Below, piece by piece: positions 1-64,000 of a stretch of DNA of 64,000 nt; the stretch's first letter is position 1; every line of letters starts with the position of its first letter. This DNA is from Methanoculleus caldifontis (GTDB taxonomy: Archaea; Halobacteriota; Methanomicrobia; Methanomicrobiales; Methanoculleaceae): assembly GCF_032842345.1 (NCBI RefSeq), contig NZ_WBKO01000001.1:992001-1056000 (forward strand). Direction: 5' to 3'. Position numbers and translations under genes: made by a program. A model generated the notes under the pieces. It worked only from the letters and a program-made list of their open reading frames with translations. It did not search any database and had not been told where the DNA came from.

Positions 1-393
1 CTCGGCCCTCGAGAGGGTGAGACAGACAACCGTCACCCGCAGGAGCTTCTTGTCCTTGCTGATGATCGGGTGGATGGTGTCGATGCGGGATGCCCGCCGC
101 TTGACCATCGACCGGAGGTAGTCGCGAGTCACTTCGTGCCCGACGAACTCGGTGTACGCGGCGTCGCCGGCCACGTTGTTGATCTTGAACTTCATCTTGA
201 TGTGGGACTTGGAGTAGTCCTGCACAACTTCGCCGAGCGTCGCGGTCATGACCCGGCCGACCATGTTCGCGGGGTCGGCCGAGATGGTGTCGCCGATCTC
301 AACTTTGCCGAAGGCGTCGGGTACGTAGACACGGTACCACTTCTTGGCCTTCCAGCCTTCCACCCTTCTTCCAACCTGTTTCTTCCTTGCCAT
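1..393 (-). CDS. rps3ae: 30S ribosomal protein S3Ae (eS1), partial
   Basis: Component of the small ribosomal subunit, the archaeal/eukaryal-type protein eS1. The N-terminal 131 residues are readable and begin MARKKQVGRRVEGWKAKKWY, a typical basic S3Ae start; the segment FVGHEVTRDYLRSMVKRRAS is also characteristic. The C-terminus lies beyond the first base of the window, so the gene is cut by the edge and is not broken. It is the last gene of a minus-strand series rps15, recJ-like, pcc1, rps3ae, an order I know from other methanogens. The gap to pcc1 is 39 bases. I am confident of the family. Confidence 0.93.
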   Translation of the reverse strand, partial: MARKKQVGRRVEGWKAKKWYRVYVPDAFGKVEIGDTISADPANMVGRVMTATLGEVVQDYSKSHIKMKFKINNVAGDAAYTEFVGHEVTRDYLRSMVKRRASRIDTIHPIISKDKKLLRVTVVCLTLSRAE

Positions 394-432
394 GATATCA
401 CTCTCTTTATGTCCTTGTTTTTGAGCCGCAGT

Positions 433-675
433 TCACTCCGGGCCTTTCCGTTTCCGCGCCGCGCAGGTGCAGACGTCTTCTGCGATCGCGAGGTTCATGA
501 GGTAGTCGTCCACCGAGGCGATGATCGACCGGAGTCTGGCCCCGTCGATCTCTGCCCGCACCCCTCCCCCGACCGGGGAAGTCCTGATCAGGGTGAGGTT
601 GTCGGGTTCGAGCGCCGCCGCCACGCATTCGGGATGAGCGTGGGGGGTCTCGATGGTGCCCTCGATCCGGATCAT
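433..675 (-). CDS. pcc1: KEOPS complex subunit Pcc1
   Basis: An 80-residue protein of the Pcc1 family, the dimerisation subunit of the KEOPS complex, which transfers threonylcarbamoyl to A37 of tRNAs that read ANN codons (t6A). The short length, the start MIRIEGTIET and the ending block DDYLMNLAIAEDVCTC fit the family. The frame is open further upstream, but the start at 675 gives a four-base ATGA overlap with the end of the recJ-like gene, so translational coupling supports it. Sua5, which makes the threonylcarbamoyl-AMP donor, is encoded elsewhere in this window at 9123. Pcc1 is small and divergent, so confidence rests on both sequence and position. Confidence 0.85.
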   Translation of the reverse strand: MIRIEGTIETPHAHPECVAAALEPDNLTLIRTSPVGGGVRAEIDGARLRSIIASVDDYLMNLAIAEDVCTCAARKRKGPE

Positions 676-1889
676 GCCGCGACCGCCTCCAGGAGTTCCT
701 GCCTGAACCTCCCGGCTTCTCCGGGTTCGATCCGGGCGCCGGCTCTCCGGTGGTGCCCGCCGCCCTGGCCGCCGCACGCCTCCGCGACCCTGCGCATGAG
801 CGCCTCAAGGTCGAGGTCGACGCCCGGCGGGCAGCGTGCCGAGACGGAGCAGTGGTCCCCTCTCGGCCCCATGACGAAGACCGGGCCGGTCCCGACGAGG
901 TCGTTTGCGAGCGTGTCCGCGACGTCGCTTGCCACCGTGCCGTCATCCACCGCAAAGATGGCGAGGCGGTCGTCGAGCCTGCGCGCCCCCCGGATACCCG
1001 CGATGACCGCCTGCCGATAGCGGCAGGTGATCTCCCAGGCATCCTTGAGGGCGTGGGTCGAGCGGAGACAGAGCGACGCGCCGAGATCTCCGTTTCCGGA
1101 TTTGCCGCAGGCGTCGACGACGGCGGCGAGATTCAGGGCCTCGTCGATCACCTCCCGGCCGAGGCTGTAGGTCGTCCCCCAGATTCCGCAGAGCGCGGAG
1201 ACCGATGCTTTCGGGGCGGCCGTAAGAACGACCCGGGAGAGGAGGGACTCGAGGTCCACGTCGTCCTCGTCGGTGACCGCTGCAACGAGGGTCCTCGCTG
1301 TATCGGGCGAGCCCGAGAACCCGTCGAGATAGGGGTTGACGGCGAGGGCGAGCTGCTCGACGAGGCCCCTTCCTGCAAGGCGGAGGCCGCGGCGGGGCGT
1401 GATGAACCCGTTCGCGATCCCCTCGCTTGCGATCTCCCTGTTCGGTCCTTCGAGTTCCTGGCCGTCGCCGAGGATCCCGAGGAGTGCGAGGCTCGCGAGG
1501 TCGCGGTTGTCTCCCATGCGCTGCGCGACCAGGTAGGCCGCGCCGGACGCCGAGAGGCTCCGGTCGCCGTCGATTCCCGCAAGACGCGGGTTGACGTGGT
1601 AGTCGCCCTCGAAGTGGGGCAGGTGGTGGTCCACCACCATCACGTCACCGGAAAGGTCCGTGAGTGCTGACCCGAAGTCGCAGAGAAGCACGCTGCCGTC
1701 GCGCGGCACGTCGGCCGTAGCTATGCCTGAGCAGATCCTCAGCCGGAACCGCCCGCCCTCGCGGAACATGGCGTGGCAGAGGATGGATGCGGCGGCGATA
1801 CCGTCCGCATCGTGGTGCGCGAGCACCTCCACGAACTCCTGTTCGAGGAGGTGGTCGGCGAGACGGGCGGCAGCGGCTTCAAGCGACAT
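672..1889 (-). CDS. archaeal RecJ-like DHH-family single-strand exonuclease
   Basis: A 405-residue DHH/DHHA1 phosphoesterase of the archaeal RecJ group, which includes the GINS-associated nuclease. Motif I is HHDADG at residues 25-30, a further metal ligand is D71, and the signature D87-H88-H89 follows. The C-terminal DHHA1 domain ends in a glycine/histidine motif (GGQGGGHHRRAG). These are the expected manganese-binding and substrate-binding positions, so it looks catalytically intact. It sits six bases after rps15 and overlaps pcc1 by four bases, so these genes are probably one operon. Its role is likely DNA replication or repair. Which RecJ paralogue it is cannot be settled from sequence alone. 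Confidence 0.85.
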   Translation of the reverse strand: MSLEAAAARLADHLLEQEFVEVLAHHDADGIAAASILCHAMFREGGRFRLRICSGIATADVPRDGSVLLCDFGSALTDLSGDVMVVDHHLPHFEGDYHVNPRLAGIDGDRSLSASGAAYLVAQRMGDNRDLASLALLGILGDGQELEGPNREIASEGIANGFITPRRGLRLAGRGLVEQLALAVNPYLDGFSGSPDTARTLVAAVTDEDDVDLESLLSRVVLTAAPKASVSALCGIWGTTYSLGREVIDEALNLAAVVDACGKSGNGDLGASLCLRSTHALKDAWEITCRYRQAVIAGIRGARRLDDRLAIFAVDDGTVASDVADTLANDLVGTGPVFVMGPRGDHCSVSARCPPGVDLDLEALMRRVAEACGGQGGGHHRRAGARIEPGEAGRFRQELLEAVAA

Positions 1890-1895
1890 GGGTCA

Positions 1896-2354
1896 TCAGC
1901 GGGACAGCAGGATCTCCGCGGTCTCCGGCTTGTAGGTCCAGCCTTCCGGCAGCCGTCCGGACCCGACGTAGTACTTGACCAGCCTGCGCACCTTGGACTC
2001 GGCGATCTGGAGCTGCCGGGTGTTGTGGACGTCCTTCTTGTTCTCCGCAAGGTGCTTCCTCATCCCGAGCGCTTTCTGCATCAGGTTCCGGAGATCTTCG
2101 GGGATCTCGGATTCAAGGCCCTTCTCGCGGAGGATCTCGTTGATACGCTTGCCTGTGGCGAGCTTGACGTCGGGGACGCCGTACCGGTCCCGCAGCGCAA
2201 GACCGATCTGACTGCTCGACATGCCGTCTTTGCGGAGATCGACGATGATCTTCTCGATCTCTGCCGTGTCCGTGTTGGACCACTCGGGTGCTTCCTTCCG
2301 GTAGGGCCGGACTGAACCGCTGGTTCCGCGGCGCCGAGCATACATTCTTGCCAT
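1896..2354 (-). CDS. rps15: 30S ribosomal protein S15 (uS15)
   Basis: Small-subunit ribosomal protein, 152 residues, the long archaeal form with the N-terminal extension MARMYARRRGTSGSVRPYRK. The helical S15 core follows, with GLALRDRYGVPDVK and the 16S-binding stretch LIAESK-like region near QLQIAESKVRRLVKYY. It is the first gene of the minus-strand operon with the recJ-like gene, pcc1 and rps3ae. The stretch 2355-2597 upstream separates it from the divergent sensor kinase and must hold promoters for both. Confidence 0.95.
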   Translation of the reverse strand: MARMYARRRGTSGSVRPYRKEAPEWSNTDTAEIEKIIVDLRKDGMSSSQIGLALRDRYGVPDVKLATGKRINEILREKGLESEIPEDLRNLMQKALGMRKHLAENKKDVHNTRQLQIAESKVRRLVKYYVGSGRLPEGWTYKPETAEILLSR

Positions 2355-2597
2355 TCTTACACCTCCGTTAGATACACTATGTTAAGTCCAGAAAAGAGTC
2401 CGTAATCTGACTAATCTCTGTAATCCCGAGCCCTTGCGGGCAGTGCTTCCGGGAGCACGTCGGACTTACCATAGCCAGCACATGCAGTGCTGCATCATAT
2501 TCATCGGGAGAATGCTTAAGGGTATCGGAGGGGCGCGCGGATCCCCGAAAAAGGCGATTGATGGGGATTTATTGCGGTTCAGGGCGATTACTACTGT

Positions 2598-4868
2598 ATG
2601 AAGGTAAGCCGGCCGGATCAACGGTCCGGTAATACGTTCACCTGGGAGCATCTCGTCCCCTTCTGCATCATCGCCTCAGCTCTCCTCGCGCTCGCTACCG
2701 TAGGTTACTGCCTCTCCGCCGGGGTATCCGTCGTCACCTCCCACCTCTTCTACATCCCGATCGTCCTTGCGGCTTACTACTACCCCGACCGGGGGGTTGC
2801 GTTTGCCGGCGCGATCGCCGCCGGCTATCTCACGGTGGTCCTCCTTTTCGCAGCAGAAAGCGAGTTTGAGGTTGTAAACGCCCTTCTCCGTGTTGGAATA
2901 CTCCTCGCCGTCGCCGCTGTCGTGTCGTATCTCGCCGCTCGCCTGCGTGCGCGGGAGAGCCGGTACCGGGGAGTCTTTGAGAACTCCGGCGCGGGGATCT
3001 TCCTCTTCTCGCCCGAGACCGGGAAGGTCCTGGAGATGAACCGGGGATGCTCCGCGATGCTCGGGTATTCCGAAGACGAGGTCCGGTCCCTTGAGGTGCC
3101 CGCGTTCTGGCCCGGATACCCCGGGATTGCCGGAGCCCTGAAAGTGCGGGGGGTCGAGGGTCTGGATTGCGATTTCATCCGTCGGGACGGGACATCCTGC
3201 CCGGTCCTTCTCTCGGCAAACCTCCTGCCGGACGGCCGGGCGGGCTGCGCGGTGGTCACCGGGACGGCCGAATGGAAGTGGATGGCGAATCGGCTCCGCC
3301 GGTCGGAGGAGACCTTCCGCGTCATCCTGAACGCCGCCGATGTCGGGATCCTCCTCACCGATCCGGGAAAGAGGGTTGTGGAGGTGAATACGGCCGCGAT
3401 CCGGCTCTTCGGGGGCGCCGGGCCGGAGGATCTGGTCGGGCGGAACCCGGAGGACCTGATCGCCGAACGGGACCGGGAGGCTGTCCGCGCCTACCGGGAA
3501 CGGGTCCTCTCCGGGAAGTCCTTCGCGCCGGGGGAGTGCACCTTCCGCAGACTCGACGGTACCGAGTGGACCGCGGAGGTCTCGGTCACCTGCCTCCCCA
3601 GGGACGGTGATGCCCCGGAACGGCTGGTCGTCTCCCTCCGCGATATCACTGAACAGCGGCGTGTGGAAGAGGCGATGCGGGAAGAGTACCGCTACCTCAT
3701 GGTCGTCAATGAGGTCGTCGCCGCGGCGACCGCGTCCCGCAAACTCGATGACCTCCTCAAGGTCTCGCTCGAAAAGACCGTCGCCCTGCTCGGGTTCGAG
3801 CTCGGAGCCGTCTACCTGATGCGCCCGGAGAACGATACAGCGGTCCTCCGGGCCCGGGTGGGGATGGCCTGCGCCCTGCCGGCGACTATGCACCGGGACG
3901 ATCCCCTCTGCCGGGACTACGTTGCGGCGGGTGAGGTGCGCTGCATCGAGGATGTCCCGGCGAGGTATCCGGGCGCGGTGATCCGGTTCATCGCCGTGGC
4001 GCCGATCCCCGGCGACGACGGACCGGTAGGATGGATCGCGGTCGGGAGCAGCACGCGGGACGCGGTCTCGCGGAGCGAGCGCGGGATCCTGCTCGGGATC
4101 TGCGACGAGCTCGGCAACGCGGTCGTGAAGGGGCTGCTCCAGGAGGACCTCGAGAAAGCGCTTGCCGCCGCGAACCGCTACCTGGAGGAGGCAAGCGCGG
4201 CTGCTGCGGAGATCAACCTCTACGTGGACGTCCTCACCCACGACATCAACAACGCGAACACCGCGGCGATGGGCTACCTGCAGATGTACCTCGAGTCCGG
4301 CGCCGCCGCGTCGGACGGGGTGCTCGTCGAGAAGTCGCTGGCGGCCGTCCACCAGAGCAACGAGATCATCCGGAACGTCTCCACGATCCGCAGGCTCAGG
4401 TCCGGGTCCGTCGAGCTCGGTCCGGTCGACCTGGAACCTGTCATCCGGGGGCTCTGCGAGTATCACATGGATAACCGCATCACCTTCGACGGAACGGGCG
4501 CAACGGTCCTCGCAGACGACCTCATCGGCGAGGTCTTCGTAAACCTGATCGGCAACTCCATGAAGTTCGGGGGGCCGGAGGTACGGGTCGCCATCAGCGT
4601 CCGTGAGGAAGGGGACGAGGTCTCCGTGACGGTTGCCGACACCGGACCCGGGATCCCCGACCACCTCAAACCGCGCGTCTTTGAGCGCTACCAGCGGGGC
4701 GATCTGCGCAAGAGCGGGAAAGGGCTCGGCCTCTACATCGTCCGGATGCTCGCGGAACGCTACGGGGGAAGCGTCCGGGCAGGCGATCGGGTCGTTGGCC
4801 ACCCGGAAGAGGGGGCTGCCGTCACGTTCACCCTGCGGCGCTACATCGCGGCTGCGGGGGAGAGGTGA
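2598..4868 (+). CDS. membrane-bound PAS-PAS-GAF sensor histidine kinase
   Basis: A 756-residue sensor kinase. Residues 1-110 hold about four membrane segments, including the SHLFYIPIVLAAYYYP type loop common in methanogen kinases. Two PAS domains follow (about 125-230, starting FENSGAGIFLFS, and 235-355, starting ILNAADVGILLTD, ending with a PAC-like DITEQRRVEE). A GAF-like domain covers about 375-510. The dimerisation/phosphoacceptor helix has LTHDINN near residue 550, with the histidine present. The ATPase domain has an N box (NLIGNSMKFGG), DTGPGIP and GKGLGLYIV. No Shine-Dalgarno is seen and a TATA-like TTTATT lies about 30 bases upstream, so the transcript may be leaderless. No response regulator is adjacent, so the kinase is an orphan. 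Confidence 0.88.
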   Translation: MKVSRPDQRSGNTFTWEHLVPFCIIASALLALATVGYCLSAGVSVVTSHLFYIPIVLAAYYYPDRGVAFAGAIAAGYLTVVLLFAAESEFEVVNALLRVGILLAVAAVVSYLAARLRARESRYRGVFENSGAGIFLFSPETGKVLEMNRGCSAMLGYSEDEVRSLEVPAFWPGYPGIAGALKVRGVEGLDCDFIRRDGTSCPVLLSANLLPDGRAGCAVVTGTAEWKWMANRLRRSEETFRVILNAADVGILLTDPGKRVVEVNTAAIRLFGGAGPEDLVGRNPEDLIAERDREAVRAYRERVLSGKSFAPGECTFRRLDGTEWTAEVSVTCLPRDGDAPERLVVSLRDITEQRRVEEAMREEYRYLMVVNEVVAAATASRKLDDLLKVSLEKTVALLGFELGAVYLMRPENDTAVLRARVGMACALPATMHRDDPLCRDYVAAGEVRCIEDVPARYPGAVIRFIAVAPIPGDDGPVGWIAVGSSTRDAVSRSERGILLGICDELGNAVVKGLLQEDLEKALAAANRYLEEASAAAAEINLYVDVLTHDINNANTAAMGYLQMYLESGAAASDGVLVEKSLAAVHQSNEIIRNVSTIRRLRSGSVELGPVDLEPVIRGLCEYHMDNRITFDGTGATVLADDLIGEVFVNLIGNSMKFGGPEVRVAISVREEGDEVSVTVADTGPGIPDHLKPRVFERYQRGDLRKSGKGLGLYIVRMLAERYGGSVRAGDRVVGHPEEGAAVTFTLRRYIAAAGER

Positions 4869-4876
4869 GCCGAATC

Positions 4877-4882
4877 TTTATC
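4877..4882 (+). promoter_or_regulatory. TATA-like box for tRNA-Gly
   Basis: TTTATC lies 32 to 37 bases before the first base of tRNA-Gly, the right distance for an archaeal TATA box with a short leader. It falls just after the stop codon of the sensor kinase gene. It is a short motif, so this is a suggestion. Confidence 0.35.
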
Positions 4883-4913
4883 TTCTCCCCGGTCAACATG
4901 TATTGGTACCGGA

Positions 4914-4984
4914 GCGATAGTAGTCTAGCGGTAGGACAGGGGCTTCCCAAGCCTCTAGCCCGGGTTCGATTCCCGGCTATCGCA
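4914..4984 (+). tRNA. tRNA-Gly (anticodon CCC)
   Basis: The acceptor arms GCGATAG and CTATCGC pair perfectly and the T arm carries GGTTCGATTCC. The anticodon stem GGGGC/GCCTC closes a seven-base loop TTCCCAA, giving anticodon CCC, which reads GGG. There is no encoded CCA. A T-run at about 4994-4999 downstream would serve as terminator. Confidence 0.95.
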
Positions 4985-4989
4985 TCCGA

Positions 4990-5000
4990 ACGCCGTTTTT
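4990..5000 (+). terminator. T-run after tRNA-Gly
   Basis: A run of six T follows tRNA-Gly within ten bases, the usual archaeal RNA polymerase stop signal. No strong hairpin is needed or seen. Confidence 0.45.
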
Positions 5001-5043
5001 TGCATCTCTCTTCGTTTCCCTGTCCCGCTGGCTCACCCGCGTC

Positions 5044-5850
5044 TCATCCGTCGCCGGCAGGTTTGTCCTCGACGACGATCTCGAACCGGCAGTGGTCGAA
5101 CCCCATCGAGTAGCATTGAGTCTCGGCCACCGCTGCCGGCCGCCCGTAGTGGTGGGAGAAGAGCGCCCGGAGAATCCCTGAGTCAAACGCGCACGCGGGC
5201 TTCCCGGTGACCGGGAGATCGGCGCACTCGAAGCAGTCGTAGACGAGGAGGACAGGCGGCTCCATCCCCGCGACCTCGATCCGGCCGAGGCGGTGCTCCT
5301 CCCAGAAACGCGCGATATTCGCGCAGAAAGTTGCCGTTTCCGGGTCGGCCACCGCCGGGTAGAGTTCCTCGCCGATCCGCTCCCCGGCATGGGTGAGGAG
5401 CGGGTCGAGGAGGACTCCCTCCTGCATGAGCGCTACCCTGATCGTCCGGAAGGCGAGCCGGTAGAACGCATTGGAGTCCCCCGACCCTGCCCGGTAAGCT
5501 CCCGCATAGACGGCGAGATCGTCGGTCACCCGGTCCTCCGGCGAGACGCTCACGATCAGGTCGCCGACAAGAAAGAAGACCTTCTTCCGTGCGTCCGCCG
5601 GATCGGGCCGTGACCCGACGACACCCGCCGCCGCGAGGTCCTGGAGGTGGACCGAGACCGTCGACTTGGCCCGGCCCGCGAGGGCGACGATCTCCTCGAA
5701 CGTGCAGTCGCCCTCCCGGAGCGCCGCGAGGATCGCACGCCGCACCGGGTTCCCGACGGCCCGCGTCCCCTCCTGCGTCGAGTACAGATCGATCTCGCGC
5801 CCCGGCTTCGGCCGGCCGGCCCGCCCCCTCCCGGTCATTCGCTGCTCCAT
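5044..5850 (-). CDS. HTH transcriptional regulator with C-terminal V4R domain
   Basis: A 268-residue protein with an ArsR-like winged helix at about residues 28-100 (NPVRRAILAALREG, then the recognition helix AKSTVSVHLQDLAAAGVV). The C-terminal half is a V4R (4-vinyl reductase) domain, recognised by the cysteines in YDCFECADLP and by CYSMGFDHCRFEI at the end. V4R domains bind small hydrophobic ligands or metal in other proteins; the ligand here is unknown. The gene is divergent from fprA, with 83 bases between the two starts that contain an inverted repeat and a direct repeat. I infer that it controls fprA and itself. A TATATC about 22 to 27 bases before the start suggests a leaderless or very short-leader transcript. 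Confidence 0.8.
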   Translation of the reverse strand: MEQRMTGRGRAGRPKPGREIDLYSTQEGTRAVGNPVRRAILAALREGDCTFEEIVALAGRAKSTVSVHLQDLAAAGVVGSRPDPADARKKVFFLVGDLIVSVSPEDRVTDDLAVYAGAYRAGSGDSNAFYRLAFRTIRVALMQEGVLLDPLLTHAGERIGEELYPAVADPETATFCANIARFWEEHRLGRIEVAGMEPPVLLVYDCFECADLPVTGKPACAFDSGILRALFSHHYGRPAAVAETQCYSMGFDHCRFEIVVEDKPAGDG

Positions 5851-5880
5851 AGATCAAGATCGAAAGGAAGATATATCAAC

Positions 5881-5917
5881 TGTTCGGATACTCTAGAATG
5901 TTCGTATAGTTACGAAC
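5881..5917. promoter_or_regulatory. predicted operator between V4R regulator and fprA
   Basis: GTTCGTA (5900-5906) and TACGAAC (5911-5917) form a perfect seven-base inverted repeat with a four-base spacer. A further half-site TGTTCGGATA (5881-5890) repeats TGTTCGTATA (5899-5908) directly at 18-base spacing. The set lies midway between the two divergent starts, just upstream of fprA. This is the arrangement expected for a dimeric winged-helix repressor or activator; binding by the neighbouring V4R protein is inference. Confidence 0.55.
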
Positions 5918-5933
5918 TTAATGAGGAACGATC

Positions 5934-7148
5934 ATGAAGGCTACAGAACTCGTCCCCGGCGTCCACTGGGTCGGGGCTATCGACTGGAACCTGAGAGAGT
6001 ATCACGGCTACACCCTCCCGGGAACGACGTACAACGCCTACCTCGTCCGGGGCGAGAAGACGGCGCTGATCGACGGTGCCTACGCCGGGTTCGAGGAGGA
6101 GGTCCTCGGCCGCATCCGGTCCGTCTGCGACCCTGCGGAGATCGACTACATCGTCGTGAACCACATCGAGAAGGACCACTCCGGCAGCCTCCCGGCGTTC
6201 GTGCGGCGGATGCCCGGCGTCCCGATCTACTGCACGGAGAAGGCGAGAGCCGGCCTTGCCCGCCACTACGACACGACAGGCTGGAATATCCAGATCGTGA
6301 AATCCGGCGATACCCTCGACCTCGGCGGGAAGACGCTCACCTTCCTTGAGGCACCGATGCTCCACTGGCCCGACTCGATGTTCACCTACCTCGCCGAGGA
6401 CGCCGTCCTCTTCCCGAACGACGCCTTCGGACAGCATGTCGCGAGCGCCGCCCGGTTCGACGACGAACTCGGAAGAGACGCGGCGATGGTTCACGCGCAG
6501 AAATTCTTCGCGAACCTGATCGTGCCCCTCGCGCCGAAGGTCCTGAAGAAGCTCGATGAGGTCGGAGGTCTAGGGATCGATATCAGGATGATAGCGCCGA
6601 GCCACGGCGTCATCTGGCGGTCGCACCCCGGCGATATCCTCAAGGCCTACATCGACTGGAGCCGGGGCGTCGCGAAGGAGAAGGTCACGATCGTCTACGA
6701 CACCATGCACGGCTCGACCACGATGCTGGCGAAGGCGATCGCCGAGGGCGTCATGGCCGAAGGCGCCGATGTCAGAGTCTGCCTCCTCCGCGACGGCCGC
6801 TATGAGGGGACGCACCGGAGCGATATCGTCACGGAGGTCCTCGACTCGAAGGCGGTCCTGGTCGGGTCGCCGACGCTCCAGGACGAGGTCCTCCCCACGG
6901 TGGCCGGGTTCCTCAGCTACCTCCGGGGGCTCCGGCCCGGCCGCCTCGGAGCGAAGAAGATCGGGTGCGCCTTCGGGTCTCACGGGGGTATGGGCGGTGC
7001 GGTCGCCGAGATCGAAGGGGCCCTGAAGGAGGCCGGGATCGAGGTGATCGACGGCGGGTTCCAGGTGAACTATCGGCCGGACGGCGACGAACTCGCCCGG
7101 GCCTTTGAACTCGGCCGGAGGGTGGCACGGGAGATCCGCGCCCGGTAA
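5934..7148 (+). CDS. fprA: F420H2 oxidase, A-type flavoprotein (FprA)
   Basis: A 404-residue flavodiiron protein that in methanogens reduces O2 to water with F420H2 and so protects the cell from oxygen. The N-terminal metallo-beta-lactamase-like half carries the diiron ligands in HIEKDHSG, in FPNDAFGQH and in the histidine of APSHGVIWR. The C-terminal flavodoxin domain binds FMN with YDTMHGSTTMLAKAIAEG. Length and domain order match the family exactly. The gene is divergent from a V4R-domain regulator over a palindromic site, so it is probably induced by a stress or redox signal. All key ligands are present. Confidence 0.93.
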   Translation: MKATELVPGVHWVGAIDWNLREYHGYTLPGTTYNAYLVRGEKTALIDGAYAGFEEEVLGRIRSVCDPAEIDYIVVNHIEKDHSGSLPAFVRRMPGVPIYCTEKARAGLARHYDTTGWNIQIVKSGDTLDLGGKTLTFLEAPMLHWPDSMFTYLAEDAVLFPNDAFGQHVASAARFDDELGRDAAMVHAQKFFANLIVPLAPKVLKKLDEVGGLGIDIRMIAPSHGVIWRSHPGDILKAYIDWSRGVAKEKVTIVYDTMHGSTTMLAKAIAEGVMAEGADVRVCLLRDGRYEGTHRSDIVTEVLDSKAVLVGSPTLQDEVLPTVAGFLSYLRGLRPGRLGAKKIGCAFGSHGGMGGAVAEIEGALKEAGIEVIDGGFQVNYRPDGDELARAFELGRRVAREIRAR

Positions 7149-7270
7149 TACCCTTCACCGTTTTCCCCCTCCTCTCCCCCGGCCGGGGGAACCATAATCA
7201 CAGACCGCCGCCATCTTCCCCTCCACATGGTGCATCACATAGAGGACAGCCCGCGGGGAGAATGGCGGGC

Positions 7271-8344
7271 ATGAAGAACCGGCGCTGGATCGCGCTCTCG
7301 CTCCTGGTCAGCGGCGCGGTCCTCGCGGCCCTCCTCGCGGCGACCTTCACCTCCGAGACACGGGCCTACCTCGGAGAGGTCAGCATCGCCGCCCTCCTCC
7401 TCGCCGTCGGGCTCAGGGTCGGGGATATCCTCTGCCGGGTAGCACGGGTCGGGGTCCTCTCTCGCGGCCTCGGTTACACCGTATCCTTCCGGAACCTCGC
7501 GGCCGCCCAGTTCCTCTCCCTCTTCGCCGGCTCGATCACCCCCGGCCAGGTGGGGGGCGAGCCCGTCCGGATCCACCGCCTCTCCCGAGCCGGGCTTGCC
7601 GTCGGGGACGCCGTCACCGTCGCCATCACGGAGCGGGTGCTGGACCTCGTCGTCTTCGTCGCCCTCTCTCTCGCAGCCGTTCTCGCCGTCCGGCACCTCT
7701 GGAGTTACCTTGCCGCCACGGTCCTCTATCCGGTGGCGGCCTTCTTCGTCCTCGTCCTCGTTCTCCTGCTTGCGCTCGTCGTCATGGTCCGCCGCCCGTC
7801 CCTCACGAAGCGGGTGGTCGGGGGCGTCGCCGCCCGGGTCTCCGACCGGTGCGGCCGGAGCCGGCGCCTCCTCCGGCTCTGTCCGAAGGCCGGGGGCGGC
7901 GAGGGTCTCGGGGAGCGGGTCGATCGGGAGATCGATATCTTTGCCGCAGGCTCCTCCCGGCTTGCGCGGACCGGCAGGCGTTACTTCGGCGGCGCGCTCG
8001 TCCTCACCGTCTTCGGGTGGGTCTTTCACTTCGGCGTGGCGTCGGCCCTGCTCGTCGCTCTCGGCCTTCCCCCGTTCTTCGCGGAGTCGTTCCTCTTTCA
8101 GGGGATCCTCCAGATGATCGCGACCATCCCGCTCATCCCCGGTTCGGCCGGGATCGCCGAGATCGGCGCCGCCACGCTTTATAGCCGGATCGTGCCCACC
8201 TATCTCCTCGGCCTCTACGTCGTCCTCTGGCGCCTCTTCCTCCACTACCTTAACATCCCCCTCGGCCCTCTTGCCGGCCTCCTGGTCACGGGGGAGGGGG
8301 CCCGCGCGGAGGATGCCGATCCCCGCCGCACCGAAAACCTATAA
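7271..8344 (+). CDS. lysylphosphatidylglycerol synthase TM-region family protein (flippase-like)
   Basis: An integral membrane protein of about 357 residues from the UPF0104/LPG_synthase_TM family (COG0392). There are roughly eight hydrophobic segments, a central SITPGQVGGEPVRIHRL motif typical of the family, and a final IPLIPGSAGIAEIG segment. Such proteins are thought to flip lipids or lipid-linked sugars; the substrate is unknown. The start at 7271 is preferred because GGGGAG at 7255-7260 is ten bases before it, whereas the in-frame ATG at 7262 is almost touching that site. It is probably transcribed separately from fprA. Confidence 0.8.
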   Translation: MKNRRWIALSLLVSGAVLAALLAATFTSETRAYLGEVSIAALLLAVGLRVGDILCRVARVGVLSRGLGYTVSFRNLAAAQFLSLFAGSITPGQVGGEPVRIHRLSRAGLAVGDAVTVAITERVLDLVVFVALSLAAVLAVRHLWSYLAATVLYPVAAFFVLVLVLLLALVVMVRRPSLTKRVVGGVAARVSDRCGRSRRLLRLCPKAGGGEGLGERVDREIDIFAAGSSRLARTGRRYFGGALVLTVFGWVFHFGVASALLVALGLPPFFAESFLFQGILQMIATIPLIPGSAGIAEIGAATLYSRIVPTYLLGLYVVLWRLFLHYLNIPLGPLAGLLVTGEGARAEDADPRRTENL

Positions 8345-8445
8345 CCGTTGTGAGACCAAAATCTATCAATCAGCGCGGAAATGACCGAATTTTTCCCGTT
8401 TACCGAACGCCCGGAGAGAATCCGGCACTCCAGCAGGGGAGGCTC

Positions 8446-9123
8446 ATGATCACCGATACCGATATGTATGCCCTGAGCATCATCACCGAGAACCGGGCCG
8501 GCGTGCTGCGCGATGTGGCCACGGTGATGGCGGATTATCAGGCCAACATCCAGATGATCCAGCAGTCGATCATCACCACCGGCCCGAACACCGGGAAGGC
8601 CTACCTCTACTTCGAGTTCGAGGAGTGCGGAAACCATGGGGAGATCATCGCCGATCTTGCGCGGGTGCCGTCGGTCGTCGAAGTCACCACCTACCCGCCG
8701 TTCTCGCGGATCTTCGGCTCACGGGTGATCATCATCGGCGGCGGGGCGCAGGTGGCGCAGGTGGCGATGGGCGCCGTGAACGAGGCGGACCGGCACAACA
8801 TCCGCGGGGAGCGGATCTCGGTGGACACGATTCCGCTGGTCGGGGAGCAGACGCTCGCGCTCGCGGTGGACGCGGTGGCCCGGCTCCCCCGGGCCTGCAT
8901 CCTGGTGCTCGCGGGGTCGCTGATGGGCGGGGAGGTCTCGCGGGCCGTCGACCGGGTCCGGCAGGCGGGCATCCCGGTGATCGCCCTCAAGATGGCCGGG
9001 AGCGTTCCCGATCACGCCGATCTGGTCGTGACCGACCCTATCCAGGCCGGGGTCTTTGCCGTGATGCACGTCAGCGGCAAGGGAGTCTTCGATATCAACC
9101 GCGTGCGGGGACGTGAGTTCTGA
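8446..9123 (+). CDS. ACT-domain predicted amino-acid metabolism regulator
   Basis: A 225-residue protein of the archaeal family COG2150. An ACT domain at about residues 5-80 begins MYALSIITENRAGVLRDVAT. The C-terminal part has a Rossmann-like glycine stretch (VIIIGGG) and a repeated hydrophobic strand pattern ending in VTDPIQAGVFAVMH. ACT domains bind amino acids; the ligand is unknown. The frame is open for 96 bases upstream, but GGGGAGG at 8436-8442 marks 8446 as the likely start. The stop shares one base with the start of sua5, so the two are translationally coupled. Confidence 0.8.
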   Translation: MITDTDMYALSIITENRAGVLRDVATVMADYQANIQMIQQSIITTGPNTGKAYLYFEFEECGNHGEIIADLARVPSVVEVTTYPPFSRIFGSRVIIIGGGAQVAQVAMGAVNEADRHNIRGERISVDTIPLVGEQTLALAVDAVARLPRACILVLAGSLMGGEVSRAVDRVRQAGIPVIALKMAGSVPDHADLVVTDPIQAGVFAVMHVSGKGVFDINRVRGREF

Positions 9124-9701
9124 TGGATCCAATCGATATGGCTGTAAAGGTGCTCTCGCGGGACGGGCTCGTCGTCTATCCAACCGAGACGGTCTATGGT
9201 CTCGGGGCGGACGCCCTCTCTGAGGATGCGGTGATGAAGGTCTACGAGGCGAAGAACCGGCCGGTGGGCAAGCCGATCTCGGTCGCGGTCTCGGATATGG
9301 ATATGCTCCGTGCCGTTGCGGTGGTGGACGAGGCCGCGGAGGCCTTCATCGAGCGGTTCCTGCCCGGCCCGGTGACGGTGGTCCTCCCGGCGAAGTCCTG
9401 CCTGCCGGATATCCTGACGGGCGGCACGGGCCTCATCGGGATCCGGTGGCCCGATCACGAGATCGCCCTCGCCATCATCTCCCGGCTGGACGCACCGATC
9501 ACGGCCACGAGCGCGAACATCTCCGACGACGTCGCGCCGACCCGGCCCGAAGAGATCTCTGTCCCCCACGACTACCTGGTCGAAGGCGGGGATCTTCCCG
9601 GGACGCCGAGCACGGTGGTGGACCTGACCGCCCGGCGTATCCTGCGGAAGGGCGCGGAATGGGAAGCGGTGGAAGCGTTCCTGGAGAGCCTTCGAGCATG
9701 A
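9123..9701 (+). CDS. sua5: threonylcarbamoyl-AMP synthase (Sua5/YrdC)
   Basis: A 192-residue YrdC-domain enzyme that makes threonylcarbamoyl-AMP from threonine, bicarbonate and ATP for t6A modification of tRNA. The conserved start VVYPTETVYGLG, the basic KNRPVGKP loop, the FLPGPVTVVLP motif and ITATSANIS are all present. It lacks the extra C-terminal Sua5 domain, so it is the short YrdC-like form. It overlaps the ACT gene by one base and the next gene by four (ATGA), forming a compact operon. Pcc1 of the KEOPS complex, the next step of the pathway, is encoded at 433-675. Confidence 0.92.
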   Translation: MDPIDMAVKVLSRDGLVVYPTETVYGLGADALSEDAVMKVYEAKNRPVGKPISVAVSDMDMLRAVAVVDEAAEAFIERFLPGPVTVVLPAKSCLPDILTGGTGLIGIRWPDHEIALAIISRLDAPITATSANISDDVAPTRPEEISVPHDYLVEGGDLPGTPSTVVDLTARRILRKGAEWEAVEAFLESLRA

Positions 9702-10627
9702 CGCCGATACGACTGCGCGACTTCGTCGAGGACCGGGAGGGCTGCCTCTACGCGGTCTCGAACTACGACAACACCGACCGGATAGGCTGCATCCTCCGTT
9801 ACGTCCCCGAGACGGACGGTGAGCGGACGAGCCTCTCCGGGCGGCGGTACCACAAATACGACTTTGCCGAGTCTTTCGCGTGGGTCCGGGACCATAAACC
9901 GGAGTACCTGGACTCGGTCCACCGGGTGCCCTGCTGCGACGTTGTCCGGGTCTACAAGCCCGAAGAGGAGGTCGGGCGGGTGGCGGCCCGGAACGCACGG
10001 GTCCGGAGGCTTCTTGCCCACTTCAACCTCCCGAAAGGCTCGTTCGGGTGCACGGGCTCGCTCCTCTGCGGTCTTGAGAACGCCTCGTCCGATATCGATC
10101 TGGTGGTCTACGGCGACGCCTGGTTTGCCGCTCAGCGCCAGCTCCGGCAGCTGGTAGGCGCGGGAGTGATCCCGGGGATGAGCACCGCGATGTGGCGGAA
10201 GGTCTACGATAAGAGAGTGCCGGAGATCTCGTTCGACGCCTTTGTCCTGCACGAGCAGCGGAAGTGGAACCGGGGCGAGTTCGAGGGGACCTACTTCGAC
10301 CTCCTCTACACCCGGTCCTACGCGAACCTGGACGCGGTCCCGGCCGGGAAGGGTACGGTGCTCGGCCGGGCGACGATCGAGGCGACGGTCACGGACGCCT
10401 CCCTCTCCTTCGACAGCCCGGCGGTATACGGCGTGGATCACGACGAGATCAGCCGGGTCCTCTCCTTCACCCACACCTACTCGGGCCAGGCGCTCGCGGG
10501 CGAGGTGATCGAGGCGAAGGGTGTCGTGGAGGAGCACGGCGACGAGCGGTGGCTGATCGTGGGGACGACCCGCGAGGCGAAGGGCGAGTATATCGTCTCA
10601 AAGACGCTGCTTGAGAACTTCAACTGA
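9698..10627 (+). CDS. predicted nucleotidyltransferase (COG1665 type)
   Basis: A 309-residue protein with a pol-beta-type nucleotidyltransferase signature at about residues 120-145: GSLLCGLENASSDIDLVVYG, where the glycine-serine pair and the two aspartates are the catalytic pattern. The family is archaeal and of unknown substrate. The C-terminal third (about 215-309) is a beta-rich domain. The start at 9698 overlaps sua5 by four bases. It converges with the Cas4-like gene, leaving only two bases between the stops. Confidence 0.8.
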   Translation: MTPIRLRDFVEDREGCLYAVSNYDNTDRIGCILRYVPETDGERTSLSGRRYHKYDFAESFAWVRDHKPEYLDSVHRVPCCDVVRVYKPEEEVGRVAARNARVRRLLAHFNLPKGSFGCTGSLLCGLENASSDIDLVVYGDAWFAAQRQLRQLVGAGVIPGMSTAMWRKVYDKRVPEISFDAFVLHEQRKWNRGEFEGTYFDLLYTRSYANLDAVPAGKGTVLGRATIEATVTDASLSFDSPAVYGVDHDEISRVLSFTHTYSGQALAGEVIEAKGVVEEHGDERWLIVGTTREAKGEYIVSKTLLENFN

Positions 10628-10629
10628 TT

Positions 10630-11292
10630 TTAAAAGAGGTCCGAGAGCCGCCGCGGGCCGGCGGTGCATCGCTCGATATGCGGGCAGCCCTCGCAGGGGG
10701 CCCGGAGGGGCCGGGGCGGGAGCTCGCCCGCGACCACCCGTTTTGCCGCCCGGATCGCTTTGAGCATCTCCCGCCGGTCCCGGGGCTGGGGTTCGACGAA
10801 CCGGAAGGCGCCGCTCGTGACGTACTCGACGTAGCCGCCGGCGACGGGACGGCCGAGGGTCTCGTGCAGGCAGGCGACGTAGCAGGCGACCCGGAGCCGG
10901 TCGGTGCCGTAGACCCCGGCGTTGGGGGCGGTGCTCGATCGGGTGATGGCGAAGGTGCCGCTCTCAAAGACCTTGTCCACCCTCCCGCGGATGCCGAGGG
11001 TGTCGGACTCGACGGCGAGATCGGTCTGGACCGGCCGCTCCCAGGCGGTCTCCCGGCAGGCGGCGACGCACTCGTCGAGGAGGTCGCGGGCCTCCGGCGG
11101 GGCGTCGGGGAGGACGCAGAGAACCTCTCGCCAGATCCGGTCGGCCTCGAGCAGATCGCCGAGGTGCGCGGAGACCTGCTTGCAGACGGTGTAGCGGGGC
11201 GACTCCTCGCGCTCCTCCGACCGCTCGAAGTAGTAGCGCCGGGGGCAGATGTGGCAGGCGACGACGCCGGATACCGGGATGTACTCGTTCAT
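10630..11292 (-). CDS. solo Cas4-like RecB-family protein with Fe-S cysteines
   Basis: A 220-residue protein of the Cas4/DUF83 group. Cysteines C13 and C16 in CHICPRRYY and C200, C203, C209 in CEGCPHIERC match the 4Fe-4S cluster layout of Cas4. The strand GRVDKVFE supplies the usual catalytic aspartate, but the following E/D-x-K of the nuclease is not seen: the position reads FAITRSST. No cas1, cas2 or CRISPR repeat is in the window, so it is a stand-alone member. It may have lost nuclease activity and kept DNA or Fe-S functions. Its stop is two bases from that of the convergent nucleotidyltransferase gene. Confidence 0.78.
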   Translation of the reverse strand: MNEYIPVSGVVACHICPRRYYFERSEEREESPRYTVCKQVSAHLGDLLEADRIWREVLCVLPDAPPEARDLLDECVAACRETAWERPVQTDLAVESDTLGIRGRVDKVFESGTFAITRSSTAPNAGVYGTDRLRVACYVACLHETLGRPVAGGYVEYVTSGAFRFVEPQPRDRREMLKAIRAAKRVVAGELPPRPLRAPCEGCPHIERCTAGPRRLSDLF

Positions 11293-11415
11293 GCGCGACC
11301 GAACTCGTTCAGAGGAGAGATCCGCTCTCCTCCTTTATATGCGGATACCTTCTGCGCCGGCGTGCGGGTGCGCGCCCACGGTCGAAACCAACCCTTATGC
11401 CGGAGCGGGGTACAG

Positions 11416-11721
11416 ATGAGTGGTATGGCTAACCGCGAGATATCGGTCAACATCCCCGGCGACCTCGACCCGGTCTACTCGAACCGTATCCAGATCGCCT
11501 ACAAGGAGGACGAGTTCACGTTCCTCTTCCTGCACGAGATCCCCGGCATGAACCAGGCGCGCGCGAAGGCGATCGTCTCGATCAGCCCCCGGCACGCGAA
11601 GAACCTGGTCGCGGTGCTGGCAAAGAGCGTCGCGGACTACGAGCAGAAGTTCGGCAAGATCGACACCCCGGAGGCCGCCCCGCAGCAGGAGAGCAACGTC
11701 ACCATCCGGGGTTACTCCTGA
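11416..11721 (+). CDS. DUF3467 family protein
   Basis: A 101-residue cytoplasmic protein of family DUF3467, recognised by the block DPVYSNRIQIAYKEDEFTFLFLHEI and the C-terminal AVLAKSVADYEQKFG. The function is unknown. Two starts are possible, 11416 (with GGGG five bases before) and 11425 (MANREIS); I list the longer one. It stands alone between the divergent Cas4-like gene and tRNA-Thr. Confidence 0.75.
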   Translation: MSGMANREISVNIPGDLDPVYSNRIQIAYKEDEFTFLFLHEIPGMNQARAKAIVSISPRHAKNLVAVLAKSVADYEQKFGKIDTPEAAPQQESNVTIRGYS

Positions 11722-11758
11722 TCGCGACCGGGGCGGGGGACCCCCGGCATGTGATACC

Positions 11759-11766
11759 TTTTTAAT
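11759..11766 (+). promoter_or_regulatory. TATA box for tRNA-Thr
   Basis: TTTTTAAT lies 29 to 36 bases before tRNA-Thr in otherwise GC-rich DNA, the standard position for an archaeal TATA box. Confidence 0.5.
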
Positions 11767-11794
11767 TCCGGACGTACAATGTTGTAAGGCAGTT

Positions 11795-11866
11795 GCCGCT
11801 GTGGCTTAGCGGTATAGCGGCTGATTCGTAATCAGCAGGTCGGGGGTTCAAGTCCCCCCAGCGGCT
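11795..11866 (+). tRNA. tRNA-Thr (anticodon CGT)
   Basis: Acceptor arms GCCGCTG and CAGCGGC pair fully, and the T loop is GGTTCAAGTCC. The anticodon stem GCTGA/TCAGC closes the loop TTCGTAA, giving CGT, which reads ACG. CCA is not encoded. The gene marks the left edge of an AT-rich island, and tRNA 3' ends are common integration sites; I could not find a second copy of its 3' end by eye. Confidence 0.95.
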
Positions 11867-12018
11867 TTCCTTTTGTTGAGAGTTCAAGTTCCTTGAGCAA
11901 CGCTTGTATTCCCATTCTGTGATCCCCCATCGTGGGACAATTAGCGAGCCTGCCCTGCCAGGCGTGATTTCATTAGTCAAAACTGCTTGTGCAGATCGCT
12001 TGATTGAGAAAAAAGACC

Positions 12019-12732
12019 TCAAGAAAAAACGAGAGGTAATATTAGCACCAGTGTGAATATTACTATCCAAAAAGTTTCAATTATCTCAATTATTAACTCT
12101 CGGTACTTCCCCTCACGCTTTAATTCAGAGTAGTGAGCCATTAGAATGGCCCCTTTTGATGGGTGTTGAACCATCTCAATCTTCTGGATATCACTTCTTC
12201 TGAAGGCTTTCCAATATTGATTGGACTTCTCGTCCTCAACATAGATGAAGTAATCATCTTCAGTTATTATCCGAGGAAAAACCCCTGCTTGGTCGTCCTT
12301 AAAATATATTTTCACCCAAGTGGCATTGAGGCAGCAGCTAATCAGACCTAGATTAGAAATGATTACATAGGCGCCGAGATAGAAGAACGAAGGAAAAAAT
12401 GCCAATGCTAAAAAGTTAATAATACTATTAAGTGTCCCTTGTGGGATATTTTTGTTATTTTCGTAACTCTGAACTAACTCTAACAGAGAGTTGACAAACC
12501 GGGTAATAAAATTCTCCTGGTTTGGTGCTGCCGCAATCATTACGAAAAATACAATGAACAAACAAAGAACAAAGGTTGCTACCGAAGTAAAATGAAAGAC
12601 TGCCTGAATATTACCTCTATACACGTTAGGTGGTTTAATCATTCTTCCCCAGTAAAAGGCATCTTTTACTAGAAAACCAAACAGTGCGAGGGAAATAAAA
12701 ATAATACTCGCATCAGTGAGGAAGTCGAACAA
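12019..12732 (-). CDS. hypothetical membrane protein in AT-rich island
   Basis: A 237-residue protein I do not recognise. It has four hydrophobic segments, at about residues 8-28, 45-68, 105-132 and 214-236, so both ends are membrane-embedded. A soluble stretch at about 140-210 is charged, with acidic (EDDYFIYVEDE) and basic patches. Codon use is rich in A/T-ending codons, unlike the GC-rich core genes, which points to transfer. A TATA-like TTATATAC on the minus strand lies about 30 to 40 bases upstream, so it probably has its own promoter. It may belong with the nuclease module 380 bases upstream, but nothing shows co-transcription. Confidence 0.7.
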   Translation of the reverse strand: MFDFLTDASIIFISLALFGFLVKDAFYWGRMIKPPNVYRGNIQAVFHFTSVATFVLCLFIVFFVMIAAAPNQENFITRFVNSLLELVQSYENNKNIPQGTLNSIINFLALAFFPSFFYLGAYVIISNLGLISCCLNATWVKIYFKDDQAGVFPRIITEDDYFIYVEDEKSNQYWKAFRRSDIQKIEMVQHPSKGAILMAHYSELKREGKYRELIIEIIETFWIVIFTLVLILPLVFS

Positions 12733-13113
12733 TCGGATTCACCAAATGCCTATATGAACAAATAGGTATATAAGTCGATCTAATTCAGAAAGGGTTTAAT
12801 GAGCCCCATTTCCCTTCCTAAAGATCAGTCCTGGCCCCGTACCCGCACCTGACCGCACGTTCTTTTTTTATCTTTCTGAGAATTTGACAATCTTTTGATA
12901 ACGCTCCCTAGACCTTTCTTGTATCCGATTGTCTCAAGGGGTTCATTGCACACTCTATGTGCATGCTGCCTCAACCAACAACAACTCACCATGATCGAGG
13001 ACTGTATCTGGTCCGCGCAAGAGTTGTGGCTTCTATTCTATCCTAGTGTCTTACCCTCATTCTGGTAAAAAATTGGGAGGAAGGTAACGCGTTATTACTT
13101 CAATCAGACACTG
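12733..13113. other. intergenic stretch inside the AT-rich island
   Basis: No gene is supported here. The left end holds the promoter of the membrane protein gene. A T-run (TTTTTTT, about 12863-12870) could end plus-strand transcripts, but there is no plus-strand gene to end. The rest has no repeat or structured RNA that I can see. Confidence 0.4.
12763..12772 (-). promoter_or_regulatory. TATA-like box for the island membrane protein
   Basis: On the minus strand this reads TTATATAC with flanking purine-rich bases, about 30 to 40 bases before the start at 12732. The surrounding DNA is AT-rich, so chance matches are easier here. Confidence 0.35.
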
Positions 13114-13893
13114 TTATCTCAATTCAACACACGCAAGTGGTAATTCTTTGAAATACTGGTAAAATTTCCTTGCTACATTTTTTGATGTGGCTATTGGATC
13201 CCAATACTGGGTAGCCATTAGTTCAAGTTCTCCAAAAAGTAATGAGTATGTTTCTGCTCCCTCAGTTCTCTCTCTCAATCCCTTGAGCGTCCTATCTAAC
13301 TGTACCCTTCTTTCTGTCCATGCTCTCTGAAATTCTTCGGACATATCTTGGTAATGCAAGATGGGATTGGGAGTATATTCTTCTTCTAATGGTGATAATA
13401 GGTCGAATTCAAGATTTTTAGCAAACTCCTCTAGCGCGATTTCGGCAGCAGGCTTACTTCCTAAAAAAAATTCATTATATTCGAAGGGGGATTCGAAAAA
13501 CACTGGAATAAAAATAGTATCCGAATCAGCGCTTTCTAAGAATTGATTGGCGTATTTTATTTGGTTTGGGATAATCCTTAATCTCTCATCAAAGTGTTTC
13601 ATGGCCTCAATTTCTGATAAATCGGCCCTCTCAAAATCACTATCGACAAACTCAAACAATAAGCCGTTAACATGTGACAAACATAGGCGGAATATACCGT
13701 ATGTCGAATATGAACCTATCCTTACTCCTAGCTCATCTTCAGAAGAATTATCTTCAGAGGATGTCCATTCTGTGGCATTAAGTGGACGCCCAATATGTTC
13801 CTCTAATTCCTTTAAGAATTGTTTCTTGTTTCGCCACCCAATACTAAGATTTATCCAATCGAACCAGTTTGTTCTGCCCAGATCCAGCCCCAC
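13114..13893 (-). CDS. hypothetical acidic protein, partner of the nuclease-like gene
   Basis: A 259-residue soluble protein that I cannot place. It is acidic, with a run EWTSSEDNSSEDE near residue 45 and many Glu/Asp later; no signal peptide, membrane segment or known catalytic motif is visible. It starts with GTG at 13893, directly after the TAA of the upstream nuclease-like gene, with GGAGGAG five bases before the start and inside the end of that gene. This spacing means tight translational coupling, so the two proteins very likely work together. AT-rich codon use marks it as acquired. Possible roles are target recognition, regulation or neutralisation of the nuclease; none is shown. Confidence 0.7.
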   Translation of the reverse strand: MGLDLGRTNWFDWINLSIGWRNKKQFLKELEEHIGRPLNATEWTSSEDNSSEDELGVRIGSYSTYGIFRLCLSHVNGLLFEFVDSDFERADLSEIEAMKHFDERLRIIPNQIKYANQFLESADSDTIFIPVFFESPFEYNEFFLGSKPAAEIALEEFAKNLEFDLLSPLEEEYTPNPILHYQDMSEEFQRAWTERRVQLDRTLKGLRERTEGAETYSLLFGELELMATQYWDPIATSKNVARKFYQYFKELPLACVELR

Positions 13894-14397
13894 TTAGACT
13901 CCTCCTAATATTCGTTCGCTCAAAACGAGAATGTGTATCCGTTCACATATCTTATCTGGCAGTAGGGAGGTCTTTTTCATAAATCTTTTTTGTAAGGTGT
14001 TAGTGCAATATGCGTTTCGATCTTGCAAGAATTTTCTCCAATCCCCTGGTGGTACGGTGCAAATGAAGCAAAACTCGGCTCTCGCAGCTTGATCTGTATC
14101 TGCCTGCGTGAGCGCACGAAACACTTTCTCAACGAATTCACGGAATTCGGAATTTGTGTCTCCAGTTCTCTCATTTCGATATTTACATTCGATATACAAA
14201 ATTTGTTTAGCACTATTGCCTTGATTAAGAGCGAGAGACAGATCGAAGTAGGTCTCCCCTATGCATGTAGCAGTTCCCGTTGCGTCATATGTATCTCCGA
14301 ACGGTTTTACTTTAAGTCCTAAAAACGTTCTTGATACAAGCCATCTCTTCACGGAGCTTTGGTACAGTTCTCCCTTCTTATGAAGCGTCTCTCGCAT
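13894..14397 (-). CDS. predicted PD-(D/E)XK (restriction-like fold) nuclease
   Basis: A 167-residue protein with the layout of a small restriction-like or Holliday-junction-resolvase-like nuclease. An N-terminal helix carries E10 (KKGELYQSSVKRWLVS), a strand carries D52 (ETYFDLSLALN), and the next strand has E70-x-K72 (ILYIECKYRNE). This E...D...E-x-K order is the PD-(D/E)XK catalytic pattern; family assignment beyond that is not possible by eye. It is the first gene of a two-gene unit with the acidic protein that follows without a gap. A TATA-like TTAAATAA is at 14428-14435. The AT-rich codon use and location by tRNA-Thr suggest horizontal transfer, and a defence or DNA-processing role is a reasonable guess. 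Confidence 0.72.
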   Translation of the reverse strand: MRETLHKKGELYQSSVKRWLVSRTFLGLKVKPFGDTYDATGTATCIGETYFDLSLALNQGNSAKQILYIECKYRNERTGDTNSEFREFVEKVFRALTQADTDQAARAEFCFICTVPPGDWRKFLQDRNAYCTNTLQKRFMKKTSLLPDKICERIHILVLSERILGGV

Positions 14398-14719
14398 TGG
14401 CCTTGGCTGAATGATTTTTGATTAAAGTTATTTAACTACATACGATTTAGTTATCTATTGCCTATTTGCACAAACCTGGTTTCAGCAACACTATCCGGGA
14501 TACCCAGTCTTCCCGTCTTCCAAGCCGCTTGGATCAGCATTACCTTGGCCCCGTTGGCCTGTCCACAGGCAATGACGCTGGCCTCATGAGAGTCAGTGCT
14601 CCCTCTGTATTCCCAAGGGCCCTTATATTTGATGATATTTGCATAATCTCACATCTTGACTTTTGAATAGCCACGTTTCTTAACTGAACTCGGTTTTTAG
14701 AACCTATGTTAACCTCAGC
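14398..14719. other. right end of the AT-rich island, with a possible gene remnant
   Basis: The left part holds the promoter of the nuclease module. A minus-strand frame is open from 14648 to a TAA at 14451 and reads like a 65-residue protein tail (SHEASVIACGQANGAKV, then QAAWKTGRLGIPDSV), but it has no start codon. It is higher in GC than the island. I do not recognise it. It could be the end of a gene truncated when the island arrived, or chance; the plus strand is also open over part of it. Confidence 0.3.
14428..14435 (-). promoter_or_regulatory. TATA-like box for the nuclease module
   Basis: TTAAATAA on the minus strand lies 31 to 38 bases before the start codon at 14397, which would give a leader of only a few bases. 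The DNA is AT-rich, so the call is tentative. Confidence 0.35.
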
Positions 14720-14962
14720 GTGAGCCAGAAGACGGATAACCCATCCTCACCCACCCCTGATCCGATATCCATGCCAACCGACACCGGCACCCCGGCAATC
14801 ACCCTCTCCCTCCTCGGCATCGCGTTCGTGCTGCACTTCTCGGCCGCACCCTACTACTTCATCGGCTCCCCTCCGACGGGGTTCAGCACCGGCACCCTCG
14901 GCCTGGTCATCTGCGTCGCCGGGGTGCTTCTCGCCGGCGTTGCCGCCGCAAGGAAGGAGTGA
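14720..14962 (+). CDS. small hypothetical membrane protein
   Basis: An 80-residue protein with a GTG start at 14720, a polar N-terminus rich in Pro, Ser and Thr, and two hydrophobic segments at about residues 25-48 and 58-76. It ends in AARKE, a typical cytosolic basic tail. There is no recognised domain. An alternative start is the ATG at 14771. GC-rich codon use shows it belongs to the core genome and marks the right edge of the island. Confidence 0.5.
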   Translation: MSQKTDNPSSPTPDPISMPTDTGTPAITLSLLGIAFVLHFSAAPYYFIGSPPTGFSTGTLGLVICVAGVLLAGVAAARKE

Positions 14963-15119
14963 AGGCCGGCCGGCAACTCCGACCGTGCCGGACATCGCCG
15001 TTCCAGCACCTCCTGCTTCTCATCGTCCGGAACCGGTATCCTCGACCGGCACCCGGACAGCCCGATACCTACATAGGCTCAAAACCGAAAACAGCTAAAC
15101 CAAAGCACGGGAGCCGGAA

Positions 15120-17138
15120 ATGGAACTTCAAATCCTGAACGCCATCGTCCTCATCTTCGGGATCTCCCTCATCGTCGGACTGCTCTTTAACCCGCTGCGC
15201 ATCCCGCCGCTGGTCGGGTTCATCCTGACGGGCATCATCGTCGGGCCGAACGGTCTCGGCATCGTGCAGTCGGTCGAAGCAGTCAACAGCCTTGCCGAGA
15301 TCGGGATCATCCTGCTGCTCTTCACCATCGGTCTCGAGTTCTCCTTTGCCCACCTCTGGCAGATGCGAAAACTTCTCGCGGTCAGCGGGTCGATCCAGGT
15401 CTTCCTGACGTTTCTGGTCTCCTTCTTCGTCGCGACGCTCATTGGGCTGCCATTTGCAGAAGCCGTCCTTCTGGGTTTCCTCTTCGCCCTCTCCAGCACC
15501 GCGGTCGTGCTCCAGATCCTCCACCAGCGGGGGGAGATGAACACCCCGCACGGCAACATCACCCTCGGGGTCCTGATCTTCCAGGATATCATCGCCATCC
15601 CGATGATCATGGCCATACCGTTCCTCGCGAGCATCTCCGCGCCCGCGGCAGTGCAGGGGTTCAGTGTAGAAACCCTCTCGTCGATGCTCACCCTCGATAT
15701 CCTGATCCTGGTCGTCCTCGTCGTGGCCGCAAAATGGGGGGTTCCCTGGCTCCTCTACCAGATAGCGAGAACGAGGAACCGCGAGCTCTTTCTCCTCTTC
15801 ATCGTGGTGACGTGCTTCGGCGTCGCCTGGCTCGTCTCGCTCGCCGGGGTCTCGCTCGCGCTGGGTGCTCTCCTCGCCGGACTCCTGATCTCCCGGTCGG
15901 AGTACAGCCACCAGGCCATCGGCAGCATCCTGCCGTTCCGCGACATCTTCACGAGTTTCTTCTTCGTCTCGGTGGGGATGCTGCTCGACGTGGGGTTCTT
16001 ATTCAACCATCTCGGACTGGTGCTTCTCCTGATCGTCGGCGTGATCGCCGCGAAGGGGCTGATCGCCGCCGCGGTCCCGGTGGTCCTCGGCTACCCCATC
16101 CGCACCATCACCCTCGTCGGGCTCGCCCTTGCGCAGGTAGGAGAGTTCTCCTTCATTCTCTCAAGGAGCGGTCTTGATTACGGCATCCTCTCGCCTGAGA
16201 TCTACCAGCTCTTCCTGGTGACCGCCCTCATCACGATGGCCGCCACGCCGTTCGTCATCGGCGGCGGACCGGCGCTCTCGGATCGCCTCCGCCGCGTCGA
16301 CTTCCTCCACCGGGCCCTGGACGCCCGCAGTCCCGTGGAAGAACCCCAACGGGAACCCCTCAGGGAGCACGTGGTGATCGTCGGCTACGGCGTGACGGGG
16401 AAGAACCTTGCGCGGGCGGCGAAAGCCGGCGGGATCTCGTACGTCATCATCGAGATCAACCCCGAGACCGTGCGAAAGGAACTGGCCCTCGGCGAACCCA
16501 TCCACTACGGCGACGCCACCACGGAGACGGTCCTGGTGCATGCCGATATCGAGTCCGCCCGTATCGCCGTGATCGCGATCAACGATCCCGTCTCGACCCG
16601 GCAGATCGTGGAGGCCTGCCGCCGCCTGAACCCGTACCTCTACATCATCGTGCGGACCCGCTACCTCATCGAGGTGGCGCCCCTGCAGGATCTCGGGGCC
16701 AACGAGGTGGTTCCCGAGGAGTTCGAGACCTCGCTTGAGATCTTCACCCGGGTGCTGAACAAATACCTCATCCCGAAGGACCGGATAGAGGGGCTGACGG
16801 CTGAGATCCGCTCGGACACCTACCAGATGCTCCGCAACCCACAGGAGCGCTCTCCGACCCTTACGGATCTGATCTACCGGCTCTCCAGCGTGAGCATCGT
16901 CACCTACACGGTCGATCCCGCCTCCCCCGTGGCAGGAAAGACGCTCGGCGAGCTCAACCTCCGCAGAAGGCATGATGTGCTGGTGCTCGCCATCCTGCGG
17001 GGAGAGGAGACGATCACGAGTCCGGGCGGGGATGCGGAGCTCCTGCCCGACGATATCGCCATCGTCCAGGGCACGCCCGAGCCGGTGGCCCGGGCGTCCG
17101 TCCTCTTCCAGGCCTCTACAACAGATACTCCGGCATAA
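15120..17138 (+). CDS. CPA2-family cation:proton antiporter with RCK domains
   Basis: A 672-residue KefB/CPA2-type transporter. Residues 1-385 form about twelve membrane segments with the family hallmarks GFILTGIIVGPNGLG near the start and LSSTAVVLQIL. Residues about 405-530 are an RCK_N (TrkA-N) Rossmann domain, VVIVGYGVTGKNLARAA, with an acidic end to the second strand (VIIEIN) that suggests NAD(H) binding. Residues about 585-665 are an RCK_C domain. It probably exchanges K+ or Na+ for protons under ligand control. It stands alone, and an imperfect hairpin follows its stop. Confidence 0.9.
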   Translation: MELQILNAIVLIFGISLIVGLLFNPLRIPPLVGFILTGIIVGPNGLGIVQSVEAVNSLAEIGIILLLFTIGLEFSFAHLWQMRKLLAVSGSIQVFLTFLVSFFVATLIGLPFAEAVLLGFLFALSSTAVVLQILHQRGEMNTPHGNITLGVLIFQDIIAIPMIMAIPFLASISAPAAVQGFSVETLSSMLTLDILILVVLVVAAKWGVPWLLYQIARTRNRELFLLFIVVTCFGVAWLVSLAGVSLALGALLAGLLISRSEYSHQAIGSILPFRDIFTSFFFVSVGMLLDVGFLFNHLGLVLLLIVGVIAAKGLIAAAVPVVLGYPIRTITLVGLALAQVGEFSFILSRSGLDYGILSPEIYQLFLVTALITMAATPFVIGGGPALSDRLRRVDFLHRALDARSPVEEPQREPLREHVVIVGYGVTGKNLARAAKAGGISYVIIEINPETVRKELALGEPIHYGDATTETVLVHADIESARIAVIAINDPVSTRQIVEACRRLNPYLYIIVRTRYLIEVAPLQDLGANEVVPEEFETSLEIFTRVLNKYLIPKDRIEGLTAEIRSDTYQMLRNPQERSPTLTDLIYRLSSVSIVTYTVDPASPVAGKTLGELNLRRRHDVLVLAILRGEETITSPGGDAELLPDDIAIVQGTPEPVARASVLFQASTTDTPA

Positions 17139-17141
17139 GAG

Positions 17142-17182
17142 CGTTCCGGCATCCTCCGCGGAGGTTGCCGGTATCCGGAACG
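17142..17182 (+). terminator. nested hairpin after the antiporter gene
   Basis: CGTTCCGG (17142-17149) and CCGGAACG (17175-17182) are exact reverse complements, and between them CCTCCGCGGAGG (17153-17164) is itself a perfect palindrome. The element starts four bases after the stop codon. It could be a terminator or a 3' end stabiliser. No T-run follows on the plus strand. Confidence 0.45.
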
Positions 17183-17237
17183 TCATCCGGTTCGGGTCAA
17201 CCACTGCCCGCGGGGTGGCACGCCCGATTCCGGCTGC

Positions 17238-17246
17238 GTCAAAAAA
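17238..17246 (-). terminator. T-run after the RibD-like gene
   Basis: On the minus strand a run of seven T lies about 85 bases past the stop of the RibD-like gene, a plausible archaeal terminator. Confidence 0.35.
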
Positions 17247-17328
17247 ACGAGAGCGGCCCCTGTCCGGGACCGGCTAATGCACCGGCAACGCCATCGGCGT
17301 TCTCTCTCGCTCGGCGGCCTCGACCGCA

Positions 17329-17997
17329 TTACTCCTTCTTCACCGTATACACCAGGTGGACCGCACCGTGCTCCATCGGCACGGCCTTCTCGGGTTCCAG
17401 CGCCGTCCGTCCTCCGGCCTTATCGAAGAGTTTCTTCTCCCCCTCGCCGGCGATGACCGGGTGGACGATCAGGCTGATCGTGTCAGCGAGCCCCTCCCGG
17501 ATCAGGACGTTATTCAACTCGGGGCCCGAATCGGAGACCACCCGTGAGATGCCGAACCGTTCGCCGAGTTCCCGCAGGGCCCCCCGGAGGTCCACCCGCT
17601 CTCTCCCGCAGCGGATGAATGGGTACTCCCGCTCGCGGAGATAGTCGAGGTAGTCAGACGGCGTCGTCTCCGAGACGAGGACGACGACGTCTTTCGTATG
17701 CTCCATATTCCGGTAGAAGTGGAGCAGGCCCTTGAGCACGCCCCTGCTGTCGACGATGACGCAGATGGGGCGGCGGTCGTCCGGCCGGGCCTCGGGCCGG
17801 TGCCGGTCGGCCTCTGCCTCCGGCAGGGTGATGTCCATGAAGAGTTCGATCCCGGTCTTTGCCGTGGTCGAACCCGCGAGGACCGCCCCCGGCTCAAAGG
17901 CGAGCAGCGCGCCGTAGTGCTGGCTGAGGTCGACCTCGAATCCCGTCACCGCGTGGTCCAGGCTCACGCTGTTGTGGATGATGACTTCCGGGTGCAT
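17329..17997 (-). CDS. RibD C-terminal/dihydrofolate-reductase-like pyrimidine reductase
   Basis: A 222-residue protein of the RibD_C family. In archaea such enzymes reduce 2,5-diamino-6-ribosylamino-4(3H)-pyrimidinone 5'-phosphate in riboflavin synthesis, which also feeds F420 and FAD. The start reads VIIHNSVSLDHAVTGF, the family's substrate-binding segment, followed by AGSTTAKTGIE, VVSDSGPELNNVLIREGL and the strand LIVHPVIAGEGEKKLFD. The expected length is 215-230 residues. The start at 17997 is chosen because homology begins there, although the frame is open upstream. It could be a paralogue with another substrate. Confidence 0.8.
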   Translation of the reverse strand: MHPEVIIHNSVSLDHAVTGFEVDLSQHYGALLAFEPGAVLAGSTTAKTGIELFMDITLPEAEADRHRPEARPDDRRPICVIVDSRGVLKGLLHFYRNMEHTKDVVVLVSETTPSDYLDYLREREYPFIRCGRERVDLRGALRELGERFGISRVVSDSGPELNNVLIREGLADTISLIVHPVIAGEGEKKLFDKAGGRTALEPEKAVPMEHGAVHLVYTVKKE

Positions 17998-18102
17998 GGG
18001 GGAGGATACGCGTGCTCCGGATATAGCCTGCGCGGATCCGCGCTCGATACAGAAAGCCCTATCCCCTCTCCCGGCCGAGAACTCTCTACCGGAGGATACC
18101 GG

Positions 18103-19338
18103 ATGGAGATCCCGTACAGCATCTCTGACAGGATGGCCCGGAGGATGGCCGACCGGGAGTCGATCCTCTCGCCCCGGGCGACCCGGAACGCCGACTACCT
18201 GCGGCGGTCGGGCCACAGGGCGGAAGACCCGGTGATCCGGCCGCCGTTCTCCCGTGACGCCGACCGGATCGTCCACTCGAAGGCCTACTCGCGCTACATC
18301 GACAAGACCCAGGTCTTCTACCTGGTCGAGAACGACCACATCACCCACCGCGTCCTCCACGTCCAGCTGGCGTCACGGATCGCGAGGACGATCGGGCGGG
18401 CGCTCGGCTTAAACGAGGACCTGATCGAGGCGGTGGCCCTCGGCCACGACATCGGTCACGTGCCCTACGGCCACCTGGGGGAGGAGATCCTCGACGATCT
18501 CTGCACCGAGCACGGCATCGGGAGGTTCCTACACAACGTCCAGAGCGTCCGGTTCCTCGACACCGTCGAGGACCACGACCTCACCCTGCAGGTGCTCGAC
18601 GGGATCCTCTGCCACAACGGCGAGGCTCACGACCGGAGCCTCACCGCCGAGGGTGAGGCCGACTGGGAATCGTTTGCGGAGAAGTTGAGAAGGATCGAGG
18701 GCGGGGGCGATGCCCTCCCCCTCACCACTGAGGGGTGCGCGGTGAGGATAGCCGACAGCGTCTCCTACCTCGGCCGCGATCTCCAGGACGCCCTCGAGGT
18801 CGCGGTCATCGGCGAGGACGACCTCGCGGAGTTCCCGGAGAACTGTATGGCCCTCTTTGATATCACCGGGAGGGGAAAGAAGGACTTCGCGGAGATCAAC
18901 CGGCGGGTGCTCGACGTCCTCATCAAGGACATCGTCACGATGAGTTACGATGCCGACGCCATCGCATTCTCGGCCGAAGCCTCGGCATGCGTCGCGGCCT
19001 TCAAGGAGTTCAACATGCACCACATCTACAAAAACCCACGGCTCCTTCGTAACCGCGAGAAGATCCGGTTCATGTTCCGCCACCTCTTCGACCGCACCCT
19101 CGAAGATATCGAGGAGGAACGCGAGGCATCCCCGGTCTACGAAGACCTCATCGACGCACCGTGGGCGTCCCCGGGCTACATCGCCGCCGCGGCGCCGGCG
19201 GAACTCGCGAGAGACTTCATCGCCGGGATGACCGACCGCTACTTCGAGCGGGTCTTCCGGCAGAGCGTCCTTCCCGAGAGGGTCCGGTCGCGGTACCGGC
19301 CGGGGGGAGCCCTGCAGGACGATCCGGGCCGGCCGTGA
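18103..19338 (+). CDS. HD-domain dGTPase-like phosphohydrolase
   Basis: A 411-residue HD-superfamily protein of the dNTP triphosphohydrolase type. Metal-binding residues are in THRVLHVQLAS (the first histidine), ALGHDIGHVPYGHLGEE (the HD pair) and RIADSVSYLGRD (the late aspartate). The N-terminal region SKAYSRYIDKTQVF is also typical of dGTPases. The start at 18103 has GGAGG seven bases ahead, which rules out the longer open frame. The likely role is control of dNTP pools. It is divergent from the RibD-like gene. Confidence 0.85.
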   Translation: MEIPYSISDRMARRMADRESILSPRATRNADYLRRSGHRAEDPVIRPPFSRDADRIVHSKAYSRYIDKTQVFYLVENDHITHRVLHVQLASRIARTIGRALGLNEDLIEAVALGHDIGHVPYGHLGEEILDDLCTEHGIGRFLHNVQSVRFLDTVEDHDLTLQVLDGILCHNGEAHDRSLTAEGEADWESFAEKLRRIEGGGDALPLTTEGCAVRIADSVSYLGRDLQDALEVAVIGEDDLAEFPENCMALFDITGRGKKDFAEINRRVLDVLIKDIVTMSYDADAIAFSAEASACVAAFKEFNMHHIYKNPRLLRNREKIRFMFRHLFDRTLEDIEEEREASPVYEDLIDAPWASPGYIAAAAPAELARDFIAGMTDRYFERVFRQSVLPERVRSRYRPGGALQDDPGRP

Positions 19339-19582
19339 GCGGAGTCCTGCTCCCCCGCCATCGCCGGCAATCCCCGCGGGAGAGACGAAACGGGCCAGCC
19401 TCACGGTTGACGGGGAGATCGGCAGGATGTACCGGCACAGTGTCGAGGTGCGTTAGCCTGCAGGCTTCTTCCTGAAGGCGAACAAGATGGTGGCCGGCTA
19501 GCCGCCCCGCCGAAACCTACATCGTGGATAGCGCCCGATACTGGAGAATGAACAACTGCCGGCGCAGGGGAGGCGTGCCGCC

Positions 19583-20416
19583 ATTCTGACGGATCAGAGG
19601 CGTCCGGCCGTCCTGGTCCACGGGTGGCGGAGCCATCCCGGTATCTGGAACCGCCTCGGACCCGTGCTCGACGACGCCGCGGTGCCCTTCTGGAGGTTCG
19701 ATTACACCGCGATCCAGGACGACGGGACGGAGCCGATCGCCCTCGCTCTCCAGGACTTCATCCGCGAGAAGCGCACGGAGACCGGCTACGACGGCCCAAT
19801 CGACATCGTCTGCCACTCGATAGGAACGTGCATCGCCCGCTACCTCTTCGAGGTCCTCGACGGCGATGCGCGGGAAGAAGAGGTCCGGCTCCTGGTCGGG
19901 ATCGGCCCGCCGAACAACGGCTCGGCCCTCGCCGGGCTCTTCAACGACCCCGACCGGGGCCCGGAGGTGATCCGGAGCCTCACCGGGGTCTTCGTCCCTG
20001 AGGGTTACGACCCCGCCGAAGACACCATCGTCCAGGAGTTCCGGCCGGGGAGCAGGACCGTCGCGGCGCTCCGGGCCGCCGGGACCCGCGACGACATCGA
20101 CTACCGGATCCTCCTCGCCGCGAACCTCACCGGGACCCCCGCGTTCTTCCCGGCCTTTGGCGGCAGAACCTGGGAACTCGCTCCCGGCGGAGGGTGGCGG
20201 GCGACCTGCGCCGGCGACGGCATCGTCCCCCACACTGACTCCTGCCTCCCCGGCGCAGGGGTCAGGATTCTCCCGGCGGACCCCGCGAACCTCGCCCGGC
20301 ACCCGGAGCAGTACTGTCACATCATGCTGCCGAGGAACCCCGAGGTCGTCGCCCGCGTCAGGGAGTACCTTACCGCCTCTGCAGGGCCAGCCGTGCGGAC
20401 TCCGCCCAGGCGTTGA
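19583..20416 (+). CDS. lipase-like alpha/beta hydrolase with no canonical start codon
   Basis: An alpha/beta hydrolase of about 277 residues. The oxyanion strand AVLVHGWRSHPGIWNRL is followed by the nucleophile elbow VCHSIGTCIA (Ser), an aspartate in GDGIVPHTD and a histidine near YCHIML, so the triad is complete. The HGW motif lies before the first in-frame GTG (19664), so translation must begin earlier, yet the frame from the upstream TAG holds no ATG, GTG or TTG. ATT at 19583 is nine bases after GGGGAGG and is my guess; a sequence error or frameshift would also explain it. Its end overlaps the next minus-strand gene by 47 bases. Confidence 0.7.
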   Translation: MLTDQRRPAVLVHGWRSHPGIWNRLGPVLDDAAVPFWRFDYTAIQDDGTEPIALALQDFIREKRTETGYDGPIDIVCHSIGTCIARYLFEVLDGDAREEEVRLLVGIGPPNNGSALAGLFNDPDRGPEVIRSLTGVFVPEGYDPAEDTIVQEFRPGSRTVAALRAAGTRDDIDYRILLAANLTGTPAFFPAFGGRTWELAPGGGWRATCAGDGIVPHTDSCLPGAGVRILPADPANLARHPEQYCHIMLPRNPEVVARVREYLTASAGPAVRTPPRR

Positions 20417-20669
20417 TCGCCCGTTCCAGATCTTCTCCGGCCTTCCGGGCCGCCTGCTCGATGTGATCGTGCCCTTCCTGTGTCCTGAGAAGGTGGTTGC
20501 CCGCGCTCACCACGTCGTTGACCGCCTTGCGGACCGATTGGGAAGCCTCCTGCATGCGCGCTTCGACGCCGGGAGCGGCGGCCGGCTCGGGCTCTCTCTC
20601 CGGTTCGGGGGTAGGGGGCGGGTCGAGGACCCAGCGCCCCCGCTCAAAGTGACCGTTCATCTCGCTCAT
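20370..20669 (-). CDS. small hypothetical cytoplasmic protein
   Basis: A 99-residue protein without membrane segments. It has a proline/glutamate-rich linker (PPPTPEPEREPEPAAAPG) at about residues 17-34, then a helical C-terminal half that could form a coiled coil or bundle. The start MSEMNGHFERGRWVLDPPP reminds me of uncharacterised Methanomicrobiales proteins. Its 3' end overlaps the convergent hydrolase gene by 47 bases, so the two share DNA in opposite frames. Confidence 0.6.
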   Translation of the reverse strand: MSEMNGHFERGRWVLDPPPTPEPEREPEPAAAPGVEARMQEASQSVRKAVNDVVSAGNHLLRTQEGHDHIEQAARKAGEDLERAINAWAESARLALQRR

Positions 20670-20772
20670 GAGCGTGTGTTATATCCGCCCGGCATAAAAA
20701 CCTCGCTCTTTGCATCCTGCTCCCTTCCTGATATGCGCAGGTTCATCTACTTCCGGGGTGAGGATATGCAGC

Positions 20773-21342
20773 ATGGTCAGGGTTGCCGCCATCGAGGCAT
20801 GCGAGCGCATGCTCTCCCCCGGAGGGTGCCGGTTCCGGCTTGCACGAGCCGCCGCGTTCGTGGTCTTCTTCCTCCTGGCGGTCCCGTTCCTCGTCGGCTC
20901 TGTCTCCGGCATGCATCCGCCGGGGACGCTTACCCTCATCGTATCGACCTTCCTCCTCCAGGCAGCCGCGGCCGTCGTCGGCCTCTCGCTCGGCCTCCAC
21001 CCGGCGGCCGTCCTCATCTTCCTCTCCTCGGTGGCGGCCGCCGTCATGGTCGCGATCCTCGAACTCTGCGACCTCTTCGCCGAACATTCCCCTCGGATGC
21101 AGGGATTCCTCGCGAAGATCAACGCTGAGACCGGCAGGCTTCACTCCCTGAGACGTTACGGCGTCCTGATGCTCATCCCGGTCATCTGGATCCCCGGCGT
21201 CGCCCTCTACGGGGCCCCGGTCGTCGCGTGGCTCTTCCAGTACCCGCGCCCCACCGCTCTTCTCTGCATGATCGCCGGCTGGGCGCTCGCGGTCGCCGCG
21301 GTCATGGCGGCGGCGCTGGGGCTCGTCCGCCTGGCTTTCTGA
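20773..21342 (+). CDS. small multidrug export-like membrane protein (COG2426)
   Basis: A 189-residue integral membrane protein with about five hydrophobic segments. The block LHSLRRYGVLMLIPVIWIPG and the following YGAPVVAWLF fit the COG2426 family, annotated as putative small multi-drug export proteins on weak evidence. The start at 20773 has GGGGTGAGG nine bases upstream. No operon partner is evident. Confidence 0.65.
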   Translation: MVRVAAIEACERMLSPGGCRFRLARAAAFVVFFLLAVPFLVGSVSGMHPPGTLTLIVSTFLLQAAAAVVGLSLGLHPAAVLIFLSSVAAAVMVAILELCDLFAEHSPRMQGFLAKINAETGRLHSLRRYGVLMLIPVIWIPGVALYGAPVVAWLFQYPRPTALLCMIAGWALAVAAVMAAALGLVRLAF

Positions 21343-21397
21343 GCCGGCTCCAGGGCTGGGATGACCGGAGCGGCCCGGCGAGCGACCGGGATCGCGG

Positions 21398-22165
21398 TCA
21401 GAGCGGAAGGGCGGTCGCTCTCTCCTCACCCTGGCCGGAGGCCGGGTCACAGAGCCATCTTCCGACTTCGGGCGCAATATCGTCGGGAACGTGGTACCGG
21501 ACGCACCGGCCGTCGCGCTCGGCCGAGACGAGCCGGTCGCGCTCGAGGCGTTTCATGTGCCAGGTGATCGTCGGCCCCGCCACGCCCAGGCTCTCGGCGA
21601 GCTCCGTCCGGGTCGCGGACGGGCGCTGGAGGAGGAGCGTCAGGATATCGTGCGGAACCCCCCGGCGCAGGTGGACCAGCAGCCGCTGCTCGGACCCGGA
21701 GTAGGTGCCGTCGTTCCTGAAGAAGCAGGCATACCCGTCCTTCTCCATGAGCACGATCATATGGCTCCTCCGGAGCTGGTCCAGGTGGTACCGGAGCGTC
21801 CCCGGCCGCACCCCGGTCTCCCGGATGATGCCGTGGAAGTGGATCCCGGGGTGGTCCACGATACAGGAGAAGATTCGCGCACGGATGGCGTTGTCGAGGA
21901 GGTTCTCCCGGCTGATCCTGCGGTAGCCGAGGTACCCCCAGAGTTTGAGGGGGCCGAGGATCTCGACGGGGATGCAGGCGAGGTGCACGAGGAGGAGCCA
22001 GACGGGGAGTTCCCAGAGTTCCACCTCGACCGGGGTGACCGCCACGGCTCCCTCCCCCGGCGGGTTCGCGTGGCCGGGAACCACCTCGTAGGTCCGTGCG
22101 CCCGCAGGAGCCGCGATGAAGAGGAGCGCGATCGTTACCGCAACGAGAATCCTGATCCTTTGCAT
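21398..22165 (-). CDS. membrane-anchored double winged-helix regulator
   Basis: A 255-residue protein with a signal-anchor at residues 1-22, an outside segment, a second membrane segment at about 50-75, then two winged helix domains. The first, about 95-150, has IVDHPGIHFHGIIRETGVRPGTLRYHL; the second, about 165-230, has ILTLLLQRPSATRTELAESL and GPTITWHMKRLERDRLV. Such one-component membrane regulators are common in methanogens, and the outer segment probably senses a signal. It follows the secreted protein gene by three bases, so they form an operon and that protein may be its sensor partner. Confidence 0.78.
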   Translation of the reverse strand: MQRIRILVAVTIALLFIAAPAGARTYEVVPGHANPPGEGAVAVTPVEVELWELPVWLLLVHLACIPVEILGPLKLWGYLGYRRISRENLLDNAIRARIFSCIVDHPGIHFHGIIRETGVRPGTLRYHLDQLRRSHMIVLMEKDGYACFFRNDGTYSGSEQRLLVHLRRGVPHDILTLLLQRPSATRTELAESLGVAGPTITWHMKRLERDRLVSAERDGRCVRYHVPDDIAPEVGRWLCDPASGQGEERATALPL

Positions 22166-22168
22166 CTC

Positions 22169-22825
22169 TCACCTGCCGTATGTATCGAACGTGAACTCCA
22201 CCGGCCCGCTGCCTCCCGCCCAGCCGATCTCGTAGTACCAGTCGCCCGCTGCGAGCCCCTCGGGCGAGGAGATGTCGAGGAAGATCCGGCCGTCGCTCAA
22301 CCCGTCGTCGGCGTCGGTGTACGGGCCGAGGGTCCCGTCCGGGGCGTAGATGTGGAGCGTGATCTCCTCTCCCGGCTGGCCCCAGCGAATATCCACCCAG
22401 TGGTGCGACGCCCCGGCCCGGACGGGCACCGTGAAGAACCGCCTCTCGCCGGGAGTGAGGGTGTGCCTGCTGCTCTCCGTTCCGGCGCCCGATACCAGAT
22501 CGCTCACCGTGACGGTCACCCCTCCCTCGATATTCCTGACGAAATAGACATTGCCGGCTCTTTCCAGGAAAACCACGCGCGGCAGAGACTCCGTGGCGAT
22601 CGCCACGTTTTGCTCCCCGACCCGCTTCAAATGAACCGAGGCCGCGTTCGCCGTCGCCCCCGCAACGGTGACGAAGACCTTCCCGTGCGTATCCGGCACA
22701 TTCTCCGGATATTCGACGGAGTCGACTATCAGGGCTGCTTCTGCCGGGACGATCTGCGCGGACAGAGGTAAAGCAAGGCAGGCAAGCACACAGAGCCCCA
22801 CAAGTACGCGCAGTACCATGATCAT
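22169..22825 (-). CDS. secreted protein with PPC-like beta-sandwich domain
   Basis: A 218-residue exported protein with a signal peptide (MVLRVLVGLCVLACLALPLSAQ). The C-terminal part, about residues 125-218, resembles a pre-peptidase C-terminal (PPC) domain: HWVDIRWGQPGEEITLHIYAP, then a GDWYYEIGW strand and FTFDTYGR at the end. The middle part is beta-rich and may be a second small domain. There is no catalytic motif, so binding or sensing is likely. The start is 22825 or 22819. The gene is followed after three bases by a membrane-bound winged-helix regulator, and I infer that the two act together. Confidence 0.65.
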   Translation of the reverse strand: MIMVLRVLVGLCVLACLALPLSAQIVPAEAALIVDSVEYPENVPDTHGKVFVTVAGATANAASVHLKRVGEQNVAIATESLPRVVFLERAGNVYFVRNIEGGVTVTVSDLVSGAGTESSRHTLTPGERRFFTVPVRAGASHHWVDIRWGQPGEEITLHIYAPDGTLGPYTDADDGLSDGRIFLDISSPEGLAAGDWYYEIGWAGGSGPVEFTFDTYGR

Positions 22826-23135
22826 AGGTGGGATGCTGCGATAATAAGATCTCTGGCACGATCCTCTACAGGTCGCCGCGGACCACTCTCGGAAGGCATT
22901 TTTCCGGCCGACCGACCGGGTAAATAACCTTTGTCGCACAATCCTCGACGTATTCCGGGAAATGTAGACTTTTGTGCGAGAATCGCTATTTCCCTTCCCG
23001 TAGAACACCCTGGTACCGGACGATAAGGTCGGGAACGTAAACCTCACACCACCGGCCTCTCCCGGATCTGCACCTCCTGATCCCGTCTCACGAGACCTTA
23101 TCGCCCGGCCTCGAAGCGTAACCTGGAGAACGGAC
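22826..23135. other. divergent promoter region with an inverted repeat
   Basis: This stretch separates the secreted-protein/regulator operon from the ABC exporter. It holds the inverted repeat listed below and a TATA-like GTAAATAA (22919-22926). No gene is supported. Confidence 0.4.
22934..22979. promoter_or_regulatory. inverted repeat upstream of the ABC exporter
   Basis: TCGCACAA (22934-22941) and TTGTGCGA (22972-22979) are exact reverse complements 30 bases apart. They lie between the regulator operon and the ABC transporter, so they may bind the double winged-helix regulator. This is based on symmetry and position only. Confidence 0.35.
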
Positions 23136-24041
23136 ATGATCCGATTCGAACATCTGACAAAAGAATACGGCGGCAACCGTGTCGTCGACGACCTGACCTT
23201 CAGTATCCCGCAGGGCGAGATCTTCGGCCTGCTCGGTCCGAACGGCGCAGGAAAGAGCACCACGATCCTCATGCTGGTCGGGCTGATCGAGCCGACCGGC
23301 GGGCGGTGTTTCATCGACGGAGCGGACATCGTCACCGAGCCTCTCCGGGTGAAGCACCGGATCGGCTATATGCCCGAAGACGTCGGGTTCTACGCGGACC
23401 TTACGGCTGCCGCGAACCTCGACTTCTTCGGACAACTCTATCGCATGGACCCCGCACAACGAAAACGACGGATCGATGACCTGCTCGTGCTCGTCGGCCT
23501 CGACGGGGTGACAAAACCCGTCGGAGAGTTCTCGAAGGGGATGCGGCAGCGGCTGGGACTTGCCAAGGCGCTGCTGAACGACCCGGCCGTCCTCATTCTC
23601 GACGAGCCGACGGCTAACCTCGATCCTCCCGGCGCCGCGGACTTCAGGCGCATCATCGGCGACGAGGCGAAGGAAGGCAGGACTGTTCTCATCTCCTCCC
23701 ACATCCTTCCCGAGGTGGACAGGATCTGCACCTCCGTCGGCATTCTGGCCCGGGGGAGGCTCGTCGCCCACGACGCACCCGGCAACCTCCTGCAGAACCG
23801 CGAGGCCGGAGCGGTCGTCATCTCCGTGGAGACCCGCGACCCGATGCCCGACCTGGCGCTGGCGGAGATCACGGGCGCGGTCTACGACGACTCACGGAAG
23901 AAAGCCGTCGTAGAGGCCGATGCGGATATTTCCGACGAGATCATCGAATTCCTCATCGCCAGGGGAGTGAGAGTCCTGCGGATCGCGGACGACCGTCCGT
24001 CGCTTGAGAGCATCGTTCTCTCCTACTACCGGGAGGCGTGA
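23136..24041 (+). CDS. ABC transporter ATP-binding protein
   Basis: A 301-residue ATPase of the CcmA/NatA-type exporter group. The Walker A motif is GLLGPNGAGKSTT, the signature is FSKGMRQRLGLAKAL, Walker B with the catalytic glutamate is AVLILDEPTANLD, and the switch histidine is in LISSHILPEVDR. The last 80 residues form the regulatory tail seen in exporters of this group. It is followed after three bases by its permease, so the pair is one transporter. The substrate is unknown. Confidence 0.92.
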   Translation: MIRFEHLTKEYGGNRVVDDLTFSIPQGEIFGLLGPNGAGKSTTILMLVGLIEPTGGRCFIDGADIVTEPLRVKHRIGYMPEDVGFYADLTAAANLDFFGQLYRMDPAQRKRRIDDLLVLVGLDGVTKPVGEFSKGMRQRLGLAKALLNDPAVLILDEPTANLDPPGAADFRRIIGDEAKEGRTVLISSHILPEVDRICTSVGILARGRLVAHDAPGNLLQNREAGAVVISVETRDPMPDLALAEITGAVYDDSRKKAVVEADADISDEIIEFLIARGVRVLRIADDRPSLESIVLSYYREA

Positions 24042-24044
24042 CCG

Positions 24045-25124
24045 GTGGAGTCCTGCGGACTGATCCCCATGGCACGAAAGGAGTTCTCGGACCACCTGCG
24101 AAGCAGGAACTTCCTCCTGATCACCGCGATCCTCCTTCTCATCTGCACGGTCGGCCTTGTCGGCGGCATAACCGATTACCAGAAGAGCCTGAACAGTTAC
24201 AACGAGGACCTGACGGCGGCCGGATCCGATATAGAGGTACAGGGATTCATGCCGGAGAGGCCTTCGGTGCTTTCGGTCTTCACCTCGGTCGGCTCCCAGC
24301 TGATCATCCTCGGCGCGATCCTGGGGATCGCCCTCGGTTTCGACCTGATCACGAAGGAGAAAGAGAGCAAGTCGTTGAAGCTGCTCCTCTCGCATCCGAT
24401 CTACCGGGACGAGGTGATCAACGGCAAGGCCCTCGGAAGCGCCGCAGCGCTTCTCCTTCCGCTCGGCGCCGTGCTTGCGATCGCCCTCGCGCTGCTCCTG
24501 GTCATCGGGATTGTCCCGGACCTGACGGAGTTTGTGCTCGTCCTGGCATTCGGGGGGGTCACGGCCCTCATGATCCTCACCTACTTCGGCGTCGCCCTCC
24601 TGATGTCGACCATCGCCGGGAACAGCGGGACCGCGTTAATCTACAGCATCATCGTCTTCGTCATCTTCGCGGTGCTCGTGCCGGTGGCCATGAACGATAC
24701 GGTGATGAGCACCGTCGTCGGCGAGCCGCCTGAGTTTCCCGCACAGTTAATCTCCCGGTCGCAAGCGTCTTCGGGAGCCGAAGCATCGAGATCATCGTTC
24801 TCTATCGATACCGAGAGCGAGGTGTGGCAGCAGTATCGGGAGGCGATCCGGGAGTACGGGGAGCGGCGGAGCGCCGTCAACGATGTCGTGAAACTCTTCT
24901 CTCCCTCGCTCAACTACGAAGCGATCCTGGGTGTCTCCGGCGGCGCCTCAAAGAGCGTGACCGTGACGGCCGGTGGCGGCGGGGGCTCGTTTGTGGGTAT
25001 GACCTCAATGGACCCGGTCTCCGGCGCCTCCGGGGCCGTGAAGAACGTCGTCGCCCTGATCGCCTTCACCGTGACCTTCTTCGGGCTGGCATACTTCCGG
25101 TTCATGCGCCTCGACATCCGGTAG
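24045..25124 (+). CDS. ABC-2 type transporter permease
   Basis: A 359-residue permease with six or so hydrophobic segments: one near residues 20-40, four between about 80 and 220, and one at 330-350. The segment DLITKEKESKSLKLLLSHPI matches the NosY/ABC-2 coupling region. A large loop (about 225-325) faces out and contains a glycine-rich stretch. The GTG start at 24045 has GGGAGG eight bases ahead; an ATG at 24069 is the alternative. It forms the exporter with the preceding ATPase. Confidence 0.88.
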   Translation: MESCGLIPMARKEFSDHLRSRNFLLITAILLLICTVGLVGGITDYQKSLNSYNEDLTAAGSDIEVQGFMPERPSVLSVFTSVGSQLIILGAILGIALGFDLITKEKESKSLKLLLSHPIYRDEVINGKALGSAAALLLPLGAVLAIALALLLVIGIVPDLTEFVLVLAFGGVTALMILTYFGVALLMSTIAGNSGTALIYSIIVFVIFAVLVPVAMNDTVMSTVVGEPPEFPAQLISRSQASSGAEASRSSFSIDTESEVWQQYREAIREYGERRSAVNDVVKLFSPSLNYEAILGVSGGASKSVTVTAGGGGGSFVGMTSMDPVSGASGAVKNVVALIAFTVTFFGLAYFRFMRLDIR

Positions 25125-25243
25125 GGCGTTTCCGGTGAGGAAGACCTCCACCTTCCTCACCCTCCCGTTCCGGGAAGGCGGGCTTTGTGTCGTATCGGGC
25201 ATACCAAACCCTTTTCCGGACAGCCCCCGAGAGATCGATAGCC

Positions 25244-26035
25244 ATGAATGACGACCTGAAGGCAGCCGTCCTCGAGCGGTGCCGGCGGATGGAGATCCCG
25301 CTCGTCGGGGTCGCGAGCACTGACCGGTGGGAGCACCCGCCGTTCCTGCCCTGGATGCCGGAGGAGTTCTACCCGCAGTCGATCTTCCCCGAGGCCCGGT
25401 CGGTGATCGTCGTCGGCCTCCCCATCCACCTCCCGGTTCTCGAGACCTCCCCCTCGATCTACTACCACGAGCTCTATAAGACCGTCAACACCCTGCTCGA
25501 CCAGTACACCTACCGGCTCGCCTCCTTCCTCACCGACTGCGGCTACCCCTCGGTCTTCGTCCCCCGCGACGGTTACGGGAGCATCGAGGTGCTCAGGAAG
25601 AACCCCGTCGCCTTCTTCTCGCACCGGCACGCCGCTTACCTTGCCGGGCTCGGGACCTTCGGCGTGAACAATACCCTCCTCACGCCGGAGTACGGCCCGC
25701 GGGTCCGGTTCGGCTCGGTCTTTTCCGCCGCAGCCCTCCCGCCCGATCCGGTGCTCGCAGAGGACCTCTGCACCCGGTGCATGCTCTGCGTCGAGGCCTG
25801 TCCCGCGGGGGCGCTCGACGAACGGGACTACCCCGAAGGCCTCACCGATAAGGCGGCCTGTGCTGCGAACAGCGCCGAACTCGCCCGCCGCCACATCTCC
25901 CCCTGCGGGATCTGCATCAGGGTCTGCCCGGTAGGAGAGGACCGGGAACGCTACGGCCGGACCACCGCTGCCGGCGACGACGATCCCCGCCGCCGCCGGG
26001 CCCGGGAGCACGTCCGGAAGTACGGCGGGCTCTGA
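25244..26035 (+). CDS. double 4Fe-4S protein related to epoxyqueuosine reductase
   Basis: A 263-residue protein of COG1600. The C-terminal half has two 4Fe-4S cluster motifs, CTRCMLCVEACPAGAL and SPCGICIRVCPVG. The N-terminal half carries the family segments PEARSVIVVGLPI and LAGLGTFGVNNTLLTPEYGP. True QueG is longer and has a further C-terminal repeat domain; here that part is absent, so this is probably an archaeal paralogue with another reductase role. The start at 25244 is where homology begins. A short hairpin (CCGGA/TCCGG at 26048-26062) follows the stop. Confidence 0.78.
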   Translation: MNDDLKAAVLERCRRMEIPLVGVASTDRWEHPPFLPWMPEEFYPQSIFPEARSVIVVGLPIHLPVLETSPSIYYHELYKTVNTLLDQYTYRLASFLTDCGYPSVFVPRDGYGSIEVLRKNPVAFFSHRHAAYLAGLGTFGVNNTLLTPEYGPRVRFGSVFSAAALPPDPVLAEDLCTRCMLCVEACPAGALDERDYPEGLTDKAACAANSAELARRHISPCGICIRVCPVGEDRERYGRTTAAGDDDPRRRRAREHVRKYGGL

Positions 26036-26149
26036 ATCCTTTCACGGCCGGAGCATTTCCGGTCTCCTCTCCACCATAGAGCGAGGTCCGATGGCCTCTC
26101 ACGCGTCACCACGACCGGAGGTGCGGGCATCCCCGCAGACCGGTCAACC

Positions 26150-26157
26150 AAAAAAAG
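26150..26157 (-). terminator. T-run after the MscS-like gene
   Basis: On the minus strand a run of seven T directly follows the stop codon of the MscS-like gene, a typical archaeal terminator. Confidence 0.5.
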
Positions 26158-26158
26158 G

Positions 26159-26857
26159 TTACTGTCCTCCCATCCTGCCCATCAACCGGTCCATCATCTC
26201 CGGCGCCCGGTCCCGTAAGCCGAACCCGATGATGATGGCGATCGCCGCGCCGATACCGATCCCGACGCCCCAGGCGATCGGGACGATGAAGACGTAGATG
26301 ATCGAGAGGTCGAGCATCAGCTGCTGGAGCGCGAGGATGACGACGACGAAGTAGAGGAACGCTCTGAGGAAGGTCACGATCAGCCCGAAGCCCTGGATCC
26401 TCCGGGTCTCTCCCATGCCCTGAATGAGGTCCATCAGCCAGTCGACCAGGATGATACCGGCGACCAGGATGATGAGGAACGCGATGACGTAGGGGATGTA
26501 GCCCACGATCGCCGCGACCGCCAGTGTCAGAGACGGGATCTGCAGAACGCTGACCGCCGCGAGGATCGCTATGAGGTAGATGAACCAGCGGACGATGAGG
26601 TCGAAGAGGCGGCTGATGTTCATCGTGGATTTCTCAATCTGCTGGCCGACCGATGTCCTCCTGAGAGCGTCGTCGACACCGAGCCGGTCGAGGACTTCGG
26701 CGACGACTCTGCCGAGGATGCGGCCGAGGATCCAGCCGATGATGAGGATGATGATCGCTGCGATGAGATTCGGCAGGAATAGGATAACGTTACGGGCCAG
26801 TTCTTCAACCGGCTCAAATGGCGCCAAAACCTGCGCCGTGAGGTCTCCATTTGCCAC
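26159..26857 (-). CDS. mechanosensitive-channel-like membrane protein (conserved TM helix family)
   Basis: A 232-residue membrane protein with about five hydrophobic segments and the repeated conserved TM helix pattern (PNLIAAIIILIIGWILGRILG and YIPYVIAFLIILVAGIILVD) of the family related to MscS channels. The MscS beta-domain is missing, so it is the short, channel-like form of unknown gating. A GTG start at 26857 with GGTGGT five bases ahead fits. The terminator lies right after its stop. It is separated from the RND gene upstream by 119 bases. Confidence 0.75.
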   Translation of the reverse strand: MANGDLTAQVLAPFEPVEELARNVILFLPNLIAAIIILIIGWILGRILGRVVAEVLDRLGVDDALRRTSVGQQIEKSTMNISRLFDLIVRWFIYLIAILAAVSVLQIPSLTLAVAAIVGYIPYVIAFLIILVAGIILVDWLMDLIQGMGETRRIQGFGLIVTFLRAFLYFVVVILALQQLMLDLSIIYVFIVPIAWGVGIGIGAAIAIIIGFGLRDRAPEMMDRLMGRMGGQ

Positions 26858-26976
26858 AGTATACCACCGGGGATGGATATGAGAGATAGTATATAAATCT
26901 TGATATGGATCTCGCGCCCCGGGATTCAGGGGCCCCGTTGCCGGAGCCCCCGTCATTTCAGCAGTGCCGGAGCAAT

Positions 26977-29229
26977 CTACTTCGCGGTAGCGGCCACCGC
27001 TGGTGTCAGGGAGCGTCCGGTGTAGCGGTGCATCAGCGCGAGAACCGCCGGCATCACGACGATCGCGCCTATGAGCGAGAACCCGACGGTGATGACCGTC
27101 ACGATCCCGAAGTTGCTGATGATGTTGAAGGACGAGAACGTGAGCGCCGAGAACCCGAAGACCGTCGTCAGCCCGGAGACCGTGATGGCCGTCCCGATCT
27201 TCTGAACAGCGGTCTGGATGGCGTCGAGGAACTCCGTGCCTTTCGCAAGCTCCTCCTCGCACCGTTCCATGATCAGGATGGTGTACTCGGAGGCGACGCC
27301 GATCGTCATCGAGCCGAGGACGGCCGTCAGCGGCGTATACTCGAGGCCGAGAAGATACATGATCGCCCCGTTCCAGCCCACGATGAAGACGATCGGGATG
27401 ACCGGCGAGACGGCGCCGAACTTCCGGTAGACGAGGACCAGGAAGCCGAGGATGAATGCGAACCCGAGGATGGTCATATACACCCGCGAATCGCTGATGT
27501 CGTCCATGACGGCGGCAAACATCTCCATCTGGCCGGTGATCTTCACGGTCACGCCGGCCGGCGGGTTGTTCCACGCCGCGTCTTTCTGTATCCTCCCGAC
27601 CTGGTCGCGGGCGACGCTCATCTCCATATCGACCGTCGAGAACTCAAGCACCGCCTCCAGGTTCCCGTTGAGGTAGCGTTTCAGGGTCGCCTCCGGGATC
27701 CGGGCGATGACGGCGTCGACCTCCCGCTCGGTCGAGGGAAGCACCCCGTCGTTATACTGCCTGACCAGGGTCGCGACGCTCGTCACCCCGGTTATCTTGT
27801 CGTTATGCTCCTGCTCGTAGACCCCGAACCGATCTATCCAGGCGAGCGTATCGGGGGAGAGGACATCGTCTGCAAGCACGACGACCGGGATGGTGCTCGT
27901 CGACCCCATGACCCGGGTGAGTTTCTCGAGGGAGAGGAGGGCGGGCATGTCGCCGGGAACGAAGGTCTTCTCGTCCGCGCTGACGGGGACGCTCTGGTCG
28001 AGGTAGAAGCCGCCTGCCGCGACCATCGAGAAGATCAGGATGACCGGGACCGGGTACTTCGCGACGGTGTAGGCGAGCCTGCCGAGGAGGCGGTCGTATC
28101 GCTCGATGAGGGACGTTCCGGATCCCTGAGTCGATTCTGTCGCCTCCTTCTTCGGCCGGTAATGGGTGACTATCGCAAAGATCGGGACGACGATCAGCGC
28201 CGCGAGGTAACAGGAGACGACCCCGATGGTACAGACCATCCCGAAGTCGGCCACCATCGGCACCGGCGCAAAGAACATCGCGATGAACCCGAGCGCCGTC
28301 GCCGACATCGCGACCAGGATCGACGGCCCCATCTGGGTGACGGTGGCCCATACGGCCTCGGGTATCGTGCCGCGCCGGACCTCCTCGTCGAACCGTGCGT
28401 GGAGCTGGATCGCGTAGTCGATCCCGATCCCGATCAACACCGGGAACGCCCCGACCACCACCATGCTGATGGGAATACCGAAGAGGCCCATGAACCCGAA
28501 GGTCATGATGAGGCCGACGGTCACGACCCCGACCGGGAGAAGACGGTAGCTGACGTGGGAGAAGAGGAGCATCACCGCGAGGACCATCAGGATCATGGCC
28601 ACCAGGATCAGCATGCCCGTCTCGGACCCCATCGCCTCGCCCATCTCGAGCGAGAACGCAGGGTTGCCGGATACCGTGACGGTGAGCCCCGGCGGGGGCT
28701 CCGATATGGCGACGATGGACTTGATGTTCCCGACGACCTGTTGCTGCGCTACCTGGGAGACGCCGGGCTCGAGGGCGATGACGCTGATCGTCATCAGGTC
28801 CGAAGGCAGCATCCGCTCGACCATCTCCGGTGGAGCCTGACTGATGATCCCGTTGATCTCCGCCTTGGATGACGGCAGGGTGCCGCCGTTCGCCTCTTTC
28901 AAGAGGTCGACGACACCGGAGACCGTATCGACGTAGCGTTCGTTTCTGAGATCCTCCTGGAGATGGTCGATGTACCTGAGGATCTCCGGACTCCTTACGC
29001 TATCCGCCTCGTAGATGAGCATGATCGCGTCGGAGCCGTAGGTCTTGGCATAGTGGTTCAGGAGCGCGCCGCGGGGCGTGGTCTTGTCGAGGTAGGCGTC
29101 GTCGCTGGTCTCCATCGAGACCATCGAGAGCCCGAAGAACGCCACGATGAAGACCGCTATAGCGACTCCGGCGACGGCCCAGGTGTGGTTGTTGATGGCG
29201 GCGGCGAGCCACTCGTAGGGGTTCTTCAT
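26977..29229 (-). CDS. RND-family (MMPL/HAE3) exporter
   Basis: A 750-residue RND permease. Two halves each begin with one membrane helix, a large external domain (about residues 40-200 and 400-550) and five more helices. The fourth-helix motif GIGIDYAIQLHARFDEE of the first half and GVASEYTILIMERCEEE of the second carry the proton-relay acidic residues. Archaeal HAE3-type members probably export lipids, hopanoid-like or hydrophobic compounds. It overlaps the preceding small gene by four bases (ATGA), so the two are an operon that faces away from a Bat-type regulator. Confidence 0.9.
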   Translation of the reverse strand: MKNPYEWLAAAINNHTWAVAGVAIAVFIVAFFGLSMVSMETSDDAYLDKTTPRGALLNHYAKTYGSDAIMLIYEADSVRSPEILRYIDHLQEDLRNERYVDTVSGVVDLLKEANGGTLPSSKAEINGIISQAPPEMVERMLPSDLMTISVIALEPGVSQVAQQQVVGNIKSIVAISEPPPGLTVTVSGNPAFSLEMGEAMGSETGMLILVAMILMVLAVMLLFSHVSYRLLPVGVVTVGLIMTFGFMGLFGIPISMVVVGAFPVLIGIGIDYAIQLHARFDEEVRRGTIPEAVWATVTQMGPSILVAMSATALGFIAMFFAPVPMVADFGMVCTIGVVSCYLAALIVVPIFAIVTHYRPKKEATESTQGSGTSLIERYDRLLGRLAYTVAKYPVPVILIFSMVAAGGFYLDQSVPVSADEKTFVPGDMPALLSLEKLTRVMGSTSTIPVVVLADDVLSPDTLAWIDRFGVYEQEHNDKITGVTSVATLVRQYNDGVLPSTEREVDAVIARIPEATLKRYLNGNLEAVLEFSTVDMEMSVARDQVGRIQKDAAWNNPPAGVTVKITGQMEMFAAVMDDISDSRVYMTILGFAFILGFLVLVYRKFGAVSPVIPIVFIVGWNGAIMYLLGLEYTPLTAVLGSMTIGVASEYTILIMERCEEELAKGTEFLDAIQTAVQKIGTAITVSGLTTVFGFSALTFSSFNIISNFGIVTVITVGFSLIGAIVVMPAVLALMHRYTGRSLTPAVAATAK

Positions 29230-29456
29230 GCCCGCTCCTCCGGGGCCGTCTCCCCGTAATCGGCGATGACGGCAAGCGTCACGGCGCGCGCGATCCCGGC
29301 ATCGTCTCTGCCGGCAGGGTCGATCCCGTACTCCCGGGCGGTGCGCCGGAGGCGCTTGGAATCGAGGATCCGGTAGCCGCAGCCGGCCTCGTCCGATCTC
29401 ATCGCCGCTGCGACGAGGGCGGGCGAGAGCAGGGATGCTGCAGGCTCTTCTTCCAT
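29226..29456 (-). CDS. small hypothetical protein coupled to the RND exporter
   Basis: A soluble protein of about 76 residues from the ATG at 29456. It is helical, with a run YRILDSKRLRRTAREYGID that faintly recalls a helical segment of anaerobic CO dehydrogenases; I do not trust that match. The frame is open and protein-like further upstream (DQVWIEAGFLPPADC), but it has no start codon there, so the true N-terminus is uncertain. Its stop overlaps the start of the RND gene by four bases, so it is translated with it and may be an accessory or regulatory subunit. Confidence 0.5.
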   Translation of the reverse strand: MEEEPAASLLSPALVAAAMRSDEAGCGYRILDSKRLRRTAREYGIDPAGRDDAGIARAVTLAVIADYGETAPEERA

Positions 29457-29540
29457 GGCCAGACGGTGGAGCAGGGCGACGGCACTTCGGCAGTCTGCCG
29501 GGGGAAGGAACCCTGCCTCGATCCATACCTGGTCGGTCTC

Positions 29541-29561
29541 CTCAGGGAACGGTTCCCTGAG
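29541..29561. promoter_or_regulatory. perfect 21-base palindrome upstream of the RND operon
   Basis: CTCAGGGAAC (29541-29550), one central G, then its exact reverse complement GTTCCCTGAG (29552-29561). It is 85 to 105 bases before the start of the RND operon on the minus strand. Perfect symmetry of this length is rare by chance and suggests a protein-binding site. If the upstream minus frame is really coding, it would lie inside that gene. Confidence 0.5.
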
Positions 29562-29819
29562 AGATGCTTTGCGGTGTGCCGATCTCCGGGACGGGGTGTC
29601 ACCGGGACCCCGGCAGGGTCCGGCACTATGGGTTGTTGCGCAGTTCACGTCTTCCCTCTCTCTATCCGGCTCGTTTGTCGGAGGTACTGTTTTTGTGGGA
29701 CCGGAGATGAAGTTACTGCAACCCGCGCCGGGACCGGTGCCGGGGTCCGGTGCCTCTGCAACGGGTGCTCGTTTCCCTCCCATACCGATCGGTACGGTGG
29801 GCCGGGGGTTCAAGGTTCG

Positions 29820-29835
29820 CCCGTACATGTACGGG
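29820..29835. promoter_or_regulatory. perfect 16-base palindrome before the Bat-type regulator
   Basis: CCCGTACATGTACGGG is a perfect palindrome, followed at once by a TATA-like TTTTAT. It lies 34 to 49 bases before the start at 29869. Position next to the TATA box suggests that a bound protein would block or help transcription, perhaps autoregulation. Confidence 0.5.
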
Positions 29836-29868
29836 TTTTATGGGTGGTGGGGTCCTACGCGGAGTATA

Positions 29869-30552
29869 ATGCGGAAGATGATCGTCGAGGTCCGTCCGAA
29901 GGACCCGCTGATGGGCATGCCCGCCGACGCCGGGGAGATCAACCGGGCCGCGAGACGGTTCATGGACCGGGTCGAGTCCCTGAAAGTCCTTGAGATCCTC
30001 AAGATGGACTTCGATCGGGGAGAAGAGGCGGTGGTCTCCGAGATCACGATGAAGGAGGGATACACCGTGGGCGATCTCGAGTTCCCCGAGGCCCTGGGCT
30101 CCCTTGAGGTGCTGAGGGTCTCCGGCCGGACCTATACCTGTTTCATGCGGTGCGCCATTCAGGATGAGTTCCTGCGGGAGAAGATGCGCGAGTTCGACCT
30201 GGACGTCATCTGGACCTCTCCCATGTACAAGTCCCTCGATCTCTGCGTCTACGCCTGCATCGGCGATGCCGAGAACCTGAACCGGGTCCTTCGTCTCATG
30301 TCAACCTACGGGGAGGTCAGAAACGTCATCTTCGAAGAGGCGACCTTCTCCGGGGACGCTCTCCTCTCGCGGCTCACTCCCCGGCAGAGAGACCTCCTGA
30401 TCGCGGCGAACCGCTACGGCTACTACGAGTACCCGCGCAGGATCACCAGCCAGCATCTGGCAGAAAAGCTCGGCATCAGCAAGACCACCGCGATTGAGCA
30501 CCTGCGGCGGGGCGAGGCGCGGCTCATCTCCGCGCTTCTCGCCGGCTACTGA
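29869..30552 (+). CDS. Bat-type HTH_10 transcriptional regulator
   Basis: A 227-residue regulator. The C-terminal domain at about residues 165-225 is the bacterio-opsin activator HTH: LTPRQRDLLIAANRYGYYEY, then the recognition region EKLGISKTTAIEHLRRGE. The N-terminal 150 residues form the ligand-binding-like part seen in archaeal Bat relatives. ATG at 29827 is also in frame, but it lies inside a palindrome; 29869 has GGAG four bases ahead and a TATA-like TTTTAT at about 29836, so I prefer it. It is divergent from the RND exporter operon and probably regulates it. Confidence 0.78.
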   Translation: MRKMIVEVRPKDPLMGMPADAGEINRAARRFMDRVESLKVLEILKMDFDRGEEAVVSEITMKEGYTVGDLEFPEALGSLEVLRVSGRTYTCFMRCAIQDEFLREKMREFDLDVIWTSPMYKSLDLCVYACIGDAENLNRVLRLMSTYGEVRNVIFEEATFSGDALLSRLTPRQRDLLIAANRYGYYEYPRRITSQHLAEKLGISKTTAIEHLRRGEARLISALLAGY

Positions 30553-30787
30553 CGACCGGTCCACACATCGGGTCAACCGCCGGATACGTTAGAGAGCAGG
30601 TTCAGGACGGCTCTGCCCGGGGGGTTCCCCCGCCCGGGATGCCGGGTCCTATCGTTTCGGGTGATATCGTCTGTGCATGCTCTTTGTCATCCTCGCCGGA
30701 GCAGCCTCCCTTCAGGGGTGGCTGCTGCGCGAAGACATTTCGCGAGGAGATCCAGGCTCTCTCTCGCTGATCAACTTCTCTTTCCGC

Positions 30788-30825
30788 GCAACTGATAAAC
30801 CTGTTGCAACCAAATAGAGGTGCAA
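30788..30825. promoter_or_regulatory. alternating GCAAC/GTTGC repeats before the TrmB gene
   Basis: GCAAC (30788-30792) pairs with GTTGC (30803-30807). The latter also sits in TTGCAACC (30804-30811), which is an imperfect reverse complement of GGTGCAA (30819-30825). The set overlaps the start codon of the TrmB-family gene, so it could be an autoregulatory operator. Half-sites are short. Confidence 0.35.
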
Positions 30826-31580
30826 TGACTGTCGAGATCGTTCCCGGACTTCGTGCTATCGGGATGAACGAGTACGAGGCGAGCGTCTACTCCACGCTCG
30901 TCGGGCTCCAGAAGGCGACCGCGCGGGATATCCACGAGTTGAGCGGGGTTCCTCGCGGGCGGATCTACGAGATCTTGAACGACCTGGCCCGGCGGGGGTT
31001 CATCGGCGTGGAAGAGGGGTCACCGGCCTCCTACTACGTCCTCGACATCGACATGGTCTTCGACCGGCTCAAAGAAGACTACGTCCGGTCCCTCGACGAG
31101 ACCCGGGAGGCGTTAAAGAGCCTCTCGGTCAAGCCGCGCATCCCACCGGTCTCGTTCTTCATCCTCCGGAGCGGCTGGGCGATCGAGAACCATATCTCCT
31201 CGCTCTTCCGCCGGGTCAGGAAGAGCATGGTGATCCTCTGCTACAACCCTGAATTCCTCCGGCGCTACTACACGATCATCAAGCCGCTCGAGCGAAAGAT
31301 CGATCTCTACGTGGTCGTGCGGAAGAGCGAGGAGTACGCGGGCATCAACCTCCCGATCTACGAGGCCGAAGGGACCGTGGTCGATCTCCTGGACTCCGCG
31401 CCGGTAAACGGGCCCGTCATGGGGGACCTGAGGAGAGACGAGTGCGCGATCCTGGTCGACGGCCGCGACTTCCTCGCCGTCGCCACCGCAGGGTCCGGGC
31501 GGTATGCGGTGATCGGTTCGGACATGCCGATCATCGGCTACCTCCAGAAGACGATCGTCGAGCGGCTCAGGACGGCGTGA
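30825..31580 (+). CDS. TrmB-family transcriptional regulator
   Basis: A 251-residue protein. The N-terminal TrmB winged helix (about 8-70) reads LRAIGMNEYEASVYSTLVGL and then LSGVPRGRIYEILNDLARRG. The C-terminal part (about 110-250) is the TrmB sugar/effector-binding-like domain, with FFILRSGWAIENHISSLFRR and a late conserved RDECAILVDGRDFL. TrmB proteins often control sugar transport or metabolism; the effector here is unknown. The ATG at 30825 follows GAGGTG very closely; the TTG at 30804 is the alternative. Its end overlaps the convergent pseudogene by 14 bases. Confidence 0.85.
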   Translation: MTVEIVPGLRAIGMNEYEASVYSTLVGLQKATARDIHELSGVPRGRIYEILNDLARRGFIGVEEGSPASYYVLDIDMVFDRLKEDYVRSLDETREALKSLSVKPRIPPVSFFILRSGWAIENHISSLFRRVRKSMVILCYNPEFLRRYYTIIKPLERKIDLYVVVRKSEEYAGINLPIYEAEGTVVDLLDSAPVNGPVMGDLRRDECAILVDGRDFLAVATAGSGRYAVIGSDMPIIGYLQKTIVERLRTA

Positions 31581-32052
31581 AAGGGGCATCGGCCGGGGGC
31601 CCCGTGCATACGAGTATCCAGAGCCGGAGCGTGACGGCAGTTCTCTCAAGAAAAACATCACCTGTCTTCGCTCGCTTCCCGAGTTCTCCGCCGGCGAAGA
31701 TCAGCAGCACGAGACCGGCCAGCCCGACGACGAGGATAATCACCATCACGTCCGGGTCGGTGAAGTTGAGGGTAGCAACGGCCAGCGCCGCCGAGAGGTT
31801 GCGCTGCGCCGTCCCGACGGCGAGCACGCGTCTCGTGCCGCCGCCCGGTCCGCCGAGGAGGTAGCCGGCGACGAGCGAGACCGAGAGGAAGATGACCGCC
31901 GCAATGATCGCGGGTGGTGCCGATGACTCCCACGAGACCGGTGAAGTAGACGACGAAGGCCTGACGATACCTTTCTCCATGACCGATCCGAGTGCCCGGC
32001 GAATCTGGCCGTGGAAGTCCGGGTCGGAAAATCCGACGACCAGGAGCTGCAT
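31567..32052 (-). pseudogene. chimeric remnant: DUF1269/6325-like start joined to SBF-transporter end
   Basis: An open frame of 161 codons that seems to join two unrelated pieces. The first 30 residues (MQLLVVGFSDPDFHGQIRRA) resemble the start of the DUF1269/DUF6325 proteins. After a low-complexity stretch rich in Ser and Pro, residues 50-130 match the C-terminal membrane part of bile-acid:sodium symporter (SBF) family carriers, with GTAQRNLSAALAVAT and FTDPDVMVIIL. About two thirds of a normal SBF protein is absent. It converges with and overlaps the TrmB gene. I read it as a deletion scar, though a translated fusion cannot be excluded. Confidence 0.5.
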
Positions 32053-32246
32053 CGGCCCCTACATAACTTCAACCATACATTCTCTCTCCCGATGCAAAAT
32101 GTCGGAGTTGCCTGCCCGCGCCCGGGGGTCTCGCTCTCACGCTGCCCCGGTATATGCGTCGGGAGAAGCCGCAAATTGTCGAGGTACGCGCATCTGTCTC
32201 GAGAGAGTGGGGCATGTCGGAGGTGGATCGGGCCGGGGCGGCCACA

Positions 32247-32258
32247 ATATTATATATT
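32247..32258 (+). promoter_or_regulatory. TATA box for the radical SAM gene
   Basis: ATATTATATATT stands out sharply from the GC-rich bases before it. It lies about 70 to 80 bases before the start, giving a leader of roughly 45 bases. Confidence 0.5.
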
Positions 32259-32326
32259 CGGGCTGACATGGTTTGCCTGGATACAGGTGTCGCTTCATAG
32301 TGTTATGAGGAGACGACCGTGATAAT

Positions 32327-33400
32327 ATGAATAAATCAGCCGGTGTAAGGTTTTTTAAGAACCACATCTCGAATCGTGTGTTTGACTCTGTCAAACGCCC
32401 AACATATGCGTATATTACCATTACGTCTGTGTGCAATTCCCGATGCAAGTATTGTGATATGTGGAAAAATAAAGGAGGGGACGAGACGAATGCAGACGAA
32501 TGGAAAAAAATTATCGATGAATTAGCAAATCTCGGTGTTGTGACATTAACTTTTAGTGGTGGAGAGCCTTTTATTCGCGAAGATCTGTTCGAACTCGCGT
32601 CGTATGCAAGATCTCAGGGATTAATCACGATGGTTGTTACAAACTTGAGTTTATTTAAAGAATGGCATATAGAAAAGATAGCGGAGAGTTTCGATTTTTT
32701 CGGAATTTCGATAGATAGTACACGGTCAGAGATATATAAAGAAGTCAGGGGCGTGGATTGGTTAGAACGAATTAAAGAAAATGTTCGCAAACTCATGGCC
32801 GGTCTGACTGAGTTGAAGGCCGACGTGTACGTTTGTGGAATGGTTACCATCAGTAACAGAAATGCATATGAATTGCACGACGTAATTCACATGATCTTCG
32901 ATGATCTCGGAATGGATACAATATCTTTTAATTTATTAGACCCGGGTGGAGCTGCAACCGCTAAAGAATTTTTACCGACTCATGAGCAGATCAATTATGT
33001 TAAAAAGGTCCTTTTTGATCATAAATCATTGTATCCAATCAGTAATTCAACACGATTCCTCAATCAACTAGGAGATTTTGATTACCGGTGTAATCCCTGG
33101 AAAAGTGTACAGATCAATGAAAAAGGTTTTTTGCAATCACCCTGCCTTTTCGTTTCAGCCCAACCTGACATTTTCCCGGGTGGAAGAGAGATAGACCTGT
33201 GTAAAAATAAATTGTCGGATGTCTGGAGAGAAGAACAAAGAACCTATTCCAAATATGCCGATTGTAAATTGTGTAACCTTGGTTGCGTTGCAGAATCCGC
33301 ATGGTCGACGTACGATTTGAAATTTATACTGAATGATAGTTTTTTTGGCATGATCTTACCCACAATGAAAAGAATAAGAGAACGAAATAATAGAGGATAG
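32327..33400 (+). CDS. AT-rich radical SAM/SPASM-like protein
   Basis: A 357-residue radical SAM enzyme. The cluster motif is CNSRCKYCDMW at residues 37-47, followed by the SAM-binding LTFSGGEPFIREDL. The C-terminal part has SPASM-like cysteines: RCNPWKSVQ, SPCLFV and a final CKLCNLGCVAESAW, for extra Fe-S clusters. Such proteins modify peptides, sugars or cofactors; no substrate peptide or partner gene is adjacent. Codons are AT-rich, unlike neighbours, and the gene is followed by a transposase remnant, so it was probably acquired. Translation starts shortly after a GTGAT sequence with weak Shine-Dalgarno character. Confidence 0.85.
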   Translation: MNKSAGVRFFKNHISNRVFDSVKRPTYAYITITSVCNSRCKYCDMWKNKGGDETNADEWKKIIDELANLGVVTLTFSGGEPFIREDLFELASYARSQGLITMVVTNLSLFKEWHIEKIAESFDFFGISIDSTRSEIYKEVRGVDWLERIKENVRKLMAGLTELKADVYVCGMVTISNRNAYELHDVIHMIFDDLGMDTISFNLLDPGGAATAKEFLPTHEQINYVKKVLFDHKSLYPISNSTRFLNQLGDFDYRCNPWKSVQINEKGFLQSPCLFVSAQPDIFPGGREIDLCKNKLSDVWREEQRTYSKYADCKLCNLGCVAESAWSTYDLKFILNDSFFGMILPTMKRIRERNNRG

Positions 33401-33618
33401 GTCCTGTAGAAACCCTCAACGGGGGCGGCAATTAACAAACCGACCTCCCTGCTCTGTAGAATCGCTCACCTATGTTCTCTGACATTCCCTCATGCAATCT
33501 TTCATTTCAGCCCACCTTCCGCACTAACCTGACCCCTCCCCTGAATTACCAACCGCAAGATCTTTGTATTTTCGGCTGGTACCCTGGATTCCCGTTTACG
33601 CATGACGAGGCCCAGTAA

Positions 33619-33813
33619 TCCCGCTTATTAATTCCCCTAAAATTTCAAACCGCTCCCCCGTATCAAAGTGATAGGGCTATATCTCGTTATGGGTTGCCTG
33701 TACATAACGAGACGGGAATTCGCACCTTGATCACCAATGAGACGATTGATGCGGTTACTGCTCTTGAACTCTACCGCAACAAGAATGCAAGGCCGCTCGC
33801 ACTTTGTTCGTGA
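33619..33813 (+). pseudogene. possible transposase remnant (IS1634/IS4-like)
   Basis: The frame from 33619 to the TGA at 33811 reads NETGIRTLITNETIDAVTAL and then LELYRNKNARPL. The pattern of a strand ending in TN, a short gap, and an A-L-x-x-Y-R-x-K motif is that of DDE transposases of the IS4/IS1634 type near their last catalytic region. There is no start codon and the following part is missing. A weak but distinctive match. Confidence 0.35.
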
Positions 33814-33827
33814 ATGAGGGAATGACC

Positions 33828-33890
33828 CCGTTCACCCGGGATCTCAGCGTCCCATCCCGAATTGACGAATTCTCCGGGCCGGGTGAACGG
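33828..33890. repeat. perfect 12-base inverted repeat
   Basis: CCGTTCACCCGG (33828-33839) and CCGGGTGAACGG (33879-33890) are exact reverse complements with 39 bases between. They directly follow the transposase remnant, so they may be the relic of an element end, or form a transcript hairpin. Confidence 0.5.
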
Positions 33891-34036
33891 TCGTTTAGGA
33901 AATGACCTGTTGAATGTCGGAAGCGTCACCTGAGCATGGTGTCTCTAACCCGGGAACCCATCGGAGGGATTGGGCGACGGTCGAGATCGTGAAGGAGCAG
34001 GGGGCGGCACCGCCCCTCCCCCTCCCTGGTCTATCG

Positions 34037-35329
34037 TTACGGGCTCTCAGGGTTCGCGACCCTGCCGATAAAGAGGATCGTGCCTGAATCATTCTCCACG
34101 ATGAGGAAGACGAACGGGTGGTCTGCCTTAAAGACGGGCGTCGTGTCTTCGATGGGCGCGCTCACCAGTTTCACGACGACCCCCGTCGCCGCTGCGGCCT
34201 CGGTCCCCTCCTCGTTCACGTCGACGAAGGCTTTGTGGACGACGTCGCTGACGAAGAGGTTCCGCGTCCCGTCCATCCCGGAGAGGTCGGCATCGGTGGT
34301 GAAGACCGTCGGCATCCCCATCGCCGCAAGCGTCCGGGGGAGGCTGTACTCCGTCTCGAGCGTGAACTTCGGGAAGTAGACCTTGACTCTCTGCGAATCC
34401 AGCGAGCCCCGGAGGTCTGCGACCGTCTCCGCATCGAGGCTCTCCTCCACGGCCGTCAGGTCATCCCCTTTCGGGAGGAGGACGAGCATCGAGAGTCTCG
34501 TTCCGTCTCCGTGCGCATACGGGAGTTCGAGCGCCTGGAGGGCGTCGGTCTCCGCATACCCAAAGACCGCCTCCTCGTCCGTCCGCTGCATCATCCGGAC
34601 CTGGACGGTCTCGTTCGGCCCGACCCGGAACTCCGCATCCCTCGTCTCGTTCGCATTGAACTGCTCGACCCAGGTCCCCTTGAAGTAGATCGCGTTCGTG
34701 ATCACGAGCCGCGTCAGCGCGTCGATCGAGCCCGCCGGGAGGAGGTCGCGGATCTTCTCCTCCGTCTGCTCCTCGACCCACCGGTTGATCCTCTGCCGCG
34801 CCCCCTCCGGGTTGCCGACGAAGTCGAGGTTCGTTGCGTTCGCCCCATACCACTGAGCGGCCGCGTCAACGTACTCCGGGAGGAACGGGTAGGTCTCCTC
34901 CGCCCAGAGGGCGTTCGCCGCCCGGAGGGTGTAGTTATCGTTCCCACGGTTCAGGCCGGCGTCGATCGCGGCGAACCCCGACCGCCGGAGGGTCGCGTTC
35001 TCGGGAAGGTGCAGCACCGACTGGATCTCGTCGGCGGTCGTGCCGCGGGCGCCCTCGGCGGTGATCGCGAGGGCCGATGAGACGCTGTAGGGCGAGAAGA
35101 AGATGTTCCGGCCGCCGGTGTCCGGGTCGCTCGCGAGCTGCCGGTAGAGGTCGAGCGCGAACCGGTTGTTCCCCGCAGCCACGCCGGCGGCGTCGTCCGG
35201 CGCCCCCTCCCCCGCAGGGGGGGCGGAGTCCACGACGGTCGTTCCCGGCGCATCGACGCACCCGGCGGCGATGCCGCCGAGCGCGACGAGAGCGGCCAGG
35301 AGGAGTATACCGATACTCTTTCGGTTCAT
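34037..35329 (-). CDS. serpin (serine protease inhibitor), lipoprotein-type signal
   Basis: A 430-residue serpin. Residues 1-24 are a lipoprotein-like signal ending in GIAAGC, so it is probably anchored outside the membrane. The serpin fold is clear: NIFFSPYSVSSALAI, LVITNAIYFKGTW, VHKAFVDVNEEGTEAAAAT and the end HPFVFLIVENDSGTILFIG. The reactive loop hinge GTEAAAAT has small residues, so the inhibitor should be able to insert its loop. Counting from the hinge puts P1 at Val and P1' at Ser, which would favour elastase-like proteases; this is inference. It is a single-gene unit. Confidence 0.93.
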   Translation of the reverse strand: MNRKSIGILLLAALVALGGIAAGCVDAPGTTVVDSAPPAGEGAPDDAAGVAAGNNRFALDLYRQLASDPDTGGRNIFFSPYSVSSALAITAEGARGTTADEIQSVLHLPENATLRRSGFAAIDAGLNRGNDNYTLRAANALWAEETYPFLPEYVDAAAQWYGANATNLDFVGNPEGARQRINRWVEEQTEEKIRDLLPAGSIDALTRLVITNAIYFKGTWVEQFNANETRDAEFRVGPNETVQVRMMQRTDEEAVFGYAETDALQALELPYAHGDGTRLSMLVLLPKGDDLTAVEESLDAETVADLRGSLDSQRVKVYFPKFTLETEYSLPRTLAAMGMPTVFTTDADLSGMDGTRNLFVSDVVHKAFVDVNEEGTEAAAATGVVVKLVSAPIEDTTPVFKADHPFVFLIVENDSGTILFIGRVANPESP

Positions 35330-35398
35330 GGTCTCCGGTATGGCGCCCCGGATAATTATGCCTGACGTTAACGACGAATGTTTTCGAAGTCTCGCCCT

Positions 35399-37315
35399 TC
35401 AAACCAGCGTCTTCCGGAGGCGGCTCCCTTCGAGTTCCGCACGGTGTTCCGGCGTCCCTATGAGGGAGTGTCCCGGAATCGGTTTTCCCTCGGCGTAGGC
35501 GAGGTAAAGGGCGCTGTTGACAAGCCCGATATGGGTGAAGGCCTGGGGGAAGTTGCCGAGGAACTCGCCCGTCTCCGGGTCGAACTGTTCGGGGTAGAGG
35601 CCCGCGTGGTTTGCGTGGTTTACCATCCGCTCAAAGAGCGGCCGCGCCTCACTGATGCGGCCGGAGAGCGCCAGGCAGTCGATGAGCCAGAACGTGCAGA
35701 GCCCGAACGCGCCCTCTTCCCCTGGAAGGCCGTCGTCCATCCGGTAACGGTAGACGAGACCGTTCTCCACCAGTTCCTCCATCGTCCGGTCTATCGTGGA
35801 CTGCACCCGCTCGTCATCGAAGGGAAGGAACTCGAGCAGCCCGATACGGAGGTTCGCCGCATCGAGGTCCTTTGAGCCGTAGGACTGGACGAACGCGCCC
35901 ACCTCCGCATCGTAGCCCTCCTCGAGGATCTCCTGTTTGATCGCCGAAGCACCCCGTGCCCACCGCTTCTTATCGCCCTCGAGCCCGTACTGCTCGGCAA
36001 GGTGGACCGCCCGGTCGAGGGCCACCCAGAGCATCACCTTCGAGTAGACGTAGTGGCGCTGCTCGCCGCGGATCTCCCAGATCCCGTGGTCACGCTCTTT
36101 CCAGAGGGAGCACGCCTCGTCCGCAACCCCGGTGAGGAATGCCATCTCCTTCTCCGGGAGTTCGTACCCCCGCCGGACGAGCTCGTACGCGGTGTTGAGG
36201 AGCTCGCCGTAGATCTCGAGCTGGAGCTGGGTGGCGGCTTCGTTCCCGATCCTGACCGGGCGCGAGCCCCGGTAGCCCTCGAAGTGGGGGAGTTCCTCTT
36301 CTTCGAGGTTGGTCCACCCGTGGATGCTGTACATAAGACGGAGCCCCGGCTCTTCTTCGGCATGTATCTCCGAGACCCGCTCCATCCAGGCGAGGAGGTC
36401 GATCGCCTCCGCCTCGTGCCCGAGCGCGATGAGCGCCTGCGCCGTCATGGCCGAGTCACGGATCCAGGAGAACCGGTAGTCCCAGTTCCGCACGCCCCCG
36501 ATATCCTCGGGAAGCGATGTCGTCGGTGCGGCGGCGATCGCGCCCGTCGCCGTGTTCGTCAGCAGTTTGAGGACGAGCTCGGACCGGACGAGGAGCGGGA
36601 GGAGGTCGCCCGCCCACTCTTCCGCGTGGGCGGCCCCGCTCCTGTGCGCCCACGCCCGCCAGACCTCTCTCGTCTGCTTCTCCACGGCCTCCGCCCCGTC
36701 GGGCGCGTACGTCAGGTCTTCGGTCCCCCACCGGGCTATCAGGACGCGCCGTTCGCCTTCCCGCATCGGGATCTCCGCCCGGAGGGTGTGCCCGCCCTCC
36801 GCTCTCTCGACCTCTCCGGCATCTTCGAGGCCGAAGAGGGTCATGTCGTCTCTCCCGTCGGTCGCGAGCCAGCCGCCGGGGATCCGCGAGACCCCGGTCG
36901 TCCCGCGGGAGTAATCGAACCGGGGCGACCACTCGACCGCCACCTCCACGCTTCCCCGGCTGCACTCGAGGATGCGGTAGAGTTCGGGCGGGGCGAACGA
37001 GCCCGCCCGCCCCTCGATATCCCCCGAGAGCGGCATCAGGTCGGTCACCACGAGCGTCCCCGCGTCGCCGGAGAACTCCGTCTTGAGGATGTTGGTCTCC
37101 TCGACGTACCATTGCCGCCCGCGCCCTGCGCCCGGGACCGAGACCCTGAACCTGCCGCCCCGCCCGGCGTCGAGCAGGGCGGCAAAGACACTTGTCCGGT
37201 CGAGGTAGGGGAAGCAGCACCAGTCGATCGAGCCGTCCGTCCCGACGAGCGCAGCCGTCCGGAGGTTCCCGATGACGGCATAGTCGCTGATAGGTTTGTA
37301 GCCGTTCTTCTGCAT
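35399..37315 (-). CDS. glycoside hydrolase family 15 (glucoamylase/trehalase-like)
   Basis: A 638-residue GH15 protein. The N-terminal beta-sandwich begins YKPISDYAVIGNLRTAALVG, GTDGSIDWCCFP follows, and the alpha/alpha barrel has GGVRNWDYRFSWIRDSAMT. The catalytic acidic region is around RIGNEAATQLQLEIYGELL and the late conserved segment is FWLIDCLALSGRISEA. The family includes glucoamylases and trehalases; which one this is cannot be told by eye. There is no signal peptide, so it should act in the cytoplasm on glycogen or trehalose. It follows two LLM oxidoreductase genes with a four-base gap, so it is the last gene of that operon. Confidence 0.9.
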   Translation of the reverse strand: MQKNGYKPISDYAVIGNLRTAALVGTDGSIDWCCFPYLDRTSVFAALLDAGRGGRFRVSVPGAGRGRQWYVEETNILKTEFSGDAGTLVVTDLMPLSGDIEGRAGSFAPPELYRILECSRGSVEVAVEWSPRFDYSRGTTGVSRIPGGWLATDGRDDMTLFGLEDAGEVERAEGGHTLRAEIPMREGERRVLIARWGTEDLTYAPDGAEAVEKQTREVWRAWAHRSGAAHAEEWAGDLLPLLVRSELVLKLLTNTATGAIAAAPTTSLPEDIGGVRNWDYRFSWIRDSAMTAQALIALGHEAEAIDLLAWMERVSEIHAEEEPGLRLMYSIHGWTNLEEEELPHFEGYRGSRPVRIGNEAATQLQLEIYGELLNTAYELVRRGYELPEKEMAFLTGVADEACSLWKERDHGIWEIRGEQRHYVYSKVMLWVALDRAVHLAEQYGLEGDKKRWARGASAIKQEILEEGYDAEVGAFVQSYGSKDLDAANLRIGLLEFLPFDDERVQSTIDRTMEELVENGLVYRYRMDDGLPGEEGAFGLCTFWLIDCLALSGRISEARPLFERMVNHANHAGLYPEQFDPETGEFLGNFPQAFTHIGLVNSALYLAYAEGKPIPGHSLIGTPEHRAELEGSRLRKTLV

Positions 37316-37319
37316 GGTA

Positions 37320-38288
37320 TCACCTGCCGACCGCGGGGAGGACCTCGCGCCCGAAGTCCTCGATGAACGCAGTCTGGTCTTTCGTCACGTTATGGAGGTA
37401 GATCCGGTCGATCCCGAGGTCCAGGAACTCCTGCAGCCGCTCGATGTGCCGGTCGAGGTCCGCCGAGATCAGGATCTTCTCCCGGAGGTCCTCGTCCCTG
37501 ACGAACTCCCCCATGGCGTCGAACTCCCGCGGCGTCCTGACCTCGGTGATGAGGCCGCCGCCGACCATCATGTTCCGCCACTGGTCGTGCGCCCCTCTGA
37601 GCGCCTCCTCGTCGTCACGCCCGTAGGCGACGTCCAGTTTGAGGTAGATCGGTTTCCCCTCTCCCCCGCCCCTGCGGAAGAGGTCGATGATCTCCGCGAG
37701 CCGGCAGAGCGGTTTTGCCAGGGTGATGAGGCCGTCCGCCCACCCGCCGACCCACTCCGCGGTGCTGCAGGCGTTCGCCGCCCCGAGGAGAAGCGGAGGC
37801 TCGGGTGGGCGGGTGTAGAGCCGGGCTCTCTCGACCCTGACGGGTCCGTCGCGGGTGACGGTCTCCCCCGCCCAGAGGTCGCGCATAATCGTCGCGGCCT
37901 CGAGCAGCCGATCGTTGCGCTCTCTCCGGCCGGGCCAGCGTTCGCCGATGATCCCCTCGTTGAGGAGTTCGCCGCTCCCGATGCTCACCCAGAACCGGCC
38001 GGGGAACATCACGGCGAGCGTTGCGGCCGCGTGCGCCACGACTGCCGGGTTGTAGCGGTAGCCCGGGGCGGTGATGATCCCGAACGGCATCTCCGTGGCG
38101 TGCATCGCCGCACCGAGCCACGACCACGCAAACCCGCTCTCCCCCTGCCGCTCGCTCCAGGGGTGGAAGTGCTCTGAGGAGAGCACCGAGTGGAACCCCG
38201 CAGCCTCTGCCGCTCTCACATATCCGAGCAGATCCCCCGGCCCGAACTGCTCGTGGGAAGCGTAATAGCCGATCCCGTTCCTGTCCAT
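37320..38288 (-). CDS. F420-dependent LLM-class oxidoreductase (G6PDH-like), copy 1
   Basis: A 322-residue luciferase-like monooxygenase-family flavin/F420 enzyme of the group related to F420-dependent glucose-6-phosphate dehydrogenase. It starts IGYYASHEQFGPGDLL, then SSEHFHPW, the LGAAMHAT segment and GRFWVSIGSGELLNE, a signature block of this group. It is about half identical by eye to the next gene, so the pair arose by duplication. It lies four bases before the GH15 gene and 22 bases after its paralogue. The substrate is probably a sugar phosphate or alcohol, which would fit the carbohydrate context. Confidence 0.88.
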   Translation of the reverse strand: MDRNGIGYYASHEQFGPGDLLGYVRAAEAAGFHSVLSSEHFHPWSERQGESGFAWSWLGAAMHATEMPFGIITAPGYRYNPAVVAHAAATLAVMFPGRFWVSIGSGELLNEGIIGERWPGRRERNDRLLEAATIMRDLWAGETVTRDGPVRVERARLYTRPPEPPLLLGAANACSTAEWVGGWADGLITLAKPLCRLAEIIDLFRRGGGEGKPIYLKLDVAYGRDDEEALRGAHDQWRNMMVGGGLITEVRTPREFDAMGEFVRDEDLREKILISADLDRHIERLQEFLDLGIDRIYLHNVTKDQTAFIEDFGREVLPAVGR

Positions 38289-38310
38289 ACCTGAACCTCC
38301 GGTCCGCCCG

Positions 38311-39306
38311 TCACGCCGCCGGAAGAGGGGCCAGGCGGGCCAGGGCCGGCAGCACCTCTCTACCGAAATCGCCGATGAAGGTCTCCTGCTCGCGGTTGAC
38401 GTTATGGAGGTAGAGCCGGGTGAAGCCGAGCTCGATGTCGGTCGTTAACCATTCGATGTGTTCGCTGAGGTCCGCTGAGGTCCGTAACTCGCTCGCGACC
38501 TCTTCTGCGGTGATGAACTCCGCGGCCGCGTCGAGCTCTTCGGGCGTCCGGAGGTTCTCGAGCACCGGTCCTGAGAGGATATTCGCCCGCCACTGGTCGT
38601 GCGCCCCCTGCACGGCTTCTTCGTGGCTCCGGGCGTAGGAGAGGTCGACCTTGAGGTAGAGCGGTTTCCCCGCCCCGCCGCCGCGGCGGAACGCCTCCAC
38701 CATCTCTCTGAGTTGCTTCTCCGGCCTCGCTGTGGTGATGAGGCCGTCCGCCCATCCTCCCAGCCATTCGGCCGTTTCGGGGGAGAGGGCGGCGCCTATC
38801 AGGTTCGGCGGTTCGGCAGGGCGGGTATGGAGGTGCGCCTCGACGGTGCGGATCATGCCCGTGGTGGTCACGGTCTCGCCCGCCCAGAGCCTGCGCATGA
38901 TCGTCGCGGCCTCGAGCAGCCGCTCGTTCCGCTCCTCTTTGGGGGGCCAGGCGTCGCCCGTGATCCCCTCGTTGAGGAGCTGGCCGCTCCCGACGGCGAC
39001 GAAGAACCTGCCGGGGAACATCTCCGCAAGGGTTGCTGCCGCCTGTGCGGCGATGGCCGGGTGGTAACGCTGCACAGGCGCGCAGACGACGCCCGCGGAG
39101 AGCGAGGTCGCCTGCATCGCCGCACCGAGCCACGACCAGGAGAACCCGCTCTCCCCCTGGGCAGGGGTCCAGGGGTTGAAGTGATCCGATGAGAGCATGC
39201 TCCGGAACCCGGCGTTCTCAGCGCGCTGTGCGAGGTGCAGCAGCGAGCTCGGGGGAAACTGCTCGTGTGATGCGTGGTAGCCTATCGTCACCTCTGGTTC
39301 TGCCAT
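38311..39306 (-). CDS. F420-dependent LLM-class oxidoreductase (G6PDH-like), copy 2
   Basis: A 331-residue paralogue of the preceding entry. Matching blocks include IGYHASHEQFPPSSLL, SSDHFNPWTPAQGESGF, GRFFVAVGSGQLLNEGI and ETAEWLGGWADGLITTA. The start at 39306 is set by GGAGG seven bases upstream, although the frame is open for another 118 codons. It is the first gene of the operon with copy 1 and GH15. Differences between copies are spread through the sequence, so the duplication is not recent. Confidence 0.88.
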   Translation of the reverse strand: MAEPEVTIGYHASHEQFPPSSLLHLAQRAENAGFRSMLSSDHFNPWTPAQGESGFSWSWLGAAMQATSLSAGVVCAPVQRYHPAIAAQAAATLAEMFPGRFFVAVGSGQLLNEGITGDAWPPKEERNERLLEAATIMRRLWAGETVTTTGMIRTVEAHLHTRPAEPPNLIGAALSPETAEWLGGWADGLITTARPEKQLREMVEAFRRGGGAGKPLYLKVDLSYARSHEEAVQGAHDQWRANILSGPVLENLRTPEELDAAAEFITAEEVASELRTSADLSEHIEWLTTDIELGFTRLYLHNVNREQETFIGDFGREVLPALARLAPLPAA

Positions 39307-39446
39307 ATTAACGCCTCCGTATCGGTTCCTCGAACCGACGGGCAGACTGGACGTGAGGGTATTTAAATGTGCCCGCCCGGCGACCGTCGCTGGTAGAATG
39401 GGGATCCGGGGGTGCATGGAGGCACCCCGCCCTGGTCGTGGAAATC

Positions 39447-39734
39447 TCAATGGTGCCGGGCCGGCCGGGATTGCTTCATCTTCACGAGGTGGTTGTAGAG
39501 CAGCCCGAAGAGGCCCGCGGCTGCGAACCCGTCGATGAACCCCCATACGAGGCCGATGACGCTCCCTTTCGGGCTGACGCGGTACCCGGGGTATATCCGG
39601 CCGATAAGTTCCCCGTATACGTGTCCCCTCCCCTGCGTGCTCCGCGTGAGAAGCAGCCACCAGGTCAGGATAAAGACTCCCAGTCCCCAGAAGAGCCCTC
39701 CCGTGAGGGCGAACGCTTTCAGATCGAGTTTCAT
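39447..39734 (-). CDS. small membrane protein annotated as holin-like
   Basis: A 95-residue protein with two membrane segments, KAFALTGGLFWGLGVFILTWWLL (about 6-28) and GSVIGLVWGFIDGFAAAGLFGLLYN (about 58-82). The IYPGYRVSPKGS motif between them is typical of a methanogen family labelled bacteriophage holin. There is no phage context, so the name is probably misleading. GGAGGAG lies eight bases before the start. It is 82 bases downstream of the Nramp-like gene and may be cotranscribed with it. Confidence 0.65.
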   Translation of the reverse strand: MKLDLKAFALTGGLFWGLGVFILTWWLLLTRSTQGRGHVYGELIGRIYPGYRVSPKGSVIGLVWGFIDGFAAAGLFGLLYNHLVKMKQSRPARHH

Positions 39735-39816
39735 CGCATCGTCTCCTCCCCCCTTGCCGGGGGGCATCCCTCTCTTTTTAGCGTCAAGAAGGTGCCGCAT
39801 CCCGGACCGGCATACC

Positions 39817-41205
39817 TCATGCCAGGCCGAAAATCTCGATGGCGATGTAGTAGACCGAGAAGGCTGCAAAGAATACGCCCACGGCAAAGGTCAGGACGGT
39901 GATGGAGAGGGACGGCCGGAGCTCGCGGGGCAGCGTCTTCCGGTTCAGGTAGAGCGTCGCGAACGCGACCACCGGGATGTGGATCGCCTCGACGATCCCC
40001 GCCATGCCGAGGAAGGTGACGGGCTCGGGCCAGACGACGATGAGGATGAGCGGCAGGACTCCCATCAGGCCGAGCAGGTAGACGTAGCGGTAGAACCGCA
40101 TCGAGACCCAGCGCCCGGCCGCCCTCACCTGGCGGGCGATGAAGATCGACCCCTGGCCGAGCATCCTGGTCCAGCCGTCGAGGTTCGCGACGATGGTGCT
40201 CCAGAAGGCGAAGAATGCGGCAAGGATCATCAGCCACGCGCCCGGCGGTCCCCAGACGTCGCCGAGGAGGACCGAGAGGACCGCGGTCACCTCCGGGCCC
40301 TCTGGGAGGAGGCCCTGCGGCCGGAGGAGTTCGGTGCCCAGGATGAGGAGCGCGATGAGCAGGATGAGGACGATGCTTGCCGCGACCGTCGTCGAGAAGG
40401 TCATGATCCGGATCCAGTCGCGCATCCGCCCGGTCTCGGTCGGAGAGAGGTGGGCGATATCCGGCAGGCTCTCCTCCTCGATGACCGCCACCTCTCCTTC
40501 GCGCCGGTGGACGGTGTGGTAGGCGGCCCCGTAACCCCGGGCCGTGAGCCAGTAGGAGTACCAGATCAGGCCGGCGGCCCCCGACATCATGAACCCGATC
40601 CAGGGGAGGAGTTCGGCGAAGTCGACGTCGGCGGGGAGGGCCGGGACCAGGCCGGCGGCGAGCGGTTCGGTGCCGGGGAAGACGAAGGCCGCGGTGATGA
40701 CCAGGGCGACGATGATGATGATGGCCATCACGATCGAGGCGTACTCTACACCTCTGTACTTCCCGAAGAAGACCAGAGTCAGCGAGATCAGCAGGAATAT
40801 GACCGCCCAGGCCGTGAACCCGCCGGGAAGTGCGAGGATGATCGCGGAACTCGCAGCCCCCGCCATGCCGGTGATGGTGGTGACCGCGACGAAGAGTTGC
40901 GGGAGGATGATGATCCAGACCCCCCAGTTCTTCGGTCCGGGGAGGTTCTTGATCCCCTGGAGGAGCGACCCTCCCGTCACGACCGCATACCGCCCGATCT
41001 CACGGGCGAGGAGCGCCTTGAGGAATATCGCGAGGATGAGCGTCCAGAGGACGGTGTAGCCGTAGAGCGAGGCGATCCGCGGGGTGAAGAGGAGTTCCCC
41101 GGTCGCGATGGCCGAGATCATCCAGATGATCGCGGGCCCTATCCACGCGAGAAGTTCGCGGCCGCGGGGGGCCGGGGGGACGATGCTCCGGTCTTCGTCT
41201 GCCAT
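39817..41205 (-). CDS. Nramp-family divalent metal transporter-like protein
   Basis: A 462-residue membrane protein with eleven to twelve helices. The N-terminal WIGPAIIWMISAIATGELLF corresponds to Nramp helix 1, where GPG-x-D-x-GN normally binds the metal; here the canonical aspartate and asparagine are not visible, so it is a divergent member. The pattern GVWIIILPQLF and ANLDGWTRMLGQGS in later helices still fits. The substrate may not be manganese or iron. GGGAGG is ten bases before the start. A holin-like gene follows. Confidence 0.72.
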   Translation of the reverse strand: MADEDRSIVPPAPRGRELLAWIGPAIIWMISAIATGELLFTPRIASLYGYTVLWTLILAIFLKALLAREIGRYAVVTGGSLLQGIKNLPGPKNWGVWIIILPQLFVAVTTITGMAGAASSAIILALPGGFTAWAVIFLLISLTLVFFGKYRGVEYASIVMAIIIIVALVITAAFVFPGTEPLAAGLVPALPADVDFAELLPWIGFMMSGAAGLIWYSYWLTARGYGAAYHTVHRREGEVAVIEEESLPDIAHLSPTETGRMRDWIRIMTFSTTVAASIVLILLIALLILGTELLRPQGLLPEGPEVTAVLSVLLGDVWGPPGAWLMILAAFFAFWSTIVANLDGWTRMLGQGSIFIARQVRAAGRWVSMRFYRYVYLLGLMGVLPLILIVVWPEPVTFLGMAGIVEAIHIPVVAFATLYLNRKTLPRELRPSLSITVLTFAVGVFFAAFSVYYIAIEIFGLA

Positions 41206-41483
41206 GGTGTCACGTCCTCCCCGTCCGGGGTGAGGCCGCCCCCTGGGCGGGCCGGGTATAGATAAGTCTTCCCGGCGGCGGTCATCCCGCGGCACCCTGA
41301 CCTCGTCCGGGCGAGCGGGCCGGGAACCGGAGAGGTCCGGGGCGGCAACGAGACCCCATGAGAAGAGCGGGTTGCGAGGTCGGGCAGCGGCTGCGGTTTC
41401 CCCTCCCCCTGCCTCGCTCGCAGATAGTCTACCGCAATCGAGCCCGACACGGTACATATGGGACCCGGGGGATCGCCCCTGAC

Positions 41484-41678
41484 TTACTTCTGTTCCGGCA
41501 CGCCGCAGTGTTCTTCCCCGGCCGGGCCTCCTTCCGCGAGATACTTCTCCGGATCTTCGAGGAACTTCTCCTTACAGCGAGAGGTGTGGAAGACATACTC
41601 CTTCCCTTTGTACCGGGCTCTATACAGGGGATACTCATCCTCTACGGGCATCAGGCATACCGGGCACAGTTCCACCAT
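41484..41678 (-). CDS. YHS-domain protein
   Basis: A 64-residue protein that is almost only a YHS domain: CPVCLMPVEDEYPLYRARYK, then GKEYVFHTSRCKEKFLEDP. The cysteines of CPVC and the later cysteine are kept, so it should bind metal, perhaps copper or zinc. A cysteine and a histidine near the C-terminus (EEHCG) add a further site. It lies downstream of the alpha-glucan phosphorylase, whose N-terminus is a related but cysteine-less domain. Confidence 0.82.
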   Translation of the reverse strand: MVELCPVCLMPVEDEYPLYRARYKGKEYVFHTSRCKEKFLEDPEKYLAEGGPAGEEHCGVPEQK

Positions 41679-41786
41679 TCAGATCTCTCCTGTCCGTCGA
41701 GGCCCCTCGACGCCCTTCTGCTATTTAACTGCTATGAGGACTCGGATCCGGAGCCTCCACGGGGGCCTTTCGACGGACGGCAGCCC

Positions 41787-43595
41787 CTAAAGGTACGCCT
41801 CCGACGCATACCTCCGCATCATGCGGTGCGTGTGGAAGTGGGAGGCGATCTTCCCGATGGAGTTTCGCATCATCGTCGCCCAGCTGTCCTTCTCGTGGTA
41901 GAACTTCGGGATGATGAGATACTCGAGTTTGTTGTAGAGGTCGTCGAGTTCCATGGCTCTGCGGGCCTCGATGCCGATGATTGCATCAGGAGCCGGCCCG
42001 ATCGCCCACCCGGTGTTTCCCTCCATCCATCCCTCCGCCCACCAGCCATCGAGGACGCTGAAATTGACCACGCCGTTGAACGCCGCCTTCATCCCGCTCG
42101 TGCCGCTCGCCTCATACGGGGGGAGCGGGGTGTTGAGCCAGACATCGACGCCCGAGGTGAGCAGTTTCGCGAGATCGATCCCGTAGTCATCGAGGAAGAC
42201 GAGATCGACGTCGCCTTTCAGCGTCTTCCCGGCGGCATGGATCTCCCGGATCAGGCCCTTTCCCGGTTCGTCCCGGGGATGAGCTTTCCCGGCCATCACG
42301 ACCTGGATCGGCCCTCTCCGGAGAACCTTCCTGAGCCTGTCGAGATCGGAGAAGAGGAGCGTGGCTCTCTTGTACCCGGTCATCCTCCGGGCAAACCCGA
42401 GGGTCAGGGTATCGGGCTCCAGGTCGGTGCCGGTCTTCTCGGCGATATACCGGAGCAGGGCGGCCTTTGCCTTCATATGGGCGTTGCGGACCTCTTCGTG
42501 GGGGACGGTGTCGATCCGCACCAGGAGGTCCGGTTCGAGCGCCCATCCTGTGAAATACCTGTCGAAGAGTTCCTTGAACGGCTGCGAGGTCCAGGTGCAG
42601 GGGTGGACGCCGTTGGTTATCGCCCGGATATGGTAGCCGGGGAAGAGTCTCGTGGAGGACTCCACGTGGGCGCGGGCCACCCCGTTCACGTAGGTGCTCA
42701 GGTTGAGCGCGAGCGCGGTCATGTTGAACCGGTCCTCCCCGGCGAAGACCCGGATCTCCTCCATATCGAACTCGTCGCCGAGGAGGTCGCGGGCCGTCTC
42801 GTAAGAGAACGAGAAGAACGCGGCGGCCACGGGCGTGTGGGTGGTGAAGACAGAGCGGTCCCGTGTCTTATTCGCGTCCATGTCGTTTCGCCGGAGGAGT
42901 TCCAGGGCGAGCAGGCTGGACTGCCCTTCGTTCATGTGGTACTTCAGGATGGTGAAGTTCAGGGCTTTCAGCATCCGGACGCCCCCGATGCCGAGGACGA
43001 TGGCCTGTTTGAGCCTGTAGATCTCGTCGCCGCCGTAGAGGTGGCTCGTGATCAGCCGGTCTTCAGGGGTGTTCCCATTGACGTCGGTGTCCAGGAAGAG
43101 GATAGGGATGAGCGATCCTGCCGGGCTCTGGTAGTCGTAGATCCAGGTCTTCACCCTGACCACTCTCTCCCCGATCCGCACCTCCACGGTATCGGGGAGC
43201 TCCCGCATGAACGCCGACGGTTCCCAGGGATCGGGGTATTCGAGCTGGTCTCCGGTCTCCGATATCACCTGCCGAAAGTACCCCATCCGGTTCACCAGGG
43301 TGACGGCCACCATGGGAAGTTTGAGGTCCGAACCCGATTTGATGGTATCCCCGGCGAGAACCCCGAGCCCTCCGCTGTAGGTCCGGATCCCCTCCTCCAG
43401 TCCGATCTCCATGGAGAAGTATGCGACCCGCGCCCCTTCCAGGAACCTGCGCATGTGCTGTTCGTCGACGAAGTAATAGGTGCGGCCTCTGATCTCGACC
43501 CTGAACGGGGTCTTCTTTGTATCGATGGGTATGCCCCATACCGGATCCAGTGCGTTCACGACGTTTCCCCTCCTTGCGACCGTGGTGAGTCTCAT
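41787..43595 (-). CDS. alpha-glucan phosphorylase with degenerate N-terminal YHS-like domain
   Basis: A 602-residue GT35 phosphorylase, which releases glucose 1-phosphate from glycogen-type glucans. It has VAYFSMEIGLEEGIRTYSGG near residue 57, HMNEGQSSLLALE, and the pyridoxal-phosphate segment EASGTSGMKAAFNG with its lysine. The first 50 residues are not part of the enzyme: ALDPVWGIPIDTKKTPF and RGRTYYFVDEQHMRRF follow the YHS pattern DPVCGM...YYFCS..C, with Trp replacing the first cysteine and the others lost. Thus a YHS domain appears fused and stripped of its metal site. Two intact YHS genes are within 4 kb. Its likely role is glycogen use, alongside GH15. Confidence 0.87.
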   Translation of the reverse strand: MRLTTVARRGNVVNALDPVWGIPIDTKKTPFRVEIRGRTYYFVDEQHMRRFLEGARVAYFSMEIGLEEGIRTYSGGLGVLAGDTIKSGSDLKLPMVAVTLVNRMGYFRQVISETGDQLEYPDPWEPSAFMRELPDTVEVRIGERVVRVKTWIYDYQSPAGSLIPILFLDTDVNGNTPEDRLITSHLYGGDEIYRLKQAIVLGIGGVRMLKALNFTILKYHMNEGQSSLLALELLRRNDMDANKTRDRSVFTTHTPVAAAFFSFSYETARDLLGDEFDMEEIRVFAGEDRFNMTALALNLSTYVNGVARAHVESSTRLFPGYHIRAITNGVHPCTWTSQPFKELFDRYFTGWALEPDLLVRIDTVPHEEVRNAHMKAKAALLRYIAEKTGTDLEPDTLTLGFARRMTGYKRATLLFSDLDRLRKVLRRGPIQVVMAGKAHPRDEPGKGLIREIHAAGKTLKGDVDLVFLDDYGIDLAKLLTSGVDVWLNTPLPPYEASGTSGMKAAFNGVVNFSVLDGWWAEGWMEGNTGWAIGPAPDAIIGIEARRAMELDDLYNKLEYLIIPKFYHEKDSWATMMRNSIGKIASHFHTHRMMRRYASEAYL

Positions 43596-43721
43596 CGCTC
43601 CATGCCCACCGGGCTCGCTAGATCCGGCGCTCGGTCACGGGTAGCTCCGGTGCCCCCACCCGGTCTCCGAAGGAACTCCGGAGGAGATAAAATTGATTTG
43701 CCCGTGCGGGTATTCGCCGCC

Positions 43722-44171
43722 ATGCTGAGATTAGCAGTCGTCCTCTGCATACTCCTCTGTGCTCTCCCGGCGGCAGGCAGCGCCCATACGTCGCCGATGC
43801 ACCCGGACGGGACCGGGTATGAGATGATGCAGACCCTCGAGGAGCGGTCGATGAACGCGACCGCCCACGAAGAGATGGAAGGCCTGATGGTGAAGATGAT
43901 GGAGGGGAACATGACCTCCGCCGAGCAGGACCGGCTTGTTGAGTTGATGCACGAGTATCCGGCAGGCTACAGCACGATGTTCGACCGGATGACGGGAACC
44001 GGCTACTGCGGGCAGCAGGGCGGGGGGTTCTGGCACGATATGCCCTACTATGGCTGGATGGCGGTCATGATGCCTGTTGCGATGATCCTCGGCGGGCTCT
44101 TCCTCCTGGTCTGGCTGGTGGTCGGGATACTGGCGATCGTCTGGCTCGCCGGCCTCGTGGGGAGACGGTAG
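43722..44171 (+). CDS. secreted/membrane Met- and His-containing protein
   Basis: A 149-residue protein with a signal peptide (residues 1-22), an outside part rich in Met, His and Glu (HTSPMHPDGTGYEMMQTLEE, then EEMEGLMVKMMEGNM), and two hydrophobic segments at about 107-128 and 128-145. The methionine and histidine abundance suggests a soft-metal (copper) link. A cysteine in TGYCGQQGG may add a ligand. It is divergent from the phosphorylase and near two YHS genes. I do not recognise the family. Confidence 0.6.
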   Translation: MLRLAVVLCILLCALPAAGSAHTSPMHPDGTGYEMMQTLEERSMNATAHEEMEGLMVKMMEGNMTSAEQDRLVELMHEYPAGYSTMFDRMTGTGYCGQQGGGFWHDMPYYGWMAVMMPVAMILGGLFLLVWLVVGILAIVWLAGLVGRR

Positions 44172-44302
44172 AGAGGCGTAAGGGTGCCGGGGAGAAACGG
44201 CGGCAGAAGCCGCCTGAAAACCGGGTAATGCCGGGTCCGCCCGCCGGCCGGGGATTAGGGATTCGCATCGGATGCCTTCTTGCACTTTGCGAAGCAGGAA
44301 GT

Positions 44303-45289
44303 TCAGGGTTGTTGCAGCCGCGGAGCCGCGCCCCTCTCGAGCACCCCGGGGTTCACCACGTTCTCCGGTCGGCCGGCCGCGAAGTGCTCGATATTCTGTA
44401 TGGTGGTGAACGTGCACTCGTCCATCGACTCCTCGGTCAGGAACGCGATGTGCGGCGAGAGCAGCACGTTGTCGAGCTGCCGGAGCGGGCTCTCCTGAGG
44501 GAGCGGCTCGTGCTCGAAGACGTCGAGGCCTGCCCCGGCGAGACGCCGCGCAGCGAGCGCCTCGACGAGCGCCCCCTCATCGATCACCCGGCCGCGGGAG
44601 GTGTTGATCAGGATGGCGCCGGGCTTCATCAGGGCCAGTTCCCGCGCCCCGATCATCCGTTCGGTCGACGGGGTCAGGGGGACGTGAAGCGTGAGGATGT
44701 CCGACTCGGCGAGCAGCGTTTTTAAGTCAACGAACTCGAGGCCGAGCCGCCGGGCCCGTTCGGGACTGGGGTGTGCCGTGGTCGAGAGGACCCGCATGCC
44801 GAACCCGTGGGCAATCTGGACGACACGCGTCCCGATGTCGCCCGTGCCGATGACGCCGATGGTCATGCCCATCAGCTGGCGGCCGCAGTACTCCCGCCAG
44901 TCAAACCCGCCGCCCCGGAGCCGGGCATCGGCGACGTGGACCCGCCGCAGCAGGGCGAGGGCGTAGGCGAAGACGAACTCGGCCACGGCCTCAAAGGCGT
45001 AGGCAGGGACGTTCGAGACGACGACCCCCGCCCGGGTTGCCGCTTCGAGGTCCACGTGGTCGTATCCGGTCTGCCAGACCGCGACCATCCGGAGGTGCGG
45101 GGCCGCGGCGAAGGCGTCGGCACGCATCCCGTATCGGCCGACGACCACGACCTCCGCGTCGCGTATCCGGTCCCGGAACCCGGCGTCGTCGGCCGGGTAG
45201 GTGTCGTACACGTCGACCTCGCCGAGGTGATCGAGCCGGCGGCGGTAAGCCTCCGTCAGGAAGATCGGGTCTGCGACGACGATCTTCAT
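44303..45289 (-). CDS. D-2-hydroxyacid dehydrogenase family protein
   Basis: A 328-residue NAD-dependent enzyme. The nucleotide-binding motif GVIGTGDIGTRV is central, and the catalytic set is R in NTSRGRVIDEGAL, E in GLDVFEHEPLP and H in SPHIAFLTEES. The substrate side shows ADPIFLTEAYRRRLDHL at the start and WQTGYDHVDLEAA. The family covers lactate, glycerate and phosphoglycerate dehydrogenases; the exact substrate is open. It begins seven bases after a small YHS gene, so the two are an operon. It has no ACT domain, so it is not a typical serine-pathway SerA. Confidence 0.88.
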   Translation of the reverse strand: MKIVVADPIFLTEAYRRRLDHLGEVDVYDTYPADDAGFRDRIRDAEVVVVGRYGMRADAFAAAPHLRMVAVWQTGYDHVDLEAATRAGVVVSNVPAYAFEAVAEFVFAYALALLRRVHVADARLRGGGFDWREYCGRQLMGMTIGVIGTGDIGTRVVQIAHGFGMRVLSTTAHPSPERARRLGLEFVDLKTLLAESDILTLHVPLTPSTERMIGARELALMKPGAILINTSRGRVIDEGALVEALAARRLAGAGLDVFEHEPLPQESPLRQLDNVLLSPHIAFLTEESMDECTFTTIQNIEHFAAGRPENVVNPGVLERGAAPRLQQP

Positions 45290-45296
45290 ATCCGCC

Positions 45297-45455
45297 TCAC
45301 CCGCCGCTCCCCCGCAGGTAGATCTCGGGGTTCGCATCGAACTTCTTCTTGCAGGCGAGGCTGCAGAACGAGTAGGTCCTGCCCCGGTACTCGCTCGTGA
45401 ACCTGACCTCCCGCTCCTCGAGCTCCATGCCGCAGACCGGATCTCGCACCGTCAT
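45297..45455 (-). CDS. small YHS-domain protein
   Basis: A 52-residue protein, one complete YHS domain: MTVRDPVCGMELEEREVRFT, then EYRGRTYSFCSLACKKKF. Cysteines of DPVCGM and FCSLAC are present, so the metal site is intact. It lies seven bases before the dehydrogenase gene in the same direction. It is short, but the pattern is unmistakable. Confidence 0.82.
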   Translation of the reverse strand: MTVRDPVCGMELEEREVRFTSEYRGRTYSFCSLACKKKFDANPEIYLRGSGG

Positions 45456-45849
45456 GGCCTGGTGCCTCCGTCCTTTTGCTCATTCCGCCCCGAGGGGGCA
45501 GAGCCTGTGTGTATGCCGGGGGTCCGTATCGTACCGGCGGCAGCCTGCACGGCGTTCCCGGTCTCCTCGATCACATTGTTGACTGAGACATGGATCATGG
45601 GGTATGCAGAACAGTGATGTGCGATATATACCTTCTCCTCGGGTTGCCGGGTACCCGGTCCTCGATCCGGGCTCTGCCGCCAGCGTGCGCATATCGGCTC
45701 GCAGAGCGGGCGATGCCGACCTGTTCGGCGCACGGCTCGAACAGATCGACGCGCCGGCATACCCGGCTGCACGACCCGCTTTCCCCTCTCCTCTCCAGCC
45801 ACAGCAGCGGCCGCCCGGGCGGCTCTCGACGCGATGGAGGGGGGATAGA
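45456..45849. other. intergenic region without a supported gene
   Basis: Several frames are open across this stretch, but none has a start signal, a domain or a consistent codon pattern. A TATA-like GATATATAC is at about 45622-45630. I see no repeat or RNA gene. Confidence 0.4.
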
Positions 45850-46808
45850 TTACGAAAATCCCTTATCAAGCGTCTCCTGGCTCTCCGGGTTCAAGCCGAT
45901 GACATAGACCGATTTGCCCTGCTGCTGGTACTTGTGCACGACCCGTGCGATCGCTTCGACGGCCGACTGGTCCCAGATGTGGGAGTGCGAGAAGTCGATC
46001 CGGACCCGCTCCGGGTCGCCGGCGTAGTCGAAGAGACCGATGAACGAGGTCATCGTGCCGAAGAAGAGCTGGCCTTTCACCGTGTAGACCTTGACCCCGT
46101 CCGGCCGGATGCTGCCCGGCGCCGAGATGACCGAGAGTTTCCACCCGAATATCAGGGCCGCGAGGATGACCCCGGCGATGACTCCTTTTGCGAGATCGTG
46201 GGTGTAGACCACGATCGCGATCGTGAGAAGCATGACCGCCGCGTCGCCTGCCGGGATCTTCCTGAGGTCGCGGATCGAGTGCCACTCGAAGGTCCCGATC
46301 GCGACGACGATCATGACGCCGACGAGAGCGGCCATCGGGATCTGCGCAACGATGTCACCGAGCGCGATGATGAGGAAGATCAGGAAGAGGCCGGCGACGA
46401 GACTCGAGAGCCTGCCGGTGCCGCCGGATCTGACGTTGATGACCGACTGGCCGATCACCGCGCAGCCGGCCATCCCGCCGAAGAACCCGGCGACGCAGTT
46501 CGCAATCCCCTGCCCTCTGACCTCCCGGTCCTTATTGCTCTCGTATCGGTCATCTCGTCGACGATGGAGGCCGTCAGGAGCGACTCGAGCAGACCGACGA
46601 TGACGAGCGTCTCCACGGTCAGCGGCACGGCGAGGAGGTGGAAGAGGGGGAGCGCTCTGGTGATCTCCCCCAGATCCCCGACGGTGAGGACGTCGGCCTT
46701 GGCGGCGATGGCGGCGGCGGTTACCACGATGATGGCGACGAGCGAGGACGGAACGGCCTTCGTCAACCGCGGGAGGAGGTAGATGATGGCGAGCGTCACG
46801 GCGACCAT
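45850..46808 (-). pseudogene. SulP-family permease, N-terminally truncated and frameshifted
   Basis: The minus strand encodes the C-terminal two thirds of a SulP anion permease in two frames. The first part reads VAVTLAIIYLLPRLTKAVPS to LTASIVDEMTDT; then the frame shifts and continues as ESNKDREVRGQGIANCVAGF, through membrane segments and into a C-terminal STAS domain (FDYAGDPERVRIDFSHSHIW). A single missing base near 46542 explains the shift. The first four or five helices are absent, and the gene ends abruptly 110 bases from tRNA-His. It is a broken gene, unless the missing base is a sequencing error; the truncation remains either way. Confidence 0.8.
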
Positions 46809-46917
46809 CCGACATGGGGCCGGGGGTGAGGGGATGATGAGGATTGCCCCTCACTCCCGTGCAGGAGAGATCGGAAAAAACTGCCTGACTGTGTGGAGAA
46901 TCGAGATGAAATAAGGA

Positions 46918-46990
46918 GGCCAGGGCCGAGATTCGAACCCGGGTCGAGGGATCCACAGTCCCTTAGGATAACCAACTACCCCACCCTGGC
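46918..46990 (-). tRNA. tRNA-His (anticodon GTG)
   Basis: On the minus strand the acceptor arms GCCAGGG and CCCTGGC pair fully and the T arm has GGGTTCGAATC. The anticodon stem AGGGA/TCCCT closes the loop CTGTGGA, giving GTG. The base before position 1 is T, not the G(-1) usual for histidine tRNA, so G(-1) may be added after transcription. The SulP fragment is cut off about 110 bases downstream. Confidence 0.93.
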
Positions 46991-47442
46991 AAGGTACTCA
47001 TTATAGTTGGTAGTTCGATTTGATTAAGGTATCTCTTCGACACCTCCACGACTTAAAGACCTTCGGCCTTCTCGAACCCCGGACGTTCCGTCCACTCTCT
47101 CCCGCACCCTCCCGGGGATCGCAGGCGCCTCATGGCCCGCGCCCGCCGGGGTTCGTGCGATCTGCCGGCGACCCCGGGCCGGGGTGCGACTCCCCCTCAC
47201 TCTCCGGGCCGGTGCGGGGGACGGCGCCCCGAAAGAGGAGGAGTTCGGGCGCTGGAAATCTGCAATTGCAGGGTGAATTATTAATAGACCCCATGTTCTA
47301 TAACGTACCAGCGATCCGGGCGGCGCCCGGCACCCGGGGGCAGAAGAATCGCCTCTACCGGGGTTTGATTCGGGAGAAACGGCAAATATTCCGGATTTTT
47401 GAGGATCATCCGTCATACATCCTATACCGGAAGGTGATAACC
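46991..47442. other. leader region between tRNA-His and aIF5B
   Basis: A 452-base stretch with no supported gene. The left end should hold the tRNA-His promoter (TTAATCAAA on the minus strand near 47020). A TATA-like AATTATTAATA at about 47277-47287 on the plus strand fits the aIF5B gene and leaves an untranslated leader of over 100 bases. Confidence 0.4.
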
Positions 47443-49224
47443 ATGGCAAAACAATCATCGATCAGGACCCCCATCGTCTGCGTGATGGGCCACGTAGACC
47501 ACGGCAAGACGTCGCTCCTCGACAGGATTCGGGGATCGTCCGTGGTATCGACCGAGGAAGGCGCGATCACGCAGCATATCGGCGCCACGCTCGTTCCCAT
47601 CGACGCGATCACCCGGATGAGCGGCGCGTTGAGCAAGGTCAGCGTCAACATCCCCGGCCTCCTCTTCATCGACACCCCCGGCCATCACGCCTTCACCACC
47701 CTCCGTGCGCGCGGCGGTGCGCTCGCCGACATGGCCATCGTCGTCGTCGACATCAACGAGGGCTTCCGCCCCCAGACGATCGAGGCCCTCCAGATCCTGC
47801 GCAACTACAAGACGCCGTTCGTGATTGCGGCAAACAAGGTCGACCGCATCCACGGCTGGCGCGTCCAGCAGGGCCAGCCGTTCGCGAAGACCTTTGCGCA
47901 GCAGAACGAGCGTGTCCAGGGCACGCTCGAGACGAAGGTCTACGAACTCGTCGGCAAACTCTCCGACCTCGGCTTCAGCTCCGAGCGGTTCGACCGGGTC
48001 TCGGACTTCGCGCGGAACATCTGTATCGTCCCCACGAGCGCCATCACCGGCGAGGGCCTCCCCGACATCCTCATGGTGCTGATCGGGCTTGCCCAGCGCT
48101 ACATGACCGAGAACCTCAAAGTCAGCGCCGACGGTCCCGGTGCCGGCACCGTCCTTGAGGTGAAGGAGGAGCGGGGGCTCGGGATGACGCTCGACCTGAT
48201 CCTCTACGACGGCACCCTCAATGTCGGGGACGAGGTTGTCGTGGCAGGGAACGATCAGATCATCGAGACGAAGGTCCGGTCCCTCCTGAAGCCCCGGCCG
48301 ATGAAGGAGATCCTGATCGAGGAGCGGTTCGAGCGCGTCAAATCCGTCACCGCCGCCGCGGGTATCAAGGTCGCCGCCCCGAAACTCGACGGGGTCATCG
48401 CGGGCTCCCCCTTCCGGGTTGTCCGGGGCGGCAACCGCGACGAGATCATCGAGCAGGTCCGGCACGAGGTCCAAGATATCCAGGTGACCCTCTCCGATAT
48501 AGGGGTCCTCATCCGGGCGGACACCATCGGCGCTCTCGAAGCCCTCTCAAAGGAACTCGAGGGCCACCATGTCCAGGTGATGCGGGCCGCCGTCGGGCCG
48601 GTCACCCGCCACGACGTCATCGAGGCGGGAACGATCCGCGACCCCCTCTACAGCGCGATCGTCGCCTTCAACACCCCTGTCCTGCCGGACGCGGTCGACG
48701 CCCTCGCGGACGCCGCGATGTCCCACGTCAGCATCTTTGAGGGCGGCGTCATCTACCAGCTCCTCGACGACTACATCGAGTGGCGCGAGGAGAAGAAGCA
48801 GGAACTCGAGCGGCAGCAGTTCGAGAAACTGATCATGCCGGCCAAGATCCGGATCCTCCCCAACTGCGTCTTCCGCCAGAGCAACCCGGCGGTGGTCGGC
48901 GTCCGGATCCTCGGCGGAAAACTCCAGAGCGGCGTCGACCTCGCCCTCCCGAACGGCAAGAAGATCGGCCGGATCAAACAGATCCAGGCCAAGAACGAGA
49001 CGGTCCAGGAGGCGGAGGCGGGCAAAGAGGTCGCGATCTCGATCGAGGGCCCGACCGTCGGCCGCCAGATCAACGTCGACGACGACCTCTACGTCGACGT
49101 TCCCGAGCGGCACGTGAAGGTGATCGAGCGGGAGATGATCAACCAGTTGAGTTCGAGCGTGCGGGAGACACTCGAAGAGTTCACCATGCTCCGGCGCCGC
49201 GAGGACCCCTTCTGGGGGAAGTGA
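47443..49224 (+). CDS. infB: translation initiation factor aIF5B (IF-2)
   Basis: A 593-residue GTPase that joins ribosomal subunits with initiator tRNA. G1 is VMGHVDHGKTSL, G3 FIDTPGHHAFT, G4 AANKVDR and G5 TSAITGEG. The archaeal insert QQGQPFAKTFAQQNERVQ follows G4. Domains II to IV follow, including ILPNCVFRQSNPAVVGVRIL near the end. The start at 47443 has AAGGTGATAA ahead, and homology begins there although the frame is open upstream. It precedes rps6e, a neighbour it has in many archaea. Confidence 0.96.
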   Translation: MAKQSSIRTPIVCVMGHVDHGKTSLLDRIRGSSVVSTEEGAITQHIGATLVPIDAITRMSGALSKVSVNIPGLLFIDTPGHHAFTTLRARGGALADMAIVVVDINEGFRPQTIEALQILRNYKTPFVIAANKVDRIHGWRVQQGQPFAKTFAQQNERVQGTLETKVYELVGKLSDLGFSSERFDRVSDFARNICIVPTSAITGEGLPDILMVLIGLAQRYMTENLKVSADGPGAGTVLEVKEERGLGMTLDLILYDGTLNVGDEVVVAGNDQIIETKVRSLLKPRPMKEILIEERFERVKSVTAAAGIKVAAPKLDGVIAGSPFRVVRGGNRDEIIEQVRHEVQDIQVTLSDIGVLIRADTIGALEALSKELEGHHVQVMRAAVGPVTRHDVIEAGTIRDPLYSAIVAFNTPVLPDAVDALADAAMSHVSIFEGGVIYQLLDDYIEWREEKKQELERQQFEKLIMPAKIRILPNCVFRQSNPAVVGVRILGGKLQSGVDLALPNGKKIGRIKQIQAKNETVQEAEAGKEVAISIEGPTVGRQINVDDDLYVDVPERHVKVIEREMINQLSSSVRETLEEFTMLRRREDPFWGK

Positions 49225-49335
49225 CCCCCTTGCGCTCGCCGGTCCCGGAGCTCCGGGCTCTTGCCCTGCCGCCGGTGAGAGGCCGGGGGATCCCCGGCAC
49301 CTCTCCGGCTCCCGTTCCCGGGCCGATGAGGTATG

Positions 49336-49344
49336 CTTTTTAAT
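49336..49344 (+). promoter_or_regulatory. TATA box for rps6e
   Basis: TTTTTAATA is the only AT-rich octamer in the gap and lies about 45 to 53 bases before the start, leaving room for a leader with the GAAGGAG ribosome-binding site at 49375-49381. Confidence 0.45.
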
Positions 49345-49388
49345 ACCATATTATCAAACTGTATAGGTACTTTCGAAGGAGTCGTCAT

Positions 49389-49787
49389 ATGGTGGATTTC
49401 AAAATCATCCTCTCAGACCCGGAGACCGGGCGTTCATACAAGATCGATGCAGCCGATCCGGCCGCCAGAGCGCTCATTGGCAAGCGCATCGGCGACGAGG
49501 TCGACGGGAGCATCTTCGGCCTTGCGGGCTACACGATCAAACTCACCGGCGGTACGGACAAGACCGGTATCCCGGCACGCCGCGACCTCCCCGGACCGGC
49601 AAGGAGGAGGCTCCTCCTCTCCGAGGGCGTCGGGTTCCACCCGGTCATGGACGGGGAACGCCGCAGAAAGTCGGTGCGGGGCAGCGAGATCAGCGCCGAT
49701 TTCGTCCAGATCAACGCCGCCGTGAAGCAGAGCGGTGCAAAACCCTTATCTGAATACTTCGGACAGCCCGAGGCGGCTGCCGAATAA
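49389..49787 (+). CDS. rps6e: 30S ribosomal protein S6e (eS6)
   Basis: A 132-residue archaeal S6e, shorter than the eukaryal protein. The start VDFKIILSDPETGRSYK and the motif GYTIKLTGGTDKTGIPARRD are diagnostic. A clear GAAGGAG lies eight bases before the start. It follows aIF5B but has its own promoter. T-runs downstream at about 49798-49803 may terminate it. Confidence 0.96.
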   Translation: MVDFKIILSDPETGRSYKIDAADPAARALIGKRIGDEVDGSIFGLAGYTIKLTGGTDKTGIPARRDLPGPARRRLLLSEGVGFHPVMDGERRRKSVRGSEISADFVQINAAVKQSGAKPLSEYFGQPEAAAE

Positions 49788-50108
49788 TCAGCACCCATTT
49801 TTTCCTTCTGATCCGTTCTTCCGGGATGACCTGCCGCGTATCCTCATCCCGGTCACGGGGAAGATAGTTCCCCGCGGGGATCGGTCCTACCCGCCTCGCC
49901 AGGGTTCCCCGAGCGTGGCAGGGCAGGTGTCGCGGAGCGTGCACGCCCCGCAGTTGCGGGCGTGCGTGGGGCGCCTGGATCTCGCGGTATACACTGCGGA
50001 TCGGCGGAGTGGGCCCTGCGCACCTGTCTAATGTTGTGCCTGACAAAGTGCTAAATAGCATCACAGTGTCTGGCGTGGGCAACTGCCTTCCCGAAGGGGT
50101 TCACCAGG
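49788..50108. other. intergenic region after rps6e
   Basis: A T-run (TTTTTT at about 49798-49803) ends rps6e transcription. The hairpin listed next lies in the middle. TATA-like AAATAGCAT at about 50051-50059 could serve the GNAT gene. No gene is supported. Confidence 0.45.
49941..49965 (+). other. GC-rich hairpin
   Basis: GCACGCCCCGCA and TGCGGGCGTGC pair over eleven bases with one bulged C and a two-base loop. It lies alone in the gap between rps6e and the GNAT gene. It could be part of a small RNA or a terminator, and I see no T-run right after it. Confidence 0.35.
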
Positions 50109-50759
50109 GTGACGCCATTGTCAGGGACTGTCCAGAATTTTCGAGATAAAGGGCTCAATCCGATTAAAAGCGCCGCAAAGAAGGGCGTCTCTCTCGTACA
50201 GCGCCAAAAACGGATGATCTGCGATTACTTCGGAAGCAGGATGATCCAGAACTGGGATAAAATTCCCGGAGGTTACATCACCACGATCAACTCGGTTGCA
50301 CTCGACGATGTCCTCCGGGTCTATTACGATGTCCTCCAGATCCATCACGAGTTCTGCGACATTGCCTCGGACGGATCATTTGATCGCTATTCCAGGATCT
50401 TCAGCCAGGTCTTCTACGTTGCGAAGTTAGACGCAGGGGTCGTCGGATACTCTGTCTACTGCGTTAAGCCCATGCTGACCCTCTGCGGCATCAGGAAAAC
50501 TGCCGTGCTCTACTCGATGGCAGTTGATAGGGAGCACCGGGGACAGGGTATCGGGGAGCAGTTACTCATTATCAGCGTCCGGGAGATGCAGTTGAACGGC
50601 ATCAACAAGATAGTCCTGTATGTCGGCAAAGAGAACATCCCCGCCCAGTTGCTCTACACGAAACTCGGATTCGTTGTGACGGGCGAGCTCGCAGGTGCCA
50701 GCGACGGGGGGGAGCCGTACTACAGAATGGTGCTGCGACTGCCGGCTATCCCTGCCTGA
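50109..50759 (+). CDS. GNAT-family N-acetyltransferase
   Basis: A 216-residue protein. The GNAT fold occupies about residues 55-210: the acetyl-CoA-binding motif is LYSMAVDREHRGQGIGEQLL, followed by VLYVGKENIPAQLLYTKLGF. The N-terminal 50 residues are basic and unusual, so the true start may be later than the GTG at 50109. The substrate is unknown. Codon use is slightly less GC-rich than in neighbours. It is divergent from nothing and converges with the DUF2240 gene. Confidence 0.8.
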   Translation: MTPLSGTVQNFRDKGLNPIKSAAKKGVSLVQRQKRMICDYFGSRMIQNWDKIPGGYITTINSVALDDVLRVYYDVLQIHHEFCDIASDGSFDRYSRIFSQVFYVAKLDAGVVGYSVYCVKPMLTLCGIRKTAVLYSMAVDREHRGQGIGEQLLIISVREMQLNGINKIVLYVGKENIPAQLLYTKLGFVVTGELAGASDGGEPYYRMVLRLPAIPA

Positions 50760-50791
50760 GATGCCGCTCCGGGCCGGCGGCCCCCCGCTCC

Positions 50792-51256
50792 TTACCGCTG
50801 CTTTGCGACCGACCGTTCCAGAGCGGGGAGTTTGTCCTCGAACGCCACCCCGTATTTCCGTGCGAGGATGACCGCCGCCGCCTCCGCCCGGAGGTTGCCG
50901 TCGAAGTGGTCGGTCACGACCCGGTGGAGCTCCGCAAAGACCTCCTGCGGCGGCTTTCCCGTGGCGGCGGCGACCCGCCCGATCAAGTCCTCGTAGGGGT
51001 TCTCGGCCGCGAGGACTTCCGAGGTGGGCTTGAAGCCGAGGGGGATCGAAACCTCTGCGATATCAAAGAGCGGCCGGATGGATCCCCCGTCCACCGCGAC
51101 AAGCCCTTCCGCGATCGCCCGCTCCAGGAGTTGGTTTGCCTGCTCCTTGTTCATCCATTTCCGGTCGATGGCGATGTAGAAGACGAACTCGCTCCTCTGC
51201 AGCCGATCTTTGCGCATGTGCTTGAACGGCGCGGCAACCGCGATCCTGACGCTCAC
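50792..51256 (-). CDS. DUF2240 family protein
   Basis: A 154-residue archaeal protein of family DUF2240. Conserved pieces are VAAPFKHMRKDRLQRSEFVF, KWMNKEQANQLLERA, EGLVAVDGG and EVSIPLGFKPTSEVL. The function is unknown. The GTG start at 51256 overlaps the end of the preceding gene by four bases (GTGA), so the two are translated together. Confidence 0.82.
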   Translation of the reverse strand: MSVRIAVAAPFKHMRKDRLQRSEFVFYIAIDRKWMNKEQANQLLERAIAEGLVAVDGGSIRPLFDIAEVSIPLGFKPTSEVLAAENPYEDLIGRVAAATGKPPQEVFAELHRVVTDHFDGNLRAEAAAVILARKYGVAFEDKLPALERSVAKQR

Positions 51257-51675
51257 TCGCAGGCACCCTTGAGCAGGCTTCGCAGGTCCATCGCATCCAT
51301 ATCGCCGAGGCGGCTCTCTTTTGCTACGTAGCATTCCGTCACCGGCCCCTTATCGACGAGCCGGAGGTAAAAGACGTTCTCCGAGACCGGCAGCCGTTTG
51401 TCGGGGGTGAGGAGCGTCTTCTGCAGGCCGACCCGGAAGTCCGCCACCTCGGTGATGGCACCGGCGCGCGTGAGCGTGGCATCGAGGTCCTGGAACTGCG
51501 TCCGGCCGTCGGCGACCTGGAGGACGATCCGCTCCTTGACGAGGCCGTCAGGGCCCCTGCCGGTCGTATGAGTGTCGTGCATCCGGGCCATGCAGGCAAG
51601 GACATCCTGGAACGGCCGGGCGAGCTCGAAGTCGAGATCGATGGACTGGGGGAAACGATGGTATATCCTGCGCAT
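51253..51675 (-). CDS. hypothetical protein upstream of DUF2240
   Basis: A 140-residue soluble protein that I do not recognise. It has no signal peptide or membrane segment. It is mixed alpha/beta, with ELARPFQDVLACMARMHDT near residue 17 and VFYLRLVDKGPVTECYVAKE near 105. The start at 51675 is the first ATG before a conserved-looking stretch; a GTG lies one codon upstream. It is coupled to the DUF2240 gene by a four-base overlap and is divergent from the SoxB-like gene. Confidence 0.62.
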   Translation of the reverse strand: MRRIYHRFPQSIDLDFELARPFQDVLACMARMHDTHTTGRGPDGLVKERIVLQVADGRTQFQDLDATLTRAGAITEVADFRVGLQKTLLTPDKRLPVSENVFYLRLVDKGPVTECYVAKESRLGDMDAMDLRSLLKGACE

Positions 51676-51763
51676 CACTAGAAGTGACGCCCGCGGAACG
51701 TAAAAAGGATATGATCCCGCCGGAGCGCAAAGGTTTTTGACATACCCCGCCCTCCCGGCACCC

Positions 51764-53203
51764 ATGACCGACCACCTCACCCTCCTCCAGGTGAACGACT
51801 CGCACGGTTACCTGGAGCCGCACCAGGAACTCTTCTACACTGCGGGCCTGCCGGAGTACCGGATCGCCGGCGGGTATGCCCGGATCGCCGCGCTCCTCGA
51901 GGGGATACGGGATACTCGGGGCGAGAGGGTGCTTTCGTTCGACTGCGGCGACACCATCCACGGGACCTACCCTGCCGTCCAGTCGAAGGGTGAGGCGCTC
52001 GTCCCGGTCCTGAACGCCCTCCGCCTCGATGGCATGACCGCCCACTGGGAGTTCGCCTACGGGCCGGAGCAGTTCCGGAAGGTGGCCCGCGCCCTCGACT
52101 ATCCCGTTCTCGCCGTCAACTGCTACGACGACGCGACCGGCGACCTTGTCTTTCCACCATCCGCGGTCTGCGAGACCGAAGACCTCCAGGTGGGCGTCAT
52201 CGGAATCGCCGCGACCATCGTCGACAAGGTGATGCCGGAGTCCTTCTCGGAGGGGATCCATTTTACCCTGGGGAACGAGGAGCTTCCGGAGCATATCGCC
52301 CGGCTCCGCGACGAGGAGGGGGTGGACCTCGTCGTGGTGGTCTCGCACCTCGGTTTCCCGCAGGAGGTGAAACTCGCGGGTGAGGTGGACGGGATCGACA
52401 TCCTCCTCTCGGGGCACACCCACAACCGCCTCTTTGAGCCTGCGGTCGTCAACGATACGATCATCATCCAGTCCGGCTGCCACGGCTCCTTCCTCGGCCG
52501 GCTTGACCTCGCCGTGGAGAACCGGCGGGTGAAGCGCTACTCCCACGAACTGCTCGTCGTCGGGGAGGAGATCCGGCCCGACCCCGAGGTCGAGGACCTG
52601 GTCGCGGGGGTCGTGGACCCGCACCGCGAACGCCTCTCGCGGGTCGTCGGGGAGACCCGGACGGGGCTCTCGCGGACCACGGTCCTTGAGGCCACGATGG
52701 ACAACCTCCTCCTGCAGGCGATCCTGGACGTCACGGGCGCGGAGATGGCGTTCTCGAACGGCTGGCGCTACGGCGCCCCGGTGCCGCCGGGCCCGGTGAC
52801 GGCAAACGACCTCTGGAACATCATTCCGGTCAACCCACCGGTCTCGACGGTCGAGATCACGGGCCGGGAGCTCCGGGCGATGATGGAGGAGAACCTGGAG
52901 CGGACCTTCTCGCGCGATCCCTACGAGCAGATGGGGGGTTACGTGAAGCGGTGTATGGGGATCAAACTCTACTGCAAGCTCGAGAACGCGCCCGGCCTCC
53001 GGATCCAGGAGTTCTTTGCCGGCGGGAGAAGGCTCGACCCGGACACCGTCTACCGTGCCGCGTTCGTCACCGGCCAGGGCGTCCCGCCGCAATACGGGAT
53101 GAACCGGGAGAACCTCGATATCCATGCGATCGAGGCGCTCGAACGCTACCTCGCCCGGGGTCCCGCGAGCGCCGAACTCCACGGGAGCGTGACGGCGATA
53201 TGA
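51764..53203 (+). CDS. SoxB/5'-nucleotidase-superfamily metallophosphoesterase-like hydrolase
   Basis: A 479-residue protein of the UshA/SoxB superfamily. The dimetal motifs are LQVNDSHG, DCGDTIHG, SHLG and GHTHNRLF. The third motif reads TAHWEFAYG, where 5'-nucleotidases have GNHEFD; the HWEF form is the SoxB (thiosulfohydrolase) type. The C-terminal domain (about 320-479) is the 5'-nucleotidase C domain with NVxP-like IIPVNPPVSTVEITG. There is no signal peptide, so it is cytoplasmic, unlike SoxB. Its stop overlaps a DsrE-like gene by four bases. Together these point to sulfur chemistry, but a nucleotidase role is possible. Confidence 0.82.
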   Translation: MTDHLTLLQVNDSHGYLEPHQELFYTAGLPEYRIAGGYARIAALLEGIRDTRGERVLSFDCGDTIHGTYPAVQSKGEALVPVLNALRLDGMTAHWEFAYGPEQFRKVARALDYPVLAVNCYDDATGDLVFPPSAVCETEDLQVGVIGIAATIVDKVMPESFSEGIHFTLGNEELPEHIARLRDEEGVDLVVVVSHLGFPQEVKLAGEVDGIDILLSGHTHNRLFEPAVVNDTIIIQSGCHGSFLGRLDLAVENRRVKRYSHELLVVGEEIRPDPEVEDLVAGVVDPHRERLSRVVGETRTGLSRTTVLEATMDNLLLQAILDVTGAEMAFSNGWRYGAPVPPGPVTANDLWNIIPVNPPVSTVEITGRELRAMMEENLERTFSRDPYEQMGGYVKRCMGIKLYCKLENAPGLRIQEFFAGGRRLDPDTVYRAAFVTGQGVPPQYGMNRENLDIHAIEALERYLARGPASAELHGSVTAI

Positions 53204-53535
53204 CACCGGAAAAGGTCGTCTTCCACCTTGACGAGCGCGAGAAGGTGCCTCTCGTCCTGAATAACGTGAAGAATCTCATCGACGAACTCGAAGGCGTCGA
53301 GGTCGAGGTGGTCGCCCACGCCGGGGGGGTAGAAGGGCTCCGCACCGGCAGCTCCCATGCGGAGCTCATGGAGCGGCTCGCGGAGAGCGGCGTCCGTTTC
53401 GTCGTCTGCGAGAACACCCTCCGCTCCCGGAATATCCTGCGCAGCGACTTCCCCGGCTACGTCGGGACCGTTCCGTCCGCTATCGTGGAGCTGGTCGTCA
53501 GGCAGGCTGAAGGCTGGCGTTACCTCAAGCCGTGA
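53200..53535 (+). CDS. DsrE-family protein
   Basis: A 111-residue DsrE/F-like protein. The start KVVFHLDEREKVPLVLNNVKN and the later SGVRFVVCENTLRSRNI follow the family, which carries sulfur on a conserved cysteine; the cysteine in VVCENT is in the right place. It overlaps the SoxB-like gene by four bases (ATGA), so the two are coupled. The role is probably in sulfur transfer, by inference from family and partner. It converges with rps8e. Confidence 0.8.
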   Translation: MTPEKVVFHLDEREKVPLVLNNVKNLIDELEGVEVEVVAHAGGVEGLRTGSSHAELMERLAESGVRFVVCENTLRSRNILRSDFPGYVGTVPSAIVELVVRQAEGWRYLKP

Positions 53536-53545
53536 AAAAAAAGTA
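53536..53545 (-). terminator. T-run after rps8e
   Basis: On the minus strand a run of eight or nine T directly follows the S8e stop codon and lies between the convergent genes, a strong archaeal terminator signal. Confidence 0.55.
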
Positions 53546-53923
53546 TTATGCGATCAGGACGGCGTTGACGACGCCGTCCTGGCTGGGTCTGCTGACGATC
53601 CGTGCGCGGCCCATCTCGGTCCTGATGATGGCGCCCTTGGTCAGGAGGTTCCGCCGGACGTAGTTGGGGTTGGCGCTGTTCGCCTCGACCGTCTCGATCT
53701 TCACTTTCCGGGTCGTACCGTCCGCGGGGTTCGCGACCGTCGCGTAGTCGAGCCGGAGTGCCCGGACCTTCTGGTTGCCCCCGAAGGTGCGGACGATCTT
53801 CTTGCGTTCTTCACCGATGTGCGTTTCTGCGGGAGCTCTGCCGATCTCCGCTCTCATCTTGCCCCGGGAGGTGTGGTAGCGCCCGCCGGAGGGCTTCCGT
53901 ACTGATCTTCCTTGCCACTGCAT
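53546..53923 (-). CDS. rps8e: 30S ribosomal protein S8e (eS8)
   Basis: A 125-residue archaeal S8e. The start QWQGRSVRKPSGGRYHTSRG and the block RTFGGNQKVRALRLDYATVA are diagnostic, as are ANPNYVRRNLLTKGAIIRT and the end. It is a single-gene unit on the minus strand. Confidence 0.96.
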   Translation of the reverse strand: MQWQGRSVRKPSGGRYHTSRGKMRAEIGRAPAETHIGEERKKIVRTFGGNQKVRALRLDYATVANPADGTTRKVKIETVEANSANPNYVRRNLLTKGAIIRTEMGRARIVSRPSQDGVVNAVLIA

Positions 53924-54029
53924 GTGACCACCGAAATATACTCTGCTGAGGATGCGGTACCCCCAGGGGATAGCGATCTCTCGTTAAAGTGCTATAACTA
54001 TTCGAGACCGGGATATTTAACCCTGCTGA

Positions 54030-54677
54030 TCACGCGAGGATCGCGTCAAGCAGCGCCTCGAGCCCTTCGCCGGTCTTCATGTTCGTCTTAAAGACCTTCA
54101 TCTCCGGGTTGTAGCGGTGCATGTCGCGCTCCATCCGGTCGAGGTCGGCGCCGACGAACCCTGCGAGGTCGACCTTGTTGATGACGCCGATGTTGCTCCC
54201 GCGGAACATCATCGGGTGCTTGTTCACGACGTCATCCCCTTCGGTCGAACTGACGATGACGATCCTCTTCTCGGCGCCCAGGCGGAAGTCGGTCGGGCAG
54301 ACCATGTTCCCGACGTTCTCGATGAAGAGGACGTCGATCTCATCGAGCGGCAGGTGCTCGATGGCGTGCTCGACGAGGTGGGCGTCGAGGTGGCACTCCT
54401 TCCCGGTATTGGCGTTGTAGGCCGGGACCCCGGCTGCGACGATCCGCTGGAAGTCGTCGTCGCCGTAGACGTCCCCGGCGATGGCGCCGGCGCGGAGGCC
54501 CCGCTCTTTGAGTTTCGGGGCGAGCCGCTCGATCAGGGCGGTCTTTCCCGACCCGATGGCGCCGAGGAGGTCGAACGCCCGGATCCCGTGACCCCTGAGG
54601 TGGGCGGCGTTGGCGTCGGCGATCCGGTTGTTGACGTCGTAGATGTCCTTCTCCACGTGGACGTCGATGTGGTGCAT
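54030..54677 (-). CDS. hypB: hydrogenase nickel incorporation GTPase HypB
   Basis: A 215-residue GTPase that inserts nickel into [NiFe] hydrogenases. The P-loop is LLGAIGSGKTALIERL. GTPase switch regions are GDVYGDDDFQR and the metal-binding GKECHLDAHLV with cysteine and histidine for nickel/zinc; G4 is INKVDLAG. The start at 54677 (MHHIDVHVEKDI) is the family's usual one; ATG at 54695 is in frame upstream. It is divergent from SRP19 over 56 bases. No hydrogenase genes are nearby. Confidence 0.93.
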   Translation of the reverse strand: MHHIDVHVEKDIYDVNNRIADANAAHLRGHGIRAFDLLGAIGSGKTALIERLAPKLKERGLRAGAIAGDVYGDDDFQRIVAAGVPAYNANTGKECHLDAHLVEHAIEHLPLDEIDVLFIENVGNMVCPTDFRLGAEKRIVIVSSTEGDDVVNKHPMMFRGSNIGVINKVDLAGFVGADLDRMERDMHRYNPEMKVFKTNMKTGEGLEALLDAILA

Positions 54678-54733
54678 GGTATATACTGTGATCATGATCT
54701 GTTTATAGGTTAACACGCCCAAACCCTACGACA

Positions 54734-55006
54734 ATGAGCGCAGAACGCATCCTGTACCCCTGTTATTTCGACGCCACGCTCCAGCGGCGGGAAGGGCGTC
54801 GCGTCGCGAAAAACCTCGGCGCGAAGTCCCCGGAGCTTGCCGCGATCGAGGCGGTCCTGCGGCGGATGAAGGTCCCGCACCGCGTGGAGGAGCACCACCA
54901 CCCCGCCCGGTGGGCCGAGCGCGAGGGCCGGATCGTCGCGGAGTGGGAGGGGAGCAAGGAAGACCTGATCCGGAAGGTCGCCCGCGGCCTCTCGGGCCGG
55001 AAGTGA
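54734..55006 (+). CDS. srp19: signal recognition particle subunit SRP19
   Basis: A 90-residue SRP19, which binds 7S RNA and helps SRP54 join it. The start RILYPCYFDATLQRREGRRV and the motif YxAxKNP-like RRMKVPHRVEEHHHPARW are typical. A TATA-like TTTATAGG at about 54701-54709 suggests a leaderless transcript. The following PHP gene starts at or right after its stop. Confidence 0.93.
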   Translation: MSAERILYPCYFDATLQRREGRRVAKNLGAKSPELAAIEAVLRRMKVPHRVEEHHHPARWAEREGRIVAEWEGSKEDLIRKVARGLSGRK

Positions 55007-55011
55007 CCGGG

Positions 55012-55656
55012 ATGTACGACCTGCACACCCACACCATCCTCTCCGACGGCGAGCTCCTCCCGACGGAGCTCGTCCGCCGGGCCGCCGTCCTCGGCTACGA
55101 GACCCTGGCCGTCACGGACCACGCGGACGCCTCGAACCTTGCGCACCTGGTGGAGGCGGTGGGCGAGGTCCGCGACGCGGCGCGGTGCTACGGCGTCGAC
55201 CTGCTCGTCGGGGTGGAGCTCACCCACGTCCCGCCCACGCTGATCCCGGCGCTTGCACGCGACGCAAAACGGCGTGGCGCCGATATCGTCGTGGTCCACG
55301 GGGAGACGGTCGTGGAACCGGTGGCGCCGGGGACCAACCGCGCCGCCTGCACCTGCGAGGACGTGGACGTGCTCGCGCATCCCGGTCTCGTCACGGAGGA
55401 GGATGCGCGCGAGGCTGCCACGCGGGGGATCGCGCTCGAGATCACCTCCCGTGGGGGGCACAACCGGACCAACGGTCACGTTGTGCGGGTGGCGCGGGAG
55501 GCCGGCTGCAGGCTGGTGGTCGATTCCGATACGCATGCGCCGTCGGATCTTATGTCAAAAGAGGCACGGTGGGCGGTTGCCTGCGGTGCCGGGCTTACGG
55601 GGGCGGAATCCCGGGAGGTTCTCTCCTGGGACATAAAACGGCTTCTGCAGAAATGA
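55012..55656 (+). CDS. PHP-domain histidinol-phosphatase-like metallohydrolase
   Basis: A 214-residue PHP-family protein. The metal motifs are DLHTHTILSDGE, AVTDHADAS, VVHGET, VLAHPG and VDSDTHAPS, all complete. Family members include histidinol phosphatases and the archaeal RNase P subunit p30-like proteins; length and motif order fit the former group better. A GTG at 55003 overlapping the SRP19 stop is an alternative start. It is in an operon with srp19. Confidence 0.85.
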   Translation: MYDLHTHTILSDGELLPTELVRRAAVLGYETLAVTDHADASNLAHLVEAVGEVRDAARCYGVDLLVGVELTHVPPTLIPALARDAKRRGADIVVVHGETVVEPVAPGTNRAACTCEDVDVLAHPGLVTEEDAREAATRGIALEITSRGGHNRTNGHVVRVAREAGCRLVVDSDTHAPSDLMSKEARWAVACGAGLTGAESREVLSWDIKRLLQK

Positions 55657-55682
55657 GATGAAGTATTTATATTTTAGCAAAA

Positions 55683-55689
55683 CCTTTTT
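55683..55689 (+). terminator. T-run after the PHP gene
   Basis: A short run of T (CCTTTTTA) about 25 bases after the PHP stop codon, before the gar1 promoter. Confidence 0.4.
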
Positions 55690-55703
55690 ATGGGCGAGAG
55701 ATC

Positions 55704-55711
55704 CATATATA
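55704..55711 (+). promoter_or_regulatory. TATA box for gar1-tfb
   Basis: ATATATAT lies about 48 to 55 bases before the gar1 start, which leaves a short leader containing the GAGG ribosome-binding site (55748-55751). Confidence 0.5.
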
Positions 55712-55758
55712 TGTGTTACTAAATACCTCCAACTATAGTATCCCCTAGAGGTTGCAGT

Positions 55759-55983
55759 TTGCGGTTAATCGGACGTTCTGTAAGTGTTTGTGGTAGTCGC
55801 TTGTTAATCTTGCGATGTGATGCTGCACAGTTGCCCCGCCTCTACGGTGAGGCTGTAGATCGCCGGTTGAAGCCCGTAGGGAAGGTAGTTGATATCCTTG
55901 GGAATATATCCTCTCCCTATGCCGTAGTCATCTGCTACAGCGGCTGTTCGGTGCAGGTTGGCGAGAAGATCTTTGCAAAATAG
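55759..55983 (+). CDS. gar1: H/ACA RNA-protein complex component Gar1
   Basis: A 74-residue Gar1-like protein of the H/ACA ribonucleoprotein that makes pseudouridine in rRNA. The key segment is [20 protein letters not shown], a six-stranded barrel motif of Gar1, with the end [10 protein letters not shown]. It starts with TTG at 55759, with GAGG seven bases ahead. Its stop is 11 bases before tfb, an arrangement I know from other archaea. Confidence 0.88.
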
Positions 55984-55994
55984 GTGTAGAAGCG

Positions 55995-57011
55995 ATGGCA
56001 GAAGTAGAAAAACTCAAGCAGCTGCAGTTGCAGCGTGAGGCCCTGAAGAAGAGAGGGGAGCAGCAGAAGGTCAAGGAGACGGAGAAGAAGCGGACCGAGG
56101 AGACCGTCCAGTCCGTCTGTCCCGAGTGCGGCAGCCGCCAGCTCGTCCACGACTACGAGCGTGCCGAACTCGTATGCCAGAGCTGCGGCCTGGTCCTCGA
56201 CGAGGAGTTCATCGACCGCGGTCCCGAGTGGCGTGCCTTCGACCACGACCAGCGGATGAAGCGTTCCCGTGTCGGCGCACCGATGACCTTCACGATCCAC
56301 GACAAGGGTCTCTCGACGATGATCGACTGGAGGAACCGCGACTCCTACGGCCGTGCTATCTCGAGCAAGAACCGCGCCCAGCTCTACCGGCTCCGGAAGT
56401 GGCAGGGGCGGATCCGGGTCTCGAACGCGACCGAGCGGAACCTGGCGTTCGCGCTCTCGGAACTGGACCGGATGGCCTCCGCGCTCGGCCTGCCCCGGAA
56501 CGTGCGGGAGACCGCCGCCGTGGTCTACCGCGACGCGGTGGACAAGAACCTGATCCGCGGCCGGAGTATCGAGGGAGTCGCCGCGGCCGCGCTGTATGCG
56601 GCCTGCCGCCAATGCAGCGTGCCGCGGACGCTCGACGAGATCGCCGAGGTATCCCGTGTATCGAGGAAGGAGATCGGGCGCACCTACCGGTTCATCTCGC
56701 GCGAGCTCGGATTAAAACTCCTGCCGACGTCCCCTATCGATTACGTACCGCGCTTCTGCTCGGGCCTCAACCTGAAGGGTGAGGTCCAGAGCCGTGCGGT
56801 CGAGATCCTCCGGCAGGCTGGAGAACGCGAACTTACGAGCGGCAGGGGCCCAACGGGCGTCGCTGCGGCCGCTATTTACATCTCCTCGATCCTCGGCGGA
56901 GAGCGGCGCACCCAGCGCGAAGTCGCGGAAGTCGCAGGCGTGACCGAGGTCACGATCAGGAACAGATATAAGGAACTAGCAGAAAAATTAGATATCGAGA
57001 TCATACTCTGA
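55995..57011 (+). CDS. tfb: transcription initiation factor TFB
   Basis: A 338-residue TFIIB homologue. The N-terminal zinc ribbon is [20 protein letters not shown], then [13 protein letters not shown], followed by the B-reader/finger [17 protein letters not shown]. Two cyclin-like repeats cover about 140-235 and 240-338; the second contains [15 protein letters not shown] and the terminal recognition helix [15 protein letters not shown] charged N-terminal extension (about 35 residues) precedes the ribbon. It is 11 bases downstream of gar1 and is followed by tRNA-Ala. Confidence 0.96.
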
Positions 57012-57034
57012 TCTCATATCTTCCCACACTCCTG

Positions 57035-57105
57035 GGCTCGTAGATCAGGGGTAGATCGCTACGTTCGCAACGTAGAGGCCGCGGGTTCAAATCCCGCCGA
57101 GTCCA
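57035..57105 (+). tRNA. tRNA-Ala (anticodon CGC)
   Basis: Acceptor arms GGGCTCG and CGAGTCC pair with one G-T. The anticodon stem CTACG/CGTAG closes the loop TTCGCAA, giving CGC, which reads GCG. T arm GGTTCAAATCC is normal. It starts only 23 bases after tfb, so it may share a transcript. Confidence 0.95.
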
Positions 57106-57406
57106 TTTTCCTGTTTTCGCACTGTGTTCTTCACATAACTTCTATCCCGTTCTGCAAGGTCTCCAGGCGACCGGAGGTCGTCGGGGGTTTTGAGCGGGGC
57201 GCAGCCCCCTCAGTCCGACTATGGGCCACATTCCATTGCCTCTGTCGGATGGTGCGCGATCGGGAGGTTCTTTTTCCGGCTCCTCCGATCTCTCCAGTAC
57301 GGCGCAGAGGAGACCGGAGCGGGTTGAGGGGGGGGGTGCGCATGAAAGAACGGGTCAAAGAAACCGGCCCGGGGACCGGTATCCGCCGGCGCGGGGCACC
57401 CCCCGT
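57106..57406. other. intergenic region after tRNA-Ala
   Basis: About 300 bases with no supported gene. A T-rich stretch follows tRNA-Ala at once (57105-57116). The GC-rich middle part has a weak symmetry GGGGCGCAGCCCC (about 57197-57209). I see no further repeat. Confidence 0.4.
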
Positions 57407-59176
57407 CTATCCCCAGGTGAAGTTCCGTACCGGCTCCTCCGGCAGCACCAGCACAAACCTGGCTACTCCCTGCAGGGAGACGTCTGCAGACGCTTTGTTC
57501 GAGTATGGGTTGACGTAGGTCTCAAGCATCGTCCGGTTCCCGGCCTCATCCTCCCGTGCCATCGCCAGATCCCACTGTGAGTACCGGTCGTCCCTGACCG
57601 CCGCGTCGCTGACGAACCAGTTCTCCGGCGGGAAGCAGCACGACGCGACATCGTTCCTGTAGTAGAGGGTCAGTTCGCCGCTGACGTCGGCGTCGCCCGC
57701 ATCGAACTCCCACCGCCGGTCGATGCCGGGATTCTCAGATGTCTCGTTCACTGCGGCAGCGATCGTGCCCGGTTCCCGCACCTCCGAGACCTCAAAGGTC
57801 GCGATCACCCAGCCGTCGGAATCGGTGAAGTGGACGAGGCTCTCTTCCGGGTCAGCCGGTATCTCAGCGGAGGCGGCATACGGTTCTCCGGGGACGGGAT
57901 GGATCGCTCTGTCGAGGAACTGGTAGCGGAGCCGCACAAAGTCCTGGATCGTCTCGGTGTGATACGCCAGGTAGCCGAGATCACCGTGATGGTTCTGCGG
58001 GTGCAGCACGAACGCGTCTTCCCCCGGCGTGACGTTCAGGCTCTCGCCGATCGCCTCCTCGTGGAGAGCAAGCTGCCCGGCATAGTAGTCTTCCGTGAAG
58101 ACCTCGTCCATCAGGTAGACCATGCGGGCTTCAAGCCTCTCGCGGAGCGCGGGGGTCTGGAGGAACTTCTCCACCAGGTCATTGTCCCACCCGCCTGCCA
58201 CCGGTGACTCATATCCGAAGTAGTCGTTGACCGTAGAATCTCTCCGGCTGTGCGAGCCGAACGTCAGGTCCTTGTCCCAGGGTATGACCACCCACCCGGC
58301 GTCCGGGTCCTCCGTGTCCAGGTAGAGCCAGTAGTCGTCGCCAAAGGAGTCGACGTCGCCGATGAGGTAATGGATCGCCAGCCAGTCGATGAAGTTCTCC
58401 TCATCGAACCGCTCGATGAACCCCTCCTCGAACTCCGTCCCGGCGGGAGTCCGGTAGACCCAGGAGACGAGGTCATGGACCGCCCCCCAGTCCGGGTCGC
58501 CCCGGCTGTCCATGGTCGTCTCGAGGAATGCTTCCGGTTCGTCCTGCTCATCGATAGGATACCCGAAGGCAGAGAGGCGCCCGATCCCCGGCTCATAGTA
58601 GTGCCCCCGGAAATCGTCGGCGATCAGCGTCCCTGCAGGGTCGAGGCCGTTGCTTGCAAGCAGGTCGCCGTCGACCCGTTCCACGTGGACGTACAGACCC
58701 TCGTAGACGCCGTTGATGTACAGGTCGAAGTGTTTCGTCCTCGACGCGGGCTCTCCGAGGACGTGAAAGAGGTCCATCGAGAGTTTCTCCCGCATCATCG
58801 TGGGGTCGGTGTAGGTGGCCTTCAGGTTCATTACGTTGCTGCCGAAGAGGAACTCCTGGGGTTCGATGAACCGTATGTCGAACGATTTCTTGGGGAGCTC
58901 CCGTGACGAGGTGCCCCGGAACCGCACCCCCTCGATCTCGATCTCCTCGCCGTCGGGCGAGAGCCGCACGGAGCCGTTCAACCGCTCGTCGGATCCATCT
59001 CCGCGGCTGTACAACTCGGCGAGATCGCTCTCCTCCATGAAGAGGTAGAGGTCCAGCACGCCGGAGTCGGAACCGCTCACATTCGCCTGCCCCGACGCTG
59101 CAGGTATGGTGAAGGCCATTGCGGCCAGCACGAAGAGCATGCCGGCCACTGCCCGGGCCGTAGAATCCATTGCCAT
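57407..59176 (-). CDS. secreted CotH-family protein
   Basis: A 589-residue exported protein with a signal peptide ending near residue 30. A CotH kinase-like domain covers about residues 70-400: RGTSSRELPKKSFDIRF, NLKATYTDPTMMREKLSM, YVHVERVDGDLLA, and WVVIPWDKDLTFG, where the aspartates are the metal-binding residues of the fold. The C-terminal region (430-589) is beta-rich and probably a sandwich domain. Spore-coat CotH phosphorylates proteins; archaeal targets are unknown, though the outside location suggests surface proteins. It forms the edge of a group of exported proteins. Confidence 0.85.
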   Translation of the reverse strand: MAMDSTARAVAGMLFVLAAMAFTIPAASGQANVSGSDSGVLDLYLFMEESDLAELYSRGDGSDERLNGSVRLSPDGEEIEIEGVRFRGTSSRELPKKSFDIRFIEPQEFLFGSNVMNLKATYTDPTMMREKLSMDLFHVLGEPASRTKHFDLYINGVYEGLYVHVERVDGDLLASNGLDPAGTLIADDFRGHYYEPGIGRLSAFGYPIDEQDEPEAFLETTMDSRGDPDWGAVHDLVSWVYRTPAGTEFEEGFIERFDEENFIDWLAIHYLIGDVDSFGDDYWLYLDTEDPDAGWVVIPWDKDLTFGSHSRRDSTVNDYFGYESPVAGGWDNDLVEKFLQTPALRERLEARMVYLMDEVFTEDYYAGQLALHEEAIGESLNVTPGEDAFVLHPQNHHGDLGYLAYHTETIQDFVRLRYQFLDRAIHPVPGEPYAASAEIPADPEESLVHFTDSDGWVIATFEVSEVREPGTIAAAVNETSENPGIDRRWEFDAGDADVSGELTLYYRNDVASCCFPPENWFVSDAAVRDDRYSQWDLAMAREDEAGNRTMLETYVNPYSNKASADVSLQGVARFVLVLPEEPVRNFTWG

Positions 59177-59289
59177 GGGCCGGAGTCATGCCGTCAGACG
59201 GCATTAAGGTTGCCCGCCCGGGCGAGCGGGAACCGCAGTGCCGGGTATATTGATGGGCGGACGACCGGGCTCACGGGGTTACGCCGTCG

Positions 59290-59517
59290 TCACTTCTTCG
59301 CCTGCTGCCGGGCGATCCGCTCTTCCCCCTTCTTCGATTGCTCGTGCTCCGCCCGCGGCGTCGGGGTCTCGGGCGCCCCCGGCGGGCGGCTCCGCTCCCG
59401 CCCCTCGTCGCCGAGTTCGGCGGGGACCGGGCTGTAGACGATATCGGTCCCCTTATCCTCGAACGGTATCTCCTCATCGGGCCGGTCTTCCCGCTTTCTC
59501 CTCTGCTCCTGTGCCAT
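59290..59517 (-). CDS. small charged hypothetical protein
   Basis: A 75-residue highly charged, probably disordered protein: MAQEQRRKREDRPDEEIPFE, then an ending EHEQSKKGEERIARQQAKK. There is no cysteine or membrane segment. The ATG at 59517 has GGGAGG six bases ahead; the ATG six bases upstream abuts that site. Family unknown. It is a stand-alone minus-strand gene. Confidence 0.55.
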   Translation of the reverse strand: MAQEQRRKREDRPDEEIPFEDKGTDIVYSPVPAELGDEGRERSRPPGAPETPTPRAEHEQSKKGEERIARQQAKK

Positions 59518-59687
59518 CCACATCCTCCCGGGCGGCCCTTGCCATATGCCGGAACCGTCCGGATGGTGCTCGGCGGGATGTGTAAAAGTCCTGCCGGTGG
59601 AGGGGGGGAGCCCGCCGGCGCAGGCATCGGAGAGCGCTCCCACCCCATTTTATCCTCCGAGGAGAGTTGAGAGTCTAGCGCCCTGTT

Positions 59688-60380
59688 TCAGTCGACGTGG
59701 GTAAATGCCGGGTATCCCGCAGACTCGTTGCCCCGTATGAAGATGCCGGCTTGATAGAGTGCGGTTGAGTTGACACCAAAGGGGGGTGTTCCCAGATAGT
59801 CGTGCCAGCGGGAGAGGAACTCCTGCCTCGGTATCTTGCCGCGCGTCCCGAGCATGGCAGGATCTTCGAAGTACACGTTCTCACTGTCAAACCCGATCAC
59901 GACCATGTAGTGCCCGTCCTCCCAGTCGGTGTCCCAGCTGAACTCCTCCGGGTCAGTATCCGCCCACGCCTGGCAGGCGATGATGACCGGGTTCTTCTCC
60001 GCAACCGACCGCTCGAGATCGGCAAGCGTGAGGTTCAGTCTCAGTTCTGCGGAGAGTCCATACTCCCGGGCGACGCGGACGATTGCATCCGGGGGAGTGC
60101 CTGTCTCAGGGGTTGTGCCGAGTTTCTGCATAAGGACTCCCTCGCGTACGTCGATCCCCTGGTAATTGAGCACTGCCTGTAACGATGCGGCCCCACAGGA
60201 GTATGGCTGGCTCTGCCGGACATCCGGGACGCCGGTCAGGAGATTCGAGAGATTCCCCGACTCCGGGCCCGCGATATTAGAAGCAGCCTCTTGATTCGAT
60301 CCCTGCAGACAGCCGGCAGAGACCGAGATCCCGAATAAGAGTATGCATGTAGCGATATAGAGCGAAAGGCCCCTGTGCAT
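59688..60380 (-). CDS. C39-like cysteine peptidase lipoprotein
   Basis: A 230-residue protein with a lipoprotein-type signal (GISVSAGC at about residues 17-24). The peptidase C39-like fold is indicated by the catalytic cysteine in QPYSCGAASLQAVLNY, the histidine in DGHYMVVIGF and the aspartate in VYFEDPAML. It should act outside the membrane. C39 peptidases usually cleave leader peptides; a stand-alone one could also be a general surface peptidase. The mature part begins with a short Ser/Asn-rich linker. Confidence 0.82.
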   Translation of the reverse strand: MHRGLSLYIATCILLFGISVSAGCLQGSNQEAASNIAGPESGNLSNLLTGVPDVRQSQPYSCGAASLQAVLNYQGIDVREGVLMQKLGTTPETGTPPDAIVRVAREYGLSAELRLNLTLADLERSVAEKNPVIIACQAWADTDPEEFSWDTDWEDGHYMVVIGFDSENVYFEDPAMLGTRGKIPRQEFLSRWHDYLGTPPFGVNSTALYQAGIFIRGNESAGYPAFTHVD

Positions 60381-60534
60381 CCTGGAAACCTCGATATAGT
60401 GAGTTGCCCGGCTGTCGGTTAAGGCTTGTCTTTGGTGCGTTCGGGGCTTCTGCAGGAATAGAAAGGGAGGTGACCCGACCCCGACACACGATGGCTGCCG
60501 GTGGAGGAAGAGGGTCCGCTCCCCTCCCCATGCG

Positions 60535-61725
60535 TCACCGACGTCGGAAGAGGCTCCCGGCCACGGCGGCCGTGACGGCGACGATCCCGATCAGCGCCCC
60601 CGCTCCCCCGGCCCGGGTCGGCGTCGCCACGGGTGTCGCGTTCTCTGCCGGGCCTGTCGGCGCCGGCACCGGCACATCGGCCGTCCTGAAGATGAAGGCC
60701 TGCTCCCCGGCGCCCGCGGCAAGGTAATCGCCGCTCCGGGAGAGGGCGACCGCCGTCACGGGGGCCCCGGCATCAAACGACCAGCGTGCGTTCCCGGCGC
60801 CCGAAAAGAGGTGCACGGACCCGGCCGCGGTACCGGCCGCGACCGCCTCCCCCTGCCGGGATATATCGACGGCGAGGACGTCGCCTCCGGTCCGGTTCGT
60901 CCAGAGGAGGCCCTCGCGTGGCCGGTAGCACTCCAGATCGCCTCCCTCCTTCCCGACCGCCGCGAACCGCCCGTCCGCGGAGAGGGCGAGCGTGAGGATG
61001 GGAGCTCCGGTGGGCATCGCCCAGACAAGTCCCCCTTCCCTGTTGTAGATCAGGAGGGCGCGGTCACGGCCCCCGGCGGCGACGACCGACCCGTCACGGG
61101 ACACGTCGACAGCGGTGATCGGGCCGCGGGCGAGCGCCTGCCAGGCCCGGGTCCCCTGCCTTCTGAGGAAGTGGATAGCGCCGTTGTCGCTCCCGGCGAC
61201 GATGTAATTGCCGTCGGCGGTGAAAGCGACGGTCGGCACGACCGGGGTGGTGATGGGAGACACCGGTGAGCTTCCGCCTATCGAGGCGTTCCACCGTTCC
61301 GCGCCCAGGTGATCGAAGAGGGTGATGCGGTTGCCTCCCACCGCGAGGGCCCGGCCGTCCCCGGAGAACGCGAGGTCGCGGACGGGTCCTGCGACGCTCG
61401 CGGTCCAGTAGCGGTTGCCGTTCCTCTCGTCGAGGAGGAGCACCTCGCCCGCATCGGTCCCGGCGGCGATATAGTTCCCGGCGTCCGCGGCGGCAACCGC
61501 CGTCACCGCGTTCCCGGCGCTCACGTTCCAGGCGATCGTGCCGTTCCGCTGCAGGCAGACGATGCTGCCCTCTCCGGTTCCCGCGACCATGTACCGGCCG
61601 TCTGCGGCGATCGCAACGTCGTTGACGATGCCGCCCGCGGGTATGCCGTAATAGGATGAATCCTCGCCGGCGGCTGCCGGGACCAGGACGGCGATAAGGA
61701 CGATCAGCAGTGCTGCTCTCTTCAT
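60535..61725 (-). CDS. exported beta-propeller protein with C-terminal anchor
   Basis: A 396-residue protein. Signal peptide at 1-20, then seven or so WD40/PQQ-like repeats of about 42 residues, each with a G-D-x-x-x-A-x-G type turn (ADGRYMVAGTGEGSI, DAGNYIAAGTDAGEV, GDGRALAVG, ADGNYIVAGSDNGAI, RDGSVVAAGGRDRAL, and so on). A Pro/Thr linker (about 345-370) leads to a final membrane helix and RRR tail, an archaeal surface-anchor layout. No catalytic site is seen, so binding is likely. It groups with the other exported proteins. Confidence 0.8.
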   Translation of the reverse strand: MKRAALLIVLIAVLVPAAAGEDSSYYGIPAGGIVNDVAIAADGRYMVAGTGEGSIVCLQRNGTIAWNVSAGNAVTAVAAADAGNYIAAGTDAGEVLLLDERNGNRYWTASVAGPVRDLAFSGDGRALAVGGNRITLFDHLGAERWNASIGGSSPVSPITTPVVPTVAFTADGNYIVAGSDNGAIHFLRRQGTRAWQALARGPITAVDVSRDGSVVAAGGRDRALLIYNREGGLVWAMPTGAPILTLALSADGRFAAVGKEGGDLECYRPREGLLWTNRTGGDVLAVDISRQGEAVAAGTAAGSVHLFSGAGNARWSFDAGAPVTAVALSRSGDYLAAGAGEQAFIFRTADVPVPAPTGPAENATPVATPTRAGGAGALIGIVAVTAAVAGSLFRRR

Positions 61726-61840
61726 GGTAACGCTCTTCTCCAGGTCTCTACTTTTCCGTTTGAGTTCATAAACTGTCCTGTGGACCTCCCGCGGAAGTTT
61801 GAAGGCGGCAGGCGCGCAACCACTCCGTCAGGTGAATTTT

Positions 61841-62278
61841 ATGACGGAACGATCGGAGAAGGCGGTCGCCTGCTTCATGCAGGGCTGTAATTGTGCACAG
61901 GCGGTCAGTTCGGTCTTCGCCCGCGACGCCGGGGTGCCCGAGGAGGTCATCCTCCGTGCGGCCACCGGGTTCGGCGCCGGGGTGGGGCGTACCGGAGGCG
62001 CATGCGGGGCCGTGTCGGGGGCGGTCCTCGCGATCGGGCTCATCTTCGGGAGCACCGAACCTGAGGAGAAGGAAGCGAAGGACCGGACCTACGCCGTCAC
62101 GCAGGAGTTCATCTCCCGCTTCGTCCGGAAGCACGGCACGGTCTCCTGCACCGGGCTCCTTAACTGCGACCTCTCGACCGACGAGGGGCTGGCCCGGGCC
62201 CGCGAGCAGGGTCTCACCCGGACCCTCTGCCCCGGATATGTCCGGGACGCGGTAGAGATCCTCGAAGAACTGCTCTGA
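61841..62278 (+). CDS. C_GCAxxG_C_C family protein
   Basis: A 145-residue protein of the C_GCAxxG_C_C family, a probable redox or metal-binding protein. Cysteines are in MQGCNCAQAVSS, GGACGAVSG, TVSCTGLLNCD and TLCPGY, the full set. The start at 61841 has AGGTGA five bases ahead. The family's function is unknown. It converges with the aminotransferase gene. Confidence 0.85.
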   Translation: MTERSEKAVACFMQGCNCAQAVSSVFARDAGVPEEVILRAATGFGAGVGRTGGACGAVSGAVLAIGLIFGSTEPEEKEAKDRTYAVTQEFISRFVRKHGTVSCTGLLNCDLSTDEGLARAREQGLTRTLCPGYVRDAVEILEELL

Positions 62279-62288
62279 GCCGGGCGGC

Positions 62289-63470
62289 TCACCCGATGAA
62301 CGTGCGGATCGCTGCTCCGAGGCGCCGGATCCCCTCGGCGATCTCCTCTTCGCCCGCATTCGAGAAGTTCAGGCGCATCGTCGTATCCCCGCCCCCGTCG
62401 ACGTAAAACGCCTTTCCCGGCACGAACGCAACGTTCTTTTCGAGAGCGATCTCCAGAAGCCGCATGGTCGAGCAGCCCTCCGGGAGGGTGACCCAGAGGA
62501 ACATCCCGCCGTCCGGCCGTGTATAACGGGCATCTTCCGGGAACTCCTCCTCGATCGCGGCGATCATCTGGTCGCGCTGTGTACGGTAGGCCCGGGTGAT
62601 ACGTTCGATGTGGGCGTCGATATCGTTCGTCTCGAGGTAACGGGCGATGACCCGCTGGGCGAGGGTGTTTGAGTGCAGGTCGGAAGCCTGCTTTGCCACG
62701 GTGATCTGGTCCATGATCTCGCGGGGGGCGGCGACCCAGCCGACCCGCAGGCCGGGCGTGACGATCTTGGAGAATGATCCGGTGATGACCGTCGCGTCAC
62801 TGAGATACTGCCTGACGGAGGGGAGGCATCTCCCGTCGAACCGGAGCTCGCCGTAGGCGTCGTCTTCGACGAAGACCGTTCCGGTGCCGGCGAGCGCGGC
62901 GGCGACGGCACGCCGCTTCTCCTCAGAATAGGTGATCCCGGACGGGTTCTGCGCGTTCGGGACACCGTAGAAGAGTCTGGCCGGCGCCTCCTCAAGCATC
63001 GCTTCCAGACATCCGGTGTCCGGGCCGTCGTCGAGCAGTGGCACGGAACGGAATTCGGGCTCGTAGAGAGAGAACGCCTGGATCGCCCCGAGATAACCCG
63101 GCCGTTCGATGAAAACCGGATCGCCCGGGTCCAGGAAGACCTTCCCGATGAGATCCAGGCACTGCTGGGAGCCGTTGGTGATCAGGACCTCATCCGGGTC
63201 GACGGAGAGGCCGAGGCGCTGCCGGTAGCGTTCGGCGATGAACTCCCGCAACGGGAGATAGCCTTCGGTCGTGCTGTACTGCAGGGCTGCCCTCCCCGCA
63301 TCCGCCATGACGTCCTGTGCGGCCGCCGCCAGTTCCTCAACGGCGAAGAGCGAGGGGCTTGGGAGCCCTCCGGCAAACGAGATGACCTCGGGCTTCTCGG
63401 TTGTCTTGAGAATCTCGCGGATGAAGGATCGGGGTGTTTTCCCCATCCTGGAGGCAAAATGGTACGCCAT
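62289..63470 (-). CDS. PLP-dependent aminotransferase, class I/II
   Basis: A 393-residue fold type I aminotransferase of the group with 2-aminoadipate and aromatic transaminases. The start FASRMGKTPRSFIREILKTT and VISFAGGLPSPSLF are typical. Cofactor residues are in PNAQNPSGITYS, VEDDAYGELRF and the lysine of GSFSKIVTPGLRVGW; the late arginine is in TTMRLNFSN. All are present. It might act on amino acids such as 2-aminoadipate or aromatic ones; the substrate is not decided by eye. Confidence 0.9.
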   Translation of the reverse strand: MAYHFASRMGKTPRSFIREILKTTEKPEVISFAGGLPSPSLFAVEELAAAAQDVMADAGRAALQYSTTEGYLPLREFIAERYRQRLGLSVDPDEVLITNGSQQCLDLIGKVFLDPGDPVFIERPGYLGAIQAFSLYEPEFRSVPLLDDGPDTGCLEAMLEEAPARLFYGVPNAQNPSGITYSEEKRRAVAAALAGTGTVFVEDDAYGELRFDGRCLPSVRQYLSDATVITGSFSKIVTPGLRVGWVAAPREIMDQITVAKQASDLHSNTLAQRVIARYLETNDIDAHIERITRAYRTQRDQMIAAIEEEFPEDARYTRPDGGMFLWVTLPEGCSTMRLLEIALEKNVAFVPGKAFYVDGGGDTTMRLNFSNAGEEEIAEGIRRLGAAIRTFIG

Positions 63471-63536
63471 ACTCTCGCGTCCTCTATAATTGGTTAACCA
63501 CTATGCTCTGATCCGGGATAATAGGTGCCGCCGATA

Positions 63537-64000
63537 TCACCGGCGGGCGACGTATCGCCACGCGCCGCCGGCAGAGAGGAGCGCCTCCGCACGCACCCGG
63601 TATGCCCGGAAGACGTCCGCCGGCGCGATCTTCTTCAGTGCCATCGCCCGCTTCTCGACGAGATGCCAGGAGAGGAACGCGAGGGCGAACGTCGCGAGGA
63701 ACGAGAGCCCGCAGAGCGCCGGAAGGGAGAGACTATTCTCCGTGGTCTGGATGATCGTCTGCTGGAGCGGGTAATGGTAGATGTAGAGCCCGTAGGAGAA
63801 GTCGCCCGCTCTACCGAAGGTGTTCAGGAGCGGGACCGGGAGATGCGCGGCGTAGATGGTGAGGTAGGGGATGGCGATCACCCCGGCGACGGCCAGGTAG
63901 GGCGTCAGGGCCGCGAGCCCGAGCAGCAGGAGGAGCCCCCCGGCGACGGCCGGCCGGTAGGCGATCCGCTCCCTCTGAAGGTAGAGGTAAGCCCCGATCA
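63537..64000 (-). CDS. acyltransferase 3 family membrane protein, N-terminus beyond the window
   Basis: The C-terminal 153 residues of an acyltransferase of the OafA/YrhL type, which O-acetylate surface sugars. The frame is open to the last base, so the gene is cut by the window. The family segment FSYGLYIYHYPLQQTI and the terminal helix FLSWHLVEKRAMAL are clear. There are about four membrane segments in the visible part. It fits the nearby surface-protein genes. Confidence 0.8.
   Translation of the reverse strand, partial: IGAYLYLQRERIAYRPAVAGGLLLLLGLAALTPYLAVAGVIAIPYLTIYAAHLPVPLLNTFGRAGDFSYGLYIYHYPLQQTIIQTTENSLSLPALCGLSFLATFALAFLSWHLVEKRAMALKKIAPADVFRAYRVRAEALLSAGGAWRYVARR

Follow-up and report, generated by a model that had tools for sequence, protein, structure and literature searches.

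Beside a tRNA-Thr gene in the 2.6 Mb genome of Methanoculleus caldifontis, an AT-rich insert carries two adjoining genes, one for a small basic protein that is likely a PD-(D/E)XK nuclease, the other for a larger, strongly acidic partner; the two occur side by side again in a second family of the order. The pair looks like a small, rare and undescribed nuclease module, with defence perhaps as its role. We tentatively favor the reading that it is a laterally acquired two-gene module in which the acidic protein would restrain the nuclease, in the service of defence or as a toxin-antitoxin system.

Gene arrangement at the tRNA-Thr locus

Along the window (the whole stretch of 64,000 nucleotides that was analyzed), GC content falls from ~0.65 to 0.35-0.48 over 11900-14700 and recovers to 0.62 past 14700; the three genes of the island have a third-position GC of 0.35-0.39, compared with 0.86 and 0.93 for flanking genes. 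An earlier reading of the sequence alone had placed an AT-rich block right after tRNA-Thr, and the GC profile and the ARAGORN call of the tRNA gene (in which CCA is not encoded) agree with it, as does the ORF list, with proteins of 167, 259 and 237 residues at the places that it had given (Table 1). All three ORFs lie on the minus strand, so that the gene for the predicted membrane protein is nearest to tRNA-Thr and the nuclease gene farthest from it. The junction between nuclease and partner is gapless, as had been noted: the TAA stop is followed immediately by GTG, with GGAGGAG a few bases upstream.

Table 1. Features of the tRNA-Thr locus, in window coordinates.
Feature	Position	Strand	Basis and remarks
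tRNA-Thr (CGT)	11795..11866	+	ARAGORN; left edge of variable site
AT-rich insert, ~2.8 kb	11868..14655		absent from G007, nearly absent from G006
237-aa protein, four hydrophobic segments	12019..12732	-	island cargo, outside module
259-aa acidic partner	13114..13893	-	ORF; pI 4.6; GTG start directly after nuclease stop
167-aa basic protein, probable PD-(D/E)XK nuclease	13894..14397	-	ORF; pI 9.0

The predicted membrane protein, encoded 381 bases past the partner gene, matches Ion_trans at E 9e-4, below the cut-off. The sequence-only reading had grouped it with the pair; its four hydrophobic segments and its strand are as described, but the grouping does not hold in relatives. Homologs with 28-29% identity are found in two genomes, both without the pair (G134 and G108; one lies near a tRNA-Thr gene, the other near an ORF that by eye reads like a PIN-domain protein), and no such gene accompanies the pair in its second host. 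It was thus rejected as a third component and is, judged by these relatives, separate cargo of the island.

Conservation of the pair

Searches of 150 relatives, and then of 232 genomes of the order (E<=0.001), find either protein in the window's genome and in one other, G045, which belongs to another family of the order. Neither gene occurs alone in any of the 232; the two are always paired. In G045 they are adjacent and overlap by one base (TAATG), with 43% identity to the window copy for the nuclease and 40% for the partner, which is shorter there (193 aa), mainly through lack of the stretch around window residues 169-231. The two proteins carry opposite charges in both copies, with isoelectric points for nuclease and partner of 9.0 and 4.6 in the window, in line with the acidity that had been read from the sequence, and of 8.6 and 4.5 in G045. 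That they are neighbors in a second family of the order is more than chance would give, and their conservation as a pair argues, with the caution due to two copies, that both are true coding genes which stay together. Linkage in other genomes had been proposed as a check on the pairing, and in the single relative found the pair is indeed kept together.

Sampling 393 genomes across the phylum brought no further copy of the nuclease, and no relative of it came from the genome contigs (searched with short peptide patterns), viral contigs, phages or plasmids; for the partner, viral contigs and plasmids gave none. Titles and abstracts of the literature yielded nothing on this pair.

About 1.2 kb from the pair in G045 lies a gene for a 249-aa protein (L009:9274-10023, minus strand), which has a weak likeness to HepT RNase toxins (E 0.007, below the cut-off) and contains an R-x4-H motif (RNKFVH).

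The two proteins of the pair

For the first protein, assignment to the PD-(D/E)XK nucleases is likely, as its motif and predicted secondary structure suggest. D52 and E70-x-K72 are invariant across the window and G045 copies, and no other D-x(9-29)-[DE]-x-K pattern behind a hydrophobic stretch is conserved; such a pattern is reached in 162 of 20,000 column shuffles, in a test devised after the motif had been seen. The motif proposed from the sequence thus stands in these residues but not in E10, which is a lysine in G045 and hence not conserved. Q13, within G-x-x-Y-Q, is invariant in both copies and stands where many superfamily members have an acidic helix-A residue; Gln at this usual place is a difference from the superfamily. 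A likeness lies in the structure model, which is of low confidence (pLDDT 46, from a two-sequence alignment): helix 2-21, strands 31-33, 44-52 and 65-72, helix 85-98 and strand 108-113 follow one another in the canonical helix-strand-strand-strand-helix-strand order, and D52 closes strand 44-52 as E70/K72 close the next one, 65-72. Searches with this same model in Foldseek and VIA return unrelated folds, with no nuclease among them and Z at most 4.6, and at such model confidence they carry no information. The low confidence follows from alignments of two sequences only, and at this level structure prediction neither proves nor refutes a nuclease fold.

The nearest Pfam families are PDDEXK_11 (PF20472; E 0.09, spanning residues 7-97) and PDDEXK_13 (PF20796; E 0.085), both reached by the G045 copy far below the curated cut-off. 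The window copy is matched by neither, and in a whole-genome search of both pair-bearing genomes PDDEXK_11 does not reach the G045 copy. Pfam and NCBIfam hold no match to the nuclease above the cut-off, and a PDB sequence search gives none.

Pfam, NCBIfam, PADLOC and PHROGs yield nothing significant for the partner, bearing out the earlier judgment that it could not be placed; the PDB sequence search returns chance-level matches, neither this nor the family libraries reveal a recognizable DNA-binding domain, and its structure model has a pLDDT of 37, too low for use. Its start (MGLD..., SYxxxxxFR, DSD) presumably resembles that of bacterial proteins beginning with MGLD or MGID, which we take as a lead only.

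Variability of the tRNA-Thr site

Sequence comparison across the genus shows a variable hotspot at tRNA-Thr, with many inserts of differing content. Most congeners cease to resemble the window within ~10 bases of the 3' end of tRNA-Thr, and many resemble it again from around window 14650-14730. In G007 only a few bases separate the tRNA from sequence that matches the window from 14655 on, and in G006 the site is almost empty; it follows that the window holds an insert, of the size given in Table 1. G015, which is closest to the window here (96% identity at the site), carries different cargo, which fits lateral gain. A copy of the tRNA 3' end, such as an attachment repeat would leave, was sought at the far edge of the insert, but none reaches 10 bases, and no integrase, recombinase or replication gene is seen in the ORF list of the insert.

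The cargo of congeners at this site includes a SIR2 protein matching PDC-S65 (E 4e-58), a PDC-M11A protein (E 5e-153), a type II methyltransferase-like gene, 2TM effector-like proteins at six loci (by PADLOC models) and a gene matching Cas12f models, which is probably a transposon TnpB. The impression is of a site enriched in defence genes. Defence in methanogenic archaea is to our knowledge little explored, and the site offers a place to seek more such genes in archaea.

A protein of 202-209 aa recurs at the tRNA-Thr sites of congeners, downstream of the tRNA gene (loci L043, L049, L051, L053, L055 and L060). Just right of the insert, an ORF on the plus strand (14720-14962) encodes an 80-aa predicted membrane protein; most congeners carry the DNA of this ORF near the site as well, some of them twice.

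Possible function of the pair

A basic nuclease coupled to a strongly acidic partner is best explained as a restrained nuclease. In such a module the two proteins would be translated together; the partner would bind and restrain the nuclease, as an antitoxin or an immunity-like inhibitor, and invading DNA or infection might then free the nuclease to cut DNA. In its favor are the pairing in both genomes and the coupled junctions, the nuclease motif and the order of elements in the model, the weak PDDEXK matches in G045, the opposite charges, the defence-model cargo of the hotspot in sister genomes and the HepT-like neighbor in G045. Counting against it are the low pLDDT of the nuclease model, the nuclease-free fold matches, the failure of PDDEXK_11 to reach the protein in the whole-genome search, the size and second place of the partner, and the small number of copies. 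We give the proposal as a tentative one, the best of those considered.

Known systems resemble the pair in part. Like type II toxin-antitoxin systems, it consists of two small coupled genes conserved as a pair in variable locations, with a basic probable nuclease and an acidic partner; it differs in that the toxin-like gene comes first and that the partner, unlike most antitoxins, is second and larger than the nuclease; the partner has no recognized DNA-binding domain, and neither protein has a Pfam or NCBIfam match at the cut-offs. With small nuclease-based anti-phage systems of hotspots it has its site in common, as sister genomes carry SIR2 and 2TM genes there along with others that PADLOC models hit, but neither protein of the pair matches any PADLOC model itself, and all three island proteins are unmatched by PADLOC-DB 2.0.0 up to E 1. 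Of the sequence-only proposal of a nuclease-partner unit that might act in defence, the unit, conserved and in a tRNA-flanking island, is supported; the defence role is plausible only by location, through the defence-model cargo of sister genomes. That the pair is an undescribed archaeal defence system, with a new PD-(D/E)XK family controlled by a partner of new fold, seems to us rather doubtful.

The partner could also be a recognition or sensor subunit that steers the nuclease to DNA that is foreign or modified, the two proteins forming a restriction-like system of two subunits that has no methylase. The coupling of the genes in both copies speaks for this, no methyltransferase is present in the island, and the size of the partner leaves room for a recognition domain; however, a strongly acidic protein would be an unusual DNA-binding subunit, and a DNA-binding domain is not recognizable in it, which leaves such a role unlikely. 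The variable location, the rarity of the pair and the many differing inserts at the site would suit a small mobile element whose maintenance or DNA processing, rather than defence, the pair serves (as a resolvase or repair-like nuclease with a helper). Against this, no integrase, recombinase or replication gene is seen in the insert, and the mobile collections returned no relatives (phage, plasmid and viral for the nuclease; viral contigs and plasmids for the partner); this origin is less likely still.

Lowest in our estimate stands the case that the first protein is no nuclease, the motif being coincidental and the pair having some other role. Lack of family matches above the cut-off and of fold matches, together with the variable residue 10, would fit it, but the invariant D and E-x-K come in the right order, each closing one of two predicted strands in succession, and we consider it improbable. 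The restrained-nuclease module remains our preferred, if tentative, reading; unmatched in the family libraries searched and kept together across two families of the order, the pair is a tractable candidate.

A second AT-rich patch lies elsewhere in the window (32327-33400, plus strand; GC ~0.46, GC3 0.38) and encodes a 357-aa radical SAM protein, whose best NCBIfam match, the PTO1314 family, falls below the cut-off, as does prokaryotic viperin; this patch was probably acquired.
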